Below, in pieces: positions 1-64,000 of a stretch of DNA of 64,000 nucleotides. The stretch's first letter is position 1. Every line of letters begins with the position of its first letter. A program made the position numbers and the translations under genes. The notes under the pieces are model-generated. The model saw nothing but the letters and a program-made list of their open reading frames with translations, was not told the DNA's origin and did no database searches. This stretch comes from Evansella sp. LMS18 (GTDB taxonomy: Bacteria; Bacillota; Bacilli; Bacillales; Salisediminibacteriaceae), in contig NZ_CP093301.1 in NCBI RefSeq assembly GCF_024362785.1, positions 2,294,001 to 2,358,000 of the forward strand, given 5' to 3'.

Positions 1-2
1 TC

Positions 3-374
3 TCCGCATTCATGGAGCCTACCAGATTTGAGATAGCAATAAGAATGTTCTCCATGGATAAAGAAGCTAACGAAGTTTTTGATAATGGAACAGACAGTAC
101 AGTTTTTGCAGGCAGCATCGATGTCCTGCCGGAAGTTGTATATTATCAATTAAACGAAAACCAGCTGAATGATTTCTTTGATTTTTACGAGGAGAACGAA
201 GAAAAGGTAGTTCAGCAAGAACAAAAAGCAGTTGCTGACTGGTTCAGAGGGTGCTGGGAAAAAGCAGGTGGAGATAAAATTAACTTACCATCGTATTTTA
301 TTTTCCCGGATGACTATAAATCATATGACTTAAAAAACAATCAATGGATTGATGATGAAGAAAAGTGGTCTTAA
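3..374 (+). CDS. Hypothetical acidic protein, 5' end probably outside window
   Basis: Not recognised. The frame is open from the first bases of the window and the first ATG (position 12) has no ribosome binding site in the few bases available, so the gene may begin upstream; from that ATG it is 120 residues. The protein is acidic, soluble-looking, rich in Glu/Asp/Asn and aromatic residues, with a Gln/Glu-rich helical stretch near residues 50-75 and a C terminus rich in Asp, Glu and Trp. No signal peptide or membrane segment is visible. It converges on the methyltransferase gene, with a shared hairpin terminator between them. Confidence 0.6.
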   Translation, partial: SAFMEPTRFEIAIRMFSMDKEANEVFDNGTDSTVFAGSIDVLPEVVYYQLNENQLNDFFDFYEENEEKVVQQEQKAVADWFRGCWEKAGGDKINLPSYFIFPDDYKSYDLKNNQWIDDEEKWS

Positions 375-393
375 ACAGCCGGTAGCTGCACGC

Positions 394-433
394 AAAAAGC
401 ATGGTCTCCTAGGGAAATCCATGCTTTTTCAGG
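394..433. terminator. Bidirectional rho-independent terminator
   Basis: Perfect 11-bp inverted repeat (394-404 with 419-429) whose arms begin with A5 and end with T5, lying between two convergent genes. The A/T tails on both sides let it work in both directions. Confidence 0.8.
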
Positions 434-440
434 TCTTCTT

Positions 441-1043
441 TTATACGGGCTTGATACCGCTTGCTAAAAACATAGAAGCATCCTCATTCACAAAAATACG
501 TTCTCCGTGATAGAAGGTCTTCATTTCTATGGAGGTAAATCCAACGTCAGATAATACTTTCTTCAGTTCTTGATGGGAAAAACCATTATGAACTTTCGGA
601 TGGGTTACTTTTTCATTTTTATCAAAATCCACAATGATCAGTTTGCCATCCTTATTTAGAATATGGAACAGTTCCTGTAAAATCAATTTCGTGTCCGGGA
701 TATGCAGAAGGACGAGCGACATGATAATGATGTCTGCCTTTAGCTCAGGAGTTTCCTGAGTGAAATCGGAATAAAGCACTTTCGCGTTGGGTATTTCCCG
801 ATGAGCTATCTTAGCTTCCGCAACCTCAAGCATCTGTTTTGATGAATCTGCAAGCAAAACAGAGTCAACTAGATCAGCCAGCTCTAAACTGACCAGACCG
901 GTGCCGCTTCCATAGTCAATTAACGATTTTGACCTGCTGTTTTGTAACTCCGGCTTTATTTCCTCAACGATAACTTCTGCTAGTTTGATTCTTTCTTCTG
1001 AATCATATCTTTTTGCCATCTCTTCAAAAACGTTATTTTCCAT
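441..1043 (-). CDS. Class I SAM-dependent methyltransferase
   Basis: A 200-residue Rossmann-fold methyltransferase. Motif I (IDYGSGTGLVS, about residues 42-52) binds the glycine-rich loop side of S-adenosylmethionine; an acidic strand end follows (LLADSS, about 64-69), then DIIIMSLVLLHI (about 104-115), typical of UbiE/Methyltransf_11 enzymes, and an LIIVDFDKNE strand. A GGGAGCG ribosome site precedes the ATG. The substrate cannot be read from sequence; small-molecule methylation is the usual role of this type. It is monocistronic, facing the upstream unknown gene across a shared terminator. Confidence 0.85.
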   Translation of the reverse strand: MENNVFEEMAKRYDSEERIKLAEVIVEEIKPELQNSRSKSLIDYGSGTGLVSLELADLVDSVLLADSSKQMLEVAEAKIAHREIPNAKVLYSDFTQETPELKADIIIMSLVLLHIPDTKLILQELFHILNKDGKLIIVDFDKNEKVTHPKVHNGFSHQELKKVLSDVGFTSIEMKTFYHGERIFVNEDASMFLASGIKPV

Positions 1044-1220
1044 ATGTCACGCTCCCGTATTTACATAGTGGCCATTATAGCAAAAGCAAAGCCTGGAGGC
1101 ACGTTTCATTGGCTAACAAAGTGGCAATTAGGAAATAATCGCCTGCAAAAGGACTTTTCCATGCTCGTGGTGAATACATAGGTTCAGGAATAATTTGGCA
1201 ACGGCCGAGGGGGCGGGAAC

Positions 1221-1664
1221 ATGGGCGGACTTGGGGTGGATTTTTGGTTTAAGTTAATTTTTTTAATGGCTATTCTTGTTATCATTTTAAATTCTTTTGG
1301 CGCACTGATGAGAAAATGGCTGAAAGTGGAGAAAAAACGGGGATTCTTTTCTTACAACTATGTAAATAAAAAGCATGAAAAAATCGACTGGACGATTCGG
1401 GTTATATTTATTCCTTTGGTTTTTTTCCTCATGCTTATTCTCTCTGCAAGAGCAGAGGTGGCAGGTGGCACCGGTTGGTACACGTGGCTGCACCCGTTTT
1501 ATCTATTTATAGTTTTCATGGTTGCAACAGAAGGTTTAAAAGCCTTCATGGAATGGAAGTATGCTGAAAACAAAAGAGCCTATATCGTCACATTAAGCGA
1601 ATTGGGGTTCGGGTTCACCGTAATAATTTCCATGATTATGACTGACTTTTGGGGATTGCTGTAA
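1221..1664 (+). CDS. DUF4181 family membrane protein
   Basis: A 147-residue protein with about four hydrophobic segments: near residues 8-28, 60-76, 88-104 and 125-145. A basic loop between the first two segments carries the aromatic stretch GFFSYNYVNKKHEKIDW. This pattern matches DUF4181, a family of small integral membrane proteins of unknown function common in Bacillus. A GAGGGGGCGGG ribosome site sits just before the ATG. It appears monocistronic, with its own strong hairpin terminator. Function is unknown. Confidence 0.75.
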   Translation: MGGLGVDFWFKLIFLMAILVIILNSFGALMRKWLKVEKKRGFFSYNYVNKKHEKIDWTIRVIFIPLVFFLMLILSARAEVAGGTGWYTWLHPFYLFIVFMVATEGLKAFMEWKYAENKRAYIVTLSELGFGFTVIISMIMTDFWGLL

Positions 1665-1681
1665 TTACCAGGGACACAAAT

Positions 1682-1713
1682 AAAAACCATCAAAATAAAT
1701 GATGGTTTTTGTT
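1682..1713. terminator. Rho-independent terminator
   Basis: Perfect 11-bp stem (1682-1692 with 1700-1710), 7-nt loop, arms flanked by A5 and T5. It serves the DUF4181 gene and, in the opposite direction, the STAS gene ending at 1722. Confidence 0.85.
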
Positions 1714-1721
1714 TGGGATGA

Positions 1722-2576
1722 TTAGTTAGTATTTAGTATATTTATTTCATGTAAAGCCTGGTGGAGATTTCCTTTAACGGTTAACTCCTTCAAATTGAAT
1801 CCCAGGGCTACTATCGTTTGAGCTACTTCCGGACGGATACCAGTAATAATCGCTTCAACACCGATTAAAGATAATGTGCTTATAACCTTCAACAGTTCAT
1901 TAGCAACCATTGTATCTACAGTTAATACTCCTGAAATATCGATAATAAGGTGTGTTAGCCTTAGCTTCTCTGCCTGTCTTAGTGTTTCTTCCAGCAACAG
2001 GTTCGCTCTTTCTGCATCAATGTTCCCTATTAATGGCAATACACCAACGCCTGGCTGTATTGGAACAACAGGTACAGATAACTCCAGAATAGCAGCACGT
2101 GTATTTTCCAGAGACTTCTGGAATGCTTCCACATACGTAAGGCTAAAGTGATATACAGCTATATCTAAGAGCGGATCAATAATGGCTATCACTTCAAACA
2201 CCGTGCCGGCTGACATATTCTCTTTTGTTGCCTCTTCTTTAATTGCTTTCCATATATATTCTCTGTAAAAGCTTGTATCTTTTAAGGCTTCATTTAGGGG
2301 CGCCCCTATATTGAAAAAGTATTCCCCGTTTTCTGCAGCCCAGCTGCTTACACTTTCAACAGCCTTTTCCCTATCCTTGTGGTCGATTAATGCTTGCCCA
2401 AATAAAGCAATAAGTTCTGCACGAAGTTTCAATATTAGCGGCTCTATCTTCTTGAAATCCTCTTTTTCGGTTTGAGTCAATGGAACCCCGGACATTCTAT
2501 CTTCGTGTACTACCTTAGCAATATCGTGCTTCTTTTTTATGATCATTTCTCCTAAATACTGCAACTCATTTTCCAT
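1722..2576 (-). CDS. RsbR-type stressosome protein with C-terminal STAS domain
   Basis: About 284 residues. The N-terminal half is helical and globin-like, as in RsbR sensor proteins; the C-terminal 110 residues are a STAS (anti-anti-sigma) domain. The STAS part retains VDTMVA and GIRPEVAQTIV, whose threonines correspond to the two RsbT phosphorylation sites of B. subtilis RsbR paralogues. In that family the protein builds stressosomes and feeds the general stress sigma factor cascade. The start at 2576 is chosen because GGAGG lies five bases upstream; a longer frame upstream has no such signal. No rsbS, rsbT or rsbU lies nearby, so this is an orphan paralogue. Confidence 0.85.
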   Translation of the reverse strand: MENELQYLGEMIIKKKHDIAKVVHEDRMSGVPLTQTEKEDFKKIEPLILKLRAELIALFGQALIDHKDREKAVESVSSWAAENGEYFFNIGAPLNEALKDTSFYREYIWKAIKEEATKENMSAGTVFEVIAIIDPLLDIAVYHFSLTYVEAFQKSLENTRAAILELSVPVVPIQPGVGVLPLIGNIDAERANLLLEETLRQAEKLRLTHLIIDISGVLTVDTMVANELLKVISTLSLIGVEAIITGIRPEVAQTIVALGFNLKELTVKGNLHQALHEINILNTN

Positions 2577-2927
2577 AATGTCCTCCACAATTATCAAGTT
2601 TAATTTTTCTATACAAAAAGTATTGAATAAACAAAGAGCAGCAGCAATCATTCTAAGGATTATCAGAATTGATTATACCACAATACTTGAGCCGCTAAGG
2701 AGCGTATTTGCTCAAGGTTTCAGCCTTTTTTGTTGAAGCAACGAGCAGAGTTATTGAACAGGAAATGATGTACTTAACAGTAATAAGAGGAGATAATAAA
2801 TTTAACTATAGTAATGGGGGGACTGGGTGTTCTGAACGACCTTCATCATGAAGTCCTGCTTGCCGTGCTGAAACGGAAAAACAGGCTGCTGAGAAAACTC
2901 TCTCAACAGCCTGAGCGCTAAATAAAC
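2577..2927. other. Intergenic region with one terminator
   Basis: About 350 bp between two leftward genes. The only clear element is the terminator of the DUF4179 gene at 2883-2912. The rest should contain the promoter of the STAS gene, but no convincing -35/-10 pair was identified. Confidence 0.5.
2876..2912 (-). terminator. Rho-independent terminator of the sigma/anti-sigma operon
   Basis: 12-bp stem with one mismatch (2883-2894 with 2901-2912), 6-nt loop. Read on the minus strand it is followed by G-T5, just downstream of the DUF4179 stop. Confidence 0.75.
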
Positions 2928-4001
2928 TTATCGGGGGATTCTCACTTTAAAAGAATCAAACTCCACAGGCTTTATTAAAGGCCCTTTAAATTCCAGCTCT
3001 GTTTCCTTGCCATTTTCGTCAATTTCCACTCCTCCTCCGCCGGACGGAATAACTAAATAAGGAGTGATGGTGAGCTCTCTTACACTGGAATCAAGGGGAT
3101 CAAACTGCTTGCTGCTCCTGAACTCTATTTTGTCCTTCACTCTTTCCCCTGATGCTCCCCCTGAGCGGCCGTTGATATCATTGCCATTCTGGTCCACTAC
3201 GTGGAATTCGATGTTTCCTCCGCGGCTCAGGTCAAAATCTGTTTCTTCTTCCACACTCTCATAGGCGATACTTACACCTGTTTCGCTAATGGACATCTCC
3301 GGTACAGTAATGGTCAGCCCATCAACTGTCTGAGTATGCTGTACAGAAATTTTACGGATATCGGTAATTTGTTCCACCGGAGTGGAGAAATACCATGTCT
3401 CACCTTTTTGCCCATGAAGCATCAATCCAAGCTCGAATTCTTCAGGCATTTCCTCGGTTACATTGATTTCCTGAATGGCAGTCCGGGTTGTTTCCGACAG
3501 ATTCTCTTCCCCGTAACTTCCTGTGGAGCCGGAAGGGTTTTTCCCATTAATCGTAAAATCCATTCCTGCGCCAAAATAAAAGTCTTCAAGCTCCTTATCA
3601 GATTCAATGACAAGGCCGATTGTAATATTGTTCTGGTCATATAAAACTTCACCAAGAGTAACGGAAATTCCGTCCACCGTCTGTGTTTCGCCAATTTCAC
3701 TCGTTAACCCGCTTTTTTGCGCCTGCTGCAAACTGATCAGATCAGAATTCCCGAACACAGAACCGATAATCGGTATCTGGGACAGGCTGCTTGCCAAAGC
3801 CGGAGAAAAGTAAGAGGAGCCAACCAATAATCCAAAAACAGCTGCCGCACTGCACAAACCATAAGTGATTTTTCTTTTCCAATTAACTACGCTGTATCGG
3901 GGCTGGTCTGCCTGCTCTTTAGCCTGCACGATTCCCGAACGAATGGCTGAACGAACGTCGTCTTGTGGAAATTCCCCGTATGGATCATGTGACTTTTTCA
4001 T
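2928..4001 (-). CDS. DUF4179-type membrane anti-sigma factor
   Basis: A 357-residue single-pass protein. A short cytoplasmic N terminus (about 45 residues) precedes one membrane segment (KITYGLCSAAAVFGLLVGSS, about 45-65) and a large extracellular beta-rich part that begins with the family-typical SLSQIPIIGSVF stretch and has repeated strand patterns (DGISVTLGEV, DGLTITVPEM). DUF4179 proteins are usually encoded directly after an ECF sigma factor, and here the reading frame overlaps the sigma gene by 17 bases, so translational coupling and an anti-sigma role are likely. An AAAGGAG site precedes the ATG. The signal that would release the sigma factor is unknown. Confidence 0.8.
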   Translation of the reverse strand: MKKSHDPYGEFPQDDVRSAIRSGIVQAKEQADQPRYSVVNWKRKITYGLCSAAAVFGLLVGSSYFSPALASSLSQIPIIGSVFGNSDLISLQQAQKSGLTSEIGETQTVDGISVTLGEVLYDQNNITIGLVIESDKELEDFYFGAGMDFTINGKNPSGSTGSYGEENLSETTRTAIQEINVTEEMPEEFELGLMLHGQKGETWYFSTPVEQITDIRKISVQHTQTVDGLTITVPEMSISETGVSIAYESVEEETDFDLSRGGNIEFHVVDQNGNDINGRSGGASGERVKDKIEFRSSKQFDPLDSSVRELTITPYLVIPSGGGGVEIDENGKETELEFKGPLIKPVEFDSFKVRIPR

Positions 4002-4527
4002 TTAACTGATAACTCCTTTCCAACTCACTTTTCAATTTTTTCCTCGCTCTGCGTAAATTCGTTTTCACTGTGCTCACCGGCTTATCCGTCACCTCGGCAA
4101 TATCTTTAACAGACAGGTCATGATAGTAAAATAAGATGAGGCAGATTTGGTAAGACGAATTCAGCCTTGATAATGCCTCGCTCAAATGGAAGGAGTCTGT
4201 CTCTTCGTCCTGCTTCCGGTCTAATCGCTTCAGCAATTCACTTTCCTCGTAAGGCATCATCTGGTCCCGTGCTTTTAACAGCCTGTAGCACTCCCGGATT
4301 AAAATCCGGAACAGCCAGGTGGAAAAATACTCAGGGTTCCGTAATTTCCCTATCGCAAGAAAGGCATTGCATGCCGTTTCCTGGATTGCATCCAGTGCAT
4401 CTTCTTTATTGCCAACATAAGAGAGAGCCTTGTAATACAGCATTTTCTCTTCTTTAAAAAGCAATTCTTCAAAAGCTTCCGCGTCCCCGTTAATCGCTCT
4501 TCTCACAGTTTGTATATCATGTTTCAT
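3985..4527 (-). CDS. ECF-type sigma-70 family RNA polymerase sigma factor
   Basis: About 180 residues containing region 2 (NKEDALDAIQETACNAFLAI and YFSTWLFRILIRECYRL, about residues 45-85) and region 4 (QICLILFYYHDLSVKDIAEV followed by STVKTNLRRARKKLK, about 130-170), separated by a short acidic linker: the two-domain layout of an ECF sigma factor. The ATG at 4527 is preferred to the GTG eight codons upstream because the purine-rich GGAGGGAGTGAGGG run then lies upstream of the start. The following anti-sigma gene overlaps its 3' end. No convincing autoregulatory promoter was identified. Confidence 0.88.
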   Translation of the reverse strand: MKHDIQTVRRAINGDAEAFEELLFKEEKMLYYKALSYVGNKEDALDAIQETACNAFLAIGKLRNPEYFSTWLFRILIRECYRLLKARDQMMPYEESELLKRLDRKQDEETDSFHLSEALSRLNSSYQICLILFYYHDLSVKDIAEVTDKPVSTVKTNLRRARKKLKSELERSYQLNEKVT

Positions 4528-4791
4528 CGCGCCCTCACTCCCTCCTCTCACTAATTAGAGTGATTCGGATATGTAAAAGGTTTCTCTCTACCTAAATTAT
4601 TTTTTATTCGATTATTTATAGAATAGCAGACGAACATAAATAAAAATGTTTATTTTGTACCTGTATTTGACCCAACTGTCAGTTTAAATTTCAGGTAATG
4701 GTCAATGTTTCTTACCATCAAAAAGAGGCCAGTTCATTGAAGAAAAGGCCTCGGTTCCGTATATTTTTTCCCGGCTTGATAGATCCGAAAG

Positions 4792-6786
4792 TTAACTCTC
4801 TATAATGTATTTCTTGTTTTTAATTCCTTTCATTTTTCTGTATATGGTGCTTCTGTGGACGCCTAATTGTTTCGATGCTTCGGTCACATTGCCATTACAT
4901 TCGTTAAGCACTTGAATGATTGTATCCAGCTCCTGTTGTTTTAGCGAAGATGCAGCTGATGCTGCTGGTGGTTCAGAAACTGATTCCAAAGGCGGTTCCT
5001 TATCGCAGTTTACTGCTTTCTCTCTGTCTGTTATTTCCCTCGGCAAATGAGCAGAGGTTAACAAATTGCCCCTCACCTTTACTGCCATTTTGTAAATGAG
5101 GTTTTTCAGTTCCCTGATATTCCCCGGCCAGTTGTAGTCTTTTAAGAAGTCTAAATCGGAAGATTCCACCTGGAATGGCGGCCTGCCAATTTCCTTGCAT
5201 ACAGAATGAATTAAATGATTTATCAGTAAAGGAATATCTTCTTTTCTCTCCCGTAATGGAGGAACCTGAAGGGAGAGGATATTCAGCCTGTAGTAAAGGT
5301 CACTTCTGAATTCGCCTTTCTCTGCTGCTTTTTTCAAATCCCGATTGGTCGCAGCTATTACCCGGACATTTATGGGAACAGGCTGCTTTCCTCCAAGGCG
5401 GATAACTTCTTTTTCCTCTAAAACACGAAGTAAAATAGCCTGCATGTCCAGCGGCATATCTCCAATCTCATCCAGAAAGATCGTTCCACCTTCCGCTTGC
5501 TGGAATTTCCCTTTATGCCCGCCTTTTATGCCACCGGTAAAAGCCCCTTCCTCGTAGCCGAAGAGTTCACTGACTGCCAGTTCCTTAGGAATAGAACTGC
5601 AGTTAACAGCGACAAACGGACCAAAAGCCTTTTTGCTGGAAGAGTGGATCGACTGGGCTAACAGCTCTTTACCTGTTCCGCTTTCTCCCTCAATCAGGAC
5701 TGGCAAGTCGAGAGTAGAGATTAATCTCGCCTCTTCTACTAACGAAGTGAATGCTGTTGAACGGCCAATCAGAGACGAGAAGGTGTGTTTTGTAACATTA
5801 CGCGTTTTATTATAGGACTTCTTATTAGAGGGAAGGGCATAAAGAACGGTACCGATTATTGCCCCTTGAGAGAAATAAGGAACCAATTCAAAGTACCACC
5901 GAGTGTTTCCTTGTTTATATTCCCACCTGCGTGGTTCCAAAGGTGTATTGCCGTTATCTAAAATAGTCAGCTTCCCATTTTGGTTTACCCATGCATTAGT
6001 GTAAAACTCCGGAGACGCCTTCACTAAATTGTTTCCCCTGTCTAATACAGCGATAATATAGTCACTTTTCTGGTTGGAAAGATCTATAAAATGTTCGAGT
6101 AAAACGAAGTGTTCCAGTTTTAAGCGGTTAAGAAGTTTTCCTTCGACAGATTGAGCAATGGACACAACAGTAGACAGGGAATGAGGGTGGACACCATCCC
6201 AGATGCCTGTAATATTCGCAGCTCCTAAGATTTTATTTGTAGCCGGATCCTTTATGGGAGCAGCGGAACAGACCCAGTTATGTACGGAATGGCAAAAATG
6301 TTCGCTGGAGAATATTTGCATCGGGAAACCAGTGGCTAAAGAGGTCCCCATGCCATTCGTTCCCACATCTTTTTCTGCCCAGGAGGTCCCTGCCACAAAA
6401 TTTATTTTTTCCGCTACATTTTTCACTTTGGCATCTCCGTCTAAATAAACGATTTCCCCGTTTTTGTTGCAGAAGGTTATTAAGTAATTGGCGTCAATTG
6501 CTGCTTCTTTTAGTTTTTCAAGCAGAGGCATTAATGTAGAATACAGAAGGTCGGTGGATTGGTACTCTAAAATATCATTCTCAGATAACACGAGAGGAGC
6601 TTTGGTTTGCATATGATGCACGCCATGCTGTAATGACCGTTCCCATGACTGGTAGGTTAAAGACCGGATGTCTAAAGCTGGTTTCTCACCTGATACAAAT
6701 TTCTCCCAAGCCTTTTTAATACGGACACGTTCCTTTTTCGGAGACGAGGAAACGTCCAGGGCAATAAATGGATTTGTCATAGGCAT
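4792..6786 (-). CDS. AcoR-type sigma-54-dependent transcriptional activator
   Basis: An enhancer-binding protein of about 664 residues. Domains in order: an AcoR-like N-terminal segment, a GAF domain with the hallmark DVGTNGMGTSLA (about 140-152), a PAS-like region (about 235-330), an AAA+ domain and a Fis-type helix-turn-helix (about 615-660, ending near GVHRSTIYRKMKGI). Walker A is GESGTGKE, Walker B TIFLDEIGDM, and the GAFTGG loop that contacts sigma-54 is intact, so it should be a working activator. Divergent from it lies an operon with a perfect -24/-12 promoter, its obvious target. The first ATG overlaps the ribosome site; starts at 6786 or 6780 fit AAGGA better. Confidence 0.92.
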   Translation of the reverse strand: MPMTNPFIALDVSSSPKKERVRIKKAWEKFVSGEKPALDIRSLTYQSWERSLQHGVHHMQTKAPLVLSENDILEYQSTDLLYSTLMPLLEKLKEAAIDANYLITFCNKNGEIVYLDGDAKVKNVAEKINFVAGTSWAEKDVGTNGMGTSLATGFPMQIFSSEHFCHSVHNWVCSAAPIKDPATNKILGAANITGIWDGVHPHSLSTVVSIAQSVEGKLLNRLKLEHFVLLEHFIDLSNQKSDYIIAVLDRGNNLVKASPEFYTNAWVNQNGKLTILDNGNTPLEPRRWEYKQGNTRWYFELVPYFSQGAIIGTVLYALPSNKKSYNKTRNVTKHTFSSLIGRSTAFTSLVEEARLISTLDLPVLIEGESGTGKELLAQSIHSSSKKAFGPFVAVNCSSIPKELAVSELFGYEEGAFTGGIKGGHKGKFQQAEGGTIFLDEIGDMPLDMQAILLRVLEEKEVIRLGGKQPVPINVRVIAATNRDLKKAAEKGEFRSDLYYRLNILSLQVPPLRERKEDIPLLINHLIHSVCKEIGRPPFQVESSDLDFLKDYNWPGNIRELKNLIYKMAVKVRGNLLTSAHLPREITDREKAVNCDKEPPLESVSEPPAASAASSLKQQELDTIIQVLNECNGNVTEASKQLGVHRSTIYRKMKGIKNKKYIIES

Positions 6787-7150
6787 ACCCATCCTTTATT
6801 AGTTTTAATTTCTTTAAGAAATTAAGCAGATAAAGATCAGTGGCAATAGGGTTAAACAACGTACAGACTGTTCCAGATAAAGTCATTGTCGCATATTGCA
6901 CCATTTGTATCAATCTAAAACACTGAATTTTTAGTATATTCAATAATTTTATTTTTATAACCTGTCTGATACATTTTTTTCTATAAAAATAATACCTCAG
7001 CAAATCAAGCAGGCGTAAGGAAATCTGCCAAAAATGACGCCTTTTTATTAATGAATCCTTATTAACAAGTACGGTGAATCTATTTTTGGCACGGGGTTTG
7101 CATTATAACTACAGTGAATATAAAACTTACGAAAAAAAGGAGGAAGAGGA
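6787..7150. promoter_or_regulatory. Divergent regulatory region, activator / sigma-54 operon
   Basis: About 360 bp shared by the activator gene (leftward) and the amidohydrolase operon (rightward). Besides the -24/-12 promoter at 7087-7102 it holds an imperfect dyad at 6887-6903 (TGTCGCA, 3-nt centre, TGCACCA), about 200 bp upstream of the promoter. That is a usual distance for an enhancer-binding protein site. The dyad is only a candidate. Confidence 0.4.
7087..7102 (+). promoter_or_regulatory. Sigma-54 (-24/-12) promoter
   Basis: The sequence TGGCACG, four bases, TTGCA is an exact match to the sigma-54 consensus. It lies 48 bp upstream of the amidohydrolase ATG, facing that gene and divergent from the AcoR-type activator. 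Transcription should start near 7113. An AAGGAGG ribosome site follows at about 7137. Confidence 0.92.
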
Positions 7151-8197
7151 ATGTACAGAACAAAGGACGGGGAAGAAATTTTTGTGATCGATGCCCATAT
7201 CGCTGCGTGGGATGGCAGTAAGGAGAACCAGTTAAATAAGTATGGGGAGCAGTTCATTGACTGCTTTTACGACTACCATCAGATAAGCCCGGAAGAATAC
7301 CTCTGGCCGCAGGAGAAGTTTTATAAGTATGATGCGGATACGGTTATCAAGGATGTCATTTTGAATGGATATTCTGACATGGCAATATTCCAGCCGGTGT
7401 TTCTGAAGGAATTCTATAAAAATGGATTTGCCAACTTCCAGGTGAGTGATGAGCTGCTTAAGAGATATCCCGATCGGTTTATATTTAATATCTCTTTTGA
7501 CCCTCGGCATGAAGAGAAGGGGCTGGAAGAGTTAGAAGCAATGGCTAAAAAATATAACTGTAAAGGAGCAAAGTTATACACTGCCGACTGGTATAAGGAT
7601 TCTAAGGGATATAAGCTTACGGATCCATGGGCTCAAAAATATCTGGAGAAGTGTCAGGAACTTGGCATTAAAAATATACACGTCCATAAAGGGCCGACTA
7701 TCAGACCGTTAAACCGTGATGCCTTCGATGTCGCTGATGTAGATGATGCGGCAAGCAGTTTTCCGGAACTGAACTTTATTGTTGAGCATGTAGGTTTGCC
7801 GCGATTAGAAGATTTCTGCTGGATAGCAAAGCAGGATAAAAACATATATGCCGGACTGTCTGTTGCGATAGCGTTCATTCATCAACGCCCGCGGTACTTC
7901 GGGGAAATTATGAGTGAATTATTATACTGGCTCGGCGAAGACAGGATTATTTTTGGAAGCGATTACGCGATCTGGGAGCCTAAGTGGATTGTGGAAAAGT
8001 TTATCGACTTTGAAATCCCTGAAGATATCCTAAAAGAAACAGGAGTCACCCTCGATATGAATGTGAAAAAGAAAATCTTAGCGGAGAACGTCGCCAAACT
8101 TTATGATATCGATATCGAAGCGCAAAAGCTCAAGTTAAAAAGCTGTGATCTTTCTTCTCAAATTGTATCTGCACCAGCACCGGCAGCGAAGGTATAA
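7151..8197 (+). CDS. Amidohydrolase family protein (metal-dependent TIM barrel)
   Basis: A 348-residue member of the amidohydrolase-2/ACMSD-like superfamily. Visible elements are an N-terminal IDAHIAAWD strand where relatives carry HxH, NIHVHKG (about 175-181), IVEHVGLPR (about 212-220) and IFGSDYAIWEP (about 273-283), the last matching the conserved metal-binding Asp strand. The first metal motif reads D-A-H rather than H-x-H, so metal binding may differ from classical decarboxylases. It is the first gene of the sigma-54 operon. Close relatives sit, together with the DUF59 gene that follows, in actinobacterial propane and related di-iron monooxygenase clusters; no monooxygenase is present here. 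Substrate unknown. Confidence 0.82.
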   Translation: MYRTKDGEEIFVIDAHIAAWDGSKENQLNKYGEQFIDCFYDYHQISPEEYLWPQEKFYKYDADTVIKDVILNGYSDMAIFQPVFLKEFYKNGFANFQVSDELLKRYPDRFIFNISFDPRHEEKGLEELEAMAKKYNCKGAKLYTADWYKDSKGYKLTDPWAQKYLEKCQELGIKNIHVHKGPTIRPLNRDAFDVADVDDAASSFPELNFIVEHVGLPRLEDFCWIAKQDKNIYAGLSVAIAFIHQRPRYFGEIMSELLYWLGEDRIIFGSDYAIWEPKWIVEKFIDFEIPEDILKETGVTLDMNVKKKILAENVAKLYDIDIEAQKLKLKSCDLSSQIVSAPAPAAKV

Positions 8198-8230
8198 GAA
8201 AGGAAATTTACTTGCGAGAGAGGTGTAACT

Positions 8231-8935
8231 GTGAATAAAGAAAAACAAGTATATGAGAAGCTTGATAAAGTGTACGACCCAGAGTTAGACCAGTCTTTAA
8301 CGGAGCTTGGGTTTATCGATCATACGGAGATCAAAGGTGACCAGGTAAAAGTATCTTTTCGTCTGCCTACATTCTGGTGCTCGCCTAACTTTGCTTACAT
8401 TATGGCGGAAGATATACAAAAGTATGTCTCTGAACTGAGCTGGGTAAAGCGGGTAAAAGTGGAACTGATCGACCACTGTGCCTCCGAGGAAATTAATGGC
8501 GTCTCTGATGGAAAGCGATTCAGCGAGTCTTTTGGAGAAGAGGCAGGAGGAGACCTGGATGAGGTAAGGAAAACCTTTGAAATAAAGGCTTTCTACGGCC
8601 GCCAGGAAAAAATGATTAAATTCCTGCTGGAAAGGGATTTCTCGAAAGAAACGATCCGAAACCTTGCTACAGAGGAGCTGTCCAAACTGGAGCTGGACAA
8701 GGAAGGCACCGAACTCCGTGAAAGATATTTAGAGAAGAAACAAAGGCTGAATGATTCTGCTGTCGCTTTTTCAAAACCAGAAGGGGACTCGTTAACGGAA
8801 GAAGAGTTCGATGCTTACATGCTGAACCTGAAACGTACACGGTTAAGCATGGAATTTAACGGCCATTACTGCAGAGGATTACTGGAAGCACGGTATAAAT
8901 TATCCCCTGCCGGCGAAAGCCTTGCAAAGGGATAA
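8231..8935 (+). CDS. DUF59 (MIP18/PaaD-like) metal-sulfur assembly-type protein
   Basis: A 234-residue protein with GTG start behind AGAGAGGTG. The N-terminal 90 residues are a DUF59/MIP18 domain (YDPELDQSLTELGFI, then VSFRLPTFWCSPNFAYIMAED). The conserved cysteine in FWCSPNFAY resembles that of the iron-sulfur assembly branch. The remaining 140 residues are charged and helical, beyond a minimal DUF59 protein, matching the longer form found next to amidohydrolases in actinobacterial propane/THF monooxygenase clusters. A role in metal-centre maturation is inferred. Second gene of the sigma-54 operon, 33 bp after the amidohydrolase. Confidence 0.78.
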   Translation: MNKEKQVYEKLDKVYDPELDQSLTELGFIDHTEIKGDQVKVSFRLPTFWCSPNFAYIMAEDIQKYVSELSWVKRVKVELIDHCASEEINGVSDGKRFSESFGEEAGGDLDEVRKTFEIKAFYGRQEKMIKFLLERDFSKETIRNLATEELSKLELDKEGTELRERYLEKKQRLNDSAVAFSKPEGDSLTEEEFDAYMLNLKRTRLSMEFNGHYCRGLLEARYKLSPAGESLAKG

Positions 8936-8981
8936 TAAAAAATAAAAAATCTATTAAACCTGAAAGGAAAGGTGAAGTAAC

Positions 8982-9554
8982 ATGAGTAAAAAAGTATTAA
9001 TCGTAACAGGTGATGCTGTTGAGGCTTTGGAGGTATTTTATCCGTACTATCGCTGTATAGAGGATGATATCGACTGTACGATCGCATCACCGACACAAAA
9101 GAAACTCCAAACAGTGGTACACGATTTCTTGGAAATGGAAACGTTTACAGAAAAGCAGGCATACTTAATCGAGTCTCACGCATCAGTGGATGATATTGAT
9201 CCTGCCGATTACGACGGCCTGATTATCCCTGGCGGGCGTGCACCGGAATATATCCGTATGAACGAAAAAGTACAGGAGATAGCGGCTCACTTCTTAAAAG
9301 AGGACAAGCCTCTCGGAGTCATCTGCCACGGCCAGCTCGTACTTACTACCGTCCGGGAGTATATAAAGGACCGGGAAATGACTGCCTACTCCGCGTGCCG
9401 CCCGGAAGTAGAAGCAGCCGGAGCAACATACATTGACGAATTGCTCCACGTCGACGGAAACATTGTATCCGGACACGCATGGCCAGACCTCCCAGGATTC
9501 ATGAGAGAATTCTTTAAGCTGTTAAAAGTGGAGAAGGCCGCAGGGGTTAAATAG
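8982..9554 (+). CDS. DJ-1/PfpI family protein
   Basis: A 190-residue class I glutamine-amidotransferase-like protein of the DJ-1/PfpI superfamily. It contains the DGLIIPGGRAPEY loop (about residues 73-85) and the nucleophile elbow GVICHGQLVL with the reactive cysteine before histidine (about 106-115). Family members include deglycase, protease, chaperone and hydratase activities, so the reaction is not predictable. AAGGAAAGGTGAAG precedes the ATG. Third and last gene of the sigma-54 operon, followed by a hairpin terminator. Confidence 0.85.
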   Translation: MSKKVLIVTGDAVEALEVFYPYYRCIEDDIDCTIASPTQKKLQTVVHDFLEMETFTEKQAYLIESHASVDDIDPADYDGLIIPGGRAPEYIRMNEKVQEIAAHFLKEDKPLGVICHGQLVLTTVREYIKDREMTAYSACRPEVEAAGATYIDELLHVDGNIVSGHAWPDLPGFMREFFKLLKVEKAAGVK

Positions 9555-9589
9555 AGTAGTATTTTAATTTGAAAATAAGAGAGTATTGA

Positions 9590-9632
9590 GTGCCTGTTGC
9601 TTGTGTAATCTGCAAGCGGCGGGCACTTTTAA
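9590..9632 (+). terminator. Rho-independent terminator of the sigma-54 operon
   Basis: 14-bp stem with three G-U wobble positions (9590-9603 with 9613-9626), 9-nt loop, followed by TTTTAATTT. Confidence 0.8.
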
Positions 9633-9758
9633 TTTGTACAGCGAGTGTGTTTATTAAATTTAATAACTTCAGAGTAAAACTTTCCTACAGAAATAATATT
9701 AGCGGCTGGTACTAATTAATCAAATCTTATGTATTTTCAAATTATTAAGAAAAATATA

Positions 9759-9825
9759 TTTACACTAGGTTGATAACTATTATATAATCGACTCACTTGA
9801 AGCTGTATGCTGTCGACAGTATACA
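9759..9825 (+). promoter_or_regulatory. SigA promoter and GntR-type operator
   Basis: Promoter: TTTACA (9759-9764), 18-bp spacer, TATAAT (9783-9788). Just downstream, 9804-9825 is a 22-bp palindrome with one mismatched pair: half-sites TGTATGCTGTC and GACAGTATACA. It lies over the early transcribed region of the GntR gene, where a bound repressor would block transcription, so autoregulation is likely. Confidence 0.75.
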
Positions 9826-9841
9826 AAAGGGGCTGAAATGA

Positions 9842-10528
9842 TTGATTGAAAACATCCAAAAACAAGCTCCACTGTATCTCCAAGTTTATGAGACCTTTAA
9901 GAAATCGATTTTGGAAGGAAGGTGGAGTCCCGGAGAAAAGATAGTGGAAAGCAAGATTGCAGCAGAGCTTAATTTAAGCAGAAGTCCTGTGAGAGAGGCG
10001 ATAAGACTGCTGGAATTTGAAGGGCTGCTTGTAAAGAAGGACCAGCATATTTTTGTTCATAGTCCCTCTGTAGAGGATATTGTGGAATTGTATGAGTGTC
10101 GTTTCGGATTGGAAGCGCTTACTTGTTACTTGGCAGCTGTGAAAGCCACCGACGAGGAAAAAGCAGAAATGGGGCTTATTCTCGAGGAAACTGAGAAGGC
10201 GATAGAAGAGGGGAGTACGCAAAAAATTTATGAATGCAATACTCGTTTCCATGAAGCGATTATTTACTCTGCTAAAAACAAACACCTCTTGTCTATAATG
10301 GAAACTCTGCGCTCCAAAACTCTTTACTGCCGGAATGTACTGCTCCGATTTGACTATGTGAGAACGGATAATTTTTTAGGTGAACACCGGGATATATACT
10401 TAGCAATTAAGAATAACGACAAAGATGTGGCCAAGAAATTAATGGAAGAACATATTACTACAGATTTAGACCGTATACTTGCCTTATTTAATAATAAAAA
10501 CGAATTAACCATAAGGGGGAATTTATAG
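9842..10528 (+). CDS. GntR family (FadR/FCD subgroup) transcriptional regulator
   Basis: A 228-residue regulator. The N-terminal winged helix-turn-helix (LYLQVYETFKKSILEGRWSP through LNLSRSPVREAIRLLEFEGL) is followed by an all-helical FCD ligand domain. Metal-ligand-type residues are visible in CNTRFHEAI and FLGEHRDIYLAI. Only a TTG start fits: AAAAGGGG lies nine bases upstream, while the nearby ATG at 9838 is out of frame and soon hits a stop. A palindromic operator precedes the gene. It opens an operon for TRAP uptake and CoA-dependent catabolism, so its ligand is probably the transported acid or a CoA-pathway intermediate. Confidence 0.9.
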   Translation: MIENIQKQAPLYLQVYETFKKSILEGRWSPGEKIVESKIAAELNLSRSPVREAIRLLEFEGLLVKKDQHIFVHSPSVEDIVELYECRFGLEALTCYLAAVKATDEEKAEMGLILEETEKAIEEGSTQKIYECNTRFHEAIIYSAKNKHLLSIMETLRSKTLYCRNVLLRFDYVRTDNFLGEHRDIYLAIKNNDKDVAKKLMEEHITTDLDRILALFNNKNELTIRGNL

Positions 10529-11535
10529 TGAAAAAAATTTTGGCACCGTTAGTAATAGGATCTGCCATGCTGGCAGCATGCGGAGGAGGAGAAGAGGCAG
10601 GCGGCAGCGCAGAAGGAGAAGATACGGTAACTCTGTCGTTTGCAACAACTATGGATGACTCTGGAGTGGACAGAGAAATTCGTGAATATTTTGAAGAACA
10701 AATTACGGAACTGAGTGACGGGACTATTGAAATGGAGTTTTTTATGGGAGGACAGATTGGTGGAGAAAGGGAAGCTCTTGAGCAGATGATGTTAGGAGAG
10801 CTGGATATGGGCTATAACGTTATCCAGGCTGAGCTCTACTATCAGGAATATAATGCGATTAACATTCCTTTCCTGTTCCCAGACTTCGAATCAATGCAGC
10901 GGTTCATGGATGGGCCGATCGGTGACGAAATAGAAAGGCTCTCAAGAGAGGAAGGCGGAATTATCCCATTAGGAATGCATGGCTATGGTTCACGCTGGAC
11001 AACTTCCAACGTTCCTTTCTCTAATGCGGAGGAATTACAAGGTTTAGCGATCAGGATGCCTGAAATTGAGTGGTGGGTTGATGTGTGGGATGAAATGGGA
11101 GCACTTCCGACCCCTATCGCAGCAACTGAAATTGTCACTGCCCTGCAGACAGGAACAGTTGATGCTCAGGAAAACTTCCTTACAAATATAGCCGGAAGAC
11201 AAATGTGGGACTATCAGGATTATCTCATTGACACAGAGCACATCCAATTTTACCAGACTTGGGTGATCAGTGAAGACACATGGGAAAACAAACTTAATGA
11301 CAGCCAGCGGGAAGCTGTGGAAGAAGCAGTACAAAGGACAACTGACCATGTTGCCGATATTGTTGAAGAAATGAACGAGGAATTTTTGAAAGAAATCGAA
11401 GAGGGCGGAATGGAAATTATCTATTCTGACCAGCAAAGCTTCCGTGATGCAGCTGATCCGGCAATTCAGCGGATCATTGAGGAAGAATTAGCAGAAGGGG
11501 TTTACGAAGAAGTGTTAAGAGCGATAGGGGAGTAA
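10528..11535 (+). CDS. TRAP transporter substrate-binding lipoprotein (DctP family)
   Basis: A 335-residue solute-binding protein with a lipoprotein signal ending LAAC (Cys about residue 18), then an acidic Gly/Glu linker and a DctP fold. Family hallmarks are FFMGGQIGGEREALEQM and the central LQGLAIRMPE, whose arginine normally binds a substrate carboxylate. It captures an organic acid outside the membrane and delivers it to the DctQ/DctM permease encoded next. GTG start overlapping the regulator's stop by one base, with an AAGGGGG ribosome site. No substrate-specific motif can be read. Confidence 0.92.
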   Translation: MKKILAPLVIGSAMLAACGGGEEAGGSAEGEDTVTLSFATTMDDSGVDREIREYFEEQITELSDGTIEMEFFMGGQIGGEREALEQMMLGELDMGYNVIQAELYYQEYNAINIPFLFPDFESMQRFMDGPIGDEIERLSREEGGIIPLGMHGYGSRWTTSNVPFSNAEELQGLAIRMPEIEWWVDVWDEMGALPTPIAATEIVTALQTGTVDAQENFLTNIAGRQMWDYQDYLIDTEHIQFYQTWVISEDTWENKLNDSQREAVEEAVQRTTDHVADIVEEMNEEFLKEIEEGGMEIIYSDQQSFRDAADPAIQRIIEEELAEGVYEEVLRAIGE

Positions 11536-11645
11536 CTCCTCATAGCGATAATTGTTAATATCCCAGTCGGTATATTACTGACTGGGGTACATATGTGCAG
11601 TTTAAATCTGGAACAGCAGCCAGCTCTGGAAAGGGGTTGACACCA

Positions 11646-12164
11646 TTGGCTGAAAAAATTCACAAGAAAATTTACAGCTATGCGGAGTATGCTTTAGAAC
11701 ACTTTGCGACATTTTTGTTTATCTTATTTTTTATTGCGGTTATTCTCCAGGTGTTTTTCCGTTATGTGTTAAGTGCACCGCTGACATGGAGTGAAGAAGC
11801 TGCGAGATATTTGAATGTATGGGCCGTTTTACTCGGTGCAGCTCTTGCAGTTAAAAGAAAAGACCATCTCCGTGTCGACCTTATTGATAATTTAACAAAA
11901 AAGTGGCCGATGAGAGCTCAAGTTGGTTTTTATTTTTTTACGACATTTCTATGTTTCCTTTTCGTCATTAGTTTAATTAAAGGAAGCTTCCACATGACCC
12001 TGGACAGATGGTCGGTAAAGCTGACTATGCTGCCGCTTCCCCAAGGTATTGTTTACTTAGCTTTATTAGTTGGCTCCCTGTTCATGTTCTGGTTTTTCCT
12101 GCACCAGTTAGTCAGTTATATAAGAATGTATGTGAAAAATAAAGAAGGGGGTGCCGTGAAATGA
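11646..12164 (+). CDS. TRAP transporter small permease (DctQ family)
   Basis: About 172 residues with four membrane segments (near 22-42, 58-76, 95-115 and 135-157 of this form) and the DctQ hallmark RYVLSAPLTWSEEAARYLNVW. It partners the large permease subunit. The TTG at 11646 is preferred because AAGGGG lies nine bases upstream, the same spacing as in the operon's first gene; a GTG at 11595 would add 17 residues but has a weak ribosome site. The next gene overlaps by four bases. Confidence 0.9.
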   Translation: MAEKIHKKIYSYAEYALEHFATFLFILFFIAVILQVFFRYVLSAPLTWSEEAARYLNVWAVLLGAALAVKRKDHLRVDLIDNLTKKWPMRAQVGFYFFTTFLCFLFVISLIKGSFHMTLDRWSVKLTMLPLPQGIVYLALLVGSLFMFWFFLHQLVSYIRMYVKNKEGGAVK

Positions 12165-13447
12165 CAATGCTGCTGATGCTTGCTGCATTAATCATTGGTC
12201 TGATAATCGGTATCCCGGCAGTGTTTTCCATGGGATTAGCAACGCTGCTTTATTTTATTCTTGAACGAGGATTATTCGATGTACCGGACTTTATGATAGC
12301 CCAACGGACCGTATTTGGCCTTGATAAATTCGCACTCCTTGCGATCCCGCTGTTTTTATTAGTTGGTAAAGTGATGAACGAATCGGGAGTAACCCACCGC
12401 CTGTTTGATTTTGCAAAAGCACTGGTAGGACACTTCCGTGGAGGACTAGGCCAGGTGAACATTTTAGCCAGTGTTATTTTTGCGGGGATGAGTGGTTCTG
12501 CGACCGCTGATGCTGCAGGTCTTGGTGCTGTGGAAATAAAGGCGATGAAGGATGCTAAATATCCGACGAAATTTGCCTGCAGTATAACTGCAGCTTCTTC
12601 ACTGATAGGACCGGTGATACCTCCAAGTATACCGATTGTTCTATACGCAATTGTAGCCGGCGTCTCGGTAAACCAACTTTTAATTGCCGGGATAATCCCA
12701 GGAATTCTGATGGCCCTGGCACTAAGTATATTTGTTGCCTACCAGGCGATTAAATATAATTACCCAACGGAAGCTAAGGCTTCTATGAGAAGAATAGCAA
12801 GCACTGGTAAACGGGCAATTCTTCCCTTGATGACACCTGTCATCCTTGTCGGAGGAATCTTATCCGGGGTATTTACAGCTACGGAAGCTGCAGCTGTTGG
12901 ATCTTTATATGCAATTATCCTTGCATGTATTATTTACAGGTCTATTTCCCTGTCCCATCTGTACGATATATGCAAACGGACCATGCAGGACAGCGCTGTT
13001 ATTATGATAATTTTAGCTGTATCTAATATTTTCGCCTGGATTTTAACCCGTGAAAGAGTCCCGCTGGTTTTCACAGACTTTATTACAGCACTTACAGAAA
13101 ACTATTACCTCGTAATGGGTTTATGTTTACTATTCCTTTTATTCCTTGGAATGTTTCTATCCTCCATCGTTTCAATCACGATTGCCACACCGGTATTAAT
13201 ACCACTAGTTATGGAAGTAGGGGGAGATCCACTTCACTTTGGAATCATTATGATTTTAGCGCTAATGATGGGAGAGGTTACACCGCCGTTTGGTATGGTG
13301 CTGTTCGCCATTACCCGTGTCGGCAAAATACCATTTATCGACCTCGTGCGAGGCGTAGTTCCGTATTTAATTCCTATTTTCATCTTGCTTGTAATTCTAA
13401 TAGCATTCCCGCAAATCGTACTATTTCTGCCGAAGTTACTAATGTAG
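12161..13447 (+). CDS. TRAP transporter large permease (DctM family)
   Basis: A 428-residue polytopic protein with about 11-12 hydrophobic segments, forming the Na+-coupled transport channel. Family motifs include FALLAIPLFLLVGKVM, FAGMSGSATADAAGLGAVEIKAM, GPVIPPSIPIVLY and the C-terminal GEVTPPFGMVLF. The start overlaps the DctQ stop (ATGA). With the binding protein and DctQ it makes a complete tripartite TRAP system. Confidence 0.94.
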   Translation: MTMLLMLAALIIGLIIGIPAVFSMGLATLLYFILERGLFDVPDFMIAQRTVFGLDKFALLAIPLFLLVGKVMNESGVTHRLFDFAKALVGHFRGGLGQVNILASVIFAGMSGSATADAAGLGAVEIKAMKDAKYPTKFACSITAASSLIGPVIPPSIPIVLYAIVAGVSVNQLLIAGIIPGILMALALSIFVAYQAIKYNYPTEAKASMRRIASTGKRAILPLMTPVILVGGILSGVFTATEAAAVGSLYAIILACIIYRSISLSHLYDICKRTMQDSAVIMIILAVSNIFAWILTRERVPLVFTDFITALTENYYLVMGLCLLFLLFLGMFLSSIVSITIATPVLIPLVMEVGGDPLHFGIIMILALMMGEVTPPFGMVLFAITRVGKIPFIDLVRGVVPYLIPIFILLVILIAFPQIVLFLPKLLM

Positions 13448-13463
13448 CGAAGGGGTGAAGCAC

Positions 13464-14408
13464 TTGCTTGATATACAAAAACAAAAAGTATTTATTACCG
13501 ATGTAACTGGACGAGACGGCTTTCAGATGGAAAAGGACTGGATACCAACAGAGCAGAAGATAGCAATTATTAATGGGATTATCAGAACAGGAGTGAAACG
13601 TGTAGAATTAACTTCTTTCGTATCTCCTAAAGCGGTACCTCAGCTGAAGGATGCAAAAGAAGTTGTCGGCGGAATTGAGAAGGGTGATACGCAAATCGCA
13701 GTATTAGTCCCTAATAAAAAAGGGGCTGAAATGGCAGTTGAAACGGAGATCGATGAAATTAATGCCGTTATTTCTGTGAGTGAGACACATAATAAGAAAA
13801 ATGTACGGAAAACGCTGGACCAGTCTATTCAGGAAATCAGCTCGATTAATCGTATTGCTAAAGAGCATGGGAAGAAACTAAACGTGGGGCTCGCAACGAC
13901 ATTCGGGTGCCCGTTTGAAGGGCTCTACCCAGTACAGAAAGTGGAAGAGCTTATTCGGAGATTAACTGAATTAGAGATTAACAGCTTTGCGCTGTCTGAT
14001 ACAACCGGGATGGCAAATCCACAGCAGGTGTTTTATTTTGTGGAATATCTAAAGTCTGCTTTTCCGGAAGAAACTTTCTCCTTACATCTTCATAATACAA
14101 GAGGTATGGGACTTTCAAACATGCTGGCCGGGGTGCAGGCAGGCATTGAAGCTTTTGACGCCGCTTTAGGCGGCATAGGCGGATGCCCGTTTGCACCAGG
14201 AGCCACAGGAAATGTGTGCTTAGAAGATTCGGTTCATATGTTTGAACAAATGGGCATTATAACTGGCATCGATCTTGAATTGCTTATTGGCGAAGCGAAA
14301 AATCTGGAATCAGTTCTCGGTTATACATTACCGGGGCAAGTAATGAAGTCTGGACAGTCAACTAAGACATATCAAGCTAGAAAGGAGAGTGTCAGCAAAT
14401 GTCATTAA
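13464..14408 (+). CDS. Hydroxymethylglutaryl-CoA lyase family protein
   Basis: About 314 residues of a DRE-TIM barrel lyase. Visible are VTGRDGFQ at the start of the barrel (catalytic Arg-Asp), RVELTSFVSPKAVPQ, LATTFGCPFEG, ALSDTTGMANP, the metal-binding LHLHNTRGMG and the flexible-loop GGIGGCPFAPGATGN with its catalytic cysteine. These match HMG-CoA lyase, which splits a 3-hydroxy-3-methyl acyl-CoA to acetyl-CoA and a keto acid. The operon (TRAP uptake, CoA-transferase) suggests exogenous HMG, citramalate or a similar acid as substrate. TTG at 13464 has AAGGGG eight bases upstream; a GTG at 13455 overlaps that site. Confidence 0.85.
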   Translation: MLDIQKQKVFITDVTGRDGFQMEKDWIPTEQKIAIINGIIRTGVKRVELTSFVSPKAVPQLKDAKEVVGGIEKGDTQIAVLVPNKKGAEMAVETEIDEINAVISVSETHNKKNVRKTLDQSIQEISSINRIAKEHGKKLNVGLATTFGCPFEGLYPVQKVEELIRRLTELEINSFALSDTTGMANPQQVFYFVEYLKSAFPEETFSLHLHNTRGMGLSNMLAGVQAGIEAFDAALGGIGGCPFAPGATGNVCLEDSVHMFEQMGIITGIDLELLIGEAKNLESVLGYTLPGQVMKSGQSTKTYQARKESVSKCH

Positions 14409-15619
14409 ATGAAATGGAACATAAGAAGCCTCTTGAAGGGGTTCGGGTAATAGAATTCGGATCGTTCATTGCAGGTCCGTTCTGTTCTCGGTTATTAGCC
14501 GACTTCGGAGCTGAAGTGATAAAGGTGGAAACACCGAATCAAGGAGATCCAATGAGAAACTGGGGACTTGCCAAGTATAAAGGCAAGTCGCTGTGGTGGC
14601 CTATTCAGTCCAGGAATAAAAAATGCATTACCCTTAACCTTAAGACCGAGGAGGGCCAGCGCATTGCCAAAGACTTAGTGAAGGAGGCAGACATTGTCGT
14701 TGAAAACTTCCGTCCAGGGACGATGGAGAAATGGAACCTTGGTTATGAGTCTTTAAAAAAAGTGAACCGGAAAGTTATTATGGTACGGATATCCGGCTTT
14801 GGCCAAACCGGACCGTATAAAGATAAAGCAGGCTTCGGCAGTGTAGGCGAGGCAATCGGAGGGATCAGAAATATAACCGGGTATCCTGATAAGCCGCCCA
14901 CAAGAGTTGGTATTGCAATTGGCGACTCCCTTGCATCAATGTTCGGAGCGATCGGGGCTTTAATGGCTCTTCATCACCGAAATCAGTCTCCGGAAAATGA
15001 AGGCCAGTTTATTGATGTTGCATTATATGAATCTGTGTTCGCCGTAATGGAAAGCTCGATCACTGAATATATGAAGGTAGGAGCCGTCAGGGAAAGAACA
15101 GGTACGATTCTGCCAGGGGTGGCTCCGTCAAACAACTACCCGACAAAGGATGGGAAGTGGGTAGTTATCGGCGCTAACGCTGATAATGTATGGAAACGGC
15201 TCGCAAAAGTAATGGGGCAGTCCGAGCTTGCGGAAGACAGTAAATTTAAAGACCATGATGCCCGTGGCGAAAATCAGGCCGAACTTGATATGCTCATCGC
15301 CAACTGGACGAAGACATTTAACTTAGAGGATCTCGTGCCTCTTCTTGATGAGGCTGGTGTTCCAGCAGGAGGCATTTATACAGTAGAGGATATCGCCAAC
15401 GATATTCATTATAAAATGAGAGATATGATCTTATCCGTCCATGATAAAGAGCTGGGTGAACTTCATATTCCGGGAATCGTCCCGAAAATGAGTGAAACCC
15501 CTGGAAAAGTAGAATGGACTGGCCCTAACCTGGGAGAACATAATGAAGATGTATATCGAAACCTCTTAAAGTATGATAAAGACAAATATGAACGTTTATC
15601 CAAGGAAGGGATTATTTAG
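14399..15619 (+). CDS. CaiB/BaiF family (class III) CoA-transferase
   Basis: A 406-residue class III CoA-transferase. The N terminus has PLEGVRVIEFGSFIAGPFCSRLLADFGAEVIKVE, abbreviated here by its ends PLEGVRV and AEVIKVE; DPMRNWG and NKKCITLNL follow. The nucleophilic aspartate lies in GIAIGDSLASMFGAIGAL (about 175-192). It should activate the imported acid using succinyl-CoA or acetyl-CoA, producing the substrate for the lyase. The start overlaps the lyase gene by ten bases. Human SUGCT, of the same family, acts on glutarate and HMG. Confidence 0.88.
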   Translation: MSLNEMEHKKPLEGVRVIEFGSFIAGPFCSRLLADFGAEVIKVETPNQGDPMRNWGLAKYKGKSLWWPIQSRNKKCITLNLKTEEGQRIAKDLVKEADIVVENFRPGTMEKWNLGYESLKKVNRKVIMVRISGFGQTGPYKDKAGFGSVGEAIGGIRNITGYPDKPPTRVGIAIGDSLASMFGAIGALMALHHRNQSPENEGQFIDVALYESVFAVMESSITEYMKVGAVRERTGTILPGVAPSNNYPTKDGKWVVIGANADNVWKRLAKVMGQSELAEDSKFKDHDARGENQAELDMLIANWTKTFNLEDLVPLLDEAGVPAGGIYTVEDIANDIHYKMRDMILSVHDKELGELHIPGIVPKMSETPGKVEWTGPNLGEHNEDVYRNLLKYDKDKYERLSKEGII

Positions 15620-15628
15620 GTGAAGAAA

Positions 15629-15664
15629 AGTCAGCCCATAATAGATTGCGGGCTGGCTGTTTAA
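15629..15664 (+). terminator. Rho-independent terminator of the TRAP operon
   Basis: 9-bp stem with one G-U pair (15629-15637 with 15650-15658), 12-nt loop, followed by GTTTAAT. It separates the TRAP operon from the aldo/keto reductase. Confidence 0.6.
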
Positions 15665-15685
15665 TATATAGGGAGGAGATAGAGT

Positions 15686-16660
15686 ATGCTTTATAAACAG
15701 CTTGGAAGTACAGGTGTTGAAGTTTCCGCTTTATGTTTAGGAACAATGGCTTTTGGAAGGTGGATTGATGAAGATGCCTCTGTTTCTATATTAGAAACAG
15801 CCCTCAGCCAGGGTATCAACTTTATCGATACTGCTAATTACTACGGGAAAGGCCAGGATGAAGAATTCCCATATGGAACAGGGGCTTCTGAAGAGATCAT
15901 AGGAAAGTTTCTTAAAGGAAAAAGAGATCAGGTCATCCTTGCTACGAAAGTAGGCTTGCCAACAGGAAGGGGCAGAAACCAATCAGGGTTATCGCGGACA
16001 CATATAATGAAAGAAGTAGATGCTTCTTTGCGAAGGCTTCAAACTGATTATATCGATTTGTACCAGGTTCATCATTTTGACCCAAATACCCCGATGGAAG
16101 AGACGCTCAGCACATTAAATGACTTGATCCGCCAGGGAAAGGTGCGCTACATAGGCTGTTCTAATTTCGCAGCATGGCAGATCGCCAAGTCCCACGCAGT
16201 GAGTGAAAAGATTAACGGGGAAAAATTTATCTCTGTACAGCCTCCATACAATTTACTCCAGCGGGACATTGAGAAGGAAATCCTGCCTTTTTCGCAATCA
16301 GAAGGCACAGGGGTTATTGTGTACAGTCCGATGGCCAGGGGATTACTGTCAGGAAAGTATACAGGCCTACATGATGCACCGCCTCCGGAAAGCCGTGCTG
16401 CCCATGGTGAGGTGAAAATCAAAGAATTATTTACCGCCCGCAACTTTGAGCTGGTTGGACAGCTAAAAGTAATCGCAGAAAAAAATGACGTAAGTTTATC
16501 CCAGTTCGCGCTCTCCTGGGTCCTGAACCAAAAGACAGTTACTTCAGCAATTATTGGAGCAAGTAAAGACCACCATGTAACAGACGCAGTAGAAATAAGC
16601 GACTGGCAGTGGCCGGATGAACTAAGGGATGAAGTAAATGAAGTTTTAAGAGGATTTTAA
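15686..16660 (+). CDS. Aldo/keto reductase
   Basis: A 324-residue (alpha/beta)8 NADPH-dependent oxidoreductase. Catalytic tetrad elements are visible: FIDTANYYG (Asp and Tyr, about 49-57), ILATKVG (Lys) and LYQVHHFD (His). The cofactor pocket is marked by YIGCSNF and SAIIGASK. It reduces aldehydes or ketones; the substrate is not evident. GGGAGGAG precedes the ATG. A terminator separates it from the TRAP operon, so co-regulation is possible but not shown. Confidence 0.9.
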   Translation: MLYKQLGSTGVEVSALCLGTMAFGRWIDEDASVSILETALSQGINFIDTANYYGKGQDEEFPYGTGASEEIIGKFLKGKRDQVILATKVGLPTGRGRNQSGLSRTHIMKEVDASLRRLQTDYIDLYQVHHFDPNTPMEETLSTLNDLIRQGKVRYIGCSNFAAWQIAKSHAVSEKINGEKFISVQPPYNLLQRDIEKEILPFSQSEGTGVIVYSPMARGLLSGKYTGLHDAPPPESRAAHGEVKIKELFTARNFELVGQLKVIAEKNDVSLSQFALSWVLNQKTVTSAIIGASKDHHVTDAVEISDWQWPDELRDEVNEVLRGF

Positions 16661-16703
16661 CTGACGAATTCGGCATGTGGAAGGTAGATTTTAATTAAAA
16701 AGG

Positions 16704-16732
16704 ACCGTTCAAGATATCTGAACGGTTTTTTT
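16704..16732 (+). terminator. Rho-independent terminator
   Basis: 8-bp stem (16704-16711 with 16719-16726), 7-nt loop, T7 tail, downstream of the aldo/keto reductase. Confidence 0.85.
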
Positions 16733-16893
16733 GTTTTCATGAGTAGCTTAGTTTGGCGAAATTTTTAAATAATTATTTGGTGTTTAGCAAAAATCTCCGT
16801 TATATAAGCATCCATATCACCTTCAATATGATAAAATAATACTAAAATATACCAATTGCGAGATTGGTTTTATTAAGAAACGTGGTGAATAAA

Positions 16894-18846
16894 TTGATCG
16901 TTTACGAAGCAACAAAATCGGAATTTCTTAAAGACGTGTTTGCGGACAAGCTGGTCCAGCACATTCAGGATAATTATGAAGCAAAGGTCGGCCGGATTAA
17001 TGAGAGTGAGGTCCGTTCCTGGGACAACTCCATGCAGTATATGTATCGTGTTTTGATGGATCAGGAAATTCCTGAGGACGCTGGCGTTGCAATAGAGTTC
17101 AAGATCCCTTATACGTCCAAGCGGGTGGATATGCTTATTTCAGGCTATGAAAAAGACCGGCGTGGATCTGTAGTAATTGTTGAGCTGAAGCAATGGGACA
17201 AGGTGGAAAAGATCGTCGGGAAAGAAGCTATTGTTAAAACTAAATTCAGGCACGGTCTTACGGAGACTACACATCCGTCCTATCAGGCCTGGTCTTATGC
17301 AGCTCTAATTGAGGACTATAATGAAAACGCTCAAAAAGAGGATCTTCAGCTTTATCCATGTGCTTATTTACATAATTACATCCATCAAAAAGAAAATGAC
17401 CCTCTGACAGATCCAATATATGAGTTTTATGTGGAGAAGGCACCTGTGTTTTTAAAAGGCGATGCCCAGAAACTCCGTGATTTTATTAAGCGGTATATCC
17501 ATACTGGGGACCAGAAGAAAAACCTTTATGAGATTGAAAAAGGAAGAATACGTCCTTCCAAGTCGCTTCAGGATGCTCTCAGCAAAATGCTGAAAGGCAA
17601 CCGGGAATTTGTCATGATAGATGACCAAAAAGTCGTTTATGAGACGGCATTGCAGCTGGCAAACCAAGCGTTGAGAACAAAGACGAAGGAAGTTTTAGTG
17701 ATCGAAGGTGGACCAGGAACCGGGAAGTCTGTCCTGGCAATTAACCTGCTGGTTGAGATGACTAAGCGCGGACTCGTAAGCCAGTATGTTACTAAGAACG
17801 CTGCTCCAAGAAACATTTATGCCGCAAAATTAAAGCAGGATTTCCGTAAAGGCCATATCGATAATCTGTTTAAAGGATCCGGCTCGTATATTGACGCTCC
17901 ACGTGATGAGTTCGATTGCCTCATTGTAGATGAAGCCCATCGTTTGAACGAAAAATCAGGTATGTTCTCACACCTGGGGGAGAACCAGACAAAGGAAATC
18001 ATGGCCGCTTCCAAGCTGGCGATTTACTTTATAGACGAACGGCAGAGAGTAACTCTTAAGGATGCCGGAAGCATAGATGAGATTAAACATTTTGCCGAGG
18101 CAGAAGGGGCTAACGTGACAACAATGAAGCTGGAGTCACAGTTCAGATGCAATGGCTCAGACGGTTACCTGGCTTGGGTGGACGATGTATTGCAGATCCG
18201 GGAAACAGCAAACACGCATCATATGGGAGCAACCTACGACTTCAGAGTATATTCAGACCCGAATGAACTAAGAGAAGAAATTACCAAGCTTAATGAGAAA
18301 AACAATAAAGCCAGGCTTGTAGCAGGCTACTGCTGGAACTGGGCAAAGGAAGGGAAAGCAGATCCAAATCATTATGATATCGTGCTTGAAGAAACGGGCT
18401 TTGCAATGAGCTGGAACTTGGACAACACTGCTACGTGGGCGATTGATACAGAGTCCGTGAACGAGATTGGCTGCATCCATACTTCCCAAGGATTGGAGTT
18501 CGACTATGTCGGTGTCATTATCGGAGATGACCTGGGTTACAGGGACGGACAAGTTATCACCGATCCAACCAAACGGGCTAAGACAGATAATTCCCTACGC
18601 GGATTAAAGAAAATGCAAAAAGAAGACCCGGAAAAAGCAGCAAAGCTGGCTGACGAAATAATCCGGAACACTTACCGCACCTTAATGACCCGAGGACAAA
18701 AAGGCTGTTTCATTTACTGTACTGATATAGACCTGGAGAAGTACTTTAGAGAACGCCTGGAAAAGGTGAAGTTTGAGTACGCGGAGAATGAATTTTTTAA
18801 ACCGGTGTCGAAAGTGGCAGAAAAATGTGAGAAATACAAGAAATAG
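16894..18846 (+). CDS. DUF2075 nuclease-helicase fusion (defence-type)
   Basis: About 650 residues. The N-terminal 180 residues contain a PD-(D/E)XK-like core: SKRVDMLISGY supplies the Asp and VVIVELKQWDKV the E-x-K. The rest is a superfamily 1-type DUF2075 ATPase with Walker A IEGGPGTGKSVLAINLL, Walker B CLIVDEAHRLN, FIDERQRVTL, a QFRCNGSDGY motif and the C-terminal helicase signature IHTSQGLEFDYVGVIIGDD plus NTYRTLMTRGQKG. The TTG at 16894 is preferred over the one at 16864: GGTG lies upstream and the protein then starts MIVYEATKSEF, as I recall for relatives. It lies 31 bp upstream of the CBASS operon and may share transcription with it. Its base composition is closer to the host genes. 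Confidence 0.82.
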   Translation: MIVYEATKSEFLKDVFADKLVQHIQDNYEAKVGRINESEVRSWDNSMQYMYRVLMDQEIPEDAGVAIEFKIPYTSKRVDMLISGYEKDRRGSVVIVELKQWDKVEKIVGKEAIVKTKFRHGLTETTHPSYQAWSYAALIEDYNENAQKEDLQLYPCAYLHNYIHQKENDPLTDPIYEFYVEKAPVFLKGDAQKLRDFIKRYIHTGDQKKNLYEIEKGRIRPSKSLQDALSKMLKGNREFVMIDDQKVVYETALQLANQALRTKTKEVLVIEGGPGTGKSVLAINLLVEMTKRGLVSQYVTKNAAPRNIYAAKLKQDFRKGHIDNLFKGSGSYIDAPRDEFDCLIVDEAHRLNEKSGMFSHLGENQTKEIMAASKLAIYFIDERQRVTLKDAGSIDEIKHFAEAEGANVTTMKLESQFRCNGSDGYLAWVDDVLQIRETANTHHMGATYDFRVYSDPNELREEITKLNEKNNKARLVAGYCWNWAKEGKADPNHYDIVLEETGFAMSWNLDNTATWAIDTESVNEIGCIHTSQGLEFDYVGVIIGDDLGYRDGQVITDPTKRAKTDNSLRGLKKMQKEDPEKAAKLADEIIRNTYRTLMTRGQKGCFIYCTDIDLEKYFRERLEKVKFEYAENEFFKPVSKVAEKCEKYKK

Positions 18847-18877
18847 CTATTTAAACAAAAAAATAAGTGGTGAGGGA

Positions 18878-19456
18878 ATGAACGATTATAAAAATGAATT
18901 AAAGAAAATTAAAAGCAAGGCAGAGAAAAGCCGTCAAGCTCATTTCGATTTAGCAGAGAAAAAATCACTATTGAGAGATATTTTACATTACATAACCCTT
19001 ATTTTAAGTAGCTTTGTAGCAATATTAACTTTTGCAGATTATCAAAGATTTTTGCCCATTATACCTAATCTAACTCAAGATAATTTTGTTTTAGGTGTGG
19101 GGTTTCTAGCTTCATTTGTTTTTTTATTGACAGTAACTGAGGAATTCAAAAGATGGGGGGAAGAGGCCCAGCAACATCTTTATACAGGTAAACAATTGAC
19201 TTCATTAATTAGGGACTGTGATAGTTTAATAAAAAATGAAAGCTTACTAGAAGGAGCTGTCACTAATATAAGAGAAAAGTATATTCTAATTAATGAGCTC
19301 TCTCCTCCAATTCCAGATAAGGAATTTCTAAAGGCTAAACAAAGATATCTTAATAAACGTGCTATAAGTGAGTACTTAGATGAGCACCCACATTTGACTG
19401 TGGGAGAGGCTAAAAAAAGGATATTAAAAGGCAGGGGGGATAAAGAGGATGAATAA
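18878..19456 (+). CDS. SLATT-type two-transmembrane CBASS effector
   Basis: A 192-residue protein starting at the ATG eight codons after the island's AT-rich shift, with GTGAGGG upstream. A basic helical N terminus (about 40 residues) precedes two membrane helices (DILHYITLILSSFVAILTF, about 36-54; FVLGVGFLASFVFLLTV, about 69-85), then a long charged coiled-coil-like C terminus rich in Lys/Glu. This matches SLATT, the SMODS- and SLOG-associating two-TM effector group. The expected role is to oligomerise or open in the membrane when bound by the cyclic nucleotide signal, killing or arresting the infected cell. The QueC-like gene overlaps its end by eight bases. Confidence 0.78.
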   Translation: MNDYKNELKKIKSKAEKSRQAHFDLAEKKSLLRDILHYITLILSSFVAILTFADYQRFLPIIPNLTQDNFVLGVGFLASFVFLLTVTEEFKRWGEEAQQHLYTGKQLTSLIRDCDSLIKNESLLEGAVTNIREKYILINELSPPIPDKEFLKAKQRYLNKRAISEYLDEHPHLTVGEAKKRILKGRGDKEDE

Positions 19457-20024
19457 TAAAACTGTGACTATCTTGCTAAGTGGTGGGCTAGACTCTACCG
19501 CCTTAATTAAATTTTATAAACTTAAAGGTTATACAGTAAAAGGAATTCACTTTCAGTATGGGCAATCTACTGCGAAAACAGAACTAAAAAGCGTTAAAAA
19601 TATTTCGGAATATTACGATCTCGAGGTGGTGGTGAAAAATATAGGTTTTAAAATGAATACGGTAAATAATGAGGTCTTGTGTAGGAATGGTATTTTTATT
19701 TTCTCTGCTGCTACTTCCTTTGAAGTTGAAGATAGTAATACTCTAGCAATAGGAATACATAGTGGTACCCCTTACTATGATTGTAGCGAAGAATTTGTAT
19801 TCGATAGTCAAAAGATTCTTGATGGATATTTTGGGGGTACTTTACTACTTGAAGCTCCTTTTATTCATTCAACTAAGGAAGAAATATTTAAATTTATTCT
19901 TCATGAAGGAATACCTGTACATCTAACTTATAGTTGTGAAAAACGAGAGTTTTCTGAATGTGGGAAGTGTTTGTCCTGTTTGGATAGGAGGTATTTAGTT
20001 AGTGAATATAAAAAATATATGTAA
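19449..20024 (+). CDS. cap9: QueC-like CBASS protein (Cap9)
   Basis: A 191-residue relative of QueC (7-cyano-7-deazaguanine synthase), shorter than housekeeping QueC at about 220. The ATP-pyrophosphatase loop ILLSGGLDST is intact (about residues 8-17), and four Zn-type cysteines are present in SCEKREFSECGKCLSCLDRR. No other queuosine genes (queD, queE, queF) lie nearby. In type IV CBASS, Cap9 is reported to attach a 7-amido-7-deazaguanine to the N-terminal glycine of the CD-NTase rather than make free preQ0. Overlaps with both neighbours indicate translational coupling. Confidence 0.88.
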   Translation: MNNKTVTILLSGGLDSTALIKFYKLKGYTVKGIHFQYGQSTAKTELKSVKNISEYYDLEVVVKNIGFKMNTVNNEVLCRNGIFIFSAATSFEVEDSNTLAIGIHSGTPYYDCSEEFVFDSQKILDGYFGGTLLLEAPFIHSTKEEIFKFILHEGIPVHLTYSCEKREFSECGKCLSCLDRRYLVSEYKKYM

Positions 20025-20988
20025 AAAAAGAATTATAAACAAAGCTAATATAAAAACTCCTTTAATAGTACCCTCATTCTCCAGTAAGGGGTTTGAAGAT
20101 ATAGCGGAGATTCATGATTATGTTAAAGAATTTATAACAGAAGCTTCGTTAGTAAGTGCGTATGATTTATATTATGATAACATACCTAAACAAGGCCAAG
20201 ACATTTACATTTCAGATATATTATTTATTGATAGTGGTGGGTTTGAAAGAGATCAAGATACTGAGCTTTCAGAATTATACCCTACCACTTATATCTCAAG
20301 TGAATGGAATAAAGATATACACTCTGAAGTCATTCAGAAGATTGAAGGGTACACTCAGATAGTTATTGTTAATTTTGATTCTAAAGAGAGAAAGACTATC
20401 GAAAAACAAATCACAGAAGCGAGTGAATTGTTTGATGTGCATCCTAATTTTATTTCTGATTTTTTATGCAAGCCAGAAGAGGTAAATCAGGATTACATAA
20501 ATGTAAATAAAATTATAATGCAGATTAACAATCTCTCCCATTTTTCTATTTTAGGCTTTACAGAAAAAGAGTTAGGAAATTCTGTTCTCAAAAGGTGCAG
20601 TTCAATTTATAGAATTAGGAAGGCTCTGTATGAGAATAATCTAGACGTGCCAATTCATATTTTTGGGTGTATTGACCCGTTAAATATTCTTGCTTATTTC
20701 CTTTGTGGAGCTGATATCTTTGATGGATTATCCTGGCTAAGATTTAAATTTACAAACAGTGGTGAGGCTGTTTATCGAAATTCGCATGCTCTTTCAAATG
20801 GAGATTGGGCTTCTAGCGATAATATGTTAAGGGCAAAAACATATGCTGATAATATTGATATATTAATTAAACTATCCACTAAGATGCACCGTTACTTAAA
20901 TACTTATAATTGGGATTCTTTAGATTTACCTTCGGATACTCTAAATGAACTTCAAAAGCTTGTAAGTAATGTTGGTATTAATTATTAA
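20002..20988 (+). CDS. cap10: TGT-like CBASS protein (Cap10)
   Basis: A 328-residue relative of tRNA-guanine transglycosylase. DILFIDSGGFE (about 70-80) matches the TGT DSGGFQ substrate loop, and FGCIDPLNILAYFLCGADIFDGLSW (split here: FGCIDPLNILAY, then CGADIFDGLSW, about 222-246) matches the strand with the catalytic Asp of TGT (DMFDCV). The C-terminal Zn-binding CxCxxC...H cluster of true TGT is absent. Loss of the Zn site with retention of the active-site strand points to a repurposed enzyme acting on the deazaguanine-protein step. GTG start with GGAGG ten bases upstream; overlaps Cap9 by 23 bases. Confidence 0.84.
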   Translation: MNIKNICKKRIINKANIKTPLIVPSFSSKGFEDIAEIHDYVKEFITEASLVSAYDLYYDNIPKQGQDIYISDILFIDSGGFERDQDTELSELYPTTYISSEWNKDIHSEVIQKIEGYTQIVIVNFDSKERKTIEKQITEASELFDVHPNFISDFLCKPEEVNQDYINVNKIIMQINNLSHFSILGFTEKELGNSVLKRCSSIYRIRKALYENNLDVPIHIFGCIDPLNILAYFLCGADIFDGLSWLRFKFTNSGEAVYRNSHALSNGDWASSDNMLRAKTYADNIDILIKLSTKMHRYLNTYNWDSLDLPSDTLNELQKLVSNVGINY

Positions 20989-21003
20989 TGGGGAGTGATC
21001 TTT

Positions 21004-21930
21004 ATGGGCGGAAGCGGTGGATTTTTTAAACCTCCAACTGACTCAATTGACAAACTAGTGGATCAATATAAGACAAAGGAGTCAACGGAGCAATTTACCC
21101 GTGAAATAAATGCATATCTTAAATCTTTACTTACCCAATATAATAATCGTGATATAGAGGCAATTAGCGGACATCTTGATTGGCTAAAAAAAATCCTTGG
21201 TAAAGACCTTGAAGGCTATTTAGAAATGAAATATGGAGGTTCAGTAAGTAAGCATACTTATGTAAATGGATTAAGTGATGTAGATATCTTAGTAACAATA
21301 AATGAATCATCTTTGAAAAATGTAGACCCCAAAGGTGTAATTAAATACTTTGCGGAAACTTTAAGAGCAAGACTACCGAGAACTGTAATTTCAGAAGGGA
21401 AACTTGCAGTTACAGTTAAATATGCAGATGGACACGAAATTCAGTTGCTCCCTTGTATATCAAGTGACAAGGGGATTAAGATATCCTCCTCAAATGGTAC
21501 TGAATGGAGTAAAATTATAAAGCCTTTTAAATTTGCAGAAAAGTTGACAGAGGTTAATAGAAGAAATAGTGGAAGAGTAGTCCCAGTGATAAAGTTATTT
21601 AAAGCGATTAATAATTCATTAAATAAGCAATTAAGGCTTACAGGTTATCATATCGAGTCTCTAGCAATTGAGGCTTTTAAATCTTACAAAGGAAATGTAA
21701 CTTATCACGATATGCTAAAGCATCTTGTAAGCAGTGCAAGTGAAAAAGTATTAAAGCCTATAACTGATAAAACTGGTCAATCCATCCATGTAGACGATTA
21801 TTTGGAGAGTTCTGGAAGTTTAAAAAGAATGCAATATAGCAAGAATTTACAGAGAATTCATAATAAAATGAAGCGAGCAGAAGCTACTCAATCTCTTGTT
21901 CAGTGGGAGATATTATTCGATGATAAATAA
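21004..21930 (+). CDS. cdn: CD-NTase (cGAS/DncV-like nucleotidyltransferase) of type IV CBASS
   Basis: A 308-residue CD-NTase. The nucleotidyltransferase signature is complete at the first two acids: YGGSVSKHT followed by LSDVDILVTI (about 76-97). A later strand reads HEIQLLPC where the third metal-binding acid is expected. The helical C-terminal half resembles OAS/SMODS domains. The ATG at 21004 has GGGGAG eight bases upstream, so the protein begins MGGSGGFF; Met removal would leave N-terminal glycine, the reported Cap9 conjugation site. A GTG at 20995 overlaps the ribosome site. It should make a cyclic oligonucleotide on phage infection to trigger the SLATT effector. Last gene of the operon. 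Confidence 0.9.
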   Translation: MGGSGGFFKPPTDSIDKLVDQYKTKESTEQFTREINAYLKSLLTQYNNRDIEAISGHLDWLKKILGKDLEGYLEMKYGGSVSKHTYVNGLSDVDILVTINESSLKNVDPKGVIKYFAETLRARLPRTVISEGKLAVTVKYADGHEIQLLPCISSDKGIKISSSNGTEWSKIIKPFKFAEKLTEVNRRNSGRVVPVIKLFKAINNSLNKQLRLTGYHIESLAIEAFKSYKGNVTYHDMLKHLVSSASEKVLKPITDKTGQSIHVDDYLESSGSLKRMQYSKNLQRIHNKMKRAEATQSLVQWEILFDDK

Positions 21931-22059
21931 CAGTAGAAACTTGAAATTATATACTTTTTAGTGGAGAAAGAATCCATTAGATAATGACGAAGAGGTAATT
22001 GTGAGTTATAAATAAACATATAATTAAGGTTAATTTAACTAAGTGAATTTTGTCTATCA

Positions 22060-22085
22060 AGATCGGTTAGCCGGTCTTTTTTTTA
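22060..22085 (+). terminator. Rho-independent terminator of the CBASS operon
   Basis: 7-bp stem with one G-U pair (22060-22066 with 22071-22077), 4-nt loop, followed by T9, about 130 bp after the CD-NTase stop. Confidence 0.75.
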
Positions 22086-22170
22086 TTTCCCCAACCCCAC
22101 CCCCTCCTTTTTACCCCTAAACATGTACATGTCTTATGAAAGGCCAAAAAATGTTAAAGGGGTTGTTAAT

Positions 22171-23124
22171 GTGATGGAAACGAGGAAAATGCTGCGGTCG
22201 GTGATTAAGGAAGAGTTCATTATGCTGACGGGGGATTACCGGCTGGCGCTGGTGCTGAACCAGATGCTGTACTGGTCCCAGTTTACGAAGGATTTTGATC
22301 ATTTTATTGAAGAGGAGCGTAAGCGCCGGAACGATCCGGACCTCGAGACGTGCAATGGCTGGATCTTTAAGACGGCAGAGGAGCTGTCGGAGGAAACGAT
22401 GCTGAATGTAGCTGTGAAGACAATGCGACACTACCTGAAAACGCTCGTTGCCAGCGGCTGGCTTTCCGAACGAAGAAATCCTCACCACAGCTGGGACCAT
22501 ACGAGGCAGTACCGGGTGAACCTTGGAAAGCTGCAGAAGGATCTGCTGGAAATCGGCTTCTTCCTTGACGGGTACAGAGTGGATCTGAACTTCCTGAGAG
22601 AAGAACTTCAGATCGAACCGCCGGTACATTATGACGATCACTTGATTATTCTTGAAGAATTCGACTTCGATGAGGCTGAAAGCCTCGACATTCCGTTTGC
22701 CGTTGAAGACGAAAATGTAAAAACCACTGCCCCTGAGGAAAACTCCACAAGGAAAAACGAAACTACGAATGTGCAGAATGCCACTACAATACCAGAGATT
22801 ACTTCAGAGACTACAACAGAAATAACAAAAGAACATATAGCCGGAATCGTCGATTACCTGAACGAACAAACAGGGAAGAACTTTCAGGCGAAAACGGCAA
22901 AAACACAGAGCCTTATACAGGCAAGATGGAAAGAAGGCCATCAAGTCGAAGACTTTAAAAAAGTCATCGATACGAAAACAGCCAACTGGCTGGAGGACCC
23001 GGAAATGAACAAGTTCCTCCGCCCGGAAACATTATTTGGCACGAAGTTCGAATCGTATTTATACGAGCGTGGCAGTGAAAACAGAGATACCGAGTTCGAG
23101 CGTTATCTCACAGGGCTGGCCTGA
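22171..23124 (+). CDS. Phage replication initiation protein with conserved phage C-terminal domain
   Basis: About 317 residues. The N-terminal 120 residues form a winged-helix module (LTGDYRLALVLNQMLYWSQF; DPDLETCNGWIFKTAEELSE; MLNVAVKTMRHYLKTLVASG), as in replisome organisers of Bacillus phages. A long acidic, Thr-rich linker follows, and the C-terminal 80 residues (IVDYLNEQTGKNFQAKT through LRPETLFGTKFESYL) match the TIGR02220-type phage domain. AAAGGGG lies eight bases before a GTG that is adjacent to an ATG, so the start is 22171 or 22174. It is the first gene of a phage-type replication cassette: organiser, loader, helicase. Confidence 0.85.
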   Translation: MMETRKMLRSVIKEEFIMLTGDYRLALVLNQMLYWSQFTKDFDHFIEEERKRRNDPDLETCNGWIFKTAEELSEETMLNVAVKTMRHYLKTLVASGWLSERRNPHHSWDHTRQYRVNLGKLQKDLLEIGFFLDGYRVDLNFLREELQIEPPVHYDDHLIILEEFDFDEAESLDIPFAVEDENVKTTAPEENSTRKNETTNVQNATTIPEITSETTTEITKEHIAGIVDYLNEQTGKNFQAKTAKTQSLIQARWKEGHQVEDFKKVIDTKTANWLEDPEMNKFLRPETLFGTKFESYLYERGSENRDTEFERYLTGLA

Positions 23125-23127
23125 ACG

Positions 23128-23409
23128 ATGGATAAGCAGGAAACAGCAAAGTTGCTCGAGCAGATCAACTCCTTTTTTCCCGGAAGGGTTGTTCTTAGCG
23201 GTTCAACGGTGGAGGCGTGGCAGCGGGTGCTGGCCTCCCAGGAATACGGCACTGTGATGAAGCGGCTGGACAAATATGTTGTCCACTCTAAATTCCCGCC
23301 TACGGTGCATGACCTGGCAGAGCGGGCCCGCCCGGAGTTCCGTCGGGATGCGCTTTCTGAAATTGAGGATTGGGAGCTGATGGCCAGTGGTGTTCCAGGG
23401 GAATTTTGA
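23128..23409 (+). CDS. Phage helicase loader/inhibitor (SPP1 G39P-like)
   Basis: A 93-residue protein with an N-terminal helical bundle (KQETAKLLEQINSFFPG, then VEAWQRVLASQEYGTVMKRL) and an HSKFPPTVHDLAE stretch, as in proteins that deliver and hold phage replicative helicase, such as SPP1 gp39. Its place between a replisome organiser (3-base gap) and a DnaB-type helicase (overlap of 23 bases) is the standard order. With the helicase truncated it has probably lost its partner. Confidence 0.8.
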   Translation: MDKQETAKLLEQINSFFPGRVVLSGSTVEAWQRVLASQEYGTVMKRLDKYVVHSKFPPTVHDLAERARPEFRRDALSEIEDWELMASGVPGEF

Positions 23410-24136
23410 AGCGGAGAAGCTGATGCTTGGGTGTATCCTTCTCGATAACTCTCTCGTGAAGCAGGTGGTGGTTCAGCCGGAGCAGATGTCGATTATGTAT
23501 CAGGGACTGTTGCGGGCGATGCTTGAGATCGGCGGCCCGGGAGAGGTGATCAACCGGGCGACATTGCATGAAAAGCTAGGCACGTCACATATGGCGCAGC
23601 TCGATTTAGGCGAAATGATGGAAGGGGTGCCGTCGGTAAAAGGGTACAAGCTGTATGAAAAGCTGGTCATGAATGCGTGGAAGCGGGGTGAAATAAGGCG
23701 GCTTGCGGAAGAGATGCTTATGGCTCCGGATGAGGTGGATATCCGCACTGGGGAGGACCGGGTGGATGTCTTCCTGAGGGAGGCCCAGCAGTTTGGGAGT
23801 CTGGAGGCTGCGGCTGAGGAGTTTGATTTACGGGGGACACTTGATGCCATGTATGAGCAGGCAGTGAAGGGGGAGAGGCCATCCGGTCTGCTCACCGGGT
23901 ACCGGGATTATGACCGGCTCACGAACGGGCATGGGAAAGGGCAGTTTATTATTGACGCGGCGAGGCCGTCGGTTGGGAAGACGGCGTTTGCGCTGAATGT
24001 CGCGGCAGGTCATTTGCACATGGGAGCCGGGGCGGACAGGGGAGCAGGGTGCAGATATAGTGGCGTAAACCAACCGCATTCTTCTGCAGGTTGGTTTCTT
24101 CTTCCTGAAATTTTACGATTGCCTCTGTTACTATAA
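23387..24136 (+). pseudogene. Truncated phage replicative DnaB helicase
   Basis: The GTG-started frame encodes a DnaB N-terminal domain (NFEAEKLMLGCILLDNSLV, then the helical collar) and enters the RecA-like ATPase with LTGYRDYDRLTNG and Walker A RPSVGKTAFALN. Just after that (about nucleotide 24030) similarity to helicases stops and about 35 unrelated residues run to a stop at 24136. A normal phage DnaB is about 420-450 residues, so Walker B, the arginine finger and the DNA-binding loops are missing. The junction lies about 40 bp before a hairpin repeat that recurs at 28046. Very likely a non-functional prophage remnant. Confidence 0.85.
24068..24104 (+). repeat. Hairpin repeat, copy 1
   Basis: 37-nt sequence with an 8-bp stem (AACCAACC 24068-24075 with GGTTGGTT 24089-24096) and a TTCTTCTTC-rich tail. 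A near-identical 38-nt copy lies at 28046-28083. It sits at the broken end of the helicase gene and may act as a terminator. Confidence 0.7.
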
Positions 24137-24160
24137 GCACACGACTTAAACAATCCATGT

Positions 24161-24475
24161 TTACAATTGACAGGAAACGTATGATTTTTCTTTAAAAGAT
24201 AAATCAGCTTCTTCTAATGAGGTTCTCAGTGTTGGTAAGGAGGCGGGTCCTATGCCATGGATTTTTAGAATTTCTTTTTCGGTGTACTTTGAGAGTTTTG
24301 GCAAAGTATCAATCCCTTCGTGAACTAAGGCATTTCTTGCAGGTGAACTTAGTTTCGAAAGGAAGCCGCTTTCAGGTTTTTTCTCTTTATCACAAGTAGG
24401 GCAACTCGGACAGTCGGTGCTTTTGTAATAATTATGTCCTTTTTCACAAACTCTTAAAGTTTTTTCTGCTTTCAT
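24161..24475 (-). CDS. Small zinc-ribbon / RNA polymerase alpha-CTD-like protein
   Basis: A 104-residue protein. The N terminus carries a CEKGHNYYKSTDCPSCPTC cysteine cluster resembling a small zinc ribbon. The C-terminal half (LSSPARNALVHEGIDTLPKL, then LKIHGIGPASLPTLRTSLEE) resembles the helix-hairpin-helix of the RNA polymerase alpha subunit C-terminal domain, which binds DNA. Similar small proteins are common in Bacillus; their function is not established. GGAGAG precedes the ATG. It converges on the phage remnant. Confidence 0.78.
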   Translation of the reverse strand: MKAEKTLRVCEKGHNYYKSTDCPSCPTCDKEKKPESGFLSKLSSPARNALVHEGIDTLPKLSKYTEKEILKIHGIGPASLPTLRTSLEEADLSFKEKSYVSCQL

Positions 24476-24944
24476 AATAATCTCTCCTCATTAATTTTTA
24501 CACTTAGTTATCCAGTGGAAGAAATTTTGTGTGATTCTAACTTTTAAAACATTCCTTAACATTGTCTGTAGATTATTTTATTCTAATTTAACATAAATAA
24601 TCCACTATCCTCTTGTTTGTCTGAGGGTCGGTTGGGGTTAAGATCTCCAAAGGTATAGGAACTTGTATACTTTATCTCCAGCTTCTGGTAGGGTTTAGTT
24701 GTTTTTGTTCTTTAAGCTTTTTAGTCCTATTTTAAAATCTCACCTTGGCTTATTTCGGTTTCTCTTTAGAACTTTTTATCTAGATCATTTTTCAAACTTT
24801 ATGATTCTATCTAATATAACCATTTTTTTCTAAGGGAGCTGTTGTTTAAGCAACATATTACTGCTATTATTGTCCGTGTTTTCACTTCGCTTAACTAGGC
24901 TCGTTAACTAGTTAGGTAACAATATTGGATAAAAAGGCAGTGAG
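24476..24944. other. Intergenic region, no gene seen
   Basis: About 470 bp between divergent genes, rich in T-runs on the given strand, without a supported coding frame. Promoters for both flanking genes must lie here, but no unambiguous pair was identified. The short dyad GTTG-TTTAAG-CAAC near 24842 is the only visible symmetry. Confidence 0.4.
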
Positions 24945-25568
24945 ATGATGAAACGATTTAAAATGATTGGTATTGCAGGTTTTCTATCGGTAGCAATCCT
25001 GACAGCTTGTGCAGAAGAGGATACGGCAACTGAAACTGAAAATGATTCTGCAGAAGAAACAGCAGAAGAGGAAAATGTGGAGGAAGAAGGGGACGAAACA
25101 GCTGAGATCACAGAGGAGGAAGTTCTGGAATTTCAGCAAAGCTGGGGAGAAGGAATTGTTCATATCGGTGAAGTATACAGCGAGGATGGCGACTATGAAG
25201 CCGCTGCTTCCGAACATATCGAACGTTTCTATGGTTATGACATGGGCGAGGTTCTGTTCAAACCAACTTTAGCGAGAGAGGACCGTTTCCGCGGTACCTT
25301 TGAAGGGGCTTTGTCTTATTTCATAGGAGGAAATGAAGAGTACCCCGAGGATAATGGTTTTGCTATTGCTCCCTGGACAGACGTACAGTGGGAAAATGAA
25401 GGGGTCATCATTGAAGGAAATAAGGCTGTAAGTATGGGCGTCTATTATTTTACACCAGCTGATGGAGGAGAACCTGTAGAAGTGGAATACAGTTTCGCTT
25501 TTACAAGAAGTGATGATGGCGACCTGAAAATTGTCCTTCACGGCTCTCATTATCCGTATAGTAATTAA
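24945..25568 (+). CDS. Acidic lipoprotein with NTF2-like (COG4337-type) domain
   Basis: A 207-residue lipoprotein: basic start, hydrophobic core, lipobox LTAC (Cys about 22), then a very acidic linker (about 24-60) and a globular domain. The domain contains YGYDMGEVLFKPTLA, GALSYFIGGNEEYPEDNGFAI, MGVYYFTPADGG and ends LHGSHYPY. This pattern matches a secreted family often mislabelled phosphoribosyl-AMP cyclohydrolase and resembles COG4337, which includes iota-carbonic anhydrases. A carbonic anhydrase role is only a hypothesis: the final HxSHYPY differs from the HHHSS end of characterised enzymes. Monocistronic with a strong terminator. Confidence 0.65.
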   Translation: MMKRFKMIGIAGFLSVAILTACAEEDTATETENDSAEETAEEENVEEEGDETAEITEEEVLEFQQSWGEGIVHIGEVYSEDGDYEAAASEHIERFYGYDMGEVLFKPTLAREDRFRGTFEGALSYFIGGNEEYPEDNGFAIAPWTDVQWENEGVIIEGNKAVSMGVYYFTPADGGEPVEVEYSFAFTRSDDGDLKIVLHGSHYPYSN

Positions 25569-25582
25569 ATAGCAGCAAAAAA

Positions 25583-25621
25583 AGAGATCCTTTGATTGTA
25601 AAAAGGGTCTCTTGTTCTTTT
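25583..25621 (+). terminator. Rho-independent terminator
   Basis: 11-bp stem with a G-U pair (25583-25593 with 25602-25612), 8-nt loop, followed by TGTTCTTTT. Downstream of the lipoprotein gene. Confidence 0.8.
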
Positions 25622-25674
25622 GATTAACTGGTGAGTTTCATTAGTAGGAATATAAAAAGCAAACGTAAAATAAG

Positions 25675-25850
25675 CGGAGTTTTCCGGTTAAATGAAGGCT
25701 GGAGCTCGTTTTGGGTTAGTATAAGGGGAAACTTTCCGGTTATTGAAAGGAAATTATCTCATTTTAGAGTTTTTCGGGTGAATAGGCGGAATTGCTCCGT
25801 CTATTTAGGCTCTTTTTAACAAATATTTTTAATTAACCGGAATTTATCCG
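25675..25850. repeat. Degenerate array of four short hairpins
   Basis: Four small dyads of the form CGGA/GGAA, 3-5 nt, TCCG/TTCC lie at about 25675-25686, 25726-25738, 25787-25799 and 25837-25850, spaced about 51-60 bp within AT-rich sequence. No protein frame is supported. It resembles a worn version of the 52-bp hairpin array at 33905. Confidence 0.5.
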
Positions 25851-25856
25851 TCTAAA

Positions 25857-25886
25857 ACCGGTCGGACAACAGCTGCCGGCCGGTTC
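25857..25886 (-). terminator. Rho-independent terminator
   Basis: 10-bp stem with one mismatch (AACCGGTCGG with CCGGCCGGTT). On the minus strand it is followed by TTTT and lies just beyond the stop of the acidic lipoprotein gene ending at 25900. Confidence 0.65.
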
Positions 25887-25899
25887 TGCTTGAGCGTGG

Positions 25900-27459
25900 T
25901 TAATCCGCTCTCTCGTACACTTCAAGGCTTTGAATTACTTCTTCAATCTCATCTTCGTTAGCTTCATAGTAGGTTTCTTCCATATCACCTTCAAGTACAA
26001 CTTCTCTGCCGTCATTACGTACTATAAGTTCAAAGGTGAAACGTCCTTCTTCTGTTTCTTCTTTATAATGGGCTTCCACGCCACTTTCCAATGTTATTGT
26101 TTCGAACTCAGCAAGGTCTTCTGAATTTTCCTCCCGGTGGTGGCGGCCGAATACCCGGATATCTGTCTGGGTATCTTCTGTATCGTGCAGAACTTTTCCG
26201 TCTCCATTAGCCGCTTCTTCCCCATCATTCCAATCCTCAGGAAATGTAACAGCATAGCCGAAGCGTCCGTTTTCGTAAACAGCGGCCTCGCTGTCTGAAG
26301 AATCTTCCTCACCATTGCTGTCTTCAGGTGAAGGAGGAGATGAATCAAAAGTAAAAGTAGTCCGTCTCATTTCAGTTTCGTTTACTACATGCAACGTATC
26401 CAGGTCAGCTTCGAGGGCAGCGAGCCAAAGGGCGTTTTCCGTAACTTCCTCCGAAAACCCATCTTCATTTTCCCCTGAAGTTTTGTAGACCACTTCAGCT
26501 TCATCCCCATCAACCGATACATCCAGGAGCTCCACGCCTTCCGGAAATACAGATTCATACGCCGATGCCTTTTCGCTGGCAGAGGTCATTGCTTCTACAG
26601 TTTCCTCAAATGTAAAGAGGTCTCCCTCGTCAATCCTGATTTCCTCTTCCGTTCTGTTTCCGCTCAAATAAACAGCTTCTTCACTGGATGCCCTATAATA
26701 TCCCCGGTTCTCCTCAGCCTCCACGGTCAGGGATTCAATCTCCCCTGTTTGGCCGTATGTAGCTCCAGGCTCGTCTTCCGTATAAAAATTCAATGTTTCA
26801 ACACCATGAAGGGAGCTTAGCGTAAACAGTAAATCATCCAGCCGGTTTTGTTCAGCAGATGCCAGGCTCATAAGCTGGTTATCTTCTGTAAAAACAAGTT
26901 CTGCTGTTGTATCATCCGGCATCCGTATCTCTGTAAGATCCGAAAAGACATTATGCCCGGTAAAGTCGCTTTCCTGAAGCGACCTCAAGAGTCTGTCTTC
27001 ACGTGATGATTCTGATTCTGTCCGTTCCATCTGGATGGCCAGCTCTCCCAGGTCCTCATCGTTCAGGCTAATAAATTCACCTGTAATGATAAAATGGCCC
27101 TCTTCTAAAGTCTCCTTGGAATAGGAGGTATCATCATTCTCATCGTCCTGATTGCTGTTACTTTCTTCAGCCCCTTCATTCACATCATTTTGACCGTCAT
27201 TTTCTTGCTGGCTATTATCTGGAGAAAAATCAGTGTCTTTGGCCTCGTTATCCCCGTTATTTTCCACCTCTGAATCATCAACTTCATCCATTTCTTCTGG
27301 TTCTGAATTATTATTATCAAAATCATTATTTGCTGATGCTTCATTGTCTGATTGGTTGCCAGCACCGTTATCCTCGTTTGTGTTTTCATCATTCGTGCCG
27401 CAGGCAGTTAAGCCTGTTATGATAAAAGCGGAAAGTATTACAGGAACAGCTTTAAACAT
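25900..27459 (-). CDS. Large acidic lipoprotein with GerMN-like domains
   Basis: About 519 residues. The ATG at 27459 gives a lipoprotein signal (MFKAVPVILSAFIITGLTAC, lipobox LTAC) behind GGGGATTTTC. An extended disordered acidic linker follows, rich in Asn/Asp/Glu/Ser (about residues 22-120). Two regions (about 150-265 and 280-390) show strand-helix patterns such as TAELVFTEDNQLMSL and LLFTLSSLHGVETLNFYTED that resemble GerMN modules. A C-terminal part (FGYAVTFPEDW onward) resembles a domain of stress-response lipoproteins. It is probably anchored outside the membrane; the high acidity suits a salt- or alkali-adapted cell. Function unknown. Confidence 0.65.
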   Translation of the reverse strand: MFKAVPVILSAFIITGLTACGTNDENTNEDNGAGNQSDNEASANNDFDNNNSEPEEMDEVDDSEVENNGDNEAKDTDFSPDNSQQENDGQNDVNEGAEESNSNQDDENDDTSYSKETLEEGHFIITGEFISLNDEDLGELAIQMERTESESSREDRLLRSLQESDFTGHNVFSDLTEIRMPDDTTAELVFTEDNQLMSLASAEQNRLDDLLFTLSSLHGVETLNFYTEDEPGATYGQTGEIESLTVEAEENRGYYRASSEEAVYLSGNRTEEEIRIDEGDLFTFEETVEAMTSASEKASAYESVFPEGVELLDVSVDGDEAEVVYKTSGENEDGFSEEVTENALWLAALEADLDTLHVVNETEMRRTTFTFDSSPPSPEDSNGEEDSSDSEAAVYENGRFGYAVTFPEDWNDGEEAANGDGKVLHDTEDTQTDIRVFGRHHREENSEDLAEFETITLESGVEAHYKEETEEGRFTFELIVRNDGREVVLEGDMEETYYEANEDEIEEVIQSLEVYERAD

Positions 27460-27531
27460 ATGAAAATCCCCTTCATTGCCCATTTTATTCATATATTCAT
27501 TCCCTTTCCCCTCCTGCAAAGCCGCAAACGC

Positions 27532-28002
27532 TTAAGGGGACTGACAGAGGTACCATTTGGCTCTCGGCGTGAGTTTGTGCGTTATGAAACCCCTGTGGCA
27601 GCAGCACTTCTGAGTAAAATGGGGTATACTGATAGTGAGAAAATAGAAGTGAAAAAACAGTTTTTCAGAATGATGATCCGAATGGAATTAGATAAAGCAC
27701 AACAAACGCTGATTACAGGTTTTTTTGATTCTTACTTACGTCTGAATAAGACAGAGGAAAGCATTTTTAAAGAAGAGGTGAAATTAATGAGTCCAGAGGA
27801 GGGTGAAAAAATTATGGAAATTATTACTTCCTATGAACAGAAGGGAAGGGAAGAAGGCAGAGAAGAAGGCAGAGAAGAAGGAAGACGGGAAGAAAAAATA
27901 GTAGTGGCAAAACGATTATTAGCAAGAGGGATGGATATTAAAGAAATCAAAGAAATAACGGGTCTCCCTCTGGAGGAAATTGAACAAATAAAGCAGGATT
28001 GA
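27532..28002 (+). pseudogene. 3' fragment of Rpn-type PD-(D/E)XK nuclease/transposase
   Basis: Only the C-terminal part of a recombination-promoting nuclease/putative transposase family protein is present. Similarity begins near LTEVPFGSRREFVRYETPVA (about 27541) and runs through KKQFFRMMIRMELDKAQQTL to the typical tail with tandem Glu-Gly-Arg-Glu repeats and ITGLPLEEIEQIK. The N-terminal catalytic domain is missing; the open frame upstream overlaps the divergent lipoprotein's start. A threefold 12-nt repeat encodes the tail. Its end is followed by the second hairpin repeat copy. Confidence 0.75.
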
Positions 28003-28045
28003 TTTGGTTGATTCACTTGTTCCTTTGCAAAATTAAGGACGAAAA

Positions 28046-28083
28046 AACCAACCCACATTCTTCAGCAGGTTGGTTTCTTCTTC
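28046..28083 (+). repeat. Hairpin repeat, copy 2
   Basis: 38-nt near copy of 24068-24104: 8-bp stem (28046-28053 with 28068-28075), A-run before, TTTCTTCTTC after. It lies between the nuclease fragment and the convergent Rieske gene and could terminate both. Confidence 0.7.
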
Positions 28084-28086
28084 GGT

Positions 28087-29847
28087 CTAGTTATCTTCAA
28101 ATAATTTTTCCCCTTGATGGAGTCTCATTGCGATTTTGGCTGTATGAGGCAGTTCTCTGGAAGTTGGGGCATGGGCCGCGAGATAGCGGGTGACGGCAAT
28201 GATGTGTGTTTCTTTTGCCCATTCTGCCAGCGGTGATTCTTCCTGTTCCCAGTGCTTATGTTCTACGATGCCTGCTTCATACATCTGAAAAGAATGAAAC
28301 TCTGCATCCTCTCTCAGCAAAGCATGCCCCAGTGTGTTAAATAAAGCTTCTTTATCTCCACCGGCATGTAAATATTCCATTACCCATTTTGCAGCCGCAT
28401 CTGTCTGCTGCTGGCGATCAAGGAGTTCGAGGAGTTCTTCCGGTTTCGCAGCCTCAGCTTCTCCCGTGGGGGGCGGCCTTCTCGCTGATGGAGTATTTAA
28501 AAAGCGGTCAAGGTAGATACTCATTGCGCTGTGGAAGACACCTCTGATTAATTCCAGTGTAACCGAACGCCTCAGCGCTTCATGTACGGCATGGGCGTGA
28601 GTGAATGTATGAAGCACAGTAATCCAGTCCCTGAATTCATTTTGCACATGGAAACGTGCAACCCGTTCAGCTCCAGCCAGTGAAACTAACTGTGCAAGGC
28701 GGACAGGGGACATCCCCTCATTTAATGCTTCCATCATCAGCTGAATCGTATCCACCGGACTGTCACTGAGGAGCTGATCCACCAGTTTTTTCTCATCCAG
28801 TTCTGTTTCCTGTTCCTCTGCTGATGCTGGGTCGTAATCTTCCAGCTGCTCGAACGCTTCCTGCAATGGTTTTACCAGATTCACAGGGGTTTGCCAGCTG
28901 TTGGATTCTTCGCTCCGTGAAGCACCGGCTAGTTCCGGCAGCACGGAGGTGAGGACGTAAGCTTTTTTATCCTCTCCGATATGATTCAGAACTTCAAACG
29001 CTTTGTTATGAAAATCGAGGGTGTGGCCAACGTTCATGTAAAAATGGTCTGTTACTGCCGTCATCATCATATCAGCCAGTTGTTCTTTCGAAGCACCGGC
29101 CTCTATAGCTGTAAGAAGAACCCTTTCCGCTCCCTGCACATCCCTGACCTCCACAATGTTTCGGTACCACTTCGCGAGCTGGCTGACAGAAGGCCGGTAT
29201 TTTTTGTCCGAGACAGGAAGGGGCTGGAGTAAAAAGCGGGTGCCCATTCCGGCACTTTCTCTCGCAACATGGACGAGCCCCTGGTAGAGTGCGAGGATCC
29301 TGCCTTTTTTATCGAGGTACGGAAGGATGTTTGTCATGGCAGTTAAGATTGTCAGCCCGGAGCGCCAGCCATTCCGCCGGTGCTTTGTTCCGAACTCCAC
29401 CCCAATCCGTGCTATTTTAGCAGGAGGCTCACCCGCTTCAATTAAACCGGTTACTGCTTTGGCGATAACGAGGCTGATATTTTGTTCAAGCCCTTCCCTC
29501 AGCCGGCCGCGAAGCTGCTCCATCGACTGCTGAAGGTGAGGAGAGAGGTTCACATAGACTTTATTTTCCGAGATTTCAACAGGGTAGGTGGGAATATCGT
29601 CCGCCCAGGGATCTAATGTGCCTCCGCTTTTAATATCGAACCTCGCATGGTGCCAGTGGCAGGTCAATATTCCGTCGCATGTACTCCCCATATGTAAGGG
29701 AAACCCGAGATGGGGACATCTGTTATCCACCGCATAAACTCCGTCATCCTGATATATTACAGCAATCGCGTGTCCTTCCCCTTTGACTACTTTCACACCG
29801 GCATCTTTTAACTCATCCATTTCAGCTGCAAATACTTTTTCACTCAT
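28087..29847 (-). CDS. Rieske [2Fe-2S] domain fused to a large helical domain
   Basis: A 586-residue protein. Residues about 1-100 are a soluble Rieske domain with both ligand pairs: CPHLGFPLHMG (Cys, His about 44 and 46) and CHWHHARFD (Cys, His about 63 and 66), closest in style to ferredoxin components of ring-hydroxylating oxygenases. The remaining 480 residues are helical with repeated patterns (VLLTAIEAGASKEQLADMMM; MMEALNEGMSPVRLAQLVSL; ALFNTLGHALLRED) and many His residues, including THAHAVHEAL. Neither an oxygenase catalytic domain nor a reductase is encoded nearby. Electron transfer to an unknown partner is inferred. Confidence 0.8.
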   Translation of the reverse strand: MSEKVFAAEMDELKDAGVKVVKGEGHAIAVIYQDDGVYAVDNRCPHLGFPLHMGSTCDGILTCHWHHARFDIKSGGTLDPWADDIPTYPVEISENKVYVNLSPHLQQSMEQLRGRLREGLEQNISLVIAKAVTGLIEAGEPPAKIARIGVEFGTKHRRNGWRSGLTILTAMTNILPYLDKKGRILALYQGLVHVARESAGMGTRFLLQPLPVSDKKYRPSVSQLAKWYRNIVEVRDVQGAERVLLTAIEAGASKEQLADMMMTAVTDHFYMNVGHTLDFHNKAFEVLNHIGEDKKAYVLTSVLPELAGASRSEESNSWQTPVNLVKPLQEAFEQLEDYDPASAEEQETELDEKKLVDQLLSDSPVDTIQLMMEALNEGMSPVRLAQLVSLAGAERVARFHVQNEFRDWITVLHTFTHAHAVHEALRRSVTLELIRGVFHSAMSIYLDRFLNTPSARRPPPTGEAEAAKPEELLELLDRQQQTDAAAKWVMEYLHAGGDKEALFNTLGHALLREDAEFHSFQMYEAGIVEHKHWEQEESPLAEWAKETHIIAVTRYLAAHAPTSRELPHTAKIAMRLHQGEKLFEDN

Positions 29848-29984
29848 TTAATAATCATCCCCAATCAGCTGATTTTTAAATAATCAGAATTATCTCACAT
29901 CAATTATAAATGCTGCTGGGGAAAAAAGGTAGTTAGCGGGCTTATGGGGTGTTCGAAAAACTTACTTCCAATCCAGGTTAAAAG

Positions 29985-30025
29985 AAATCAGGGCCGACAC
30001 TATATAAAAGTGTCAGCCCTGATCC
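29985..30025 (-). terminator. Rho-independent terminator of the GntR/ABC/sigma operon
   Basis: 13-bp stem with one mismatch (29989-30001 with 30009-30021), 7-nt loop. On the minus strand it is followed by TTTCTTTT. It lies just past the sigma factor stop. Confidence 0.85.
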
Positions 30026-30031
30026 ATCTGA

Positions 30032-30616
30032 TTAATACATTTCCTTGAGCATTCGTTTCGCTCTGAAGAGTCTTGTCTTAACTGTCGATAGCTTAATCTT
30101 CAGCTGGCCTTCAATTTCCCTTAGGGATTTTTCTTTAAAATAGTAGAGATAAATGATTTCTCCATATTTCGGAGGCAGCTGTCTTAACTTATTTCTGAGC
30201 TCTTCATTTTCGCAGCTATTTACTATCTCAGCTTCAGGAGTACTCATATCTAAATCGTTAAACAGTTCAAGATTTTCATGAAGCTGATCTCTGTGACGGT
30301 AACTCTTCCGTAAAAAATCAATGCAGTGATTGCTGGCAATCCTGTGAATCCATGAGTTCAAGGAACATTCCCCTTTAAATTTCCCCCGGGAAAGGTAGCA
30401 TTTCACAAGTATTTCGTGGGCAAGGTCTTCTGCCAGGAAAGTATCTTTTACATAAGAAAGTGCAATCCGGTACACTTTCCTCTTGTACAAAAGATAAAGC
30501 TCAGTGACTTTCCGCTCATTGATGCTGTGACTGGAGCTTGTTTCTAATAAACTCTTATCTGCTTGATGAGTAATCATACCCTCCTCTTTTCTGCACTCTC
30601 GCGTACGTTCTTTCAA
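30032..30616 (-). CDS. ECF-type sigma-70 family sigma factor
   Basis: About 194 residues with region 2 (YKRKVYRIALSYVKDTFLAED through WIHRIASNHCIDFLRK) and region 4 (LPPKYGEIIYLYYFKEKSLREI and STVKTRLFRAKRMLKEM). It is the last gene of a five-gene leftward operon. The start is uncertain: the TTG at 30616 has GGAAG only two bases upstream and the ATG at 30577 has GGAGGG almost touching it. The preceding gene ends ten bases upstream. No classical anti-sigma factor follows; the membrane protein before it may take that role. Confidence 0.85.
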   Translation of the reverse strand: MKERTRECRKEEGMITHQADKSLLETSSSHSINERKVTELYLLYKRKVYRIALSYVKDTFLAEDLAHEILVKCYLSRGKFKGECSLNSWIHRIASNHCIDFLRKSYRHRDQLHENLELFNDLDMSTPEAEIVNSCENEELRNKLRQLPPKYGEIIYLYYFKEKSLREIEGQLKIKLSTVKTRLFRAKRMLKEMY

Positions 30617-30626
30617 TTCTTCCGCA

Positions 30627-31838
30627 CTATCTCACTACTATTTCATAAATATATAACTCAAAATCGCCTGCTGCTTCTGAAGAATCGTCTTTCAGGACAA
30701 TTTCTCCTTCATAAAGAGTGTCACCAGTTTGCACATCTGCAACGACAATACCAGGGTTACTTTGGGCAGTATTACTCACGTTCACTGCATACAGTTTCTC
30801 ATCTTGTACAGTGATCATAGGAGGCTGATCCAGGTCGAAGGACAGCTGCAGATCGAACGCTTCGCCAGTCTGCTCTTCTGCCAGGTTATAAGGAGTCACG
30901 TGCCCCTCTTTGTTAACAAAATATACTGAAGACCCATCAAAAAATCTGATTTCATTCTCCTCTAAGTTCAGCGTATCTGGTAAATTAATTTCTTCTTTTT
31001 CTTTCGTTACCAGATTGTAAGAGATAAGTTCTTTATTTAGTTGTTCCATCCGGTGTGATTCCACGTCATCGATTATTTTATATTCGGATCTGACAAGAAG
31101 AAGCTGTTCCGCTGCTCCTGACGCACTTCTGCTGACCAAATGAGATTCCACTTGGATATCGTCTTGGCCAGAAGCAACCTGAAGTATAGTTTCATGATCG
31201 CTTATTTTTTGCTCTTTCAGATCGACTGTATATATATGGTTTTCATTAGTATAATCATGTCCGTTCCTCATGCTGTTTTGCGTTATAATATGCAGTTCTC
31301 CATCAATCATCTGCACTTCCTCAACATAGATATGGTCTAATTCCTCACTAACCGGAACCTGGGTCGTGAACGAATTGGTACTGTTATTTGACTTATTTAA
31401 TACTGAGACCTCAAAGGTAAAATCAGATGATCTCAGAGAATCTATTTTGTAGTCTGCTCTTGCATATGCCAGAAACTCACTGTTCTCAGTAAAAAAAGTC
31501 TCCGACGGAATTTTCCCTCTCATAAAGGAACGGTACTCTTCCTGCAGTTCTTTTATTCTGGTAGCAGGCTGGCCAATTATCTCGCTCAGAAATGAACGAT
31601 TATTGTATTCAGAACCCTCTGCTGTGAGTTTAAATCTGGAACTCAGATAATTATTTGAGGAAATATCTGTATAAGAACCTTCCAGCACAATATCTCTTAT
31701 CTCCTCTTTGTCTCCAGTTTTTGTCTGAATAACTAACTCCGGTAAATGCTCTGCTGACATAGCGATGTTCATATAAAAAATTCCAAAGCTCAGAACTGTA
31801 ATGATAAGGGTCGCTGTAACTTTCCAATACTTTTTCAT
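30627..31838 (-). CDS. Membrane-anchored extracytoplasmic protein of unknown function
   Basis: A 403-residue protein with a single N-terminal membrane segment (VTATLIITVLSFGIFYMNIAM, given by its ends VTATLI and FYMNIAM, about 7-27) and a large exported beta-rich part. Regularly spaced strand pairs such as DHIYVEEVQMIDGELHII and ENHIYTVDL suggest a propeller-like fold. Not recognised as a named family. It sits between an ABC permease and an ECF sigma gene, so it may be a sensor or anti-sigma-like partner; that is inference from position. Confidence 0.6.
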   Translation of the reverse strand: MKKYWKVTATLIITVLSFGIFYMNIAMSAEHLPELVIQTKTGDKEEIRDIVLEGSYTDISSNNYLSSRFKLTAEGSEYNNRSFLSEIIGQPATRIKELQEEYRSFMRGKIPSETFFTENSEFLAYARADYKIDSLRSSDFTFEVSVLNKSNNSTNSFTTQVPVSEELDHIYVEEVQMIDGELHIITQNSMRNGHDYTNENHIYTVDLKEQKISDHETILQVASGQDDIQVESHLVSRSASGAAEQLLLVRSEYKIIDDVESHRMEQLNKELISYNLVTKEKEEINLPDTLNLEENEIRFFDGSSVYFVNKEGHVTPYNLAEEQTGEAFDLQLSFDLDQPPMITVQDEKLYAVNVSNTAQSNPGIVVADVQTGDTLYEGEIVLKDDSSEAAGDFELYIYEIVVR

Positions 31839-31850
31839 TCTTCCGGCTCC

Positions 31851-32684
31851 TTATACGTTGATTTTTTTCTTCAATAAAAATCTGCTCATCAAGATGCATG
31901 CTGCAAATACAATCAGACCCATAACAATTACGAGGGTGAATAGCTCACCAGGATAGAAGAAACCATCCAGAACGTAGTCTTGCAATAAGAGTGGTGAAAT
32001 TAGAGCAAATGCAGCTGCTGCCCCATAGAGAATGGCAGCAATTATTCCTTTCCATTTGAAACTTCTTTCGAGCAGGATCCCCGTGAAAATAATGGCAACA
32101 CATAATGTTCCCAAGCCATAAAATAATACAAGCTGTATAAAACTAGCTGGGATAATCATATATAATTCCGGGACATTCTGAATAATCTCAAGCATGCCCA
32201 GATTTCTTCGGAATTCATCAGGAATCATCATGTTAAATACCCCTATTTCAACCGGGAATATAATTAACTGAAACCCTGCCAGCCCTAACGTTATCAGAAG
32301 AATGGTGGTCATCTTTGCATAGAATAAGTTCAGCCTCGTTGTCGGGAGCATTAGTAACCGGTAAATGAATGTGTTCTTCCCCAACCAGTCACGGTACCAG
32401 ATAAAAAATATATAAATACCTACGGCTGCTATGCATAGTGCAATCGGTCCCAAGAACCATTCGCTTCTTACTATTTCTAAAAAACTCATTCTCCCCCAGG
32501 TATCCAGAAACTCGGCTTCCGGCATCATCTGTATGTAAATCATTTCATGCGCATTATTTAAATATCTCCTCGCCTGGATTATTACACCTGCCAGCTGAGC
32601 AGCAAATGTGATGCCTAATAATACAGCAAATAATTTAGCGACCCTGTTAAATTCGAAATTAACGAGTTTTAAGTAATTTTTCAT
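31851..32684 (-). CDS. ABC transporter permease (YtrC/D-like)
   Basis: A 277-residue membrane protein with about six hydrophobic segments (near 18-36, 78-95, 120-140, 160-182, 195-215, 235-265). It overlaps the upstream ATPase gene by 26 bases, with a GAGGTG ribosome site inside that gene. No conserved substrate motif. With the ATPase and YtrA-type regulator it forms a transporter module of the kind induced by cell-envelope stress; the substrate is unknown. Confidence 0.82.
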   Translation of the reverse strand: MKNYLKLVNFEFNRVAKLFAVLLGITFAAQLAGVIIQARRYLNNAHEMIYIQMMPEAEFLDTWGRMSFLEIVRSEWFLGPIALCIAAVGIYIFFIWYRDWLGKNTFIYRLLMLPTTRLNLFYAKMTTILLITLGLAGFQLIIFPVEIGVFNMMIPDEFRRNLGMLEIIQNVPELYMIIPASFIQLVLFYGLGTLCVAIIFTGILLERSFKWKGIIAAILYGAAAAFALISPLLLQDYVLDGFFYPGELFTLVIVMGLIVFAACILMSRFLLKKKINV

Positions 32685-33369
32685 TCTGGTACACCTCTCT
32701 CATGACATCAATGACAGATTTCCCTTCATTTTCCCGGACTTCTTCTGCGCTGAATGCTTTTGTGACTATTCCGTCGTCTAACAGAACAACCTTATCAATC
32801 AAATGTTCAATATCCCCAATCTCATGAGTTGTAATGATTACTCCCCGGTTCTCAATTAAATGACTGGTAAAAACATTAGCAATTTCCTCCCGGCTGAAGA
32901 TATCAATACCTGAAAATGGCTCATCCATTAATACATAATCCACATCAAGGGCCAGACCAAGCAACAGGTTGACCTTTGCTGTATTACCCTTGGATAAAGA
33001 TGAGATTTTATCTGATTTATTTAACCTGAAGAATTCCAGTAACTCTGTTGCCCGCTCCTGATTCCAGCTCGTATAAAAATCATTCATGAATGTCATTGCC
33101 TCTTCGATGGTCATGTTAGGTACCATAGCAATCGCATCTGGTATAAAGGTGATTTTTTCAAAAGATTTTTCCTTAATTGGTTCACCATCAACAAGGATCT
33201 GTCCCTTGTCTATCGGTGTCAGTGCCATGATTGCATTTAAAATGGTCGTTTTTCCTACTCCATTGATCCCAATTAAACAAGTGATTTCTCCCTTGTTGGC
33301 TGTAAACGATACACCTTTTAGAATTTTCTTCCGCCCATATTTCTTCTCAACCGCTATTACTTCAATCAT
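32659..33369 (-). CDS. ABC transporter ATP-binding protein
   Basis: A 236-residue ATPase with Walker A GINGVGKTT (about 34-42), Q-loop region, signature LSKGNTAKVNLLLGLA (a degenerate LSGGQ with Lys at the third position), Walker B YVLMDEPFSGID and the switch histidine in VIITTHEIGD. It overlaps its GntR regulator by eight bases and the permease by 26, so all three are translationally coupled. Confidence 0.92.
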   Translation of the reverse strand: MIEVIAVEKKYGRKKILKGVSFTANKGEITCLIGINGVGKTTILNAIMALTPIDKGQILVDGEPIKEKSFEKITFIPDAIAMVPNMTIEEAMTFMNDFYTSWNQERATELLEFFRLNKSDKISSLSKGNTAKVNLLLGLALDVDYVLMDEPFSGIDIFSREEIANVFTSHLIENRGVIITTHEIGDIEHLIDKVVLLDDGIVTKAFSAEEVRENEGKSVIDVMREVYQNEKLLKTR

Positions 33370-33754
33370 GTGTATCCTCCTTCACACTGCTGGTCGTGTA
33401 TTTATCCCGGACCAGCTCCAGTAACTCCTCAACTGGTACATTGATTGGACTGACAGATGTCACAAACGTATCCACGGCATCTAAAATCAGTTCTTCCCGG
33501 ACTTTACCTAATATCTGTTTATCAGTTGTTATTCTGCTCGGATGGTTTCGTTCTGTATAAATCAATCCCTGCTCCTCCATTTCCTTATACGCTCGCTGAG
33601 CCGTGTTAGGATTAACTTTCAGCATATTCGCCAACTCCCGTCTTGAGGGTATTTCTTCTCCTGGGTCCAATTCTCCAATGGAAATTTGTTCTTTAAAATA
33701 ACGAACAATTTGCAGATAGACTGGATCGCGGTTATTTAATTTTAATTTCATCAA
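33362..33754 (-). CDS. GntR family (YtrA subgroup) transcriptional regulator
   Basis: A 130-residue regulator: winged helix-turn-helix (PVYLQIVRYFKEQISIGEL, PSRRELANMLKVNPNTAQRAYKEMEEQGLI split at the helix turn) plus a short two-helix dimer tail, the small YtrA type that lacks a ligand domain. Members repress their own ABC operon. It is the first gene of the five-gene operon, and two near-identical operator-like repeats overlap its promoter. Confidence 0.9.
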   Translation of the reverse strand: MMKLKLNNRDPVYLQIVRYFKEQISIGELDPGEEIPSRRELANMLKVNPNTAQRAYKEMEEQGLIYTERNHPSRITTDKQILGKVREELILDAVDTFVTSVSPINVPVEELLELVRDKYTTSSVKEDTHD

Positions 33755-33800
33755 AACAACTCCTAAACAGTCTGATGTGATCTATTCCTATTTTTGGTGT

Positions 33801-33861
33801 GTGTATTAAGTGGTTCATACACCGTAAGTGTATTATATGGTTAATACAGTGAAACTGTCAA
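33801..33861 (-). promoter_or_regulatory. SigA promoter with twin GntR operators
   Basis: On the minus strand TTGACA (33861-33856) and TATAAT (33837-33832) are separated by 18 bp. Two 22-bp copies of one sequence (33801-33822 and 33828-33849) start with GTGTATTA and end with ATACA plus C or G, each being a dyad. The upstream copy covers the -10 element and the downstream copy the start region, 27 bp apart. This fits repression by the YtrA-type regulator encoded first. Confidence 0.8.
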
Positions 33862-33904
33862 TTTGTTTTTTGAAAATTTTTTAAGGAGTGTATAGTTATA
33901 TAGG

Positions 33905-34375
33905 TTGACCGGCTTCCTACGAGCGAGGGAACGAATGATGCCCTTTCGTTCCCAGAGGAAGCGGTTTGCTAGGAGCGAGGGAACGAATGAGGTCCTTTCG
34001 TTCCCAGAGGAAGCGGTTTGCCTGGAATGAGGGAACGAAAGAGTCGTATTCGTTCCCAGAGGAAGCTGTTTGCCTGGAATGAGGGAACGAAAGAGTCGTA
34101 TTCGTTCCCAGAGGAAGCGGTTAGCTAGGAGCGAGGGAACGAATGAGGTCTTTTCGTTCCCAGAGGAAGCGGTTTGCTAGGAGCGAGGGAACGAATGAGG
34201 TCCTTTCGTTCCCAGAGGAAGCGGTTAGCTAGGAGCGAGGGAACGAATGAGGTCTTTTCGTTCCCAGAGGAAGCGGTTTGCCTGGAATGAGGGAACGAAA
34301 GAGTCGTATTCGTTCCCAGAGGAAGCGGTATGCTTGGAGTGAGGGAACGAATGCTGCCCTTTCGATCCAAAGTGC
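33905..34375. repeat. 52-bp tandem repeat array, nine units, each with a hairpin
   Basis: The sequence GGGAACGAA recurs at 33927, 33979, 34031, 34083, 34135, 34187, 34239, 34291 and 34343, exactly 52 bp apart. In units 1-8 it faces TTCGTTCCC, giving nine-bp hairpins; the last unit has decayed (TTCGATCC). The loop comes in two main types, TGAGGTC(C/T)T and AGAGTCGTA, in order A-like, A, B, B, A, A, A, B, A-like. No coding role is evident. Confidence 0.92.
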
Positions 34376-34501
34376 CCGCCCTTCACATTTAATGAAAGAA
34401 GCAGAGAACTGTCTAGCTCAGCTTGATTCTGTAAGTGTCGTGAGGAATCGATGGATGGTTCCACCGGTACAGCGGGCCAGAGGATGAATTTAGTAAAATA
34501 A

Positions 34502-34543
34502 AATACCAGTCCTCCGGTTAGTCGAAGGGACTGGTATTGTTTT
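34502..34543. terminator. Hairpin terminator
   Basis: Perfect 11-bp stem (34502-34512 with 34528-34538), 15-nt loop, GTTTTG on the right and, on the minus strand, ATTTTA. It probably terminates the GGDEF gene remnant. Confidence 0.7.
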
Positions 34544-34598
34544 GACAGGATCTCACACCCACACATATTTAATTAAGAAACAAATCTTCAAACCTCTC

Positions 34599-35501
34599 TT
34601 ATTTATACTGGAAATGTAACTGACTCCCGCCGTCCCTTTTGGCTGCATACATTGCGGTGTCTGCTGCTTTTAAGAGGGAGGATAAATCGTTTGCATGTTC
34701 AGGATATTTCGCAATGCCAACACTTGCAGAAATATTGATTTCTAAACGAGAGTTTTTCCAGTCAGAAAGGCAGTAAATTAGCTGCTCTCCTTTATCTTTC
34801 AGTTTGTTATCCTCCACAACACCTGGAACGAGAATAACAAATTCATCTCCCCCTAACCGGACTGCAATCTCGCTGGAATCTAAACAACTTTCAATCCTTG
34901 ACGAAGCTTCCTTTAAAATATTGTCCCCTGTATCATGGCCATAGGTATCGTTTACTTCTTTGAAACCATCTAAATCTATTAAAAACAAGGCCCCTTTTTC
35001 GATAATATAAGTAAAGTTCTCCTCCAGGAAACTCCTGTTAAACAATTCTGTTAAGGAATCGTGATACGCCTTTTTTTCCAGCTCGATAACATAGGAGAAA
35101 AGGTTTGAATATCTTTGCAGGACGCTTATCTCGTGTCCTGAAAAACTGTCTTCTTTTGAATCAACAGCGCATAATGTGCCGTAAAAGCTTCCGGTTTTAT
35201 AATAAATAGGAACACCTATATAAGACCGGATATTTAACTCTTTTACAGCTGAAAGTTCCTTTAACTCTGGATGCTTAAATGTATTATTAATAAGTTGCGG
35301 GCCACGCCCGCTTAATTGAAGTATTGTTCATAACGACTCTTCAGTTGGAATTGTAAGCCCGTCAGTAATAGGAATGATTTGTGTATTTAAAGCTTTAATA
35401 ACTTTAAAAGATTTTTCGTTTATATTACTCAGAAATAAGGTTTTGTCCGGCATATGAATATTAATCAGTTCCAGTAATTCGGTTGCTGCTTTGTAAGTCA
35501 T
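34599..35501 (-). pseudogene. GAF-GGDEF diguanylate cyclase interrupted by in-frame TGA
   Basis: Reading leftward from ATG at 35501 (AAGGTGG six bases upstream) one frame encodes a GAF domain (about residues 1-145) and a GGDEF domain, with a TGA at codon 58 (35330-35328). The frame is otherwise unbroken to 34599, so a single base change is enough to explain it; relatives have a Cys around this site. The GGDEF part keeps LIDLDGFKEVNDTYGH and the active site RLGGDEFVIL. An apparent start at 35045 is an internal TTG without a ribosome site. If intact it would make cyclic di-GMP. Confidence 0.8.
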
Positions 35502-36002
35502 GTTATACCACCTTCCGTTACTTTCTCCTGCCCCAATTCTAACATAACAGATTTTAGTGAAGTATACTTTTCCTGGGTTAGGATTTCAAAGGGCCCGTCA
35601 GCTTCAGGACAACATCTTCCGGAAACAAAATTTACTTTAAGTTATACTTCACTTTATATTTCCTTCACATTTTTACAAAGCGTCCTTGCGGCGTATATGC
35701 AGTTTCTTTATTTTGATTATCATGGATGGATAATTTTTGATTTTTAATAGAAAAGGCTCGGTTGCTTTTTCCCAAAGATTGCAATGGGTTTGCATAAAAC
35801 TGCTATCATGAGTGACTTTCGATACTGTCTTTTTACCTACTTCTCTCAGTTTACATTATCTTTAAAACAGCTTAACCAATAACGGAAATTCCCCTGGTAC
35901 ACTTAAATCAGAAAAGAGCAGAGGCGGCCGCCGCTTTTTTCCGGAAACTACTTAGTAATGGATGAGTTATACAAATTACAAAATAGCCAGGAGGAATTAA
36001 AT
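35502..36002. promoter_or_regulatory. Upstream region of alkaline phosphatase with Pho-box-like repeat
   Basis: At 35850-35877 three hexamers, TTTACA, TTTAAA and TTAACC, occur exactly 11 bp apart, matching the B. subtilis PhoP pattern TT(A/C/T)A(A/C)A repeated with 5-bp gaps. A possible -10 (TACACT, 35898-35903) lies 20 bp downstream, the usual placement. The rest of this 500-bp interval shows no gene; it also holds the leader of the divergent GGDEF remnant. Confidence 0.65.
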
Positions 36003-37400
36003 ATGTTTAAAAAAACGTTTCTCGGCGTGTTAGGTGCGGCAGTTATTATTAGTGGGTTTGGGCTTCAGAATGGCTGGGTAGAGGCTGGACCGCCTGGCCA
36101 TGCAGGACAGCCGGATCGGCAGGGGCCGCCTCCTCACGCAGGAAAGCCTGACCAACCTCCTCATGCCGGGGGAAAACAGGAGCAGGCTGAAAATGTGATT
36201 TACTTAATTCCTGATGGTTTCTCCGCCGGTTATAACGTAAACTACCGTCATTATAAAGAAGATGGGGCTCCTGTATGGGACGAGTTCCTGACAGGGATGA
36301 TGACAACGCATTCCCATAACAACCGAGTTACGGATTCAGCGGCTGCTGGAACGGCGATGGCTGCCGGGGTGAAAACTAATAACGGCGTCGTAGGGCTCGA
36401 TCCTGATGGGGAAGAGGTGGAAACAATCCTTGAAGCAGCTAAGAAGGCTGGAAAAGCGACCGGGCTGGTGGCTAATGCCACAATTACACATGCTACGCCG
36501 GCAGCTTTCGCGTCCCATACCAACTCTAGGAACAATCAGGCGGAAATTGCCCGCCAGTACATTGATGACGGAAATGTGGACGTGCTTCTTGGCGGCGGGT
36601 TGTCCTACTTCCTGCCAGAAAGTGAAGGAGGAAGACAGCCGGAACGAAACCTTGTCCAGGATGCAGTGAACAATGGGTACCAATTAGTGGAAACTCGTGA
36701 TGAGCTTCTTTCTGTAGAAGGGGATAAAGTTCTCGGTCTTTTTGCAGATGACGCCATGCTCCCTGAGCTTCACCGGGAAGAGTCAGAAGAACCGAGCCTG
36801 GCTGAAATGACGGAAGCGGCTCTTGACATACTTAGCGAGGAAGAGGACGGATTTTTCCTCATGGTGGAAGGAAGCCAGATCGACTGGGCAGGCCATGCGA
36901 ATGATGCAGCCTGGGCGATGAGTGATACAGCTGCATTTGAAGATGCGGTTATTGCTACTCTGGAATTTGCCGGAGAAAATGAGGATACTCTGATTGTTAT
37001 AGCAGGGGACCATGATACCGGCGGAATGACGCTTGGCGGCTATAACAGCAAGGGTGCAAATGTGGAAGTCCTCCATAATGTAACAGCCACTGGGACATAT
37101 ATGGTAAAGCAGCTGGACAGCGATCGTTCCAATGTGAAAGATGTGGTTGAAGAGTACACCTCTATCGTTTTAACAGATGGAGAGGTGGAAAGAATCCAGC
37201 AGGCCCGCAACCCGGAAATCACGCTTAACCAGATAATCAGTGATTATGCAGGTGTCGGCTGGTCTACTACTAGCCATACAGGAATTGAAGTGCCTGTGTT
37301 TGCTTATGGACCAGGTTCCGAATTGCTGCATGGAATGATTGACAATACCGATGTCCCACACGCCATTGCCGAAGCATACGGAATTCCGTTTGGGAACTAA
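36003..37400 (+). CDS. Secreted alkaline phosphatase (PhoA family)
   Basis: About 465 residues. An N-terminal signal (MFKKTFLGVLGAAVIISGFG) is followed by a Gly/Pro/His-rich linker (about 30-65) and the alkaline phosphatase core. Active-site parts: VIYLIPDGFS (metal Asp), VTDSAAAGTAMAAG (nucleophilic Ser), THATPAAFASH, MVEGSQIDWAGHAND, AGDHDTGGM and SHTGIEVPVFAYG (metal His). It hydrolyses phosphate monoesters outside the cell. The ATG at 36003 is chosen because CAGGAGG precedes it; an upstream in-frame ATG lacks this. The upstream Pho-box-like repeat indicates induction by phosphate starvation. Confidence 0.93.
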   Translation: MFKKTFLGVLGAAVIISGFGLQNGWVEAGPPGHAGQPDRQGPPPHAGKPDQPPHAGGKQEQAENVIYLIPDGFSAGYNVNYRHYKEDGAPVWDEFLTGMMTTHSHNNRVTDSAAAGTAMAAGVKTNNGVVGLDPDGEEVETILEAAKKAGKATGLVANATITHATPAAFASHTNSRNNQAEIARQYIDDGNVDVLLGGGLSYFLPESEGGRQPERNLVQDAVNNGYQLVETRDELLSVEGDKVLGLFADDAMLPELHREESEEPSLAEMTEAALDILSEEEDGFFLMVEGSQIDWAGHANDAAWAMSDTAAFEDAVIATLEFAGENEDTLIVIAGDHDTGGMTLGGYNSKGANVEVLHNVTATGTYMVKQLDSDRSNVKDVVEEYTSIVLTDGEVERIQQARNPEITLNQIISDYAGVGWSTTSHTGIEVPVFAYGPGSELLHGMIDNTDVPHAIAEAYGIPFGN

Positions 37401-37410
37401 GCCGCATGTT

Positions 37411-37446
37411 AAAGCCCTCGTTGTACTGACCGAGGGCTTTTTTTGT
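37411..37446. terminator. Rho-independent terminator
   Basis: Perfect 10-bp stem (37411-37420 with 37431-37440), 10-nt loop, long T tail on the right and A3 on the left, between convergent genes. Confidence 0.9.
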
Positions 37447-37475
37447 GTGGAAATAGCTGCTTGCCAATTCTGGTC

Positions 37476-38237
37476 TTAAATTGTGTATTCTTCACCGTCA
37501 GCAGGTACTAACACATTATCCGATATTCCTTTTTCATTAACAAAACTCTTTAGCTCTTCCCTGGACAATGCCCAGTGGTTTACAGCTTCCATGTGGACGG
37601 CAATAATTTTTGCATCTGGGGCAGCCTTGTACACTTCATACACATCCTCTTTCCCCATGACAAGAGAACCACCCTCAAAAAATTGGTTATCACCAGCATT
37701 AACTACAATGATTTCAGGATTGTGTGTACCAATCACTTCCTGAACCGCGTCATACCAAACTGTATCTCCTGCTACATATAATGTTTTCTCGTCAGGGTGC
37801 TTTAAGACAACGCCGCATACCAGACCAGCAAGCTTCAGGATTGCTCCTCTCCCATGCTCGCCTTTTGTTTTGATCAGCTGGATGCCTCCGAAGGTTGTCT
37901 CCTCATTCAATACTTCAACATTTTGGAAACCTGCACTTCGGATTTCTGCTGCATCCTCTTCATTCTGGGAGAATATTTTTATATCTTTTGGCAATGCTTC
38001 TTTAGCAGCCTCATCCCAATGGTCATAATGAAGGTGAGTTACAATGACGGCATCGATATTTTCAATTATATTATCAACAGATACTGGCAATTCAACTAAG
38101 GGATTATTCTGGTCTTGCCGTGGTGAATTTGGAAAAGGCGTATAGGTCCCTTTTTCAGCTAACATTGGGTCAATTAAAAACTTTTTACCTGCGTACTCAA
38201 CTATAAGCGTTGCATTACGAATTTGATGTATATTCAT
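37476..38237 (-). CDS. MBL-fold metallo-hydrolase
   Basis: A 253-residue metallo-beta-lactamase-fold hydrolase. The metal motif is VIVTHLHYDHWDEA (HxHxDH, about 65-78), with LYVAGDTVWYD supplying the bridging Asp and a late IAVHMEAVNHW histidine region. Its short length and IHQIRNATLIVEYAGKKFLIDPM start resemble UlaG/RNase Z-like stand-alone hydrolases acting on lactones or phosphodiesters. Divergent from the Lrp-type regulator, 129 bp away, which may control it. Confidence 0.85.
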   Translation of the reverse strand: MNIHQIRNATLIVEYAGKKFLIDPMLAEKGTYTPFPNSPRQDQNNPLVELPVSVDNIIENIDAVIVTHLHYDHWDEAAKEALPKDIKIFSQNEEDAAEIRSAGFQNVEVLNEETTFGGIQLIKTKGEHGRGAILKLAGLVCGVVLKHPDEKTLYVAGDTVWYDAVQEVIGTHNPEIIVVNAGDNQFFEGGSLVMGKEDVYEVYKAAPDAKIIAVHMEAVNHWALSREELKSFVNEKGISDNVLVPADGEEYTI

Positions 38238-38366
38238 TGTTCATGAACTCCTTTTTTTGTGATTTGACCTGAACAGTGTATATTTTAAACTATGGACTGT
38301 GGAACGTTATATAGATTAAATAAAGTCTTTTGCCCGTTTGACTTTATTAATGAAAGGAGTTTATAA

Positions 38367-38777
38367 ATGTTAGATAATACTGACATGAAAATCATTGATG
38401 AACTGTCCGGGAACAGCCGGATAACCATGAAGGAATTAGGGGAGAAGGTTCATTTGACCGGACCAGCAACAACTGCCCGGGTGGCAAAATTAGAGGACAG
38501 TGGGATTATTGAGGGATACTCTATTAAGGTTAATCAAGAAAAGTTGGGCTTTCATGTACATGCTTTTATTACTGTCATTACGCACACTATGAATCACCTG
38601 CCATTATTGGCATTCCTGAAAACACAGGAAAAGTACGTAATACATAATTATAAAATCAGCGGAGACGGCTGCTATCTCCTCGAATCTAAGTTTCCTTCCA
38701 ACGAACAGATGAACCAGTTTCTCGAAGAATTAAATGGGTATGCCAACTATAAATTATCGATTGTGATCGGTAAATAG
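38367..38777 (+). CDS. Lrp/AsnC family transcriptional regulator
   Basis: A 136-residue regulator with an N-terminal helix-turn-helix (DMKIIDELSGNSRITMKEL, TGPATTARVAKLEDSGIIEGY split at the turn) and a RAM effector domain (about 60-136) lacking strong specificity motifs. AAAGGAG precedes the ATG. Divergent orientation suggests it regulates the neighbouring MBL hydrolase gene and itself. Confidence 0.88.
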   Translation: MLDNTDMKIIDELSGNSRITMKELGEKVHLTGPATTARVAKLEDSGIIEGYSIKVNQEKLGFHVHAFITVITHTMNHLPLLAFLKTQEKYVIHNYKISGDGCYLLESKFPSNEQMNQFLEELNGYANYKLSIVIGK

Positions 38778-38823
38778 CAAAACAGTGAGTTAGAAATTAT
38801 TATATATAAGATATGTAAATAAC

Positions 38824-38857
38824 GCACCTGTCACTTCTGAAGTGACGGGTGTTTTTA
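38824..38857 (+). terminator. Rho-independent terminator
   Basis: 13-bp near-perfect stem (CACCTGTCACTTC with GAAGTGACGGGTG) ending in GTTTTT, downstream of the Lrp-type regulator. Confidence 0.85.
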
Positions 38858-39465
38858 AAATTTTTTACCGAACGCAGAATCCCTGTCCCTTAAACTAGTA
38901 CCATATGCAAAGTCGCTTCTAGTTATGGTCACAGGATAAGGTTCTTTCCAGACAAATTTCGATAAAACTAACTGAACATTACTGAAATGTTTTATAATAT
39001 ATGATGGGAAAATGAAGGGAATAAAACAAAAGTAGTTAAGTTCGTAAAAAACAGGCATGTTTGGAAGAGTGTTTGGTTATTGCAATATTATGCTGGATTA
39101 TTATGTAAATTATATCTATATAAGGAAAAGTCTCTTTTCCTTCCGTAATTCCTCGTTTTTAAAACAATCCTTTAATTATGTACATCCAGTATTTCCATGG
39201 GTGGCCCTTCTACAAAAGACAGAAAATCCCTTGAATATATTCTATTAAAATTAGTAGGTACATATACCCTATTGTGTCTATATTTTGAATTTTTTTAACA
39301 AAGAGGTTGATAATGCAATTTGGTTTCTATATCATTATTACATATATTCAGATAATTTCTAATAGCATTAATATTATACATAGTAAACTGGGCATTTATA
39401 AAAGTAATGAAAAAGTAGTTTTGCTAGTATCTGAATATTATAAAAAATATCAAGGGGGACATTTT
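38858..39465. promoter_or_regulatory. Long upstream region of the peptide ABC operon
   Basis: About 600 bp of AT-rich sequence with no supported gene; short open frames here lack ribosome sites and family features. A candidate SigA promoter is TTGATA (39307-39312), 17 bp, TATCAT (39330-39335), giving a leader of about 125 nt to the GTG at 39466. Nothing else recognisable. Confidence 0.45.
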
Positions 39466-41064
39466 GTGAAAAAGAAATCGCTTTTATTCGGAGGTATGCT
39501 GGGGGCAAGTATGATTATGCTGGCAGCATGCGGGGGAGATGAAGATACTTCCACAAATGAAGCAGATGGAAATGAAAATGGAAATGGTAATGTATCAGAA
39601 GGTGCAGCTGATGTTGATGAGGATGACAGAACGCTGACAATTGCTATGGGAACAGATATCGTCAGCTTTGATATCCACGACCATAACAATACATCGACAG
39701 AAGCTGTCCATGATAATATGTTTAACTACTTATTCAAAAAGGATGAAAATCAGGAGATTCATCCTGAGTTAGTAGAAGAGTATGAGCAGATTGATGACCG
39801 TACTTTAAAAATTTCACTCATCGAAGGCGTGGAATTCCACAATGGTGAGCCACTTACATCTGATGATGTGAAATTCACCCTTGAGAGAGTAGCTACAGAT
39901 GACACGTTAAGAGAACATCCAAACTATAACCAGATCCAGGAAGTTGAAGTGATTGATGATTTAACTTTCCGTATTATAACTCATGAGCCAGAACCTTCTT
40001 TATTCCACCGGCTTTCCCGTATTGGTTCCGGGATACTGCCTAGCGAGTATATCGAAGAAAACGGCTGGGACCACTTCCTTAATAACCCGGTTGGGACAGG
40101 CCCTTACCAGTTTGAAGAGTGGGTTCGTGATGACCGTGTCGTGTTCACTCCATTTGAGAACTATTTTGAAGGCGCTGTTGAAGAATGGGATGAGGTTGTT
40201 TACCGTGTAATCCCTGAGAACTCTACAAGAGTATCTGAGCTTCTGACAGGCGGTGTCGATATCGCAGTTAATATCCCGCCGGCTGACTGGGAGAGAGTAG
40301 AAGATAACGATGGCACACATATGAAATCAGAAACATCCAACCGTACAGTGATGCTTATCCTCAGAGCGACAGAAGGTTATCCAACAAGTGATGTGCGTGT
40401 CCGCCAGGCAATCAACTATGCAATCGACAATGAAGCACTGACAGAAAACGTACTTCAGGGCGCGGCAACACCTACACGAACTCGTGTTGCTCCAGGTAAC
40501 TTCGGCGCTAATCCTGATTTGTACGACACATATGTTTACGACGTGGAAAAAGCTCAGGAACTTCTTGATGAGGCTGGCTATGGTGATGGATTCGAAATGA
40601 CTCTTCATTCCCCTCGCGGCCGTTACCTGCAGGATGCGGAAGTAAGTGAAATGGTTGCTGGAATGCTTGCAGCTGTTGGCATTCAGGTTAATGTAGAATT
40701 CATGGAGTGGAGTAATTTCGTGGATATGCGTGCAGCACATACGAACGAAGATGCTTACTTAATTGGTTTAGGTAACTCGATGTTCGATGGAGCATATTCC
40801 GTTGACTGGTACCGTTCTGAGCGTTTCGAAGGCGAAACTGATTACGTCAACGAGGAAATCGATGCGTTGCTGGAAGCTTCAGCGACTAACATGGATCAGG
40901 AAGAACGAGAGCAGCAAATCCAGCAGATTGAAGAAATCGCTGCAGAAGATGTTCCTCACATCATGCTTCACCAGGAAACAATCAACCTCGGTATAAATGA
41001 CCGTATTGATTTTACACCAACAATGGATGAGATGATGTACGTTCCGTCCATTACCAGAAACTAA
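39466..41064 (+). CDS. Peptide ABC transporter substrate-binding lipoprotein
   Basis: About 532 residues of a DppA/OppA-type (SBP_bac_5) lipoprotein: signal with lipobox LAAC, acidic linker, then ISLIEGVEFHNGEPLTSDDV, GTGPYQFEEW and VRVRQAINYAIDNEAL, all family hallmarks. The GTG at 39466 with AAGGGGG eight bases upstream is preferred to the longer frame from 39307, whose first 53 residues do not look like a signal. It delivers peptides or related solutes to the permeases encoded next. Confidence 0.92.
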   Translation: MKKKSLLFGGMLGASMIMLAACGGDEDTSTNEADGNENGNGNVSEGAADVDEDDRTLTIAMGTDIVSFDIHDHNNTSTEAVHDNMFNYLFKKDENQEIHPELVEEYEQIDDRTLKISLIEGVEFHNGEPLTSDDVKFTLERVATDDTLREHPNYNQIQEVEVIDDLTFRIITHEPEPSLFHRLSRIGSGILPSEYIEENGWDHFLNNPVGTGPYQFEEWVRDDRVVFTPFENYFEGAVEEWDEVVYRVIPENSTRVSELLTGGVDIAVNIPPADWERVEDNDGTHMKSETSNRTVMLILRATEGYPTSDVRVRQAINYAIDNEALTENVLQGAATPTRTRVAPGNFGANPDLYDTYVYDVEKAQELLDEAGYGDGFEMTLHSPRGRYLQDAEVSEMVAGMLAAVGIQVNVEFMEWSNFVDMRAAHTNEDAYLIGLGNSMFDGAYSVDWYRSERFEGETDYVNEEIDALLEASATNMDQEEREQQIQQIEEIAAEDVPHIMLHQETINLGINDRIDFTPTMDEMMYVPSITRN

Positions 41065-41136
41065 TAGGAAGTACTCTGAAGGGACCAGGGAGTAATCCCT
41101 GGTCCTTTATTCTACTAAAGGCTAAGGGGTGAGAAG

Positions 41137-42054
41137 ATGGGGAAGTATCTCTTAAGACGTATACTTCAGTTTATACCAGTTCTCCTGATCATATCTTTTA
41201 TTATATTTTCACTCGTTTTCATCGCTGGTGATCCGGTGGCATTAATGCTTCCTGAAGATGCGAGCCAGGAAGATATTCAGGACTTAAGAGAGTCACTGGG
41301 ACTGGACAGGCCGTTTATCGTCCAGTACGGGTCATATCTCATGAATTTGGTGCAAGGTGATTTCGGAGACTCGTTCCGGTATAACGCCAGTGCGTTGCCT
41401 ATTGTGCTTGAACGGCTTCCTGCAACGCTGGAGCTGGCTGTTGCTGCAATGGCTGTAGCGATTATCATCTCCATACCGCTTGGAATATGGTCGGCTACAA
41501 AGCAGAATTCATTCATGGATTTCTTCGCAACAGGCGGTGCCGTTATTGGAAAGGCTATGCCTAACTTCTGGCTTGGAATTATGCTGATTTTACTTTTCTC
41601 CGTAACACTCGGTTGGCTGCCGGTATCTGGACGGGGCACATTAGCCCATTTAATTCTTCCTGCCATTACATTGGGAACGGGAATAGCAGCGGAGATGACA
41701 AGGCTTATACGTTCAAGCATGATTGAGGTTTTAAGCCAGGATTATGTCAGAACAGCCAAAAGTAAGGGTATTAAAGATTTCTTTGTTGTATATAAACATG
41801 CGTTTCGTAATACATTGATTCCTGTAATTACGATTACAGCATTACAAACATCCACCGTAGTAGGAGGAACTCTGATCACAGAGACAGTATTTTCATGGCC
41901 AGGACTGGGACAGCTCCTTATCCAGGCGGTAAATACAAGGGATATGGCGATCGTGCAGGCTTGTGTGTTCCTCATTGCGATAATGGTAATTGCTATGAAT
42001 TTAATTGCAGACATTTTATACAGACTGCTTGATCCAAGAATAAAATACAACTAG
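41137..42054 (+). CDS. Peptide ABC transporter permease (DppB-like)
   Basis: A 305-residue permease with six membrane segments. Typical are the N-terminal MGKYLLRRILQFIPVLLIIS, the ESLGLDRPFIVQYGSYL segment and the EAA loop near DYVRTAKSKGIKDFFVVYKHAFRN, which docks the ATPase. Pairs with the DppC-like gene 14 bp downstream. Confidence 0.93.
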   Translation: MGKYLLRRILQFIPVLLIISFIIFSLVFIAGDPVALMLPEDASQEDIQDLRESLGLDRPFIVQYGSYLMNLVQGDFGDSFRYNASALPIVLERLPATLELAVAAMAVAIIISIPLGIWSATKQNSFMDFFATGGAVIGKAMPNFWLGIMLILLFSVTLGWLPVSGRGTLAHLILPAITLGTGIAAEMTRLIRSSMIEVLSQDYVRTAKSKGIKDFFVVYKHAFRNTLIPVITITALQTSTVVGGTLITETVFSWPGLGQLLIQAVNTRDMAIVQACVFLIAIMVIAMNLIADILYRLLDPRIKYN

Positions 42055-42068
42055 GAGGAGGAGAAATA

Positions 42069-42998
42069 ATGTCAGCGAACCCACAGGCGAGCCTGCCGGA
42101 AGAGTCGGCGGGTAAAAACGTGGAATATAAAAAGCCGAACTCCTTCAAGAGATGGATGAGGCTTCTGTTAAGAAGTAAAACAGGAACTGCAGGGCTGATT
42201 ATCGTCCTGGCTATGGTTTTTATAGCTGTCTTCGCCGATTTTCTGGCGCCCCACGATCCGGCACAAATTAACGCGGCGAATATGACAATGCCTCCGTTCT
42301 GGCTGGAAGGTGGGAGCACGACCCATATTTTAGGTACGGACAGCCTCGGGCGCGATCTTCTGAGCCGTATTATATACGGGTCACAAGTATCCTTGCTGGT
42401 TGGTGTTTCAGCTGTTGTTTTAGCCGGGATTATCGGTGTAACCGTAGGCTTAATTGCAGGATTCTATGGGGGAATTATCGATAATGTATTAATGCGTCTC
42501 GTGGATTCATTTTTAGCGATTCCTAATATTCTGTTCGCCCTGGTCATATTAAGTGTTTTTGGCCCTAGTGTAATTACATTGATTATTGTATTAGGGGTTA
42601 CAAACTGGGTTAACTACGCCCGGCTTGTGCGTGGAGAAGTACTTTCTATAAAGGAAAGGGAATTCGTGAAAGCAGCCAGATCCATAGGTGTGCGGAATAA
42701 TAAAATTATTATGAGGCATCTCCTTCCTAATGTTATTTCTGCTTTTATCGTCATATCCACTTTAAGTGTGGCGACAACGATTATTCTAGAAGCGTCGCTA
42801 AGTTTCCTTGGCCTTGGAATTCAGCCGCCGACCGTTTCCTGGGGCGGAATCTTGAGTGATGGACGGGATTACCTGGCAACGAGCTGGTGGGTTGCCACAT
42901 TTCCTGGAGTAATGATTACGATCACGGTACTGGGTATTATCTTCCTGGGTGACTGGCTACGTGATGTACTTGATCCGCGATCTCAAACCCGCAAGTAA
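42069..42998 (+). CDS. Peptide ABC transporter permease (DppC-like)
   Basis: A 309-residue permease with the N-terminal OppC-type segment, HILGTDSLGRDLLSRIIYGS, six membrane segments and the EAA loop EFVKAARSIGVRNNKIIMRH. Second permease of the heterodimer. GGAGGAG precedes the ATG. Confidence 0.93.
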   Translation: MSANPQASLPEESAGKNVEYKKPNSFKRWMRLLLRSKTGTAGLIIVLAMVFIAVFADFLAPHDPAQINAANMTMPPFWLEGGSTTHILGTDSLGRDLLSRIIYGSQVSLLVGVSAVVLAGIIGVTVGLIAGFYGGIIDNVLMRLVDSFLAIPNILFALVILSVFGPSVITLIIVLGVTNWVNYARLVRGEVLSIKEREFVKAARSIGVRNNKIIMRHLLPNVISAFIVISTLSVATTIILEASLSFLGLGIQPPTVSWGGILSDGRDYLATSWWVATFPGVMITITVLGIIFLGDWLRDVLDPRSQTRK

Positions 42999-43013
42999 AG
43001 GAGGTATTTGAAA

Positions 43014-44003
43014 ATGGGAAACGAGAATAAATTGCTTCAAGTGAAAGACCTGGAAACTCATTTTCACACGGAGAATGGAGTTATACCTTCTGTTAATGGT
43101 GTTTCCTTTGATGTAAAAGAAGGTGAAACGGTTGGAATTGTCGGTGAATCAGGGTGTGGAAAAAGCGTTACCTCGCTTTCGATAATGGGCCTGGTAGGTT
43201 CACCTGGAAAAATAGAAAATGGTGAGATTCTCTTTGAAGGGAAGGATCTGACCAAGCTTTCTAAAAATGAAATACGCAAGCTGCGCGGAAATGAGCTTGC
43301 AATGATTTTCCAGGAACCGTTGACCTCTCTGAACCCTTTGTTTACTGTTGGGAACCAGATCTCTGAATCTATCATCCAGCATCAGAAGGTTAGTAAGGCA
43401 GAAGCAAAAAAGAAGAGTATTGAAATGCTGGATAAAGTAGGGATACCTCGTCCGGATAAGGTGTTTTCTTCCTATCCTCACTCTTTAAGCGGGGGAATGA
43501 GGCAGAGGGTCATGATAGCTATGGCTTTATCATGTAACCCTAAACTTTTGATTGCGGATGAACCTACAACAGCGCTTGATGTTACAATCCAGGCGCAGAT
43601 TCTTGAACTGATGAAAGATTTAACAAGAGAATACAATACATCGATTATGCTTATTACCCACGACCTTGGAGTAGTGGCAGAGATGGTTGATACAGTAATC
43701 GTGATGTATGCGGGACAAGTCGTTGAGCACACGGATGTGTTTACGTTATTCAAGGATCCGAAGCATCCTTATACAAAAGGACTGCTGGACAGCACACCGA
43801 AAATCCACGAACTGAAAGAAGAACTGCAGTCCATTGAAGGAACAGTGCCGAGCCCGGAAAACATGCCGAAAGGATGCCGTTTCAGCCCGCGCTGCCCTTT
43901 TGTAATGGAAAAGTGCATTGATCATATGCCGGCGCTTGAAGAAACAAATGGAGACCATAAAGTGCGATGCTGGCTGCATGTCGAGGAAGAGGTGGCTAAC
44001 TAA
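43014..44003 (+). CDS. Peptide ABC transporter ATP-binding protein (DppD-like)
   Basis: About 329 residues. Walker [10 protein letters not shown]-loop [12 protein letters not shown], signature [15 protein letters not shown], Walker [13 protein letters not shown] and switch His in LITHDLGVV are all present, and the C-terminal oligopeptide-ABC extension carries a cysteine-containing [15 protein letters not shown] motif. The ATG at 43014 fits AAAGGAGG nine bases upstream; a TTG at 43008 is too close to it. Confidence 0.94.
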
Positions 44004-45043
44004 TGCAATCAACAAAGGAAAACAGGGAAGCTGCTGTAAATTCATCATCTGAAGAATATCTTCTTGAAGTTAAAGGGCTGAAAAAGTATTTTGACGTTTC
44101 CGAAGGCTGGTTTAAACGAAACAAGCAGTATTTACGTGCAGTAGACGGTGTCGATTTTTACGTCAAGCCTGGGGAAACCCTTGGTATTGTGGGGGAGTCC
44201 GGCTGTGGTAAATCTACTACCGGTAATCTGATCATGCGCCTTCTTGAACCTACCGAGGGAGAAATTATATTTGACGGTGTGGACTTAAGCAAGCTTTCTG
44301 CCGAAGAACTCAGGAAAAAACGGGCAGACATTCAAATGATTTTTCAGGATCCTTTTTCATCTCTTAATCCGCGTATGAGGGTTTATGATATCATCGCGGA
44401 GCCGCTTATTACTCATAAGGACATGAAAAAGGATGAACTTGAAAAGAGGGTATTGGAGCTGATGGATTTAGTAGGGCTTGATCGTTCCTACGCGCAGCGA
44501 TATCCTCACGAGTTCAGCGGGGGGCAGCGGCAGAGGATAGGAATTGCCCGTGCAATTGCTTTAAATCCAAAATTGATTATCTGTGATGAACCCGTTTCAG
44601 CATTGGATGTATCCATCCAGTCACAGATTCTGAACCTGATGGCAAAGCTTCAAAAGGAACTGAATCTAACGTTTATTTTCATCGCCCACGGGCTGCCGGC
44701 TGTTAAGCATATCAGCGACAGGATTGCCGTAATGTATCTGGGGAAAGTGGTGGAAATAACAACGAAGGAGAAACTGTTCAATAAACCGATGCACCCGTAT
44801 ACTGCAGGACTCGTGTCAGCAGTTCCTTTGGCAGATCCTACGTTAAGGGATAAGAAAAACAGAGTAATTCTGCAAGGCGATATGCCAAGTCCGGCAAACC
44901 CTCCGTCAGGCTGCCGCTTCCATACAAGATGCCCTTATGCGCAGGAGAAATGTATAACTGACGTGCCAGAGCTTATTGAAAGGGAAGATGAGCATCATGT
45001 TGCATGCCACTTCCCGCTATTGGAAGGAGAGAAAATTATATGA
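44003..45043 (+). CDS. Peptide ABC transporter ATP-binding protein (DppF-like)
   Basis: A 346-residue second ATPase with Walker [10 protein letters not shown], signature [15 protein letters not shown], Walker [12 protein letters not shown] and the C-terminal [15 protein letters not shown] extension. The switch histidine lies in [11 protein letters not shown], where the usual Asp after His is Gly. One-base overlap with DppD and ATGA overlap with the downstream peptidase. Confidence 0.94.
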
Positions 45044-46197
45044 CTATAAAGAATCACGCAAATGAACTGGAACCTTATATAGAAGGAAAACAGGACGAAA
45101 TGCTCCAGTTGATAGAACAACTTGTTAATATAGACAGCGGCTCCTATATAAAAGAAGGAGTTGATCAGGTGGGGGTCATCCTGAAGGAGCAATATGAGGC
45201 ACAAGGTTTTACCGTAGACGTTAAAGAGCAGGAGATGTTCGGCAACCACCTTGTGATTCAGCATAAGGAAGCTGATGACCCAAAAATCATAATAGTAGCC
45301 CATATGGACACTGTTTTTCCAAAAGGTACTGTATTGGAACGCCCTTTCCGGATAGAAGGGGATTTTGCATACGGGCCCGGCGTCATAGATATGAAATCAA
45401 GCCATGTGACTTTGCTTTATGCTGTAAAAGCGTTGCTCGAGGCGGGAGATGACGCTGCTAAAAATGTACAGATCGTTCTGACAAGTGACGAGGAAATAGG
45501 TTCCCACACTTCACGGCAGCTCATTGAAGACCTGTCCGAGGGGAAAGAATATGCGCTGATAATGGAGCCGGCAAGAAAGGATGGCTCATTAGTTTCCGCA
45601 AGAAGAGGCGGAGGCCGTTACACTTTAAAAGTAAAAGGAAAAGCCGTCCATTCAGGAATTGAGCCTCAGAACGGCAGAAGCGCCATTGAAGAGCTTGCAC
45701 ATAAAGTGATCCAGCTTCACAGCCTTACTGATCATGAGGAAGGTGTTAGTGTCAATGTTGGATTAATTGAAGGGGGCACATCTGTGAACACAGTAGCTGA
45801 TACTGCAGTGGCTCAGGTGGACCTTCGAATCACAAAGATGGACCAGGCAGATCAGCTGGCGGAAAAAATAGAGGAATTCTGTGCTGAGACAGATGTAGAC
45901 GGAACTTCCATCGTGCTGGAAGGGGAGATCACCCGCCCCCCTATGGAAAAAAATGAGCAGACGGTAGAGCTGCTTGAGAAAGTGAAAGAGGTAGGGGAAG
46001 AAATCGGACTGGATGTCGTTGATACTGCAACAGGCGGAGGAGGAGACGCTTCCTTTACGTCCGCTAAAGGGGTGGCTACTGTTGACGGTTTTGGTCCGGT
46101 CGGCGGGAACGCGCACAGTGACAAAGAATACCTGGATATCAGATCATTGGAAGAGCGGGCAACACTGCTGGCAAAAACAATTCAGAGACTATCATAA
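45040..46197 (+). CDS. M20 family metallopeptidase (carboxypeptidase G2-like)
   Basis: A 385-residue di-zinc peptidase. Motifs in order: [11 protein letters not shown] (zinc His-x-Asp), [10 protein letters not shown] (bridging Asp), LTSDEEIGS (catalytic Glu), and a C-terminal [11 protein letters not shown] with the late zinc His. The dimerisation domain is present (about 175-285). Starting at the last codons of the DppF gene, it is part of the transporter operon and probably hydrolyses imported peptides or N-acyl amino acids. The operon ends in a strong terminator. Confidence 0.9.
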
Positions 46198-46205
46198 ATA
46201 AAGAC

Positions 46206-46240
46206 CGTCCTCCTGCTGCAAAGGGAGGACGATTTTTATT
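46206..46240. terminator. Bidirectional rho-independent terminator
   Basis: 8-bp perfect stem (46206-46213 with 46224-46231), 10-nt loop, ATTTTTATTT to the right. Between convergent M20 peptidase genes. Confidence 0.8.
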
Positions 46241-46258
46241 TAATGTATAATATTTATT

Positions 46259-47350
46259 TTATTCTTTGTTCCTGGCCTGCTTTGACCACGATAGAACGAA
46301 GTCGACAAGTATGTTTTCATAAGTCCTTACAGAATCAATAAAAACTAGTTCTTTCTCACTGTGCCAGTTTTTCCCCAGGGGCCCGAATTCCACGGAAGCA
46401 CCGCCGTATTTGGTGAAATACTTGCCGTCATTGGAACCGCGCTGCCCATATATATTAGCTTTTTCCAAATCTGTCTGATTAACTAAAGATTTTGCCAGAG
46501 CCTGGACGTACGGATTGTCTTCCTTTGTGGTCACTGGATCGGAAACACGCTGAATGATAACCTCTCCATCTGTAATCTCATCAATCTGCCTGATTATTTC
46601 ATCAGGAGATTGTGTGGGTATGTAGCGGATGTCAAAGGATATAGTGCAGGATTCAGGAACTTTGTTATATGAGGAACCTGAGTGTAATTTAGCAAGGTTA
46701 ACAGACGTGCTATCGTACATCGGTGGAGCAGTTTCTTTTGTAAATGGCAGCTCAAGTATTTGCTGATAGAGGTTATATGCTTTTTCGATAGCGTTTACGC
46801 CTTCCCATGGGCGACTTCCATGGGCGGATTTTCCCCGGATATCGATATCCATCTGTATCACACCCAGTGACTGGATTGCGATGCCATAGTTTGTCGGTTC
46901 ACCACAAATGATAAAGTCACCGAGATAGCCTTGTTCTGTTAAGTACTTCGTTCCATTCATTCCTCCTGTTTCTTCGTCGGGCACTATCTGGATCTGCAGT
47001 TTGCAGCCAAGGTCCACATCCTTCAGCAGGACTGCCGCCGTCATCATTGCCGCAAGCCCGCCTTTCATATCAACAGCGCCCCGGCCATATAACTTTCCAT
47101 CTTCGATATATGGAGAGAATTGATCATCCTCAGCCTCAACTACATCCACGTGGCCGTTAAAAATAATCGTCCGGTCCCCCGAGCCGATTTCACTGACAGC
47201 CATGCGGTAACCGTTATTTACTAATATTTTTACATGGAGACCTCGTTCTTCCAGCCACTTTGCGCAATAGTCAACGGCTTCGTTTGCTCCTTCTTTCGTA
47301 GTACTGTTAATTCTGATTAGCTCCTCAGTAAGAGGGACAGGGTCATTCAT
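46259..47350 (-). CDS. M20 family peptidase (ArgE/DapE-like)
   Basis: A 363-residue di-zinc hydrolase with FNGHVDVVEAEDDQF (His-x-Asp), GRGAVDMKGG (bridging Asp), VPDEETGGMNGT (catalytic Glu) and EFGPLGKNWHSEKE (late His). It resembles the ArgE/DapE deacylase branch, distinct from the carboxypeptidase G2-like gene facing it. TAGGAGTGAGC precedes the ATG. Probably serves peptide or acyl-amino-acid turnover like its neighbour, though it is a separate transcription unit. Confidence 0.88.
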   Translation of the reverse strand: MNDPVPLTEELIRINSTTKEGANEAVDYCAKWLEERGLHVKILVNNGYRMAVSEIGSGDRTIIFNGHVDVVEAEDDQFSPYIEDGKLYGRGAVDMKGGLAAMMTAAVLLKDVDLGCKLQIQIVPDEETGGMNGTKYLTEQGYLGDFIICGEPTNYGIAIQSLGVIQMDIDIRGKSAHGSRPWEGVNAIEKAYNLYQQILELPFTKETAPPMYDSTSVNLAKLHSGSSYNKVPESCTISFDIRYIPTQSPDEIIRQIDEITDGEVIIQRVSDPVTTKEDNPYVQALAKSLVNQTDLEKANIYGQRGSNDGKYFTKYGGASVEFGPLGKNWHSEKELVFIDSVRTYENILVDFVLSWSKQARNKE

Positions 47351-47586
47351 TAGCTCACTCCTAGGTGTAATTGTGAAAATTAGTTTTCCTAAGTGGTGTT
47401 TGAATAGTGGGTAATTTTAGAAAAATTAATTAACTAATAATTTATTATAGTGGAAAAACTAAAGAGTTTCAATTACACATTAGGGTGATTTATGCATGGG
47501 AAAGCTATAGAAGGTTATAAAGGAAGGGGGAGAGAGGAACGCCCTCTCACGAAATTAATTTTATCCCGATTGGTTCAGCTAACAAC

Positions 47587-47614
47587 CAGTGGGGGATGAA
47601 TAAAACCCCCACTG
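47587..47614 (-). terminator. Hairpin, possible terminator
   Basis: Perfect 9-bp GC-rich stem (47587-47595 with 47606-47614), 10-nt loop, just beyond the stop of the leftward membrane-protein gene. The T tail on the minus strand is poor. Confidence 0.5.
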
Positions 47615-47627
47615 ATGATGGTTCACT

Positions 47628-48473
47628 TTATTGCTTAATGTCTTCTCCTAATTCATCAATCCATTTTTTGAATATGCTTGCTGCTACCAAAGTTAAAACA
47701 TCAACTATATATAGAGGGTAAGTTGATTTTGCTCTTATAATCCGCAGCTTTATCAGCACCCTGTCCAACGCTGCTTTTAAGAAAAGAACCGATAACTTTG
47801 TGCCCATTTTCTCCTTTATCGTTGCCCATGTAGTCAATAAGGCAAAAACACTCGCATATAAGGGTTCAACCTTTAATTGCTCTTTCCAGGAGTGGTGTCG
47901 TCCTATTCCGAAGCTTAAAATACCAGGAACCTCTAATGGAAAAAATAAACTGTGGATTTTTATGAGCTGAACAATATTATGCAGAGTCAATTTTTTGATC
48001 AAAGAATTGCCTTGTTTCAAAAGTATTAACCACACATCACTTAAATGGAAGAAGAAAAATATTAGCACAGTGGTATAAGAAGTTCTCCAGGTCCTTGACT
48101 TAAAAATGCCTAAAGAAGTAAACAGTTTTTCTATCGCGGTGAAATATAAAGAGAAAAACAGCTTGTATTTCCAGTTTAATTTGAATGCAGTGATAAACAA
48201 TGCAGTAAACGGAACATATACTGCCTGGGAAAGTATAGCACCTGATACTTCGTCGAAAAATTTATTTTTGAAAAATCCTGGTTTATACTTATAAGCCCGT
48301 AAAACAGCCAAAATCAAATAGTCAAAAATTGTTGCCATACCCATATTTGAAAGCACTAAAATTGCTAATGATTTTCTGTCCTTATTTTTTGCAAATGTAA
48401 AAATAAGAAGGAAAGTATGGATCATAAGCAAAATTAAATACGGGTATTTATTCTGTTTTTTTCGCTTAAACAT
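47628..48473 (-). CDS. CBO0543-like integral membrane protein
   Basis: A 281-residue, strongly hydrophobic and basic protein with about six membrane segments. The central SLYFTAIEKLFTSLGIFKSRTWRTSYT region (ends SLYFTAIEK and TWRTSYT) resembles the CBO0543 family, to which the shorter gene at 59063 also belongs. It is longer than that family's usual 160-190 residues, so a fusion or a distant branch is possible. Function unknown. Confidence 0.6.
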   Translation of the reverse strand: MFKRKKQNKYPYLILLMIHTFLLIFTFAKNKDRKSLAILVLSNMGMATIFDYLILAVLRAYKYKPGFFKNKFFDEVSGAILSQAVYVPFTALFITAFKLNWKYKLFFSLYFTAIEKLFTSLGIFKSRTWRTSYTTVLIFFFFHLSDVWLILLKQGNSLIKKLTLHNIVQLIKIHSLFFPLEVPGILSFGIGRHHSWKEQLKVEPLYASVFALLTTWATIKEKMGTKLSVLFLKAALDRVLIKLRIIRAKSTYPLYIVDVLTLVAASIFKKWIDELGEDIKQ

Positions 48474-48575
48474 GTGAAAAACCCCTGTTCCATAGATGGA
48501 TTGGGGTTATTATCTGTTGAAAACACATATTTTATTTACAGGTTTTAGCGAGGGAGATGGAGGTGGAAATGGTTC

Positions 48576-49010
48576 TCAGGCTAGTTCTTTCACCATTAAT
48601 ATATGGGGAATGCCATCTTCCATAAATGGGTCGGATGCTGTTTCATAACCAAGCTTTTGATAAAAGCCTTCTGCATGTGTCTGCCCATGGAGTTTTACTT
48701 TCGACAGTTCTTTTTCAACTGCGATTGCTTCTAACCCTCTGACGATTTCTTTTCCGAGGCCAAAACTCCGGTAATGTTTTAAGATACAGATTCTCTCCAG
48801 TTTTCCGGCACCCTCAACGGTTCTGATTCTGCCAGTCCCAGCCGGCTCATTGTCATAGTAGACTAATACATGGGCGCACTCGCTGCTGAGGGCATCAAAC
48901 TCATCAAATTCATCTTCCAGCGGCACGTTCTGCTCCTCAACAAATATTGCTTTCCTGATGCGGAATGCTTCCTGCAAATCGGCTTCTTCAGTGATTCTTT
49001 TTGTGTTCAT
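48576..49010 (-). CDS. GNAT family N-acetyltransferase
   Basis: About 144 residues, ElaA-like in style: FRIRKAIFVEEQNVPLEDEFD near the N terminus, acetyl-CoA loop LERICILKHYRSFGLGKEIVRG (ends LERICIL and GLGKEIV, about 70-90) and a C-terminal AEGFYQKLGYE. The ATG at 49010 is chosen because AGGGGGA lies nine bases upstream. Substrate unknown. Confidence 0.88.
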   Translation of the reverse strand: MNTKRITEEADLQEAFRIRKAIFVEEQNVPLEDEFDEFDALSSECAHVLVYYDNEPAGTGRIRTVEGAGKLERICILKHYRSFGLGKEIVRGLEAIAVEKELSKVKLHGQTHAEGFYQKLGYETASDPFMEDGIPHILMVKELA

Positions 49011-49169
49011 CGGTTTGGGTCCCCCTAAAATTACTTCTTTTTCTTTCCACACTGAGGTGTGCATAATTTATTTTAGCATTAATTTTTTTCCACGTATCAA
49101 GGTGACAACCTTTTCGGCTTATGACATAATGAAATTGTTGAAATATGCAACAAAGTGAGCTGATTATTG

Positions 49170-50918
49170 ATGATTAAAGCACTTTTAATCGCACCATACC
49201 AGGGGCTGGTGGAAACGGCCAGAAAGGTGCCGCTTCCTGAGAATTTCCAGCTTGATATGAAAGCAGCTAACCTTGAGGAAGCAGTAGAAATTGCCCGTTC
49301 TGCTGAAAAGGAAGGCTATGACCTGATCATAAGTCGTGGCGGGACAGCAACTCTTGTTCAGGAGGTTGTTTCCATTCCTGTTATTCACATAGAAATTACC
49401 GGGTATGATATGCTTAGGGTTTTTACATTAATCCGGGAAATCAAAGAGGGGGTCGCACTTGTGGGGTTTCCTGATATCTCCCGGGGAGCCGCTGCATTAT
49501 GCAGTATCCTTGAACTTGACGTGAAAGTAATTACTATCCATAGCTCCGGGGAAGTAAGGAGGCATCTTGAAGAGTTAAAGCAAAATGGATATTCTGTTGT
49601 CATTGGAGACGTGATCACTGTCCAGGTTGCAGAACAGGTGGGCCTGCGGGGAGTTCTTATCACATCAGGAAAAGAAGCTGTACTTGATGCGGTGGAAGAA
49701 GGCAAAAGAATGGACCGGCTTTTCCGCAAAGTAACTCACCACGCCGGTTTCCTTGAACAAGCCTATAATTCTCTGCCTTTTCCGTTCGTTCTGTTAAATG
49801 GTAACGGAGACATTACAGAGCATAACAAAAAGTTTAACGAAGAAAAAACGCTTTTGAACATAGAGGAACATAACCTTTCTCACCTGGCAAAGCAGGTGCT
49901 TGAGACTGGAAAAAATCAGTGGGATCAGCTGGAGACAGAGGGGAAGCTATACGACCTGCAAGCCTTTCCGGTTAGTGAGGAAGCTGCCGTCGTCGGAATG
50001 ATCATTCAACCAGCACCATTCGTACCAGGGAAAAAAGCTCTGAGTATAATAAGCAGTCCGGCTCATCTTCCGATTATTGGGGACAGCCGTTTTACACGAG
50101 AGCTGCGAAAAGCAATCCGCCAGTATGCAGAAACGGGAATGTCCATTTGTATTACCGGAGAGCCAGGAACGGGAAAGCGGACAATCGCCCAGGCGATTCA
50201 TTTCGAGAAATTCGGCAAGGATGCACCTATTATTGAAGTGAGGGGAAAGTCGGTGTCTCCCGATGAATTGGCAGAACTGCAAACAAAGCTGAGTTTTGTA
50301 AAAAAAGGCACTGTTCTAATTAGCAACACAGATGAGCTAAATGAAACAGCCCAGATTGCATTATCAGTACTCCTGGACAATAAGCCGGAAGAAATGAAAG
50401 TGATCTGCCTTTCCGGCAGACCAATTGAAATACTTGTCCACAAAGAAAAATTCGATAGTGAACTATATGAGAAAATTACTGTACACTCTCTGCACTGTCC
50501 GCCGTTAAGAGAGAGGAAAGATGATATCTCTGCTTTCGTAACCTATTTTATCGCTGAACTCCACACAGAGGCTGGTAATGAAATTCTTGGAATGAAACAA
50601 GAAGCTGTACAATACCTGGAGGAACTGGACTGGAAGGGGAATCTGACTCAGTTAAGACAGGTAATCAGAGAATTGAGTTTTATGACCTCGGTTTATTATA
50701 TTGAACTGGGCCATGTACAGGATCTTATGAGAAATTTTCAAACTTCAGAGCATCCAAAGGAAAGTGATGGTTTGCCGCTTACTGGTACACTGAAAGAAAT
50801 GGAACATAAAATTATTAAACAGGTCATGGAAGAAGAGGGAAATAACCAGACGAAAGCTGCCAAACGGCTGGGGATTAACCGCTCCACATTATGGAGAAAA
50901 TTGAATGATACCGAATAA
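49170..50918 (+). CDS. PrpR-like regulator with degenerate AAA+ and Fis-type HTH
   Basis: About 582 residues: PrpR N-terminal ligand domain (about 1-190, with LIISRGGTATLVQE), a PAS-like segment (about 200-275), an AAA+ domain and a Fis-type HTH (KAAKRLGINRSTLWRKL at the C terminus). Walker A GEPGTGKRT is present, but the Walker B region reads TVLISNTDELN without the usual Asp-Glu and there is no GAFTGA loop. It therefore should not activate sigma-54 and no -24/-12 site was found downstream. It probably controls the acid-sugar operon that follows, using a sugar-acid ligand. Confidence 0.85.
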   Translation: MIKALLIAPYQGLVETARKVPLPENFQLDMKAANLEEAVEIARSAEKEGYDLIISRGGTATLVQEVVSIPVIHIEITGYDMLRVFTLIREIKEGVALVGFPDISRGAAALCSILELDVKVITIHSSGEVRRHLEELKQNGYSVVIGDVITVQVAEQVGLRGVLITSGKEAVLDAVEEGKRMDRLFRKVTHHAGFLEQAYNSLPFPFVLLNGNGDITEHNKKFNEEKTLLNIEEHNLSHLAKQVLETGKNQWDQLETEGKLYDLQAFPVSEEAAVVGMIIQPAPFVPGKKALSIISSPAHLPIIGDSRFTRELRKAIRQYAETGMSICITGEPGTGKRTIAQAIHFEKFGKDAPIIEVRGKSVSPDELAELQTKLSFVKKGTVLISNTDELNETAQIALSVLLDNKPEEMKVICLSGRPIEILVHKEKFDSELYEKITVHSLHCPPLRERKDDISAFVTYFIAELHTEAGNEILGMKQEAVQYLEELDWKGNLTQLRQVIRELSFMTSVYYIELGHVQDLMRNFQTSEHPKESDGLPLTGTLKEMEHKIIKQVMEEEGNNQTKAAKRLGINRSTLWRKLNDTE

Positions 50919-51194
50919 GCTAAGGAAGCCTGAAAATAAAGGGCTTCTTTTTTTGTGCTTTCGTTTGATTTTGCAACACTGAGAAGGCTGTAGTAATGCC
51001 CCGGCTAGCGAGAGTCCTTTATTTAAACTCAACAACAATGTTTATTAAAGCCTGGTAGCAATTTCTAAATGAAAACGTTTTAAAAATGTGTTGCAAAATA
51101 TATCATCATCTATTACTATTAAACTTGTAACCGCTTTAAATTTTAATTATTGTTTTATTTTGAAACACATTATATACTCTAGGAGGATTACATC
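50919..51194 (+). promoter_or_regulatory. Upstream region of acid-sugar operon with cre-like site
   Basis: A 14-bp site at 51070-51083 (TGAAAACGTTTTAA) matches the CcpA cre consensus at 13 positions. The remaining 275 bp hold the regulator's hairpin-less 3' end with a T-run near 50948 and no gene. AGGAGG precedes the permease GTG. The arrangement fits carbon-catabolite control. Confidence 0.6.
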
Positions 51195-52214
51195 GTGAAA
51201 ATTAAACAAGGTTTAGAAAAAATTCCAGGCGGAATGATGGTAGTACCATTACTGCTTGCTGCAACATTAAACACAGTAGCACCAGACCTTCTCCGTATAG
51301 GGAACTTTACACAAGCGTTATTTGTTGACGGAGCTGCGGTATTAATTGCGTTATTCCTTTTATGTACAGGAGCACAGATAAACCTGCGTAATGTAGGGGT
51401 GAGTGTTGGTAAAGGTGCCACACTGCTTATTACTAAATGGATCTTTGGTGCGGCAGTAGGTTTAATCGCTTACATGTTCGCGGGTCCTGACGGGTTATGG
51501 CTTGGCCTTGCGCCAATAGCAATCATTGCCGCGATGACTAACAGTAACGGTGGTTTGTACGTAGCGCTTGTTGGACAGTATGGAGATAAAACAGACCGTG
51601 CTGCTTACTCGCTCCTTGCATTAAACGACGGACCATTCTTTACGATGGTTGCACTATCTGTTTTCGGAGCTATGGGTTTTGTTGACGGAATGTTTTCCCT
51701 GACTTCTTTTATCTCTGTATTGCTGCCGATCATTGTAGGTATGGTGCTTGGTAACCTTGACGGAGAAATGAGAGACTTCCTGAACCAGGGGAGCTCCATG
51801 TTAATACCTTTCTTCGCTTTCGCGTTAGGTATGGGGATAGACTTCGGGAGCATTATCGAAGGTGGCCTTGGTGGAGTTATTCTTGGTCTTCTGACAGTAT
51901 TCATTACTGGTACAGGCGGATATCTTGTATTTAAAGCACTCAAATGGAACCCAATCGTTGGTGCTGCGGAAGGATCTACGGCAGGTAATGCTGTAGCTAC
52001 GCCAGCTGCGATTGCTGCTGCAAGTGCAGGTTTTGCTTCTAACGTGGAAATTGCAACAGTTCAGGTTGCTGCGTCTGTAGTTACCACAGCTGTCCTGCTT
52101 CCGTTGTATATAGCATTCCTTGTGAAGCGTCTTGAGAAAAAAGGTGTGAAGCTTCCAGATGATTTTGCTGTGAAGGACGCGGAAACACAAAAAGAAGCTT
52201 CCGTGACAAACTAA
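51195..52214 (+). CDS. KdgT family 2-keto-3-deoxygluconate-type permease
   Basis: A 339-residue transporter with about ten membrane segments. Family features are KIPGGMMVVPLLLAATLNTV (with the shift EKIPGGMM), MTNSNGGLYVALVGQYGDKTD, ALNDGPFFTMVAL and the C-terminal GSTAGNAVATPAAIA. KdgT proteins are proton symporters for sugar acids. Next to the DUF1537 kinase and PdxA2 it probably imports a four-carbon sugar acid such as D-threonate. GTG start with AGGAGG eight bases upstream. Confidence 0.9.
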   Translation: MKIKQGLEKIPGGMMVVPLLLAATLNTVAPDLLRIGNFTQALFVDGAAVLIALFLLCTGAQINLRNVGVSVGKGATLLITKWIFGAAVGLIAYMFAGPDGLWLGLAPIAIIAAMTNSNGGLYVALVGQYGDKTDRAAYSLLALNDGPFFTMVALSVFGAMGFVDGMFSLTSFISVLLPIIVGMVLGNLDGEMRDFLNQGSSMLIPFFAFALGMGIDFGSIIEGGLGGVILGLLTVFITGTGGYLVFKALKWNPIVGAAEGSTAGNAVATPAAIAAASAGFASNVEIATVQVAASVVTTAVLLPLYIAFLVKRLEKKGVKLPDDFAVKDAETQKEASVTN

Positions 52215-52235
52215 GCTATGAATGAGGGGAACAGC

Positions 52236-53528
52236 ATGAAACAGCTTATTGGAATAATCGCAGATGACTTAACAGGAGCTAATGACAGTGGTGTCCAGCT
52301 CACAGAAAAAGGGATAAACACATCCGTGCTTTTTGATATCCCTTCGCTTGGAACAAGCCTGGACAAGGGAATCGTTATCGATACTAATTCACGTGCTTTA
52401 ACAGAGGAGGAAGCTGTTTCGGTAACGAAACAAGCCTCCCTGTTCTTAAAAGAAGCCGGTTATCGGCATATCTATAAAAAGATGGACTCAACACTAAGAG
52501 GCCATATCGGTGCCGAACTGCAGGCGGCTGCCCGGATTTTTGAACCGGAATTTGTTTTTATCGCTCCAGCCTTTCCATCTATGGGAAGAACTACGAAAGA
52601 TGGTATTCATTATGTGCACGGGGTAAAAATCGCAGAAACAGAGATTTCCAAGGATCCAAAACATCCGGTAAAAGATTCATATATTCCCAGAATCATTGAA
52701 ACGGATACAGGAAAGCCTGCTGGATTGATCAGTAAAGAGGATTTAGAAAGCGATTCTGTTTTTCAGGAAAAAATCAGCGAATTTAAATCTAAAGGAATTG
52801 TTTATGTTGTATCTGATGCTGAAACACAAGAACAGCTCCAGGCTGCCGCAGAAAAAATGGCCGCTGTTACGACGAATGTTATCTGGGCTGGGTCTGCAGG
52901 GCTTGCAGAGGTACTGCCTGAAATTCTTGAAATCAGCGAAAAGTCTGCTTCCCGGGAGCTTCCGGGCTCAGCACAGGTAATGACCGTGTGCGGAAGCCTG
53001 TCCCAGGTAACCCAGCAGCAAGTCAGGTTTGCCAGAGAACAGGAAAATGTAACAAGTGTAAAACTTGAAACGGGAGAGATTTTCGGAGAAAACTGGAATA
53101 CTGTAAGGGAGGAAGTGGAAGCTTCCTGCCTGAAGGGCCTTGCTGACGGCGGTGATCTCGTCCTTTATGTACCGTCTAATGAGAAGGTAAGGGATGAAGT
53201 GAAACGGCGGGGGCGCGAACTTGGTTTGTCCAGCGGTGAGATTGGTGAAAGAATCGCTGGAGCTATCGGAGCACTCACAGCGGATATAGCCGCAAAGAGT
53301 AATGTTTCCGGGCTTGTGCTTACAGGCGGGGATATTGCGAAAGCAGCTTCCAGAGAATTAGGCGGAATCGGTTTCCGGTTAATTAAACAAGTGGAAGCAG
53401 GAATCCCGTTAGGAACGATTATCGGTACGGAAAAAGAATATACAGCAGTAACGAAAGCAGGGGCATTCGGAAAAGAAAATTCTATTTATAAAGCCATGCT
53501 TGAATTGAAGGGAGTTCACGTTTCATGA
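52236..53528 (+). CDS. Four-carbon acid sugar kinase (DUF1537)
   Basis: About 430 residues. The N-terminal domain begins LIGIIADDLTGANDSGVQ, the substrate-binding signature, and has the KKMDSTLRGHIGAE loop; the C-terminal domain binds ATP (GLVLTGGDIAKAASRELG). DUF1537 kinases phosphorylate D-threonate or D-erythronate at O4. ATG at 52236 with GAGGGG upstream is preferred to the ATG at 52218. The end overlaps pdxA2 by four bases. Confidence 0.92.
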   Translation: MKQLIGIIADDLTGANDSGVQLTEKGINTSVLFDIPSLGTSLDKGIVIDTNSRALTEEEAVSVTKQASLFLKEAGYRHIYKKMDSTLRGHIGAELQAAARIFEPEFVFIAPAFPSMGRTTKDGIHYVHGVKIAETEISKDPKHPVKDSYIPRIIETDTGKPAGLISKEDLESDSVFQEKISEFKSKGIVYVVSDAETQEQLQAAAEKMAAVTTNVIWAGSAGLAEVLPEILEISEKSASRELPGSAQVMTVCGSLSQVTQQQVRFAREQENVTSVKLETGEIFGENWNTVREEVEASCLKGLADGGDLVLYVPSNEKVRDEVKRRGRELGLSSGEIGERIAGAIGALTADIAAKSNVSGLVLTGGDIAKAASRELGGIGFRLIKQVEAGIPLGTIIGTEKEYTAVTKAGAFGKENSIYKAMLELKGVHVS

Positions 53529-54526
53529 GCAAAAAACCAATTATCGGGATTACAATGGGCGACGCAGCAGGTGTCGGACCGGAAATTATCGTAAAAAGCC
53601 TTCAAAGCAAAGAACTTTATGATCAGGCGCATCCTATTGTCATCGGTGATGCCAAGATGTTAAAGCGGGCAGCGGAAATACTAAAAACAGATATTACAAT
53701 CAAAGAGATTAATGGGGATTCAGACCTTACAGCAACGCAATTTGGCGAAGTAGCTTGCTATGATTTGAATATCCTTCCGGAAGATCTGCCGATTGGTCAG
53801 GTTTCTTCCGAAGCAGGCCATGGTGCATTTGAATATTTGCGCACTGCCATTGAACTAGCAAACGAGGAAAAAATCGATGCTATCTGTACGGCACCTTTAA
53901 ACAAGGAAGCACTTCATAAAGGCGGACATATCTATCCAGGCCACACAGAAATACTTGCTGAATTAACAAATACAAAAGACTTTTCCATGATGCTCTCTTC
54001 TCCAAAACTTAAAGTTATCCATGTAACAACACATGTGGGGATAATTGACGCAATTAATATGATTAACCCTGAACGAGTGTATGATGTTATTCGTTTAGCA
54101 CACGATACTCTGTCTAAATCAGGCATTAACAAGCCTAAAATCGGGGTGTGCGGAATCAACCCTCATGCTGGGGAAAACGGATTATTTGGCTACGGGGAAG
54201 AAGAAGAAAAAATCATTCCTGCAGTTGAGCGTGCGCAAGGGGAAGACATCGACGTTGAAGGCCCTCTGCCTGCAGATACTCTATTCTTCCGTGCCCAGCG
54301 AGGCGACTTTGATATCGTTGTCGCTATGTACCACGACCAGGGACACGGCCCAATCAAAGTATTGGGACTTGAAGCCGGTGTAAACATTACTGTGGGACTG
54401 CCAATCATCAGAACAAGTGTAGACCACGGAACGGCATTTGATATTGCCGGCACAGGAATCGCTGATGAAAGGAGCTTACTTGAAGCTCTTAGACAGGCGA
54501 TTGAACTGGCACCACAGCGAGATTAA
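53525..54526 (+). CDS. pdxA2: PdxA2-type 4-phospho-D-threonate/erythronate dehydrogenase
   Basis: A 333-residue NAD-dependent PdxA homologue: GITMGDAAGVGPEI, PLNKEALHKGGHIYPGHTE and YHDQGHGPIKVLGL mark the metal and substrate sites. Next to a DUF1537 kinase it is PdxA2, which oxidises and decarboxylates the 4-phospho sugar acid to dihydroxyacetone phosphate, rather than the vitamin B6 enzyme PdxA. With the kinase and permease this makes a complete short route. Confidence 0.9.
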   Translation: MSKKPIIGITMGDAAGVGPEIIVKSLQSKELYDQAHPIVIGDAKMLKRAAEILKTDITIKEINGDSDLTATQFGEVACYDLNILPEDLPIGQVSSEAGHGAFEYLRTAIELANEEKIDAICTAPLNKEALHKGGHIYPGHTEILAELTNTKDFSMMLSSPKLKVIHVTTHVGIIDAINMINPERVYDVIRLAHDTLSKSGINKPKIGVCGINPHAGENGLFGYGEEEEKIIPAVERAQGEDIDVEGPLPADTLFFRAQRGDFDIVVAMYHDQGHGPIKVLGLEAGVNITVGLPIIRTSVDHGTAFDIAGTGIADERSLLEALRQAIELAPQRD

Positions 54527-54529
54527 TTT

Positions 54530-54594
54530 GAAAATAAAAAGCTGCCTCAGGAGGATGCATTAATTAATGTGTGACTCCGGGGCGGCTTTTTTGT
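54530..54594 (+). terminator. Rho-independent terminator
   Basis: Imperfect stem (about 54538-54553 with 54576-54588) framed by AAAAAGC and GGCTTTTTT, shortly after the PdxA2 stop. Confidence 0.7.
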
Positions 54595-54671
54595 TGTGTG
54601 GCTGGTTTTTCGGAATTATCAATGGTTGGTACCGTTGTGTCGTTGAAACTCGTTGTAATGAGGGAGGCATT

Positions 54672-54910
54672 AACCGCGAAACCGAAAGTGCTGCCAGGGA
54701 AAAGGTTGTCCAACCAGCGCAACGGCATTCAACCTGCGAAATAGGGCTTTCAACTTGCGAAAAAGGCAGTCCAACCAGTGAAGTGGTATCCTACCAGCGA
54801 ATTTGAAGGGCCAACCTGCGAAATTAGACGGCCCACTTGCGAAAAAGGCAGTCCAACCTGTTAAGTGGAAACCAACCTGCGAAATAGAGAACCTAACCTG
54901 CGAAGCGCCA
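54672..54910. repeat. Degenerate minisatellite, 19/21-bp units
   Basis: From about 54711 roughly ten units, 19 or 21 bp long, begin with CAACCTGCGAA or variants (CAACCAGCG, CAACTTGCG, CTACCAGCG, CCACTTGCG). A more worn unit lies near 54672. They lie between the acid-sugar operon and the YjcZ-like gene. No coding role seen. Confidence 0.75.
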
Positions 54911-54972
54911 AACAGATATCCCACTCCGTATGTAAAAAGGGGGACCGATTCAGCCCCCCATGTAATCAAACT

Positions 54973-55170
54973 TTAAAAACTAATCACTGCTCCAATTATT
55001 ACGAGCAGGATAAAGAGTACGAGAATTAACGCAAATCCTCCGGCGAATCCGCCGCCGTGGCCTGCTCCGTATCCAGCGACTGGCATTCCGCATCCAAAAC
55101 CTGCGCCATGGTGTCCGTAAGCTCCTGGCCCACCAGCAACGCCTCCTGGGTAACTACCGTATCCAGACAA
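54973..55170 (-). CDS. YjcZ family sporulation-type small protein
   Basis: About 65 residues: Gly/Tyr/His-rich N terminus (MSGYGSYPGG) and a single C-terminal membrane segment (FALILVLFILLVIIGAVI), the YjcZ pattern in which an N-terminal Gly-rich part precedes one transmembrane helix. The TTG at 55170 fits GAGGAG seven bases upstream; longer frames upstream do not look native. Such proteins are linked to sporulation in Bacillus, with unknown precise function. Confidence 0.82.
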   Translation of the reverse strand: MSGYGSYPGGVAGGPGAYGHHGAGFGCGMPVAGYGAGHGGGFAGGFALILVLFILLVIIGAVISF

Positions 55171-55408
55171 AAAACCACTCCTCAATTTGTGTTTGTGTGA
55201 ACAGCCTTTGTTCACTACATTAATTATCCTATGGGAGAGGGGCAAAAATGTTTGGACGAATGGCCATTAATTTTGCGACTTTGTTGCAAAAGGAAATGAG
55301 AGGCTAAACCAGGAGCAACCCATTAAAGACTTCAGGAAAATATGATTGGTTTACAGGCGATGTACAAGCATATATTTAGATTAAAAGACATTTGAGAGGA
55401 TGAGCCAT

Positions 55409-55666
55409 ATGGGCAATGTGAAAATTCCTTTGGTTATGGGTGCCTTAGCTTTGCTGTTTGCCTATTTTCCTTATTTCCAAGTATACCTTCAAAAAACCGC
55501 AAGCATTTCAGGCATCGTTATTGCAGTTGTGGGCCTGGCCCTTTTAACGAGGTGCAGAGGTATCAAGCTGGAGTATGCAGTGTTGGTATTTGCCTCATGT
55601 ATTATGGGAGGTTACACATCTTTCCTGAAGTTATTATATTTTCTGCCCGCCTATCAGCTGCTTTGA
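55409..55666 (+). CDS. Small hypothetical membrane protein
   Basis: About 85 residues with three hydrophobic segments (about 6-22, 30-46 and 52-75), basic residues between the second and third (LLTRCRGIKLEY). Not recognised. The ATG at 55409 has GAGAGG nine bases upstream; the ATG at 55400 abuts that site. Isolated gene. Confidence 0.55.
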   Translation: MGNVKIPLVMGALALLFAYFPYFQVYLQKTASISGIVIAVVGLALLTRCRGIKLEYAVLVFASCIMGGYTSFLKLLYFLPAYQLL

Positions 55667-55776
55667 CCAGATAGACCTGTTCAAGTCTTTTTAGTTTATG
55701 GCCGCATGTATGGGGAAGTGCTATACCAAGGGGCACTTTGTAAGGGGCGGTGGTGTGTAAACTAAGGAGGCAGCTG

Positions 55777-56247
55777 ATGAAAATTCTGTTCATTATTAGC
55801 GGTGCTTTATTTTTATTAACAGGCTGTTTTACAGATTACGAAGAGGAATACATGGAAGAGCAGGACGGTATTTATTATGGTATTGAATATACGGTGGATG
55901 AGGAACTGGATGCACGGTTAGTTATAGACAATCAATCGGATTATGATGTTTTTGTCGGTACGGGGACAAGGGATCTTGGAGGGATTTCTCTTTATAGAGG
56001 GGCGGAATTGCTGATCTCTGAGCCTGAGCTCATAAACGATAACCTGGAGACAATTCGGGTAAATGCAGGTGAGAGGGAAACAGGATCCTCACTAAATTTC
56101 GAGATAGAACCTGGAGTTACGTATACAATTACAGGAAATCCTTTGCATAGCTTAAGTCTTATTGATGGGGATGCGAGCAGCCCGGAGCCAATTATTGAAA
56201 TTGGTGAAGCGAACTCGATAGAGGTGGAAGTAATGTTAAATCCATAA
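55777..56247 (+). CDS. Hypothetical lipoprotein
   Basis: About 156 residues with a lipoprotein signal (MKILFIISGALFLLTGC, lipobox LTGC) and an exported acidic beta-rich domain (DARLVIDNQSDYDVFVGTG, YRGAELLISEPEL, ITGNPLHSLSLIDG), resembling an immunoglobulin-like fold. Not recognised. The ATG at 55777 follows AAGGAGGCAGCTG. Terminated by a strong hairpin. Confidence 0.7.
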   Translation: MKILFIISGALFLLTGCFTDYEEEYMEEQDGIYYGIEYTVDEELDARLVIDNQSDYDVFVGTGTRDLGGISLYRGAELLISEPELINDNLETIRVNAGERETGSSLNFEIEPGVTYTITGNPLHSLSLIDGDASSPEPIIEIGEANSIEVEVMLNP

Positions 56248-56256
56248 AGTTTTTGT

Positions 56257-56287
56257 AAAAAGCCGCAAGTTTTATGCGGCTTTTTTT
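56257..56287 (+). terminator. Rho-independent terminator
   Basis: Perfect 11-bp stem (56257-56267 with 56275-56285), 7-nt loop, T7 tail. Confidence 0.9.
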
Positions 56288-56325
56288 AGTGATTTGAATA
56301 GCCGGAATTATAAAATCTGTCGAAT

Positions 56326-56349
56326 GCCTAATGCAATACTGTATTAGGC
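56326..56349. promoter_or_regulatory. Inverted repeat upstream of unknown gene
   Basis: GCCTAAT (56326-56332) faces ATTAGGC (56343-56349) across 10 bp that contain a second dyad, AATAC-T-GTATT overlapping the right arm. About 160 bp before the gene at 56509. Possible operator; nothing else supports it. Confidence 0.35.
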
Positions 56350-56508
56350 TCGGTTAGCTTTTAATCAAACGTTTGTTTAACTTTTATTTGACATTACCCG
56401 GGAAATATCAACTAAATTCGCAACTTCTGTATACAGTAGAAATAGTGAGCAAGAGTCAGTAGGAATTGATAAAATGTGTGAAAGTAGAATACAAACAGGA
56501 GGCGGAGA

Positions 56509-56823
56509 ATGAAAATAAATTTAATCATTTTTGTCACATCCATCAAAGAAGAAGACAACATTGGAACACTGATGATGAAGACAGTGGAATCGGATTTCCG
56601 ACCAGTTCAGGGTGACATACTCGATGACCCGGGGTTCCATCCAGGTTTTCACAACGGATATGAAGTGGTGAAGGTCACAATCAATTATGCATCTGGTGAA
56701 TGCTTTGTTTCCCTGCAGCCATTGGTAATAGACAGAGAGGAAATTAAGGCAGAGACATACATAGACAGGCTTAAGGCTAACGGATGGCATGCGGTGGCCA
56801 AAGATGAATTGATGGCGGATTAG
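56509..56823 (+). CDS. Hypothetical protein
   Basis: A 104-residue soluble-looking protein, not recognised. An alternating strand pattern (INLIIFVTSIKEE; GYEVVKVTINYASGECFVSL) and a C-terminal amphipathic helix (AETYIDRLKANGWHAVAKDE) suggest a small alpha/beta fold. AGGAGGCGGAG precedes the ATG, a very strong ribosome site, which supports expression. Followed by a hairpin terminator. Confidence 0.6.
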   Translation: MKINLIIFVTSIKEEDNIGTLMMKTVESDFRPVQGDILDDPGFHPGFHNGYEVVKVTINYASGECFVSLQPLVIDREEIKAETYIDRLKANGWHAVAKDELMAD

Positions 56824-56921
56824 ATACCACATTCTGTCTTCAAAACGAAGAGCCTGCAGAAGCCTCTGTTTCAGCCAGTTAAGGAAATACTAACTGTGAA
56901 AAAATAATTATGAATTAACAA

Positions 56922-56955
56922 CGCCCAGGCTTCCAATCCACCTGGGCGATTTATT
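56922..56955 (+). terminator. Rho-independent terminator
   Basis: Perfect 8-bp stem (CGCCCAGG with CCTGGGCG), 11-nt loop, followed by ATTTATT. Confidence 0.65.
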
Positions 56956-57073
56956 ATGAAACCATAATTTAATTCCACCTGTTGTTAAGAAGGGGGAATC
57001 ACAGAATACTTTAGATGTTAAGACAAATAATAAACACAGGAGAATTACGATATTTACATATCGGAGGGATTGG

Positions 57074-58081
57074 ATGGTACACCATAATGCGGATCTGACG
57101 TCTTCAGAAATTGCTCATATATGGGAATCATATATGGCCGATACGATGAACATTTGCATAATGAATCATTTTTCAACAAACGTGAAAGATGAAGAAATAA
57201 AAGAAATTATACAGCATAGCAAAGCACTATCTGAAGAACACTTAATTTCGCTGGCTTCCATTTTCGAAAAAGAAGGGATTCCACTCCCGCAAGGTTTTAC
57301 GGAAGATGATGTGAATGCCAACGCGCCGAGACTGTTTTCTGATGTTATGTACTTAAGGTACCTAAAGTATATGGGGAAAACAGGTACTGATTTGAACAGT
57401 ATGGCTTATGGTACGTCTTTTCGGGAGGATATAAGAGCTTTTTTCATGTCTGCTCTGAAGGAAAGTGCCGATTTGTACGACAAAGTCATAAGGTTAATGG
57501 AGGCCAAGGGATTGCTTACTCGCACACCTCTCATTGCTTACCCGGAAAACACTGAGTTCATCCAGGACGACGAAGGGTTTTTAGGAGGATACCTGACGTT
57601 ACAAAAAAGGCCCTTGCTTGCCATGGAGGTAACACATCTGGCCAATAATATCGATGCCAATTCCATCGGCAAGAAATTAATGGACGGTTTCGCACAGGTT
57701 TGTGAGTCAAAAGAAGTGAGGGGGCATCTCCAGAATGGCTCAGAGTTAGCATATGAAATTATGAAAACGCTGGAGGAAAAACTGGAAGAAAACGAAACGG
57801 ATCCCCCGGTTTCCTCAGATGTAGTGATTACTGACAGCACTGTTGCTCCCTTTTCAGACAAACTGATATTGAGCTTCACTTCTTCACTGACAGCTCTGTC
57901 CATAACTAAGGTTGGGCAGGCGATTTCCGCTAGTCCCCGAAGTGATCTAGTCGCGGAGTATACGCAGCTGACTGCACAGATTCTTAAATACAGCCATGAT
58001 GGAGCGAAGATCTCCATAAAAAATAACTGGCTGGAAAAGCCTCCTCAAACCCTGGACAGGCATAAACTTATGGAGGGGTGA
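57074..58081 (+). CDS. DUF3231 family protein
   Basis: A 335-residue helical protein made of two ferritin-like halves (about 1-165 and 170-335). Each half begins with a LTSSEIAHIWESYMADTM-like helix pair; the N-terminal half has an ALSEEHLISLASIFEKEGIPLP stretch (ends ALSEEHL and GIPLP) typical of DUF3231, found mostly in spore-forming Bacilli. The second half has LPMEL-like VTHLANNIDANSIG. Exact role unknown; coat or stress association is possible. GGAGGGATTGG precedes the ATG. Confidence 0.82.
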   Translation: MVHHNADLTSSEIAHIWESYMADTMNICIMNHFSTNVKDEEIKEIIQHSKALSEEHLISLASIFEKEGIPLPQGFTEDDVNANAPRLFSDVMYLRYLKYMGKTGTDLNSMAYGTSFREDIRAFFMSALKESADLYDKVIRLMEAKGLLTRTPLIAYPENTEFIQDDEGFLGGYLTLQKRPLLAMEVTHLANNIDANSIGKKLMDGFAQVCESKEVRGHLQNGSELAYEIMKTLEEKLEENETDPPVSSDVVITDSTVAPFSDKLILSFTSSLTALSITKVGQAISASPRSDLVAEYTQLTAQILKYSHDGAKISIKNNWLEKPPQTLDRHKLMEG

Positions 58082-58091
58082 GGGACCACCC

Positions 58092-58130
58092 AAAAAATGC
58101 TTTCTGGCTCTTTGCTTCGGGCATTTTTTT
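58092..58130 (+). terminator. Rho-independent terminator
   Basis: AAAAAATGC and GCATTTTTTT form a 9-bp stem across a 20-nt loop, 10 bp after the DUF3231 stop. Confidence 0.65.
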
Positions 58131-58138
58131 GAAACAGG

Positions 58139-58228
58139 CCGGACAGGATTTTGGACATCCGCATTTCATTCTGGTTACCATAGGCATAAGCCAAAACTTC
58201 GGACAGCTCGTCCTGTCCGTTTTTTTCA
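58139..58228 (+). promoter_or_regulatory. Leader with competing hairpins and intrinsic terminator
   Basis: CTGTCCG at 58213-58219, followed by T8, can pair with CGGACAG at 58200-58206 (7 bp, short terminator) or, extended to TCCTGTCCG, with CGGACAGGA at 58140-58148 (9 bp, enclosing 62 nt). An inner TTTTGG/CCAAAA pair (58149-58154 with 58191-58196) lies inside. The element ends 15 bp before the start of the NAD(P)-binding protein gene, as in attenuators. Confidence 0.4.
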
Positions 58229-58243
58229 GAAAGGGTGGATAAA

Positions 58244-58894
58244 ATGAAAGTACTTATAGTTGGTGCAAACGGACAGATTGGAAAACATTTAGTTTCCTTT
58301 ATTAAAGATAATGAGAATCTGCAAGTGAAAGCAATGATCCGGAAAGAGGAGCAAGCCTCCTACTTTGAAGATTTGGGAGCGGAAACTGTTGTGGTGGATC
58401 TGGAAGGTGACATCGATACAATCGCTAAAGCTGCTGAGGGAGTGGACGCTGTTGTATTTACAGCCGGATCCGGTCCGCACACCGGAAAAGACAAAACCAT
58501 TATGGTGGACTTAGACGGCGCCGTCAAAACAGTGGAAGCCGCTAAAAAGGCGGGAGTCAAGCGATTTATCATGATTAGCTCGTTTGATACGAGACGCCAG
58601 GCGATCCTTGATGCTCCTGATTCCTTCGCTCCATATGTGGCAGCAAAGCATTACGCCGATGAATGGCTGAGAGACACGGACCTGGATTATACGATTATCC
58701 ATCCTGGAGCGCTCACAAATGACGAGGGGACAGGCTCTGTAAAAGTCGGGAATGACCTCGAGGTTGCAGAAGTTCCACGTGAAGATGTGGCGAAGGTCAT
58801 CGTTGCCACGTTAGAAAATGACTCAACGATCGGGAAGGAATTTCAGGTAGTCGGCGGGGAAACAGCAGTGGGTGAAGCGGTGAAATCTGTTTAA
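58244..58894 (+). CDS. NAD(P)-binding SDR-like oxidoreductase (YhfK/YwnB type)
   Basis: About 216 residues with the extended-SDR nucleotide motif MKVLIVGANGQIGKHLV (GxxGxxG), NmrA-like VVFTAGSGPHTG, MISSFDTRR and the catalytic-region YVAAKHYADEWL. Proteins of this kind act as sugar-nucleotide-independent NAD(P)H-dependent reductases or flavin reductases; the substrate is unknown. ATG at 58244 with AAAGGGTGG upstream. A terminator-like leader precedes the gene. Confidence 0.82.
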   Translation: MKVLIVGANGQIGKHLVSFIKDNENLQVKAMIRKEEQASYFEDLGAETVVVDLEGDIDTIAKAAEGVDAVVFTAGSGPHTGKDKTIMVDLDGAVKTVEAAKKAGVKRFIMISSFDTRRQAILDAPDSFAPYVAAKHYADEWLRDTDLDYTIIHPGALTNDEGTGSVKVGNDLEVAEVPREDVAKVIVATLENDSTIGKEFQVVGGETAVGEAVKSV

Positions 58895-58907
58895 TCTAAT
58901 CAGCTTT

Positions 58908-58948
58908 TAAAAAGGCAATTTACCGGCATGGTGAATTGTCTTTTTTAT
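58908..58948 (+). terminator. Rho-independent terminator
   Basis: 13-bp stem with two G-U/mismatch positions (58912-58924 with 58930-58942), short loop, T6 tail. Confidence 0.75.
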
Positions 58949-59062
58949 GCTTGTCTTTTCCTGTATCCTGCGGAAAAATCCGCTAATAAGGCTGGAAAAA
59001 TACTAATCGCATATCTCATAAAGAAGTGTAAAAAGGGCATTTTAATTAATGGAGGTGGTTCT

Positions 59063-59560
59063 ATGAAGGATAGAGCTTTATTAAATATACTCACTGTCAT
59101 CGGAATAGGCGGAAGTATCTTTTTTTTATTAAGAAAAAGAGCAGACTTAAAAGACTGGTTTCTTATTTATCTTATAAAAACTTTAGTTTCTACCTTAATA
59201 GATGGACCAGTAATAAAAAGAAAATATTTGCAGTACCCGGTGCGCTATTTCCCAAAATTATTTGACTCTAATATTGTTTTTTTGTACATATTATTTCCTT
59301 TATCGTGCGTAATGTATAATCAATTCACCTATAAAATGAGTCTGCTGAAGTCGTTCTTGAGTGTTTTTCTCTTCAGCGGACCGATGACACTATTAGAAAA
59401 CTGGATGGAAAAAAATACTGGGTTAGTCGAATATAATAAAGGCTGGAACGGGGTTTTTACTTTTTCCGTTCTCTCGTTTACTTTTTTACTCGTTAAAGGC
59501 TGCATTGAATTCATTCGTTTCCTGGATAATAATTTCGGCATGAGAGAAGAAGTGCAATAG
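59063..59560 (+). CDS. CBO0543 family membrane protein
   Basis: A 165-residue protein with four to five hydrophobic segments and the CBO0543 traits RKYLQYPVRYFPKLFDSN and a C-terminal MTLLENWMEKNTGLVEYNKGW (ends MTLLENW and YNKGW). Small multi-pass proteins of this family are frequent in spore-forming Bacillota; function unknown. The ATG at 59063 follows GGAGGTGG and is preferred to an upstream 45-codon extension. Confidence 0.82.
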   Translation: MKDRALLNILTVIGIGGSIFFLLRKRADLKDWFLIYLIKTLVSTLIDGPVIKRKYLQYPVRYFPKLFDSNIVFLYILFPLSCVMYNQFTYKMSLLKSFLSVFLFSGPMTLLENWMEKNTGLVEYNKGWNGVFTFSVLSFTFLLVKGCIEFIRFLDNNFGMREEVQ

Positions 59561-59676
59561 CACCGATCTGCAGCCGTGGCACCAGAAGGCTTTCTGAAAC
59601 AACGAGGAGAGTCTATTGACATTATAACCATTTTGAGGTAAATTTTAGGTAACGAATTTAATGACAAGATCATATT

Positions 59677-59842
59677 TTTCTTATCCAGAGAGGTGGAGGG
59701 ACTGGCCCTTGGAAACCTCGGCAGCGGACTTTAATAAGTACTGTGCCAAATCCAGCAAGCAGATGCTTGGCAGATGAGAAGAGCGATAAACGGATTTTAC
59801 TGTGACTGCCTCTTCTTATTTGTTAGAAGAGGCTTTTCTTTT
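59677..59842 (+). ncRNA. SAM-I (S-box) riboswitch with expression-platform terminator
   Basis: The aptamer runs 59677-59779. P1 pairs TTCTTATC (59677-59684) with GATGAGAA (59772-59779). The conserved core GGAGGGACTGGCCC is at 59694-59707, followed by GAAACC, GGCAGC and GTGCCAAATCC. The platform terminator pairs GCCTCTTC (59807-59814) with GAAGAGGC (59825-59832), then TTTTCTTTTT. The P1 3' strand GAGAAGAG can pair with CTCTTC of the terminator, the usual antiterminator switch. High SAM should stop transcription of the gene at 59952. Confidence 0.93.
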
Positions 59843-59951
59843 TGCTCTTTTTCAGGAAGTAGAGACCTTCAAAAACGAACAGCAGACATTTTGGATTCTG
59901 CAAAAGGCGGATGGGAAAGGATGATCGATGGAACCTTAGGGAGGGATTGTT

Positions 59952-60110
59952 ATGACAGGAAAATTTCAGACTTGCAGCGTGGATGATAAAAATGCTCTGA
60001 TTGGCACACTTCTTGAACGAGGCGTGTACAAAAAAGGTGAGCAGCAGTTATACGAGCTTAGTGTGGAGGATCTGAAAGAAATTTTGTATACGATAGAAGA
60101 GCGGAATTAA
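59952..60110 (+). CDS. FbpA-like small protein downstream of S-box
   Basis: A 52-residue protein: N-terminal Cys-containing segment, then LIGTLLERGVYKKGEQQLYELSVEDLKEIL (ends LIGTLLERG and EDLKEIL). This matches the Fur-regulated basic protein FbpA family, whose members show LI-x-LI-x-x-GIYKK and QLYELTL. In B. subtilis FbpA works in the iron-sparing response with the FsrA RNA. GGGAGGG lies five bases before the ATG. It is preceded by an S-box and followed by a strong hairpin terminator (60211-60266), so it looks monocistronic. Confidence 0.75.
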   Translation: MTGKFQTCSVDDKNALIGTLLERGVYKKGEQQLYELSVEDLKEILYTIEERN

Positions 60111-60210
60111 GCTTGAAACAGCTGCTGGAAACTTCCTGGTGCCGCAGCGTAAAAAAACAGCCAGAGAGAATAATTGTGGCCTTCTTGTCTTAAATGATTA
60201 GTATATATAT

Positions 60211-60267
60211 GCAGTTCAGTTCAGGAGTACATAATTTGTATTCTTAAAAACTGAGCTGCTTTTTTAT
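60211..60267 (+). terminator. Rho-independent terminator
   Basis: 11-bp stem (60211-60221 with 60249-60259) with a 27-nt loop and T7 tail, about 100 bp after the FbpA-like gene. Confidence 0.7.
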
Positions 60268-60531
60268 TGATAATTAGTTCTGGTACATATGTGAGTGCTT
60301 TATCAATGAAATAGAGACCAAGCGCATTCCGTCCCCTTTCTTATGGGGAAACTTATTTTTCTTAAAAAGCAAATAATTATTATAATAAAATTTTTTGCCC
60401 TCCACCATACAGATGTAAACGCTTTATACGAAAAAATCCCAAAAATTGAAATTGACTGAAAACTATATTTGGATTATTATTTTTAGTATTCTTTCACAGA
60501 AAAATACTATCAAGAAAGTAAGGTGTATCAT
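60268..60531 (+). promoter_or_regulatory. Promoter and cre-like site of permease/M20 operon
   Basis: SigA-type promoter TTGACT (60452-60457), 17 bp, TATTAT (60475-60480). Upstream, 60414-60427 (TGTAAACGCTTTAT) matches the cre consensus at 12 of 14 positions. The rest holds no gene. TAAGGTG precedes the permease ATG. Confidence 0.6.
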
Positions 60532-61722
60532 ATGTCACAGATGTTAGCTTTAGTTATTTTAACTCTCATTTTATTCATTGGAGATTTTATCTCAGCACGC
60601 ACAAAGGCCTGGGTGCCGTCGATTTTCGTTTGTGCGGTGCTGTTCCTGATAGGCTACTGGACATTCTTTCCGGAAGATATTGTGGCGACAGCGGGTATCC
60701 CTGCAGTTGTGGCAACGATGATGATGTATTTGTTAATAACAAATATGGGAACATTACTCTCTCTTAATCAATTGAAAAAACAGTGGAAGACGATCGTGAT
60801 TGCCCTCTCTGGAATTTTAGGGGTTATTGCGATGTTAATGACTGTGGGTACCTTTTTATTCGGCTTTCAGACAATGGTCGTTGCAGTACCACCTTTAGTG
60901 GGCGGCGTTGTATCTTCCTTAATTATGTCAGAAGCAGCCAGTACTGCAGGATTAACTACTCTAGCGGTATTTGCGATTGTCATCTACGTGGTACAGGGTT
61001 TCGCCGGCTATCCAATTACATCGTTTCTCTTAAAAAAAGAAGGGAAAAGGCTATTGGAACTGTATCGCAATGGACAACTGGAAAAGCAGGAAACGGACCA
61101 GTCGGAAGAAGTTGCTGCGACAGTTGAAGAAGGTGCTGCCAGATGGAAGATGCCAGAAAAGTATAATACGAATTTCTATAAGTTTTTCAAGCTTACGTTA
61201 GTAGCTTACCTTGCTTATCTTACTTCTACTTTGTTAGCACCAATTGTCAATATCAGTCCATTCATCCTTTGCTTATTGTTCGGGGTCATTGCTTCCAGTG
61301 CAGGGTTCCTTGAAAGGCAAGTATTGCAAAAAGCGAATGGTTTTGGATTTGCCCTTCTGGCGTTAATGCTGTTTATCTTTGACGGGTTGAATAAAGCAAC
61401 TCCAGCTATGATGCTGGGTATCTTGTTTCCAATTATCGGTACAATTGCTGTTGGTCTTATCGGCATGTACATTTTCTCTGCCATCGTCGGAAAAATCCTG
61501 AAAGTGAGTAAGAATATGGCGTTTGCCGTATCATTAACCGCATTATATGGTTTCCCGGCTGATTACATAATACCGAAAGAAGTAGTCAATTCCCTAACAG
61601 AAGATGAAAGAGAAAGAGACGTGATACTGAGCCATATACTGCCGCCAATGCTGGTTGGAGGGTTCATTACGGTTACAATTGTATCGGTTGTATTAGCTGG
61701 AATCTTCGCTGGCTTCTTATAA
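60532..61722 (+). CDS. Multi-pass permease of unknown substrate
   Basis: About 396 residues with ten or more membrane segments in two halves, joined by an acidic cytoplasmic loop (about residues 175-215). The layout resembles Na+/glutamate-type or DUF819-type permeases, with Gly-rich VPPLVGGVVSSLIM near the first half's end; I do not recognise a specific family. The following M20 amidase genes suggest it imports an N-carbamoyl or N-acyl amino acid, or exports the product. ATG at 60532 is preferred to the GTG at 60523 because TAAGGTG then has normal spacing. Confidence 0.7.
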   Translation: MSQMLALVILTLILFIGDFISARTKAWVPSIFVCAVLFLIGYWTFFPEDIVATAGIPAVVATMMMYLLITNMGTLLSLNQLKKQWKTIVIALSGILGVIAMLMTVGTFLFGFQTMVVAVPPLVGGVVSSLIMSEAASTAGLTTLAVFAIVIYVVQGFAGYPITSFLLKKEGKRLLELYRNGQLEKQETDQSEEVAATVEEGAARWKMPEKYNTNFYKFFKLTLVAYLAYLTSTLLAPIVNISPFILCLLFGVIASSAGFLERQVLQKANGFGFALLALMLFIFDGLNKATPAMMLGILFPIIGTIAVGLIGMYIFSAIVGKILKVSKNMAFAVSLTALYGFPADYIIPKEVVNSLTEDERERDVILSHILPPMLVGGFITVTIVSVVLAGIFAGFL

Positions 61723-61739
61723 AAAAGGGAGGAATTAAT

Positions 61740-63010
61740 ATGAATGAACTGAAAGAACGAATTACACATCATATCGAAGAATTAAGCAAATATACAGCGA
61801 CACCTGGATATGGGACGACCCGCCTTTCTTACAGCCTGGAGGACTTAAAGGCACGAAATTATCTTAAAGAGCAAATGGAAGCCTCTGGTTTAACAGTCCG
61901 TGAAGACGGATTTGGAAATATCTTTGGCAAACTTGAAGGTACGGTTGAAGGGGCCCCAAGTGTGATGATTGGCTCTCATTTTGATTCCGTACCAAACGGC
62001 GGTGCGTATGATGGTCCTGCCGGAGTGGTTGCCGCGCTTGAGGTCGCACAACTTTTTCACAAAAAGCAACTGAAACCGAAGTACCCTTTGGAGGTTGTAG
62101 CCCTTGTTGAGGAGGAAGGCTCCCGATTTGGCGGTGGTCTGATGGGTTCAAGAGGAATGACAGGGTTACTCAGTGAAAAGGAATTTAAAAGCTTAACAGA
62201 CAAGGATGGTATTTCAACAATTGAAGCAATGCAAGAAATCGGACTGGATCCTTCTCTGCCTAAATGGCGGGATCCGGAAACGATAAAAGCTTTTCTGGAA
62301 TTACATATCGAGCAAGGTCCCATCCTGGAAGAGAAAAACATTCCTATTGGCGTAGTCGAAGCAATCGTTGGTTTAACCCAATATAAAGTGACAGTTGAGG
62401 GGCAAGCTGGACACGCTGGCACAACGCCAATGGACAGACGTGCAGATGCTTTATTTGCAGCTTCTAAAATTATTAGCCAATTGCCGGAGCTTGCGGTCAA
62501 GGAAGGTAACGGAACAGTACTTACGGTTGGCCGGTTAAATGTTTATCCAAATGGAGCCAATGTCTTCCCGATAAAGTGGAATTTACCGTTGATATACGTT
62601 CTGGAAAAGAGGAAAACGTACAGAACGTCATCAGCAACTTAGAGAAAACACTGGAGCATCATAACGGGAATGGAATTGAAATCAATGCAGAGCAGCGTCT
62701 GTACATACAACCTAAAGCGTTACATGAAGGGGTTCGCACGCTTTTTAAAGAAATAAGCAGTGAGCTTGGGGTTCCGTACTGTCCGATCAATAGCGGAGCG
62801 GGACATGATGCCATGGTCTTTTCGGATGTCACTGAAGTGGGCATGCTGTTTGTCCCAAGTAAAGCGGGCCTTAGTCATTGTCCGGAAGAGTGGTCCGATG
62901 CTGGCCATATTGCCCAGGCTGTTGAAATTTTCTTTGAAGCAGCGAAGAAATTAACGGAGGTGGAACGAGATGCTCCATCCAAAAATAAAAGACTCAATCA
63001 GTCAGTATAA
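61740..63010 (+). pseudogene. M20 Zn-dependent carbamoylase/hydantoinase-type amidase with frameshift
   Basis: The first frame (61740-62642) carries GSHFDSVPNGGAYDGPAG (zinc His, Asp), VEEEGSRFGGGLMGSRGM and LELHIEQGPILE, and QAGHAGTTPMDRR, all of the N-carbamoyl-L-amino-acid hydrolase/allantoate amidohydrolase branch. Near 62571 it leaves the family; a frame shifted by one base continues with VEFTVDIRSG to GAGHDAMVFSDVTEVGMLFVPSKAGLSHCPEEW and ends at 63010. The junction reads FPIKW where relatives have P-N-K-V-E-F, consistent with one lost A. Both halves are otherwise intact. Recent decay or an assembly error. Confidence 0.85.
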
Positions 63011-63076
63011 GGGAGAACTTACGGAGCTGCGAAGAAAGCTTCATAGTGAACCAGAGTTATCGTGGCAGGAACACAC
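62970..63076 (+). pseudogene. 5' fragment of M20 amidohydrolase cut by minisatellite
   Basis: Overlapping the amidase gene by 41 bases, an ATG with GGAGGTGG upstream starts a second M20-type protein: KGELTELRRKLHSEPELSWQEH is the typical N terminus of the IAL-like amidohydrolases. After about 35 codons the frame enters the 21-bp repeat array and never recovers family sequence. Only the first 5' fragment remains in this window. Confidence 0.8.
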
Positions 63077-63200
63077 CACTCAATCCGTGATAATAAACAC
63101 TCAATCTGTGATACACACCACTCGATCTGTGATAGTTACTCACTCAATCCGTTATGGTAAACACTCAATGTGTGAGGATAATCACTCAATCTGTGATACT
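63077..63200. repeat. 21-bp tandem repeat (minisatellite), about six units
   Basis: Units begin CACTCAATC(T/C)GTGATA or variants at about 63077, 63098, 63119, 63141, 63162 and 63183; one unit is 22 bp. It interrupts the M20 gene. Unit length and style resemble the array at 54711. Confidence 0.85.
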
Positions 63201-63270
63201 TTGAATCTCTCACTAATCCCTTCGGATCTTGCTACCTGCTAGGTAGTTAGAACAGCATTCTGAAAAATAG

Positions 63271-64000
63271 ATGTATATTTACTATTGGTGTGCGGAGAGT
63301 TCACTTATCAATTTTTTAGAAGCTGCTAAAGATGTCAATGTGTCAGAAATGGAAAGATACGTCAATGATGAACGGTATGAGAACGAAGAAGTTTTAAGGC
63401 AAAACTACTTAGAAAACCTCACTGCAAATAAATTAATTGATTTCAAGATTGTAGACGAAACTCCGTTGCAAAAAGAAGATAAGTACACGTTCACTACTCA
63501 ATTAGTATTTGAGAACGGAGCCGTGGAACAAGTCCCATTTGATTTAGTTCTTAAAAATGAGAAATGGTTAGTTTCAATCGACTTTGATTCATTAACAGTG
63601 GACGAGTATGAAATTCTTAAGGAAGGTGAAGTAGAAGAAGACATCGGGTTGAGATCAGACACCTTGTGTTCTTGGAATTTTTGGGCCCGAGCAGGAGGCA
63701 GTACATTTTATTCTAATTGCACATTTAGTTTAAATAGATTCAACCCTGATTTAAACTTAACAGTTAGCAAACAAACACATAATTGGTCGGGGCGAGCAGC
63801 AGGTGTCAACTATGCAGTGGTGAGAAACAACTGGTATGGGGATACTGTTTATGGCAGCAGACATGTATCAGGACATATTACATCCAGACCATCTAACTTC
63901 ACTCTGACCGTCTCAGACACTAATGTTTCGAACTTAAAAGTTCGTTTTAGGACAGACCAAGGCTTCACCAGCTCGATGGGTTATGAAGGTAGCGGTTCAC
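63271..64000 (+). CDS. Secreted-type protein with NTF2-like domain, runs off right edge
   Basis: A frame open from ATG 63271 to the end of the window (243 codons), with a stop codon directly before the ATG and no ribosome site. Near the start FLEAAKDVNVSEMERYVND and LVFENGAVEQVPFDLVLKNEKWLVSIDF (ends LVFENGAVE and WLVSIDF) resemble NTF2-like (DUF4878) domains; after an acidic linker the C-terminal part (NFWARAGGSTFYSNC, HNWSGRAAGVNYAVV) is aromatic- and Asn-rich and not recognised. The usual lipoprotein or signal sequence is missing, so the 5' end is probably lost. The 3' end lies outside. Confidence 0.6.
   Translation, partial: MYIYYWCAESSLINFLEAAKDVNVSEMERYVNDERYENEEVLRQNYLENLTANKLIDFKIVDETPLQKEDKYTFTTQLVFENGAVEQVPFDLVLKNEKWLVSIDFDSLTVDEYEILKEGEVEEDIGLRSDTLCSWNFWARAGGSTFYSNCTFSLNRFNPDLNLTVSKQTHNWSGRAAGVNYAVVRNNWYGDTVYGSRHVSGHITSRPSNFTLTVSDTNVSNLKVRFRTDQGFTSSMGYEGSGS

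What the first reader, a model, noticed from the sequence alone, without database searches (positions are those of the whole stretch)
18878..21930. Type IV CBASS operon with QueC-like and TGT-like proteins
Seen: four overlapping or tightly packed genes, SLATT-type two-TM effector, QueC-like protein with SGGLDST and a Zn-cysteine cluster, TGT-like protein and a CD-NTase with GGS...SDVD. Their base composition is visibly AT-richer than the flanks. Known: type IV CBASS combines a CD-NTase with Cap9 (QueC-like) and Cap10 (TGT-like), and Cap9 is reported to conjugate a deazaguanine to the CD-NTase. Inferred: a horizontally acquired antiphage system in a Bacillaceae genome, here without Cap11/Cap12 (OGG/N-glycosylase) genes.
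Basis: partly seen in the sequence, partly recalled or inferred. Interest (0 to 1): 0.9.

Follow-up and report, generated by a model that had tools for sequence, protein, structure and literature searches.

The report
Type IV CBASS phage-defence operon
Four neighbouring bacterial genes form an intact-looking anti-phage alarm of a recently explained kind, in which an enzyme related to one of tRNA-base synthesis is thought to tag the alarm enzyme with a modified base; the operon itself is ordinary for its kind, but some distant relatives may tag a different immune protein.

Summary
Window 18878-21930 holds four intact, tightly packed, AT-rich genes: a two-TM SLATT effector, a QueC-like Cap9, a TGT-like Cap10 and a CD-NTase. 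The last three match solved type IV CBASS proteins (9nto, 9ntn; E 1e-30, 1e-49, 2e-67). Cap9 has 6 of 6 published motifs. The CD-NTase begins MGGSGG, the reported acceptor of N-terminal deazaguanylation. The genome has a separate queCDE operon and TGT. Best reading: a type IV CBASS, a new member of a known kind.

Additions: (1) It belongs to an effector-first Bacilli group without OGG: the OGG model hits 0 of 7 such genomes and 3 of 3 positive controls. (2) In a sister genome the same site (18822-22072) holds RNase H, RnlA and RnlB genes instead. (3) Outside the window, six rhizobial loci have Cap9-like, Cap10-like and DNA-lyase-like genes, no CD-NTase match, and a TIR-like protein that can start M-G-G-G in 6 of 6: possibly an undescribed system that deazaguanylates a TIR protein.

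The parts
18878..19456 (+). SLATT-type two-transmembrane effector
   Evidence: PADLOC PDLC00684 2TM effector 5.7e-65; NCBIfam SLATT_4 54.5 bits, just under its cut-off of 55; two hydrophobic segments
19449..20024 (+). Cap9, QueC-like deazaguanylating enzyme
   Evidence: PADLOC QueC 2.1e-73; PDB 9nto_B Cap9 9.7e-31; 6 of 6 cluster-9 motifs
20002..20988 (+). [quoted passage not shown]
   Evidence: PADLOC TGT 5.4e-126; PDB 9ntn_A Cap10 9.5e-50; DSGG and FDGL kept; no CxCxxC motif in any of 50 Cap10 rows, window included
21004..21930 (+). CD-NTase (CdnD-like) with N-terminal MGGSGG acceptor motif
   Evidence: PADLOC cyclase 1.4e-129; NCBIfam CBASS_cyclase_b 285 bits, cut-off 200; PDB 9ntn_G CdnD 1.6e-67
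22059..22078 (+). terminator-like hairpin with T run after the CD-NTase, at the right edge of the cassette
   Evidence: 2 found, 2.3 expected in shuffles, so weak on its own; it spans the cassette edge
18822..22072 (.). exchangeable cassette: the stretch that differs between this genome and sister genome G017, between flanks 93-94% identical

Best explanation
The four genes are a type IV CBASS anti-phage system, intact by sequence. Proposed chain: (1) the CD-NTase loses its initiator Met and exposes Gly2 of MGGSGG. (2) Cap9, using ATP, joins 7-carboxy-7-deazaguanine (CDG), made by the host's QueD/QueE, to that glycine. (3) Cap10, a TGT-family protein without the zinc motif, binds the modified N-terminus instead of tRNA. 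(4) On phage infection the licensed CD-NTase makes a cyclic oligonucleotide of unknown identity. (5) The nucleotide activates the SLATT two-TM effector, which damages the membrane and stops infection by death or arrest. Shown here: gene identity, open frames, catalytic and acceptor motifs, host queCDE, conserved co-occurrence. Reported elsewhere for homologous systems (papers as seen): steps 1-3 and the need for Cap9, Cap10 and the modification. Steps 4-5 are inferred from CBASS in general (recalled).
For: PADLOC names four of four genes; Cap9, Cap10 and CD-NTase have solved relatives. The residues after Met (GGSGG) equal the first five of the solved CdnD chain. PMC13279940 (passages) says the N-terminal MGGS motif is required for modification and G2 is the modified residue, and names Y115 and D117 of Cap9 as base contacts; the aligned window residues are Y109 and D111. 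Six of six Cap9 motifs. A Gly-following start is typical of the CD-NTase alone: 45 of 51 CD-NTase loci, against 8 of 55 Cap9, 2 of 58 Cap10 and 3 of 34 SLATT loci by the same permissive count. The genes are similar as a block: DNA similarity to the Halobacillus locus spans 18892-21893, apart from one 67-base match elsewhere. Separate queCDE and TGT in the genome.
Against: No expression, modification or phage assay. A profile comparison of the Cap10 family with the genome's single canonical TGT was not significant. CDG supply is not shown to be universal: of 49 Cap10 genomes searched, 36 matched the window genome's QueE; 43 of 50 genomes (own included) matched QueD/PTPS; five lacked both, four of them MAGs and one an isolate (Lysinibacillus macroides). 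No background rate in genomes without the system was measured. 6 of 51 CD-NTase loci have no Gly-following start in the tested range, nor does the Bacilli CD-NTase in L065, which was not among the 51 (its frame begins MSRGGKRMSGSGGG).
Confidence: 0.9

Rival explanations
1. The QueC-like and TGT-like genes belong to queuosine (tRNA) biosynthesis and sit next to a CD-NTase by chance.
For: Pfam QueC above cut-off (97 bits) for Cap9; weak Pfam TGT match for Cap10, below cut-off.
Against: The genome has a canonical queC at C1:4052904 followed by queD and queE and a canonical TGT at C1:3250277. The cassette QueC scores 81 bits against a cut-off of 150 for the QueC equivalog model. Cap9, Cap10 and a CD-NTase lie together in loci of many phyla. 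Cap10 lacks the CxCxxC motif that the genome's TGT has.
Confidence: 0.02
2. The operon is a type IV CBASS by descent but inactive here (decayed cargo, or starved of CDG).
For: It sits beside phage-like genes of which the DnaB-like one is shorter than in the sister genome.
Against: All four frames are open with ribosome-binding-like sequence upstream, all six Cap9 motifs and the CD-NTase GGS/SDVD motif are kept, and queD and queE are present in the genome.
Confidence: 0.05
3. Type IV CBASS in which Cap10 is an enzyme, for example removing or exchanging the base on the CD-NTase N-terminus (a reset or trigger), and not only a binder. This is a variant of the best explanation, not an alternative to its identity.
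For: A DSGG motif is found in 48 of 50 and a [FA]DGL motif in 46 of 50 Cap10 rows; by recalled knowledge of canonical TGT these aspartates correspond to catalytic positions.
Against: [quoted passage not shown] no activity was tested here.
Confidence: 0.15

Closest known systems
Type IV CBASS with Cap9/Cap10/CdnD (Wassarman et al. 2025, seen as preprint abstract; PDB 9ntn, 9nto)
   Same: Cap9, Cap10 and CD-NTase homologous over most of their length; same GGSGG N-terminus; base-contact residues aligned
   Different: Bacilli gene order with the effector first; no OGG match in window or genome. Whether the solved system has these features was not checked.
Halobacillus alkaliphilus type IV CBASS (L010)
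   Same: Same four genes in the same order; Cap10 60% identical; nearest row of the tree
   Different: Different flanking genes (flagellin, a helicase-like protein), so apparently a different insertion site
qatABCD (QatB/QatC)
   Same: QueC-family enzyme with a partner whose N-terminal glycine motif is essential (PMC13279940, passages)
   Different: No CD-NTase or Cap10 described there; the Cap9 here barely matches the QatC profile (E 0.0097, residues 164-182)
Rhizobial Cap9/Cap10/DNA-lyase/TIR loci (L009, L061, L063, L090-L092; found here, not a named system)
   Same: Cap9-like and Cap10-like genes with a protein that can start M-G-G-G
   Different: TIR-like protein and no CD-NTase match; three of six Cap9 motifs missing in the three tested; Cap10 fused to a TIR domain in four of six

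Membership tests
Type IV CBASS | CD-NTase (oligonucleotide cyclase) gene | tested here: met
   PADLOC 1.4e-129; NCBIfam CBASS_cyclase_b over its cut-off; CdnD 1.6e-67
Type IV CBASS | QueC-like Cap9 with its signature motifs | tested here: met
   6 of 6 motifs (motifs from PMC13329287); 9nto_B
Type IV CBASS | TGT-like Cap10 | tested here: met
   PADLOC 5.4e-126; 9ntn_A
Type IV CBASS | Effector gene | tested here: met
   2TM effector model 5.7e-65; two hydrophobic segments
Type IV CBASS | N-terminal MGGS acceptor motif on the CD-NTase | tested here: met
   MGGSGG from ATG 21004 with GGGGAG upstream
Type IV CBASS | OGG gene, present in part of the family | tested here: not met
   No hit in the window or genome. 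Not treated as defining: 28 of 54 related loci carry it; of the other 26, four end too early to judge (L014, L052, L054, L060) and two have a divergent lyase (L061, L063)
Type IV CBASS | N-terminal deazaguanylation and phage defence | not testable with these tools
   Needs mass spectrometry and plaque assays
Queuosine biosynthesis genes | Canonical QueC equivalog score and queD/queE neighbours | tested here: not met
   81 bits against cut-off 150; the canonical operon is elsewhere
qatABCD | QatC profile over most of its length | tested here: not met
   Only residues 164-182, E 0.0097

The most novel reading that the evidence does not exclude
The Cap9/Cap10 pair is a portable protein-deazaguanylation module not tied to CBASS. 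In rhizobia it serves a TIR-based system: Cap9-like and Cap10-like proteins (Cap10 often fused to a TIR domain) plus a DNA-lyase-like protein modify the N-terminal glycine of a ThsB-like or TIR-fold protein, which takes the place of the CD-NTase. The window's operon would then be a minimal OGG-less member of a wider class of immune systems licensed by a modified base on the sensor's N-terminus.
Probability: 0.5. Interest if true: 0.78.

Novelty: new member of a known kind. Interest (0 to 1): 0.42.

Why it matters
For the window itself: a type IV CBASS of the OGG-less Bacilli group, in a genome with its own queCDE, is a simple four-gene system for asking what Cap10 and the tag do, and shows that OGG is not shared by the whole family. 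The presence of CBASS in one genome and RnlA/RnlB in a sister at one site shows turnover of cargo. For the relatives: a TIR protein with the same poly-glycine N-terminus beside Cap9-like and Cap10-like genes would widen protein deazaguanylation from CD-NTases (and, as proposed in print, QatB) to TIR proteins, and can be tested directly by mass spectrometry.

Tried and rejected
Queuosine operon: rejected. qatABCD: rejected. Promoter scan of 18600-22200: 16 sites against 15.8 expected; terminator scan 2 against 2.3: both at chance; only the hairpin's place at the cassette edge is of note. Profile comparison of Cap10 with the genome's single TGT: not significant. CDG supply across hosts: 36 of 49 genomes matched the QueE query; TIGR04322 gave hits, below its cut-off, in 4 of the 13 negatives; 43 of 50 had PTPS. 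Phage records: no Cap10 match. The OGG search of the own genome alone had no ringing control; one search repeated it with three positives. Rows dropped before the tree: L003 and L006 (copies of the window locus) and L017, L026, L049, L052, L054, L058, L059, L060 (split, fused or cut). In that tree L014 is labelled OGG-less although its short CD-NTase frame ends about 100 bases before the end of the contig. The Science paper of 2025 and Millman et al. 2020 are not held; I saw only the preprint abstract of the first and nothing of the second. Structure prediction of Cap10 (A3) and a Foldseek search never ran because the machine was busy. The VIA-align look at the L063 model ties TIR proteins with nucleoside deoxyribosyltransferases, DNPH1 and sugar-isomerase domains, so it shows a fold class and does not single out TIR. 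In checking, one search corrected a statement I had planned: the L044 CD-NTase is full length, and its start may lie outside the range tested.
Full report
Observation. Four genes on the + strand are open and packed: effector 18878-19456, Cap9 19449-20024, Cap10 20002-20988 (GTG start after AGGAGG), CD-NTase 21004-21930. The ORF list gives longer frames for the effector (from 18773) and the CD-NTase (from 20995); I take the shorter starts because of the sequence upstream of them and, for the CD-NTase, because homologues begin MGGSGG or the like. PADLOC names all four with E-values from 5.7e-65 to 1.4e-129. The cassette is 32% GC in a 42% GC window, and third codon positions drop to 23-24%.

Identity. 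By sequence the proteins match solved structures: Cap10 9ntn_A (9.5e-50), Cap9 9nto_B (9.7e-31), CdnD 9ntn_G (1.6e-67); each was the only distinct PDB sequence below E 0.001. The solved CdnD chain begins GGSGG, exactly what remains of the window protein after loss of Met. The six motifs given for Cap9 (cluster 9) in PMC13329287 (passages) are all present in the window Cap9; over the 55 Cap9 rows tested, single motifs were kept in 46 to 55 rows. PMC13279940 (part 1 of 6 and passages) states that Cap9 conjugates CDG to the N-terminal glycine of its protein substrate, that G2 of the CD-NTase is modified, that a bulky, charged aspartate there prevents modification and blocks defence, and that Y115 and D117 of Cap9 hold the base; the window has Y109 and D111 at the aligned places (if the chain is numbered as in the paper). 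The abstract PMC11996544 says Cap9, Cap10 and the modification are essential for defence.

Not queuosine genes. The genome has a canonical queC (280 bits to Pfam QueC) followed by queD and queE at about C1:4052832-4054772 (queD is also matched by PF01242; I named queE from its sequence and place, and it has matches at 61-68% identity in four Bacilli genomes). A canonical TGT lies at C1:3250277. So CDG can probably be made, and the cassette copies are extra.

The glycine N-terminus. With one permissive rule (any start codon from -10 to +30 codons whose next codon is Gly), 45 of 51 CD-NTase loci have such a start, against 8 of 55 for Cap9, 2 of 58 for Cap10 and 3 of 34 for SLATT. The six CD-NTase exceptions are L017, L036, L044, L047, L057 and L059. 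L059 is a fused remnant; the L044 frame is full length but begins some 40 codons before the matched region, so its start may lie outside the range tested; L017, L047 and L057 still have glycine-rich N-termini. The CD-NTase of L065, not among the 51, has no such start either.

Relatives. One scan of genome contigs (84,980 species by the tool's description) with a three-sequence Cap10 alignment gave 54 loci; L007, extended as L065, came and L008. The operon is rare: Cap10 in 1 of 35 genomes of the window's family (its own), 2 of 398 in its class, 1 match over at least 80% of the query among 72,556 plasmid records (3 records matched in all), none in 50,697 phage records. OGG is encoded in 28 of the 54 loci. 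Of the other 26, L014, L052, L054 and L060 end too early to judge, and L061 and L063 carry a divergent lyase. On a 50-row Cap10 tree the OGG label (the three rhizobial rows counted as OGG) needs 4 changes (shuffled mean 16.3, 0 of 500 as low); the seven Bacilli rows group together with modest support (82/74), and the window pairs with Halobacillus alkaliphilus (100/99). All seven Bacilli loci have the order effector, Cap9, Cap10, CD-NTase, in L065 with a further ORF between the last two; in none of the other loci listed with a SLATT match does it stand in front of Cap9. Genome-wide, the OGG model is absent from 7 of 7 Bacilli genomes and present in 3 of 3 positive controls. Absence of OGG here is therefore typical of the lineage, not a local loss.

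Genomic site. The flanks are a Schlafen-type helicase (16864-18846) and phage-like replication genes (from 22123). Sister genome G017 has both flanks at 92.9% (16826-18821) and 94.0% (22073-24040) identity, but between them 3.0 kb of 30% GC DNA coding for an RNase H, RnlA and RnlB. In the stretches taken from G016 and G019 only the helicase matches. So 18822-22072 behaves as a unit that differs between sister genomes. That RnlA/RnlB acts against phages is recalled knowledge.

A related system outside the window. Searching plasmids with Cap10 showed rhizobial loci with Cap9-like and Cap10-like genes and no CD-NTase. Six were read: L009, L061, L063, L090, L091, L092. Profiles built here match a Cap10-like, a Cap9-like and a lyase-like frame in 6 of 6 and a CD-NTase in none of the six (the lyase profile was built from L009, L061 and L063 themselves). 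The QueC-like gene is followed directly by a small protein that starts M-G-G-G in 6 of 6; for L061 this uses an internal Met, the mechanical frame being longer. The L009 protein matches Pfam ThsB_TIR (7.3e-23) and PADLOC ThsB models. The L063 and L061 protein has no Pfam match above cut-off but aligns with the first kind over nearly its whole length, glycine tail included (hhalign probability 90%, E 1.7e-6); its model (mean pLDDT 79, residues 1-16 below 50) has a TIR/deoxyribosyltransferase-like fold. In L009 and L090-L092 the Cap10-like protein also carries a TIR domain by Pfam or annotation. Similar proteins occur on 13 rhizobial plasmid records, most with equal scores and so probably near-copies. 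The Cap9-like proteins of L009, L061 and L063 keep SGGxDS, YxQ(x)5E and RN but lack the other three motifs, with FPDQ where Cap9 has YxDC, so the chemistry may differ. Paper searches in the held library (listings seen) showed no title or abstract describing such a system; subscription papers are mostly not held, and only passages of a few papers were read.

Mechanism and confidence. I take the published Cap9/Cap10 mechanism to hold here (about 0.9), since the sequence features tested agree. Effector action and nucleotide identity are inferred. Against a universal supply of CDG by the host stands Lysinibacillus macroides (L018, genome G440): a complete-looking operon, a canonical QueC, but no match to QueD or to either QueE query; completeness of that genome was not given.

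Verdict. The finding is real and rightly read, but it is a known kind of system. What is worth following is the OGG-less Bacilli group as a minimal model, the exchange site, and above all the TIR-linked rhizobial loci.

Noticed in passing
L009:4140-7289; L061:7989-10674; L063:7461-10146; L090:4083-7238; L091:4501-7664; L092:4501-7663: Rhizobial operons with Cap10-like, DNA-lyase-like and Cap9-like genes and a TIR-like protein that can start M-G-G-G, without a CD-NTase match: a possible TIR-linked deazaguanylation system.
   Followed up: partly
L086:8731-11161 (sister genome G017), same site as window 18822-22072: RNase H, RnlA and RnlB genes lie where the window has the CBASS operon, between flanks 93-94% identical.
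   Followed up: yes
window 23387-24136: The phage-type DnaB gene is 249 aa here and 399 aa in sister genome G017; the BLAST match breaks at 24040/24041 with about 0.5 kb extra in G017.
   Followed up: no
window 16864-18846; L011:4722-6566; L086:11636-13587: A Schlafen-group helicase gene lies just upstream of the CBASS genes here and in the Bacillus sp. locus L011; in sister genome G017 the same gene stands without CBASS and reads as two frames.
   Followed up: no
L018 (genome G440, Lysinibacillus macroides): Complete-looking type IV CBASS and a canonical QueC but no match for QueD or QueE, so the source of the base is unclear.
   Followed up: partly
L065:6819-8273: A 484-aa ORF, transposase-like by recall, lies between Cap10 and the CD-NTase in genome G408; that CD-NTase frame starts MSRGGKRMSGSGGG.
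   Followed up: no
L019:9950-11308; L024:10065-11486; L026:9529-10278; L031:4688-5872: Three OGG-less cyanobacterial loci and one OGG-bearing Acidobacteriota locus (L031) carry other effector-like genes downstream: Cap17-like/TIR-model or CHAT-model matches.
   Followed up: no
L009:2895-4043; L090:2838-3989; L091:3253-4434; L092:3301-4434: A gene annotated as a carbohydrate (PfkB-type) kinase directly precedes the TIR-Cap10 gene in all four plasmid loci read.
   Followed up: no
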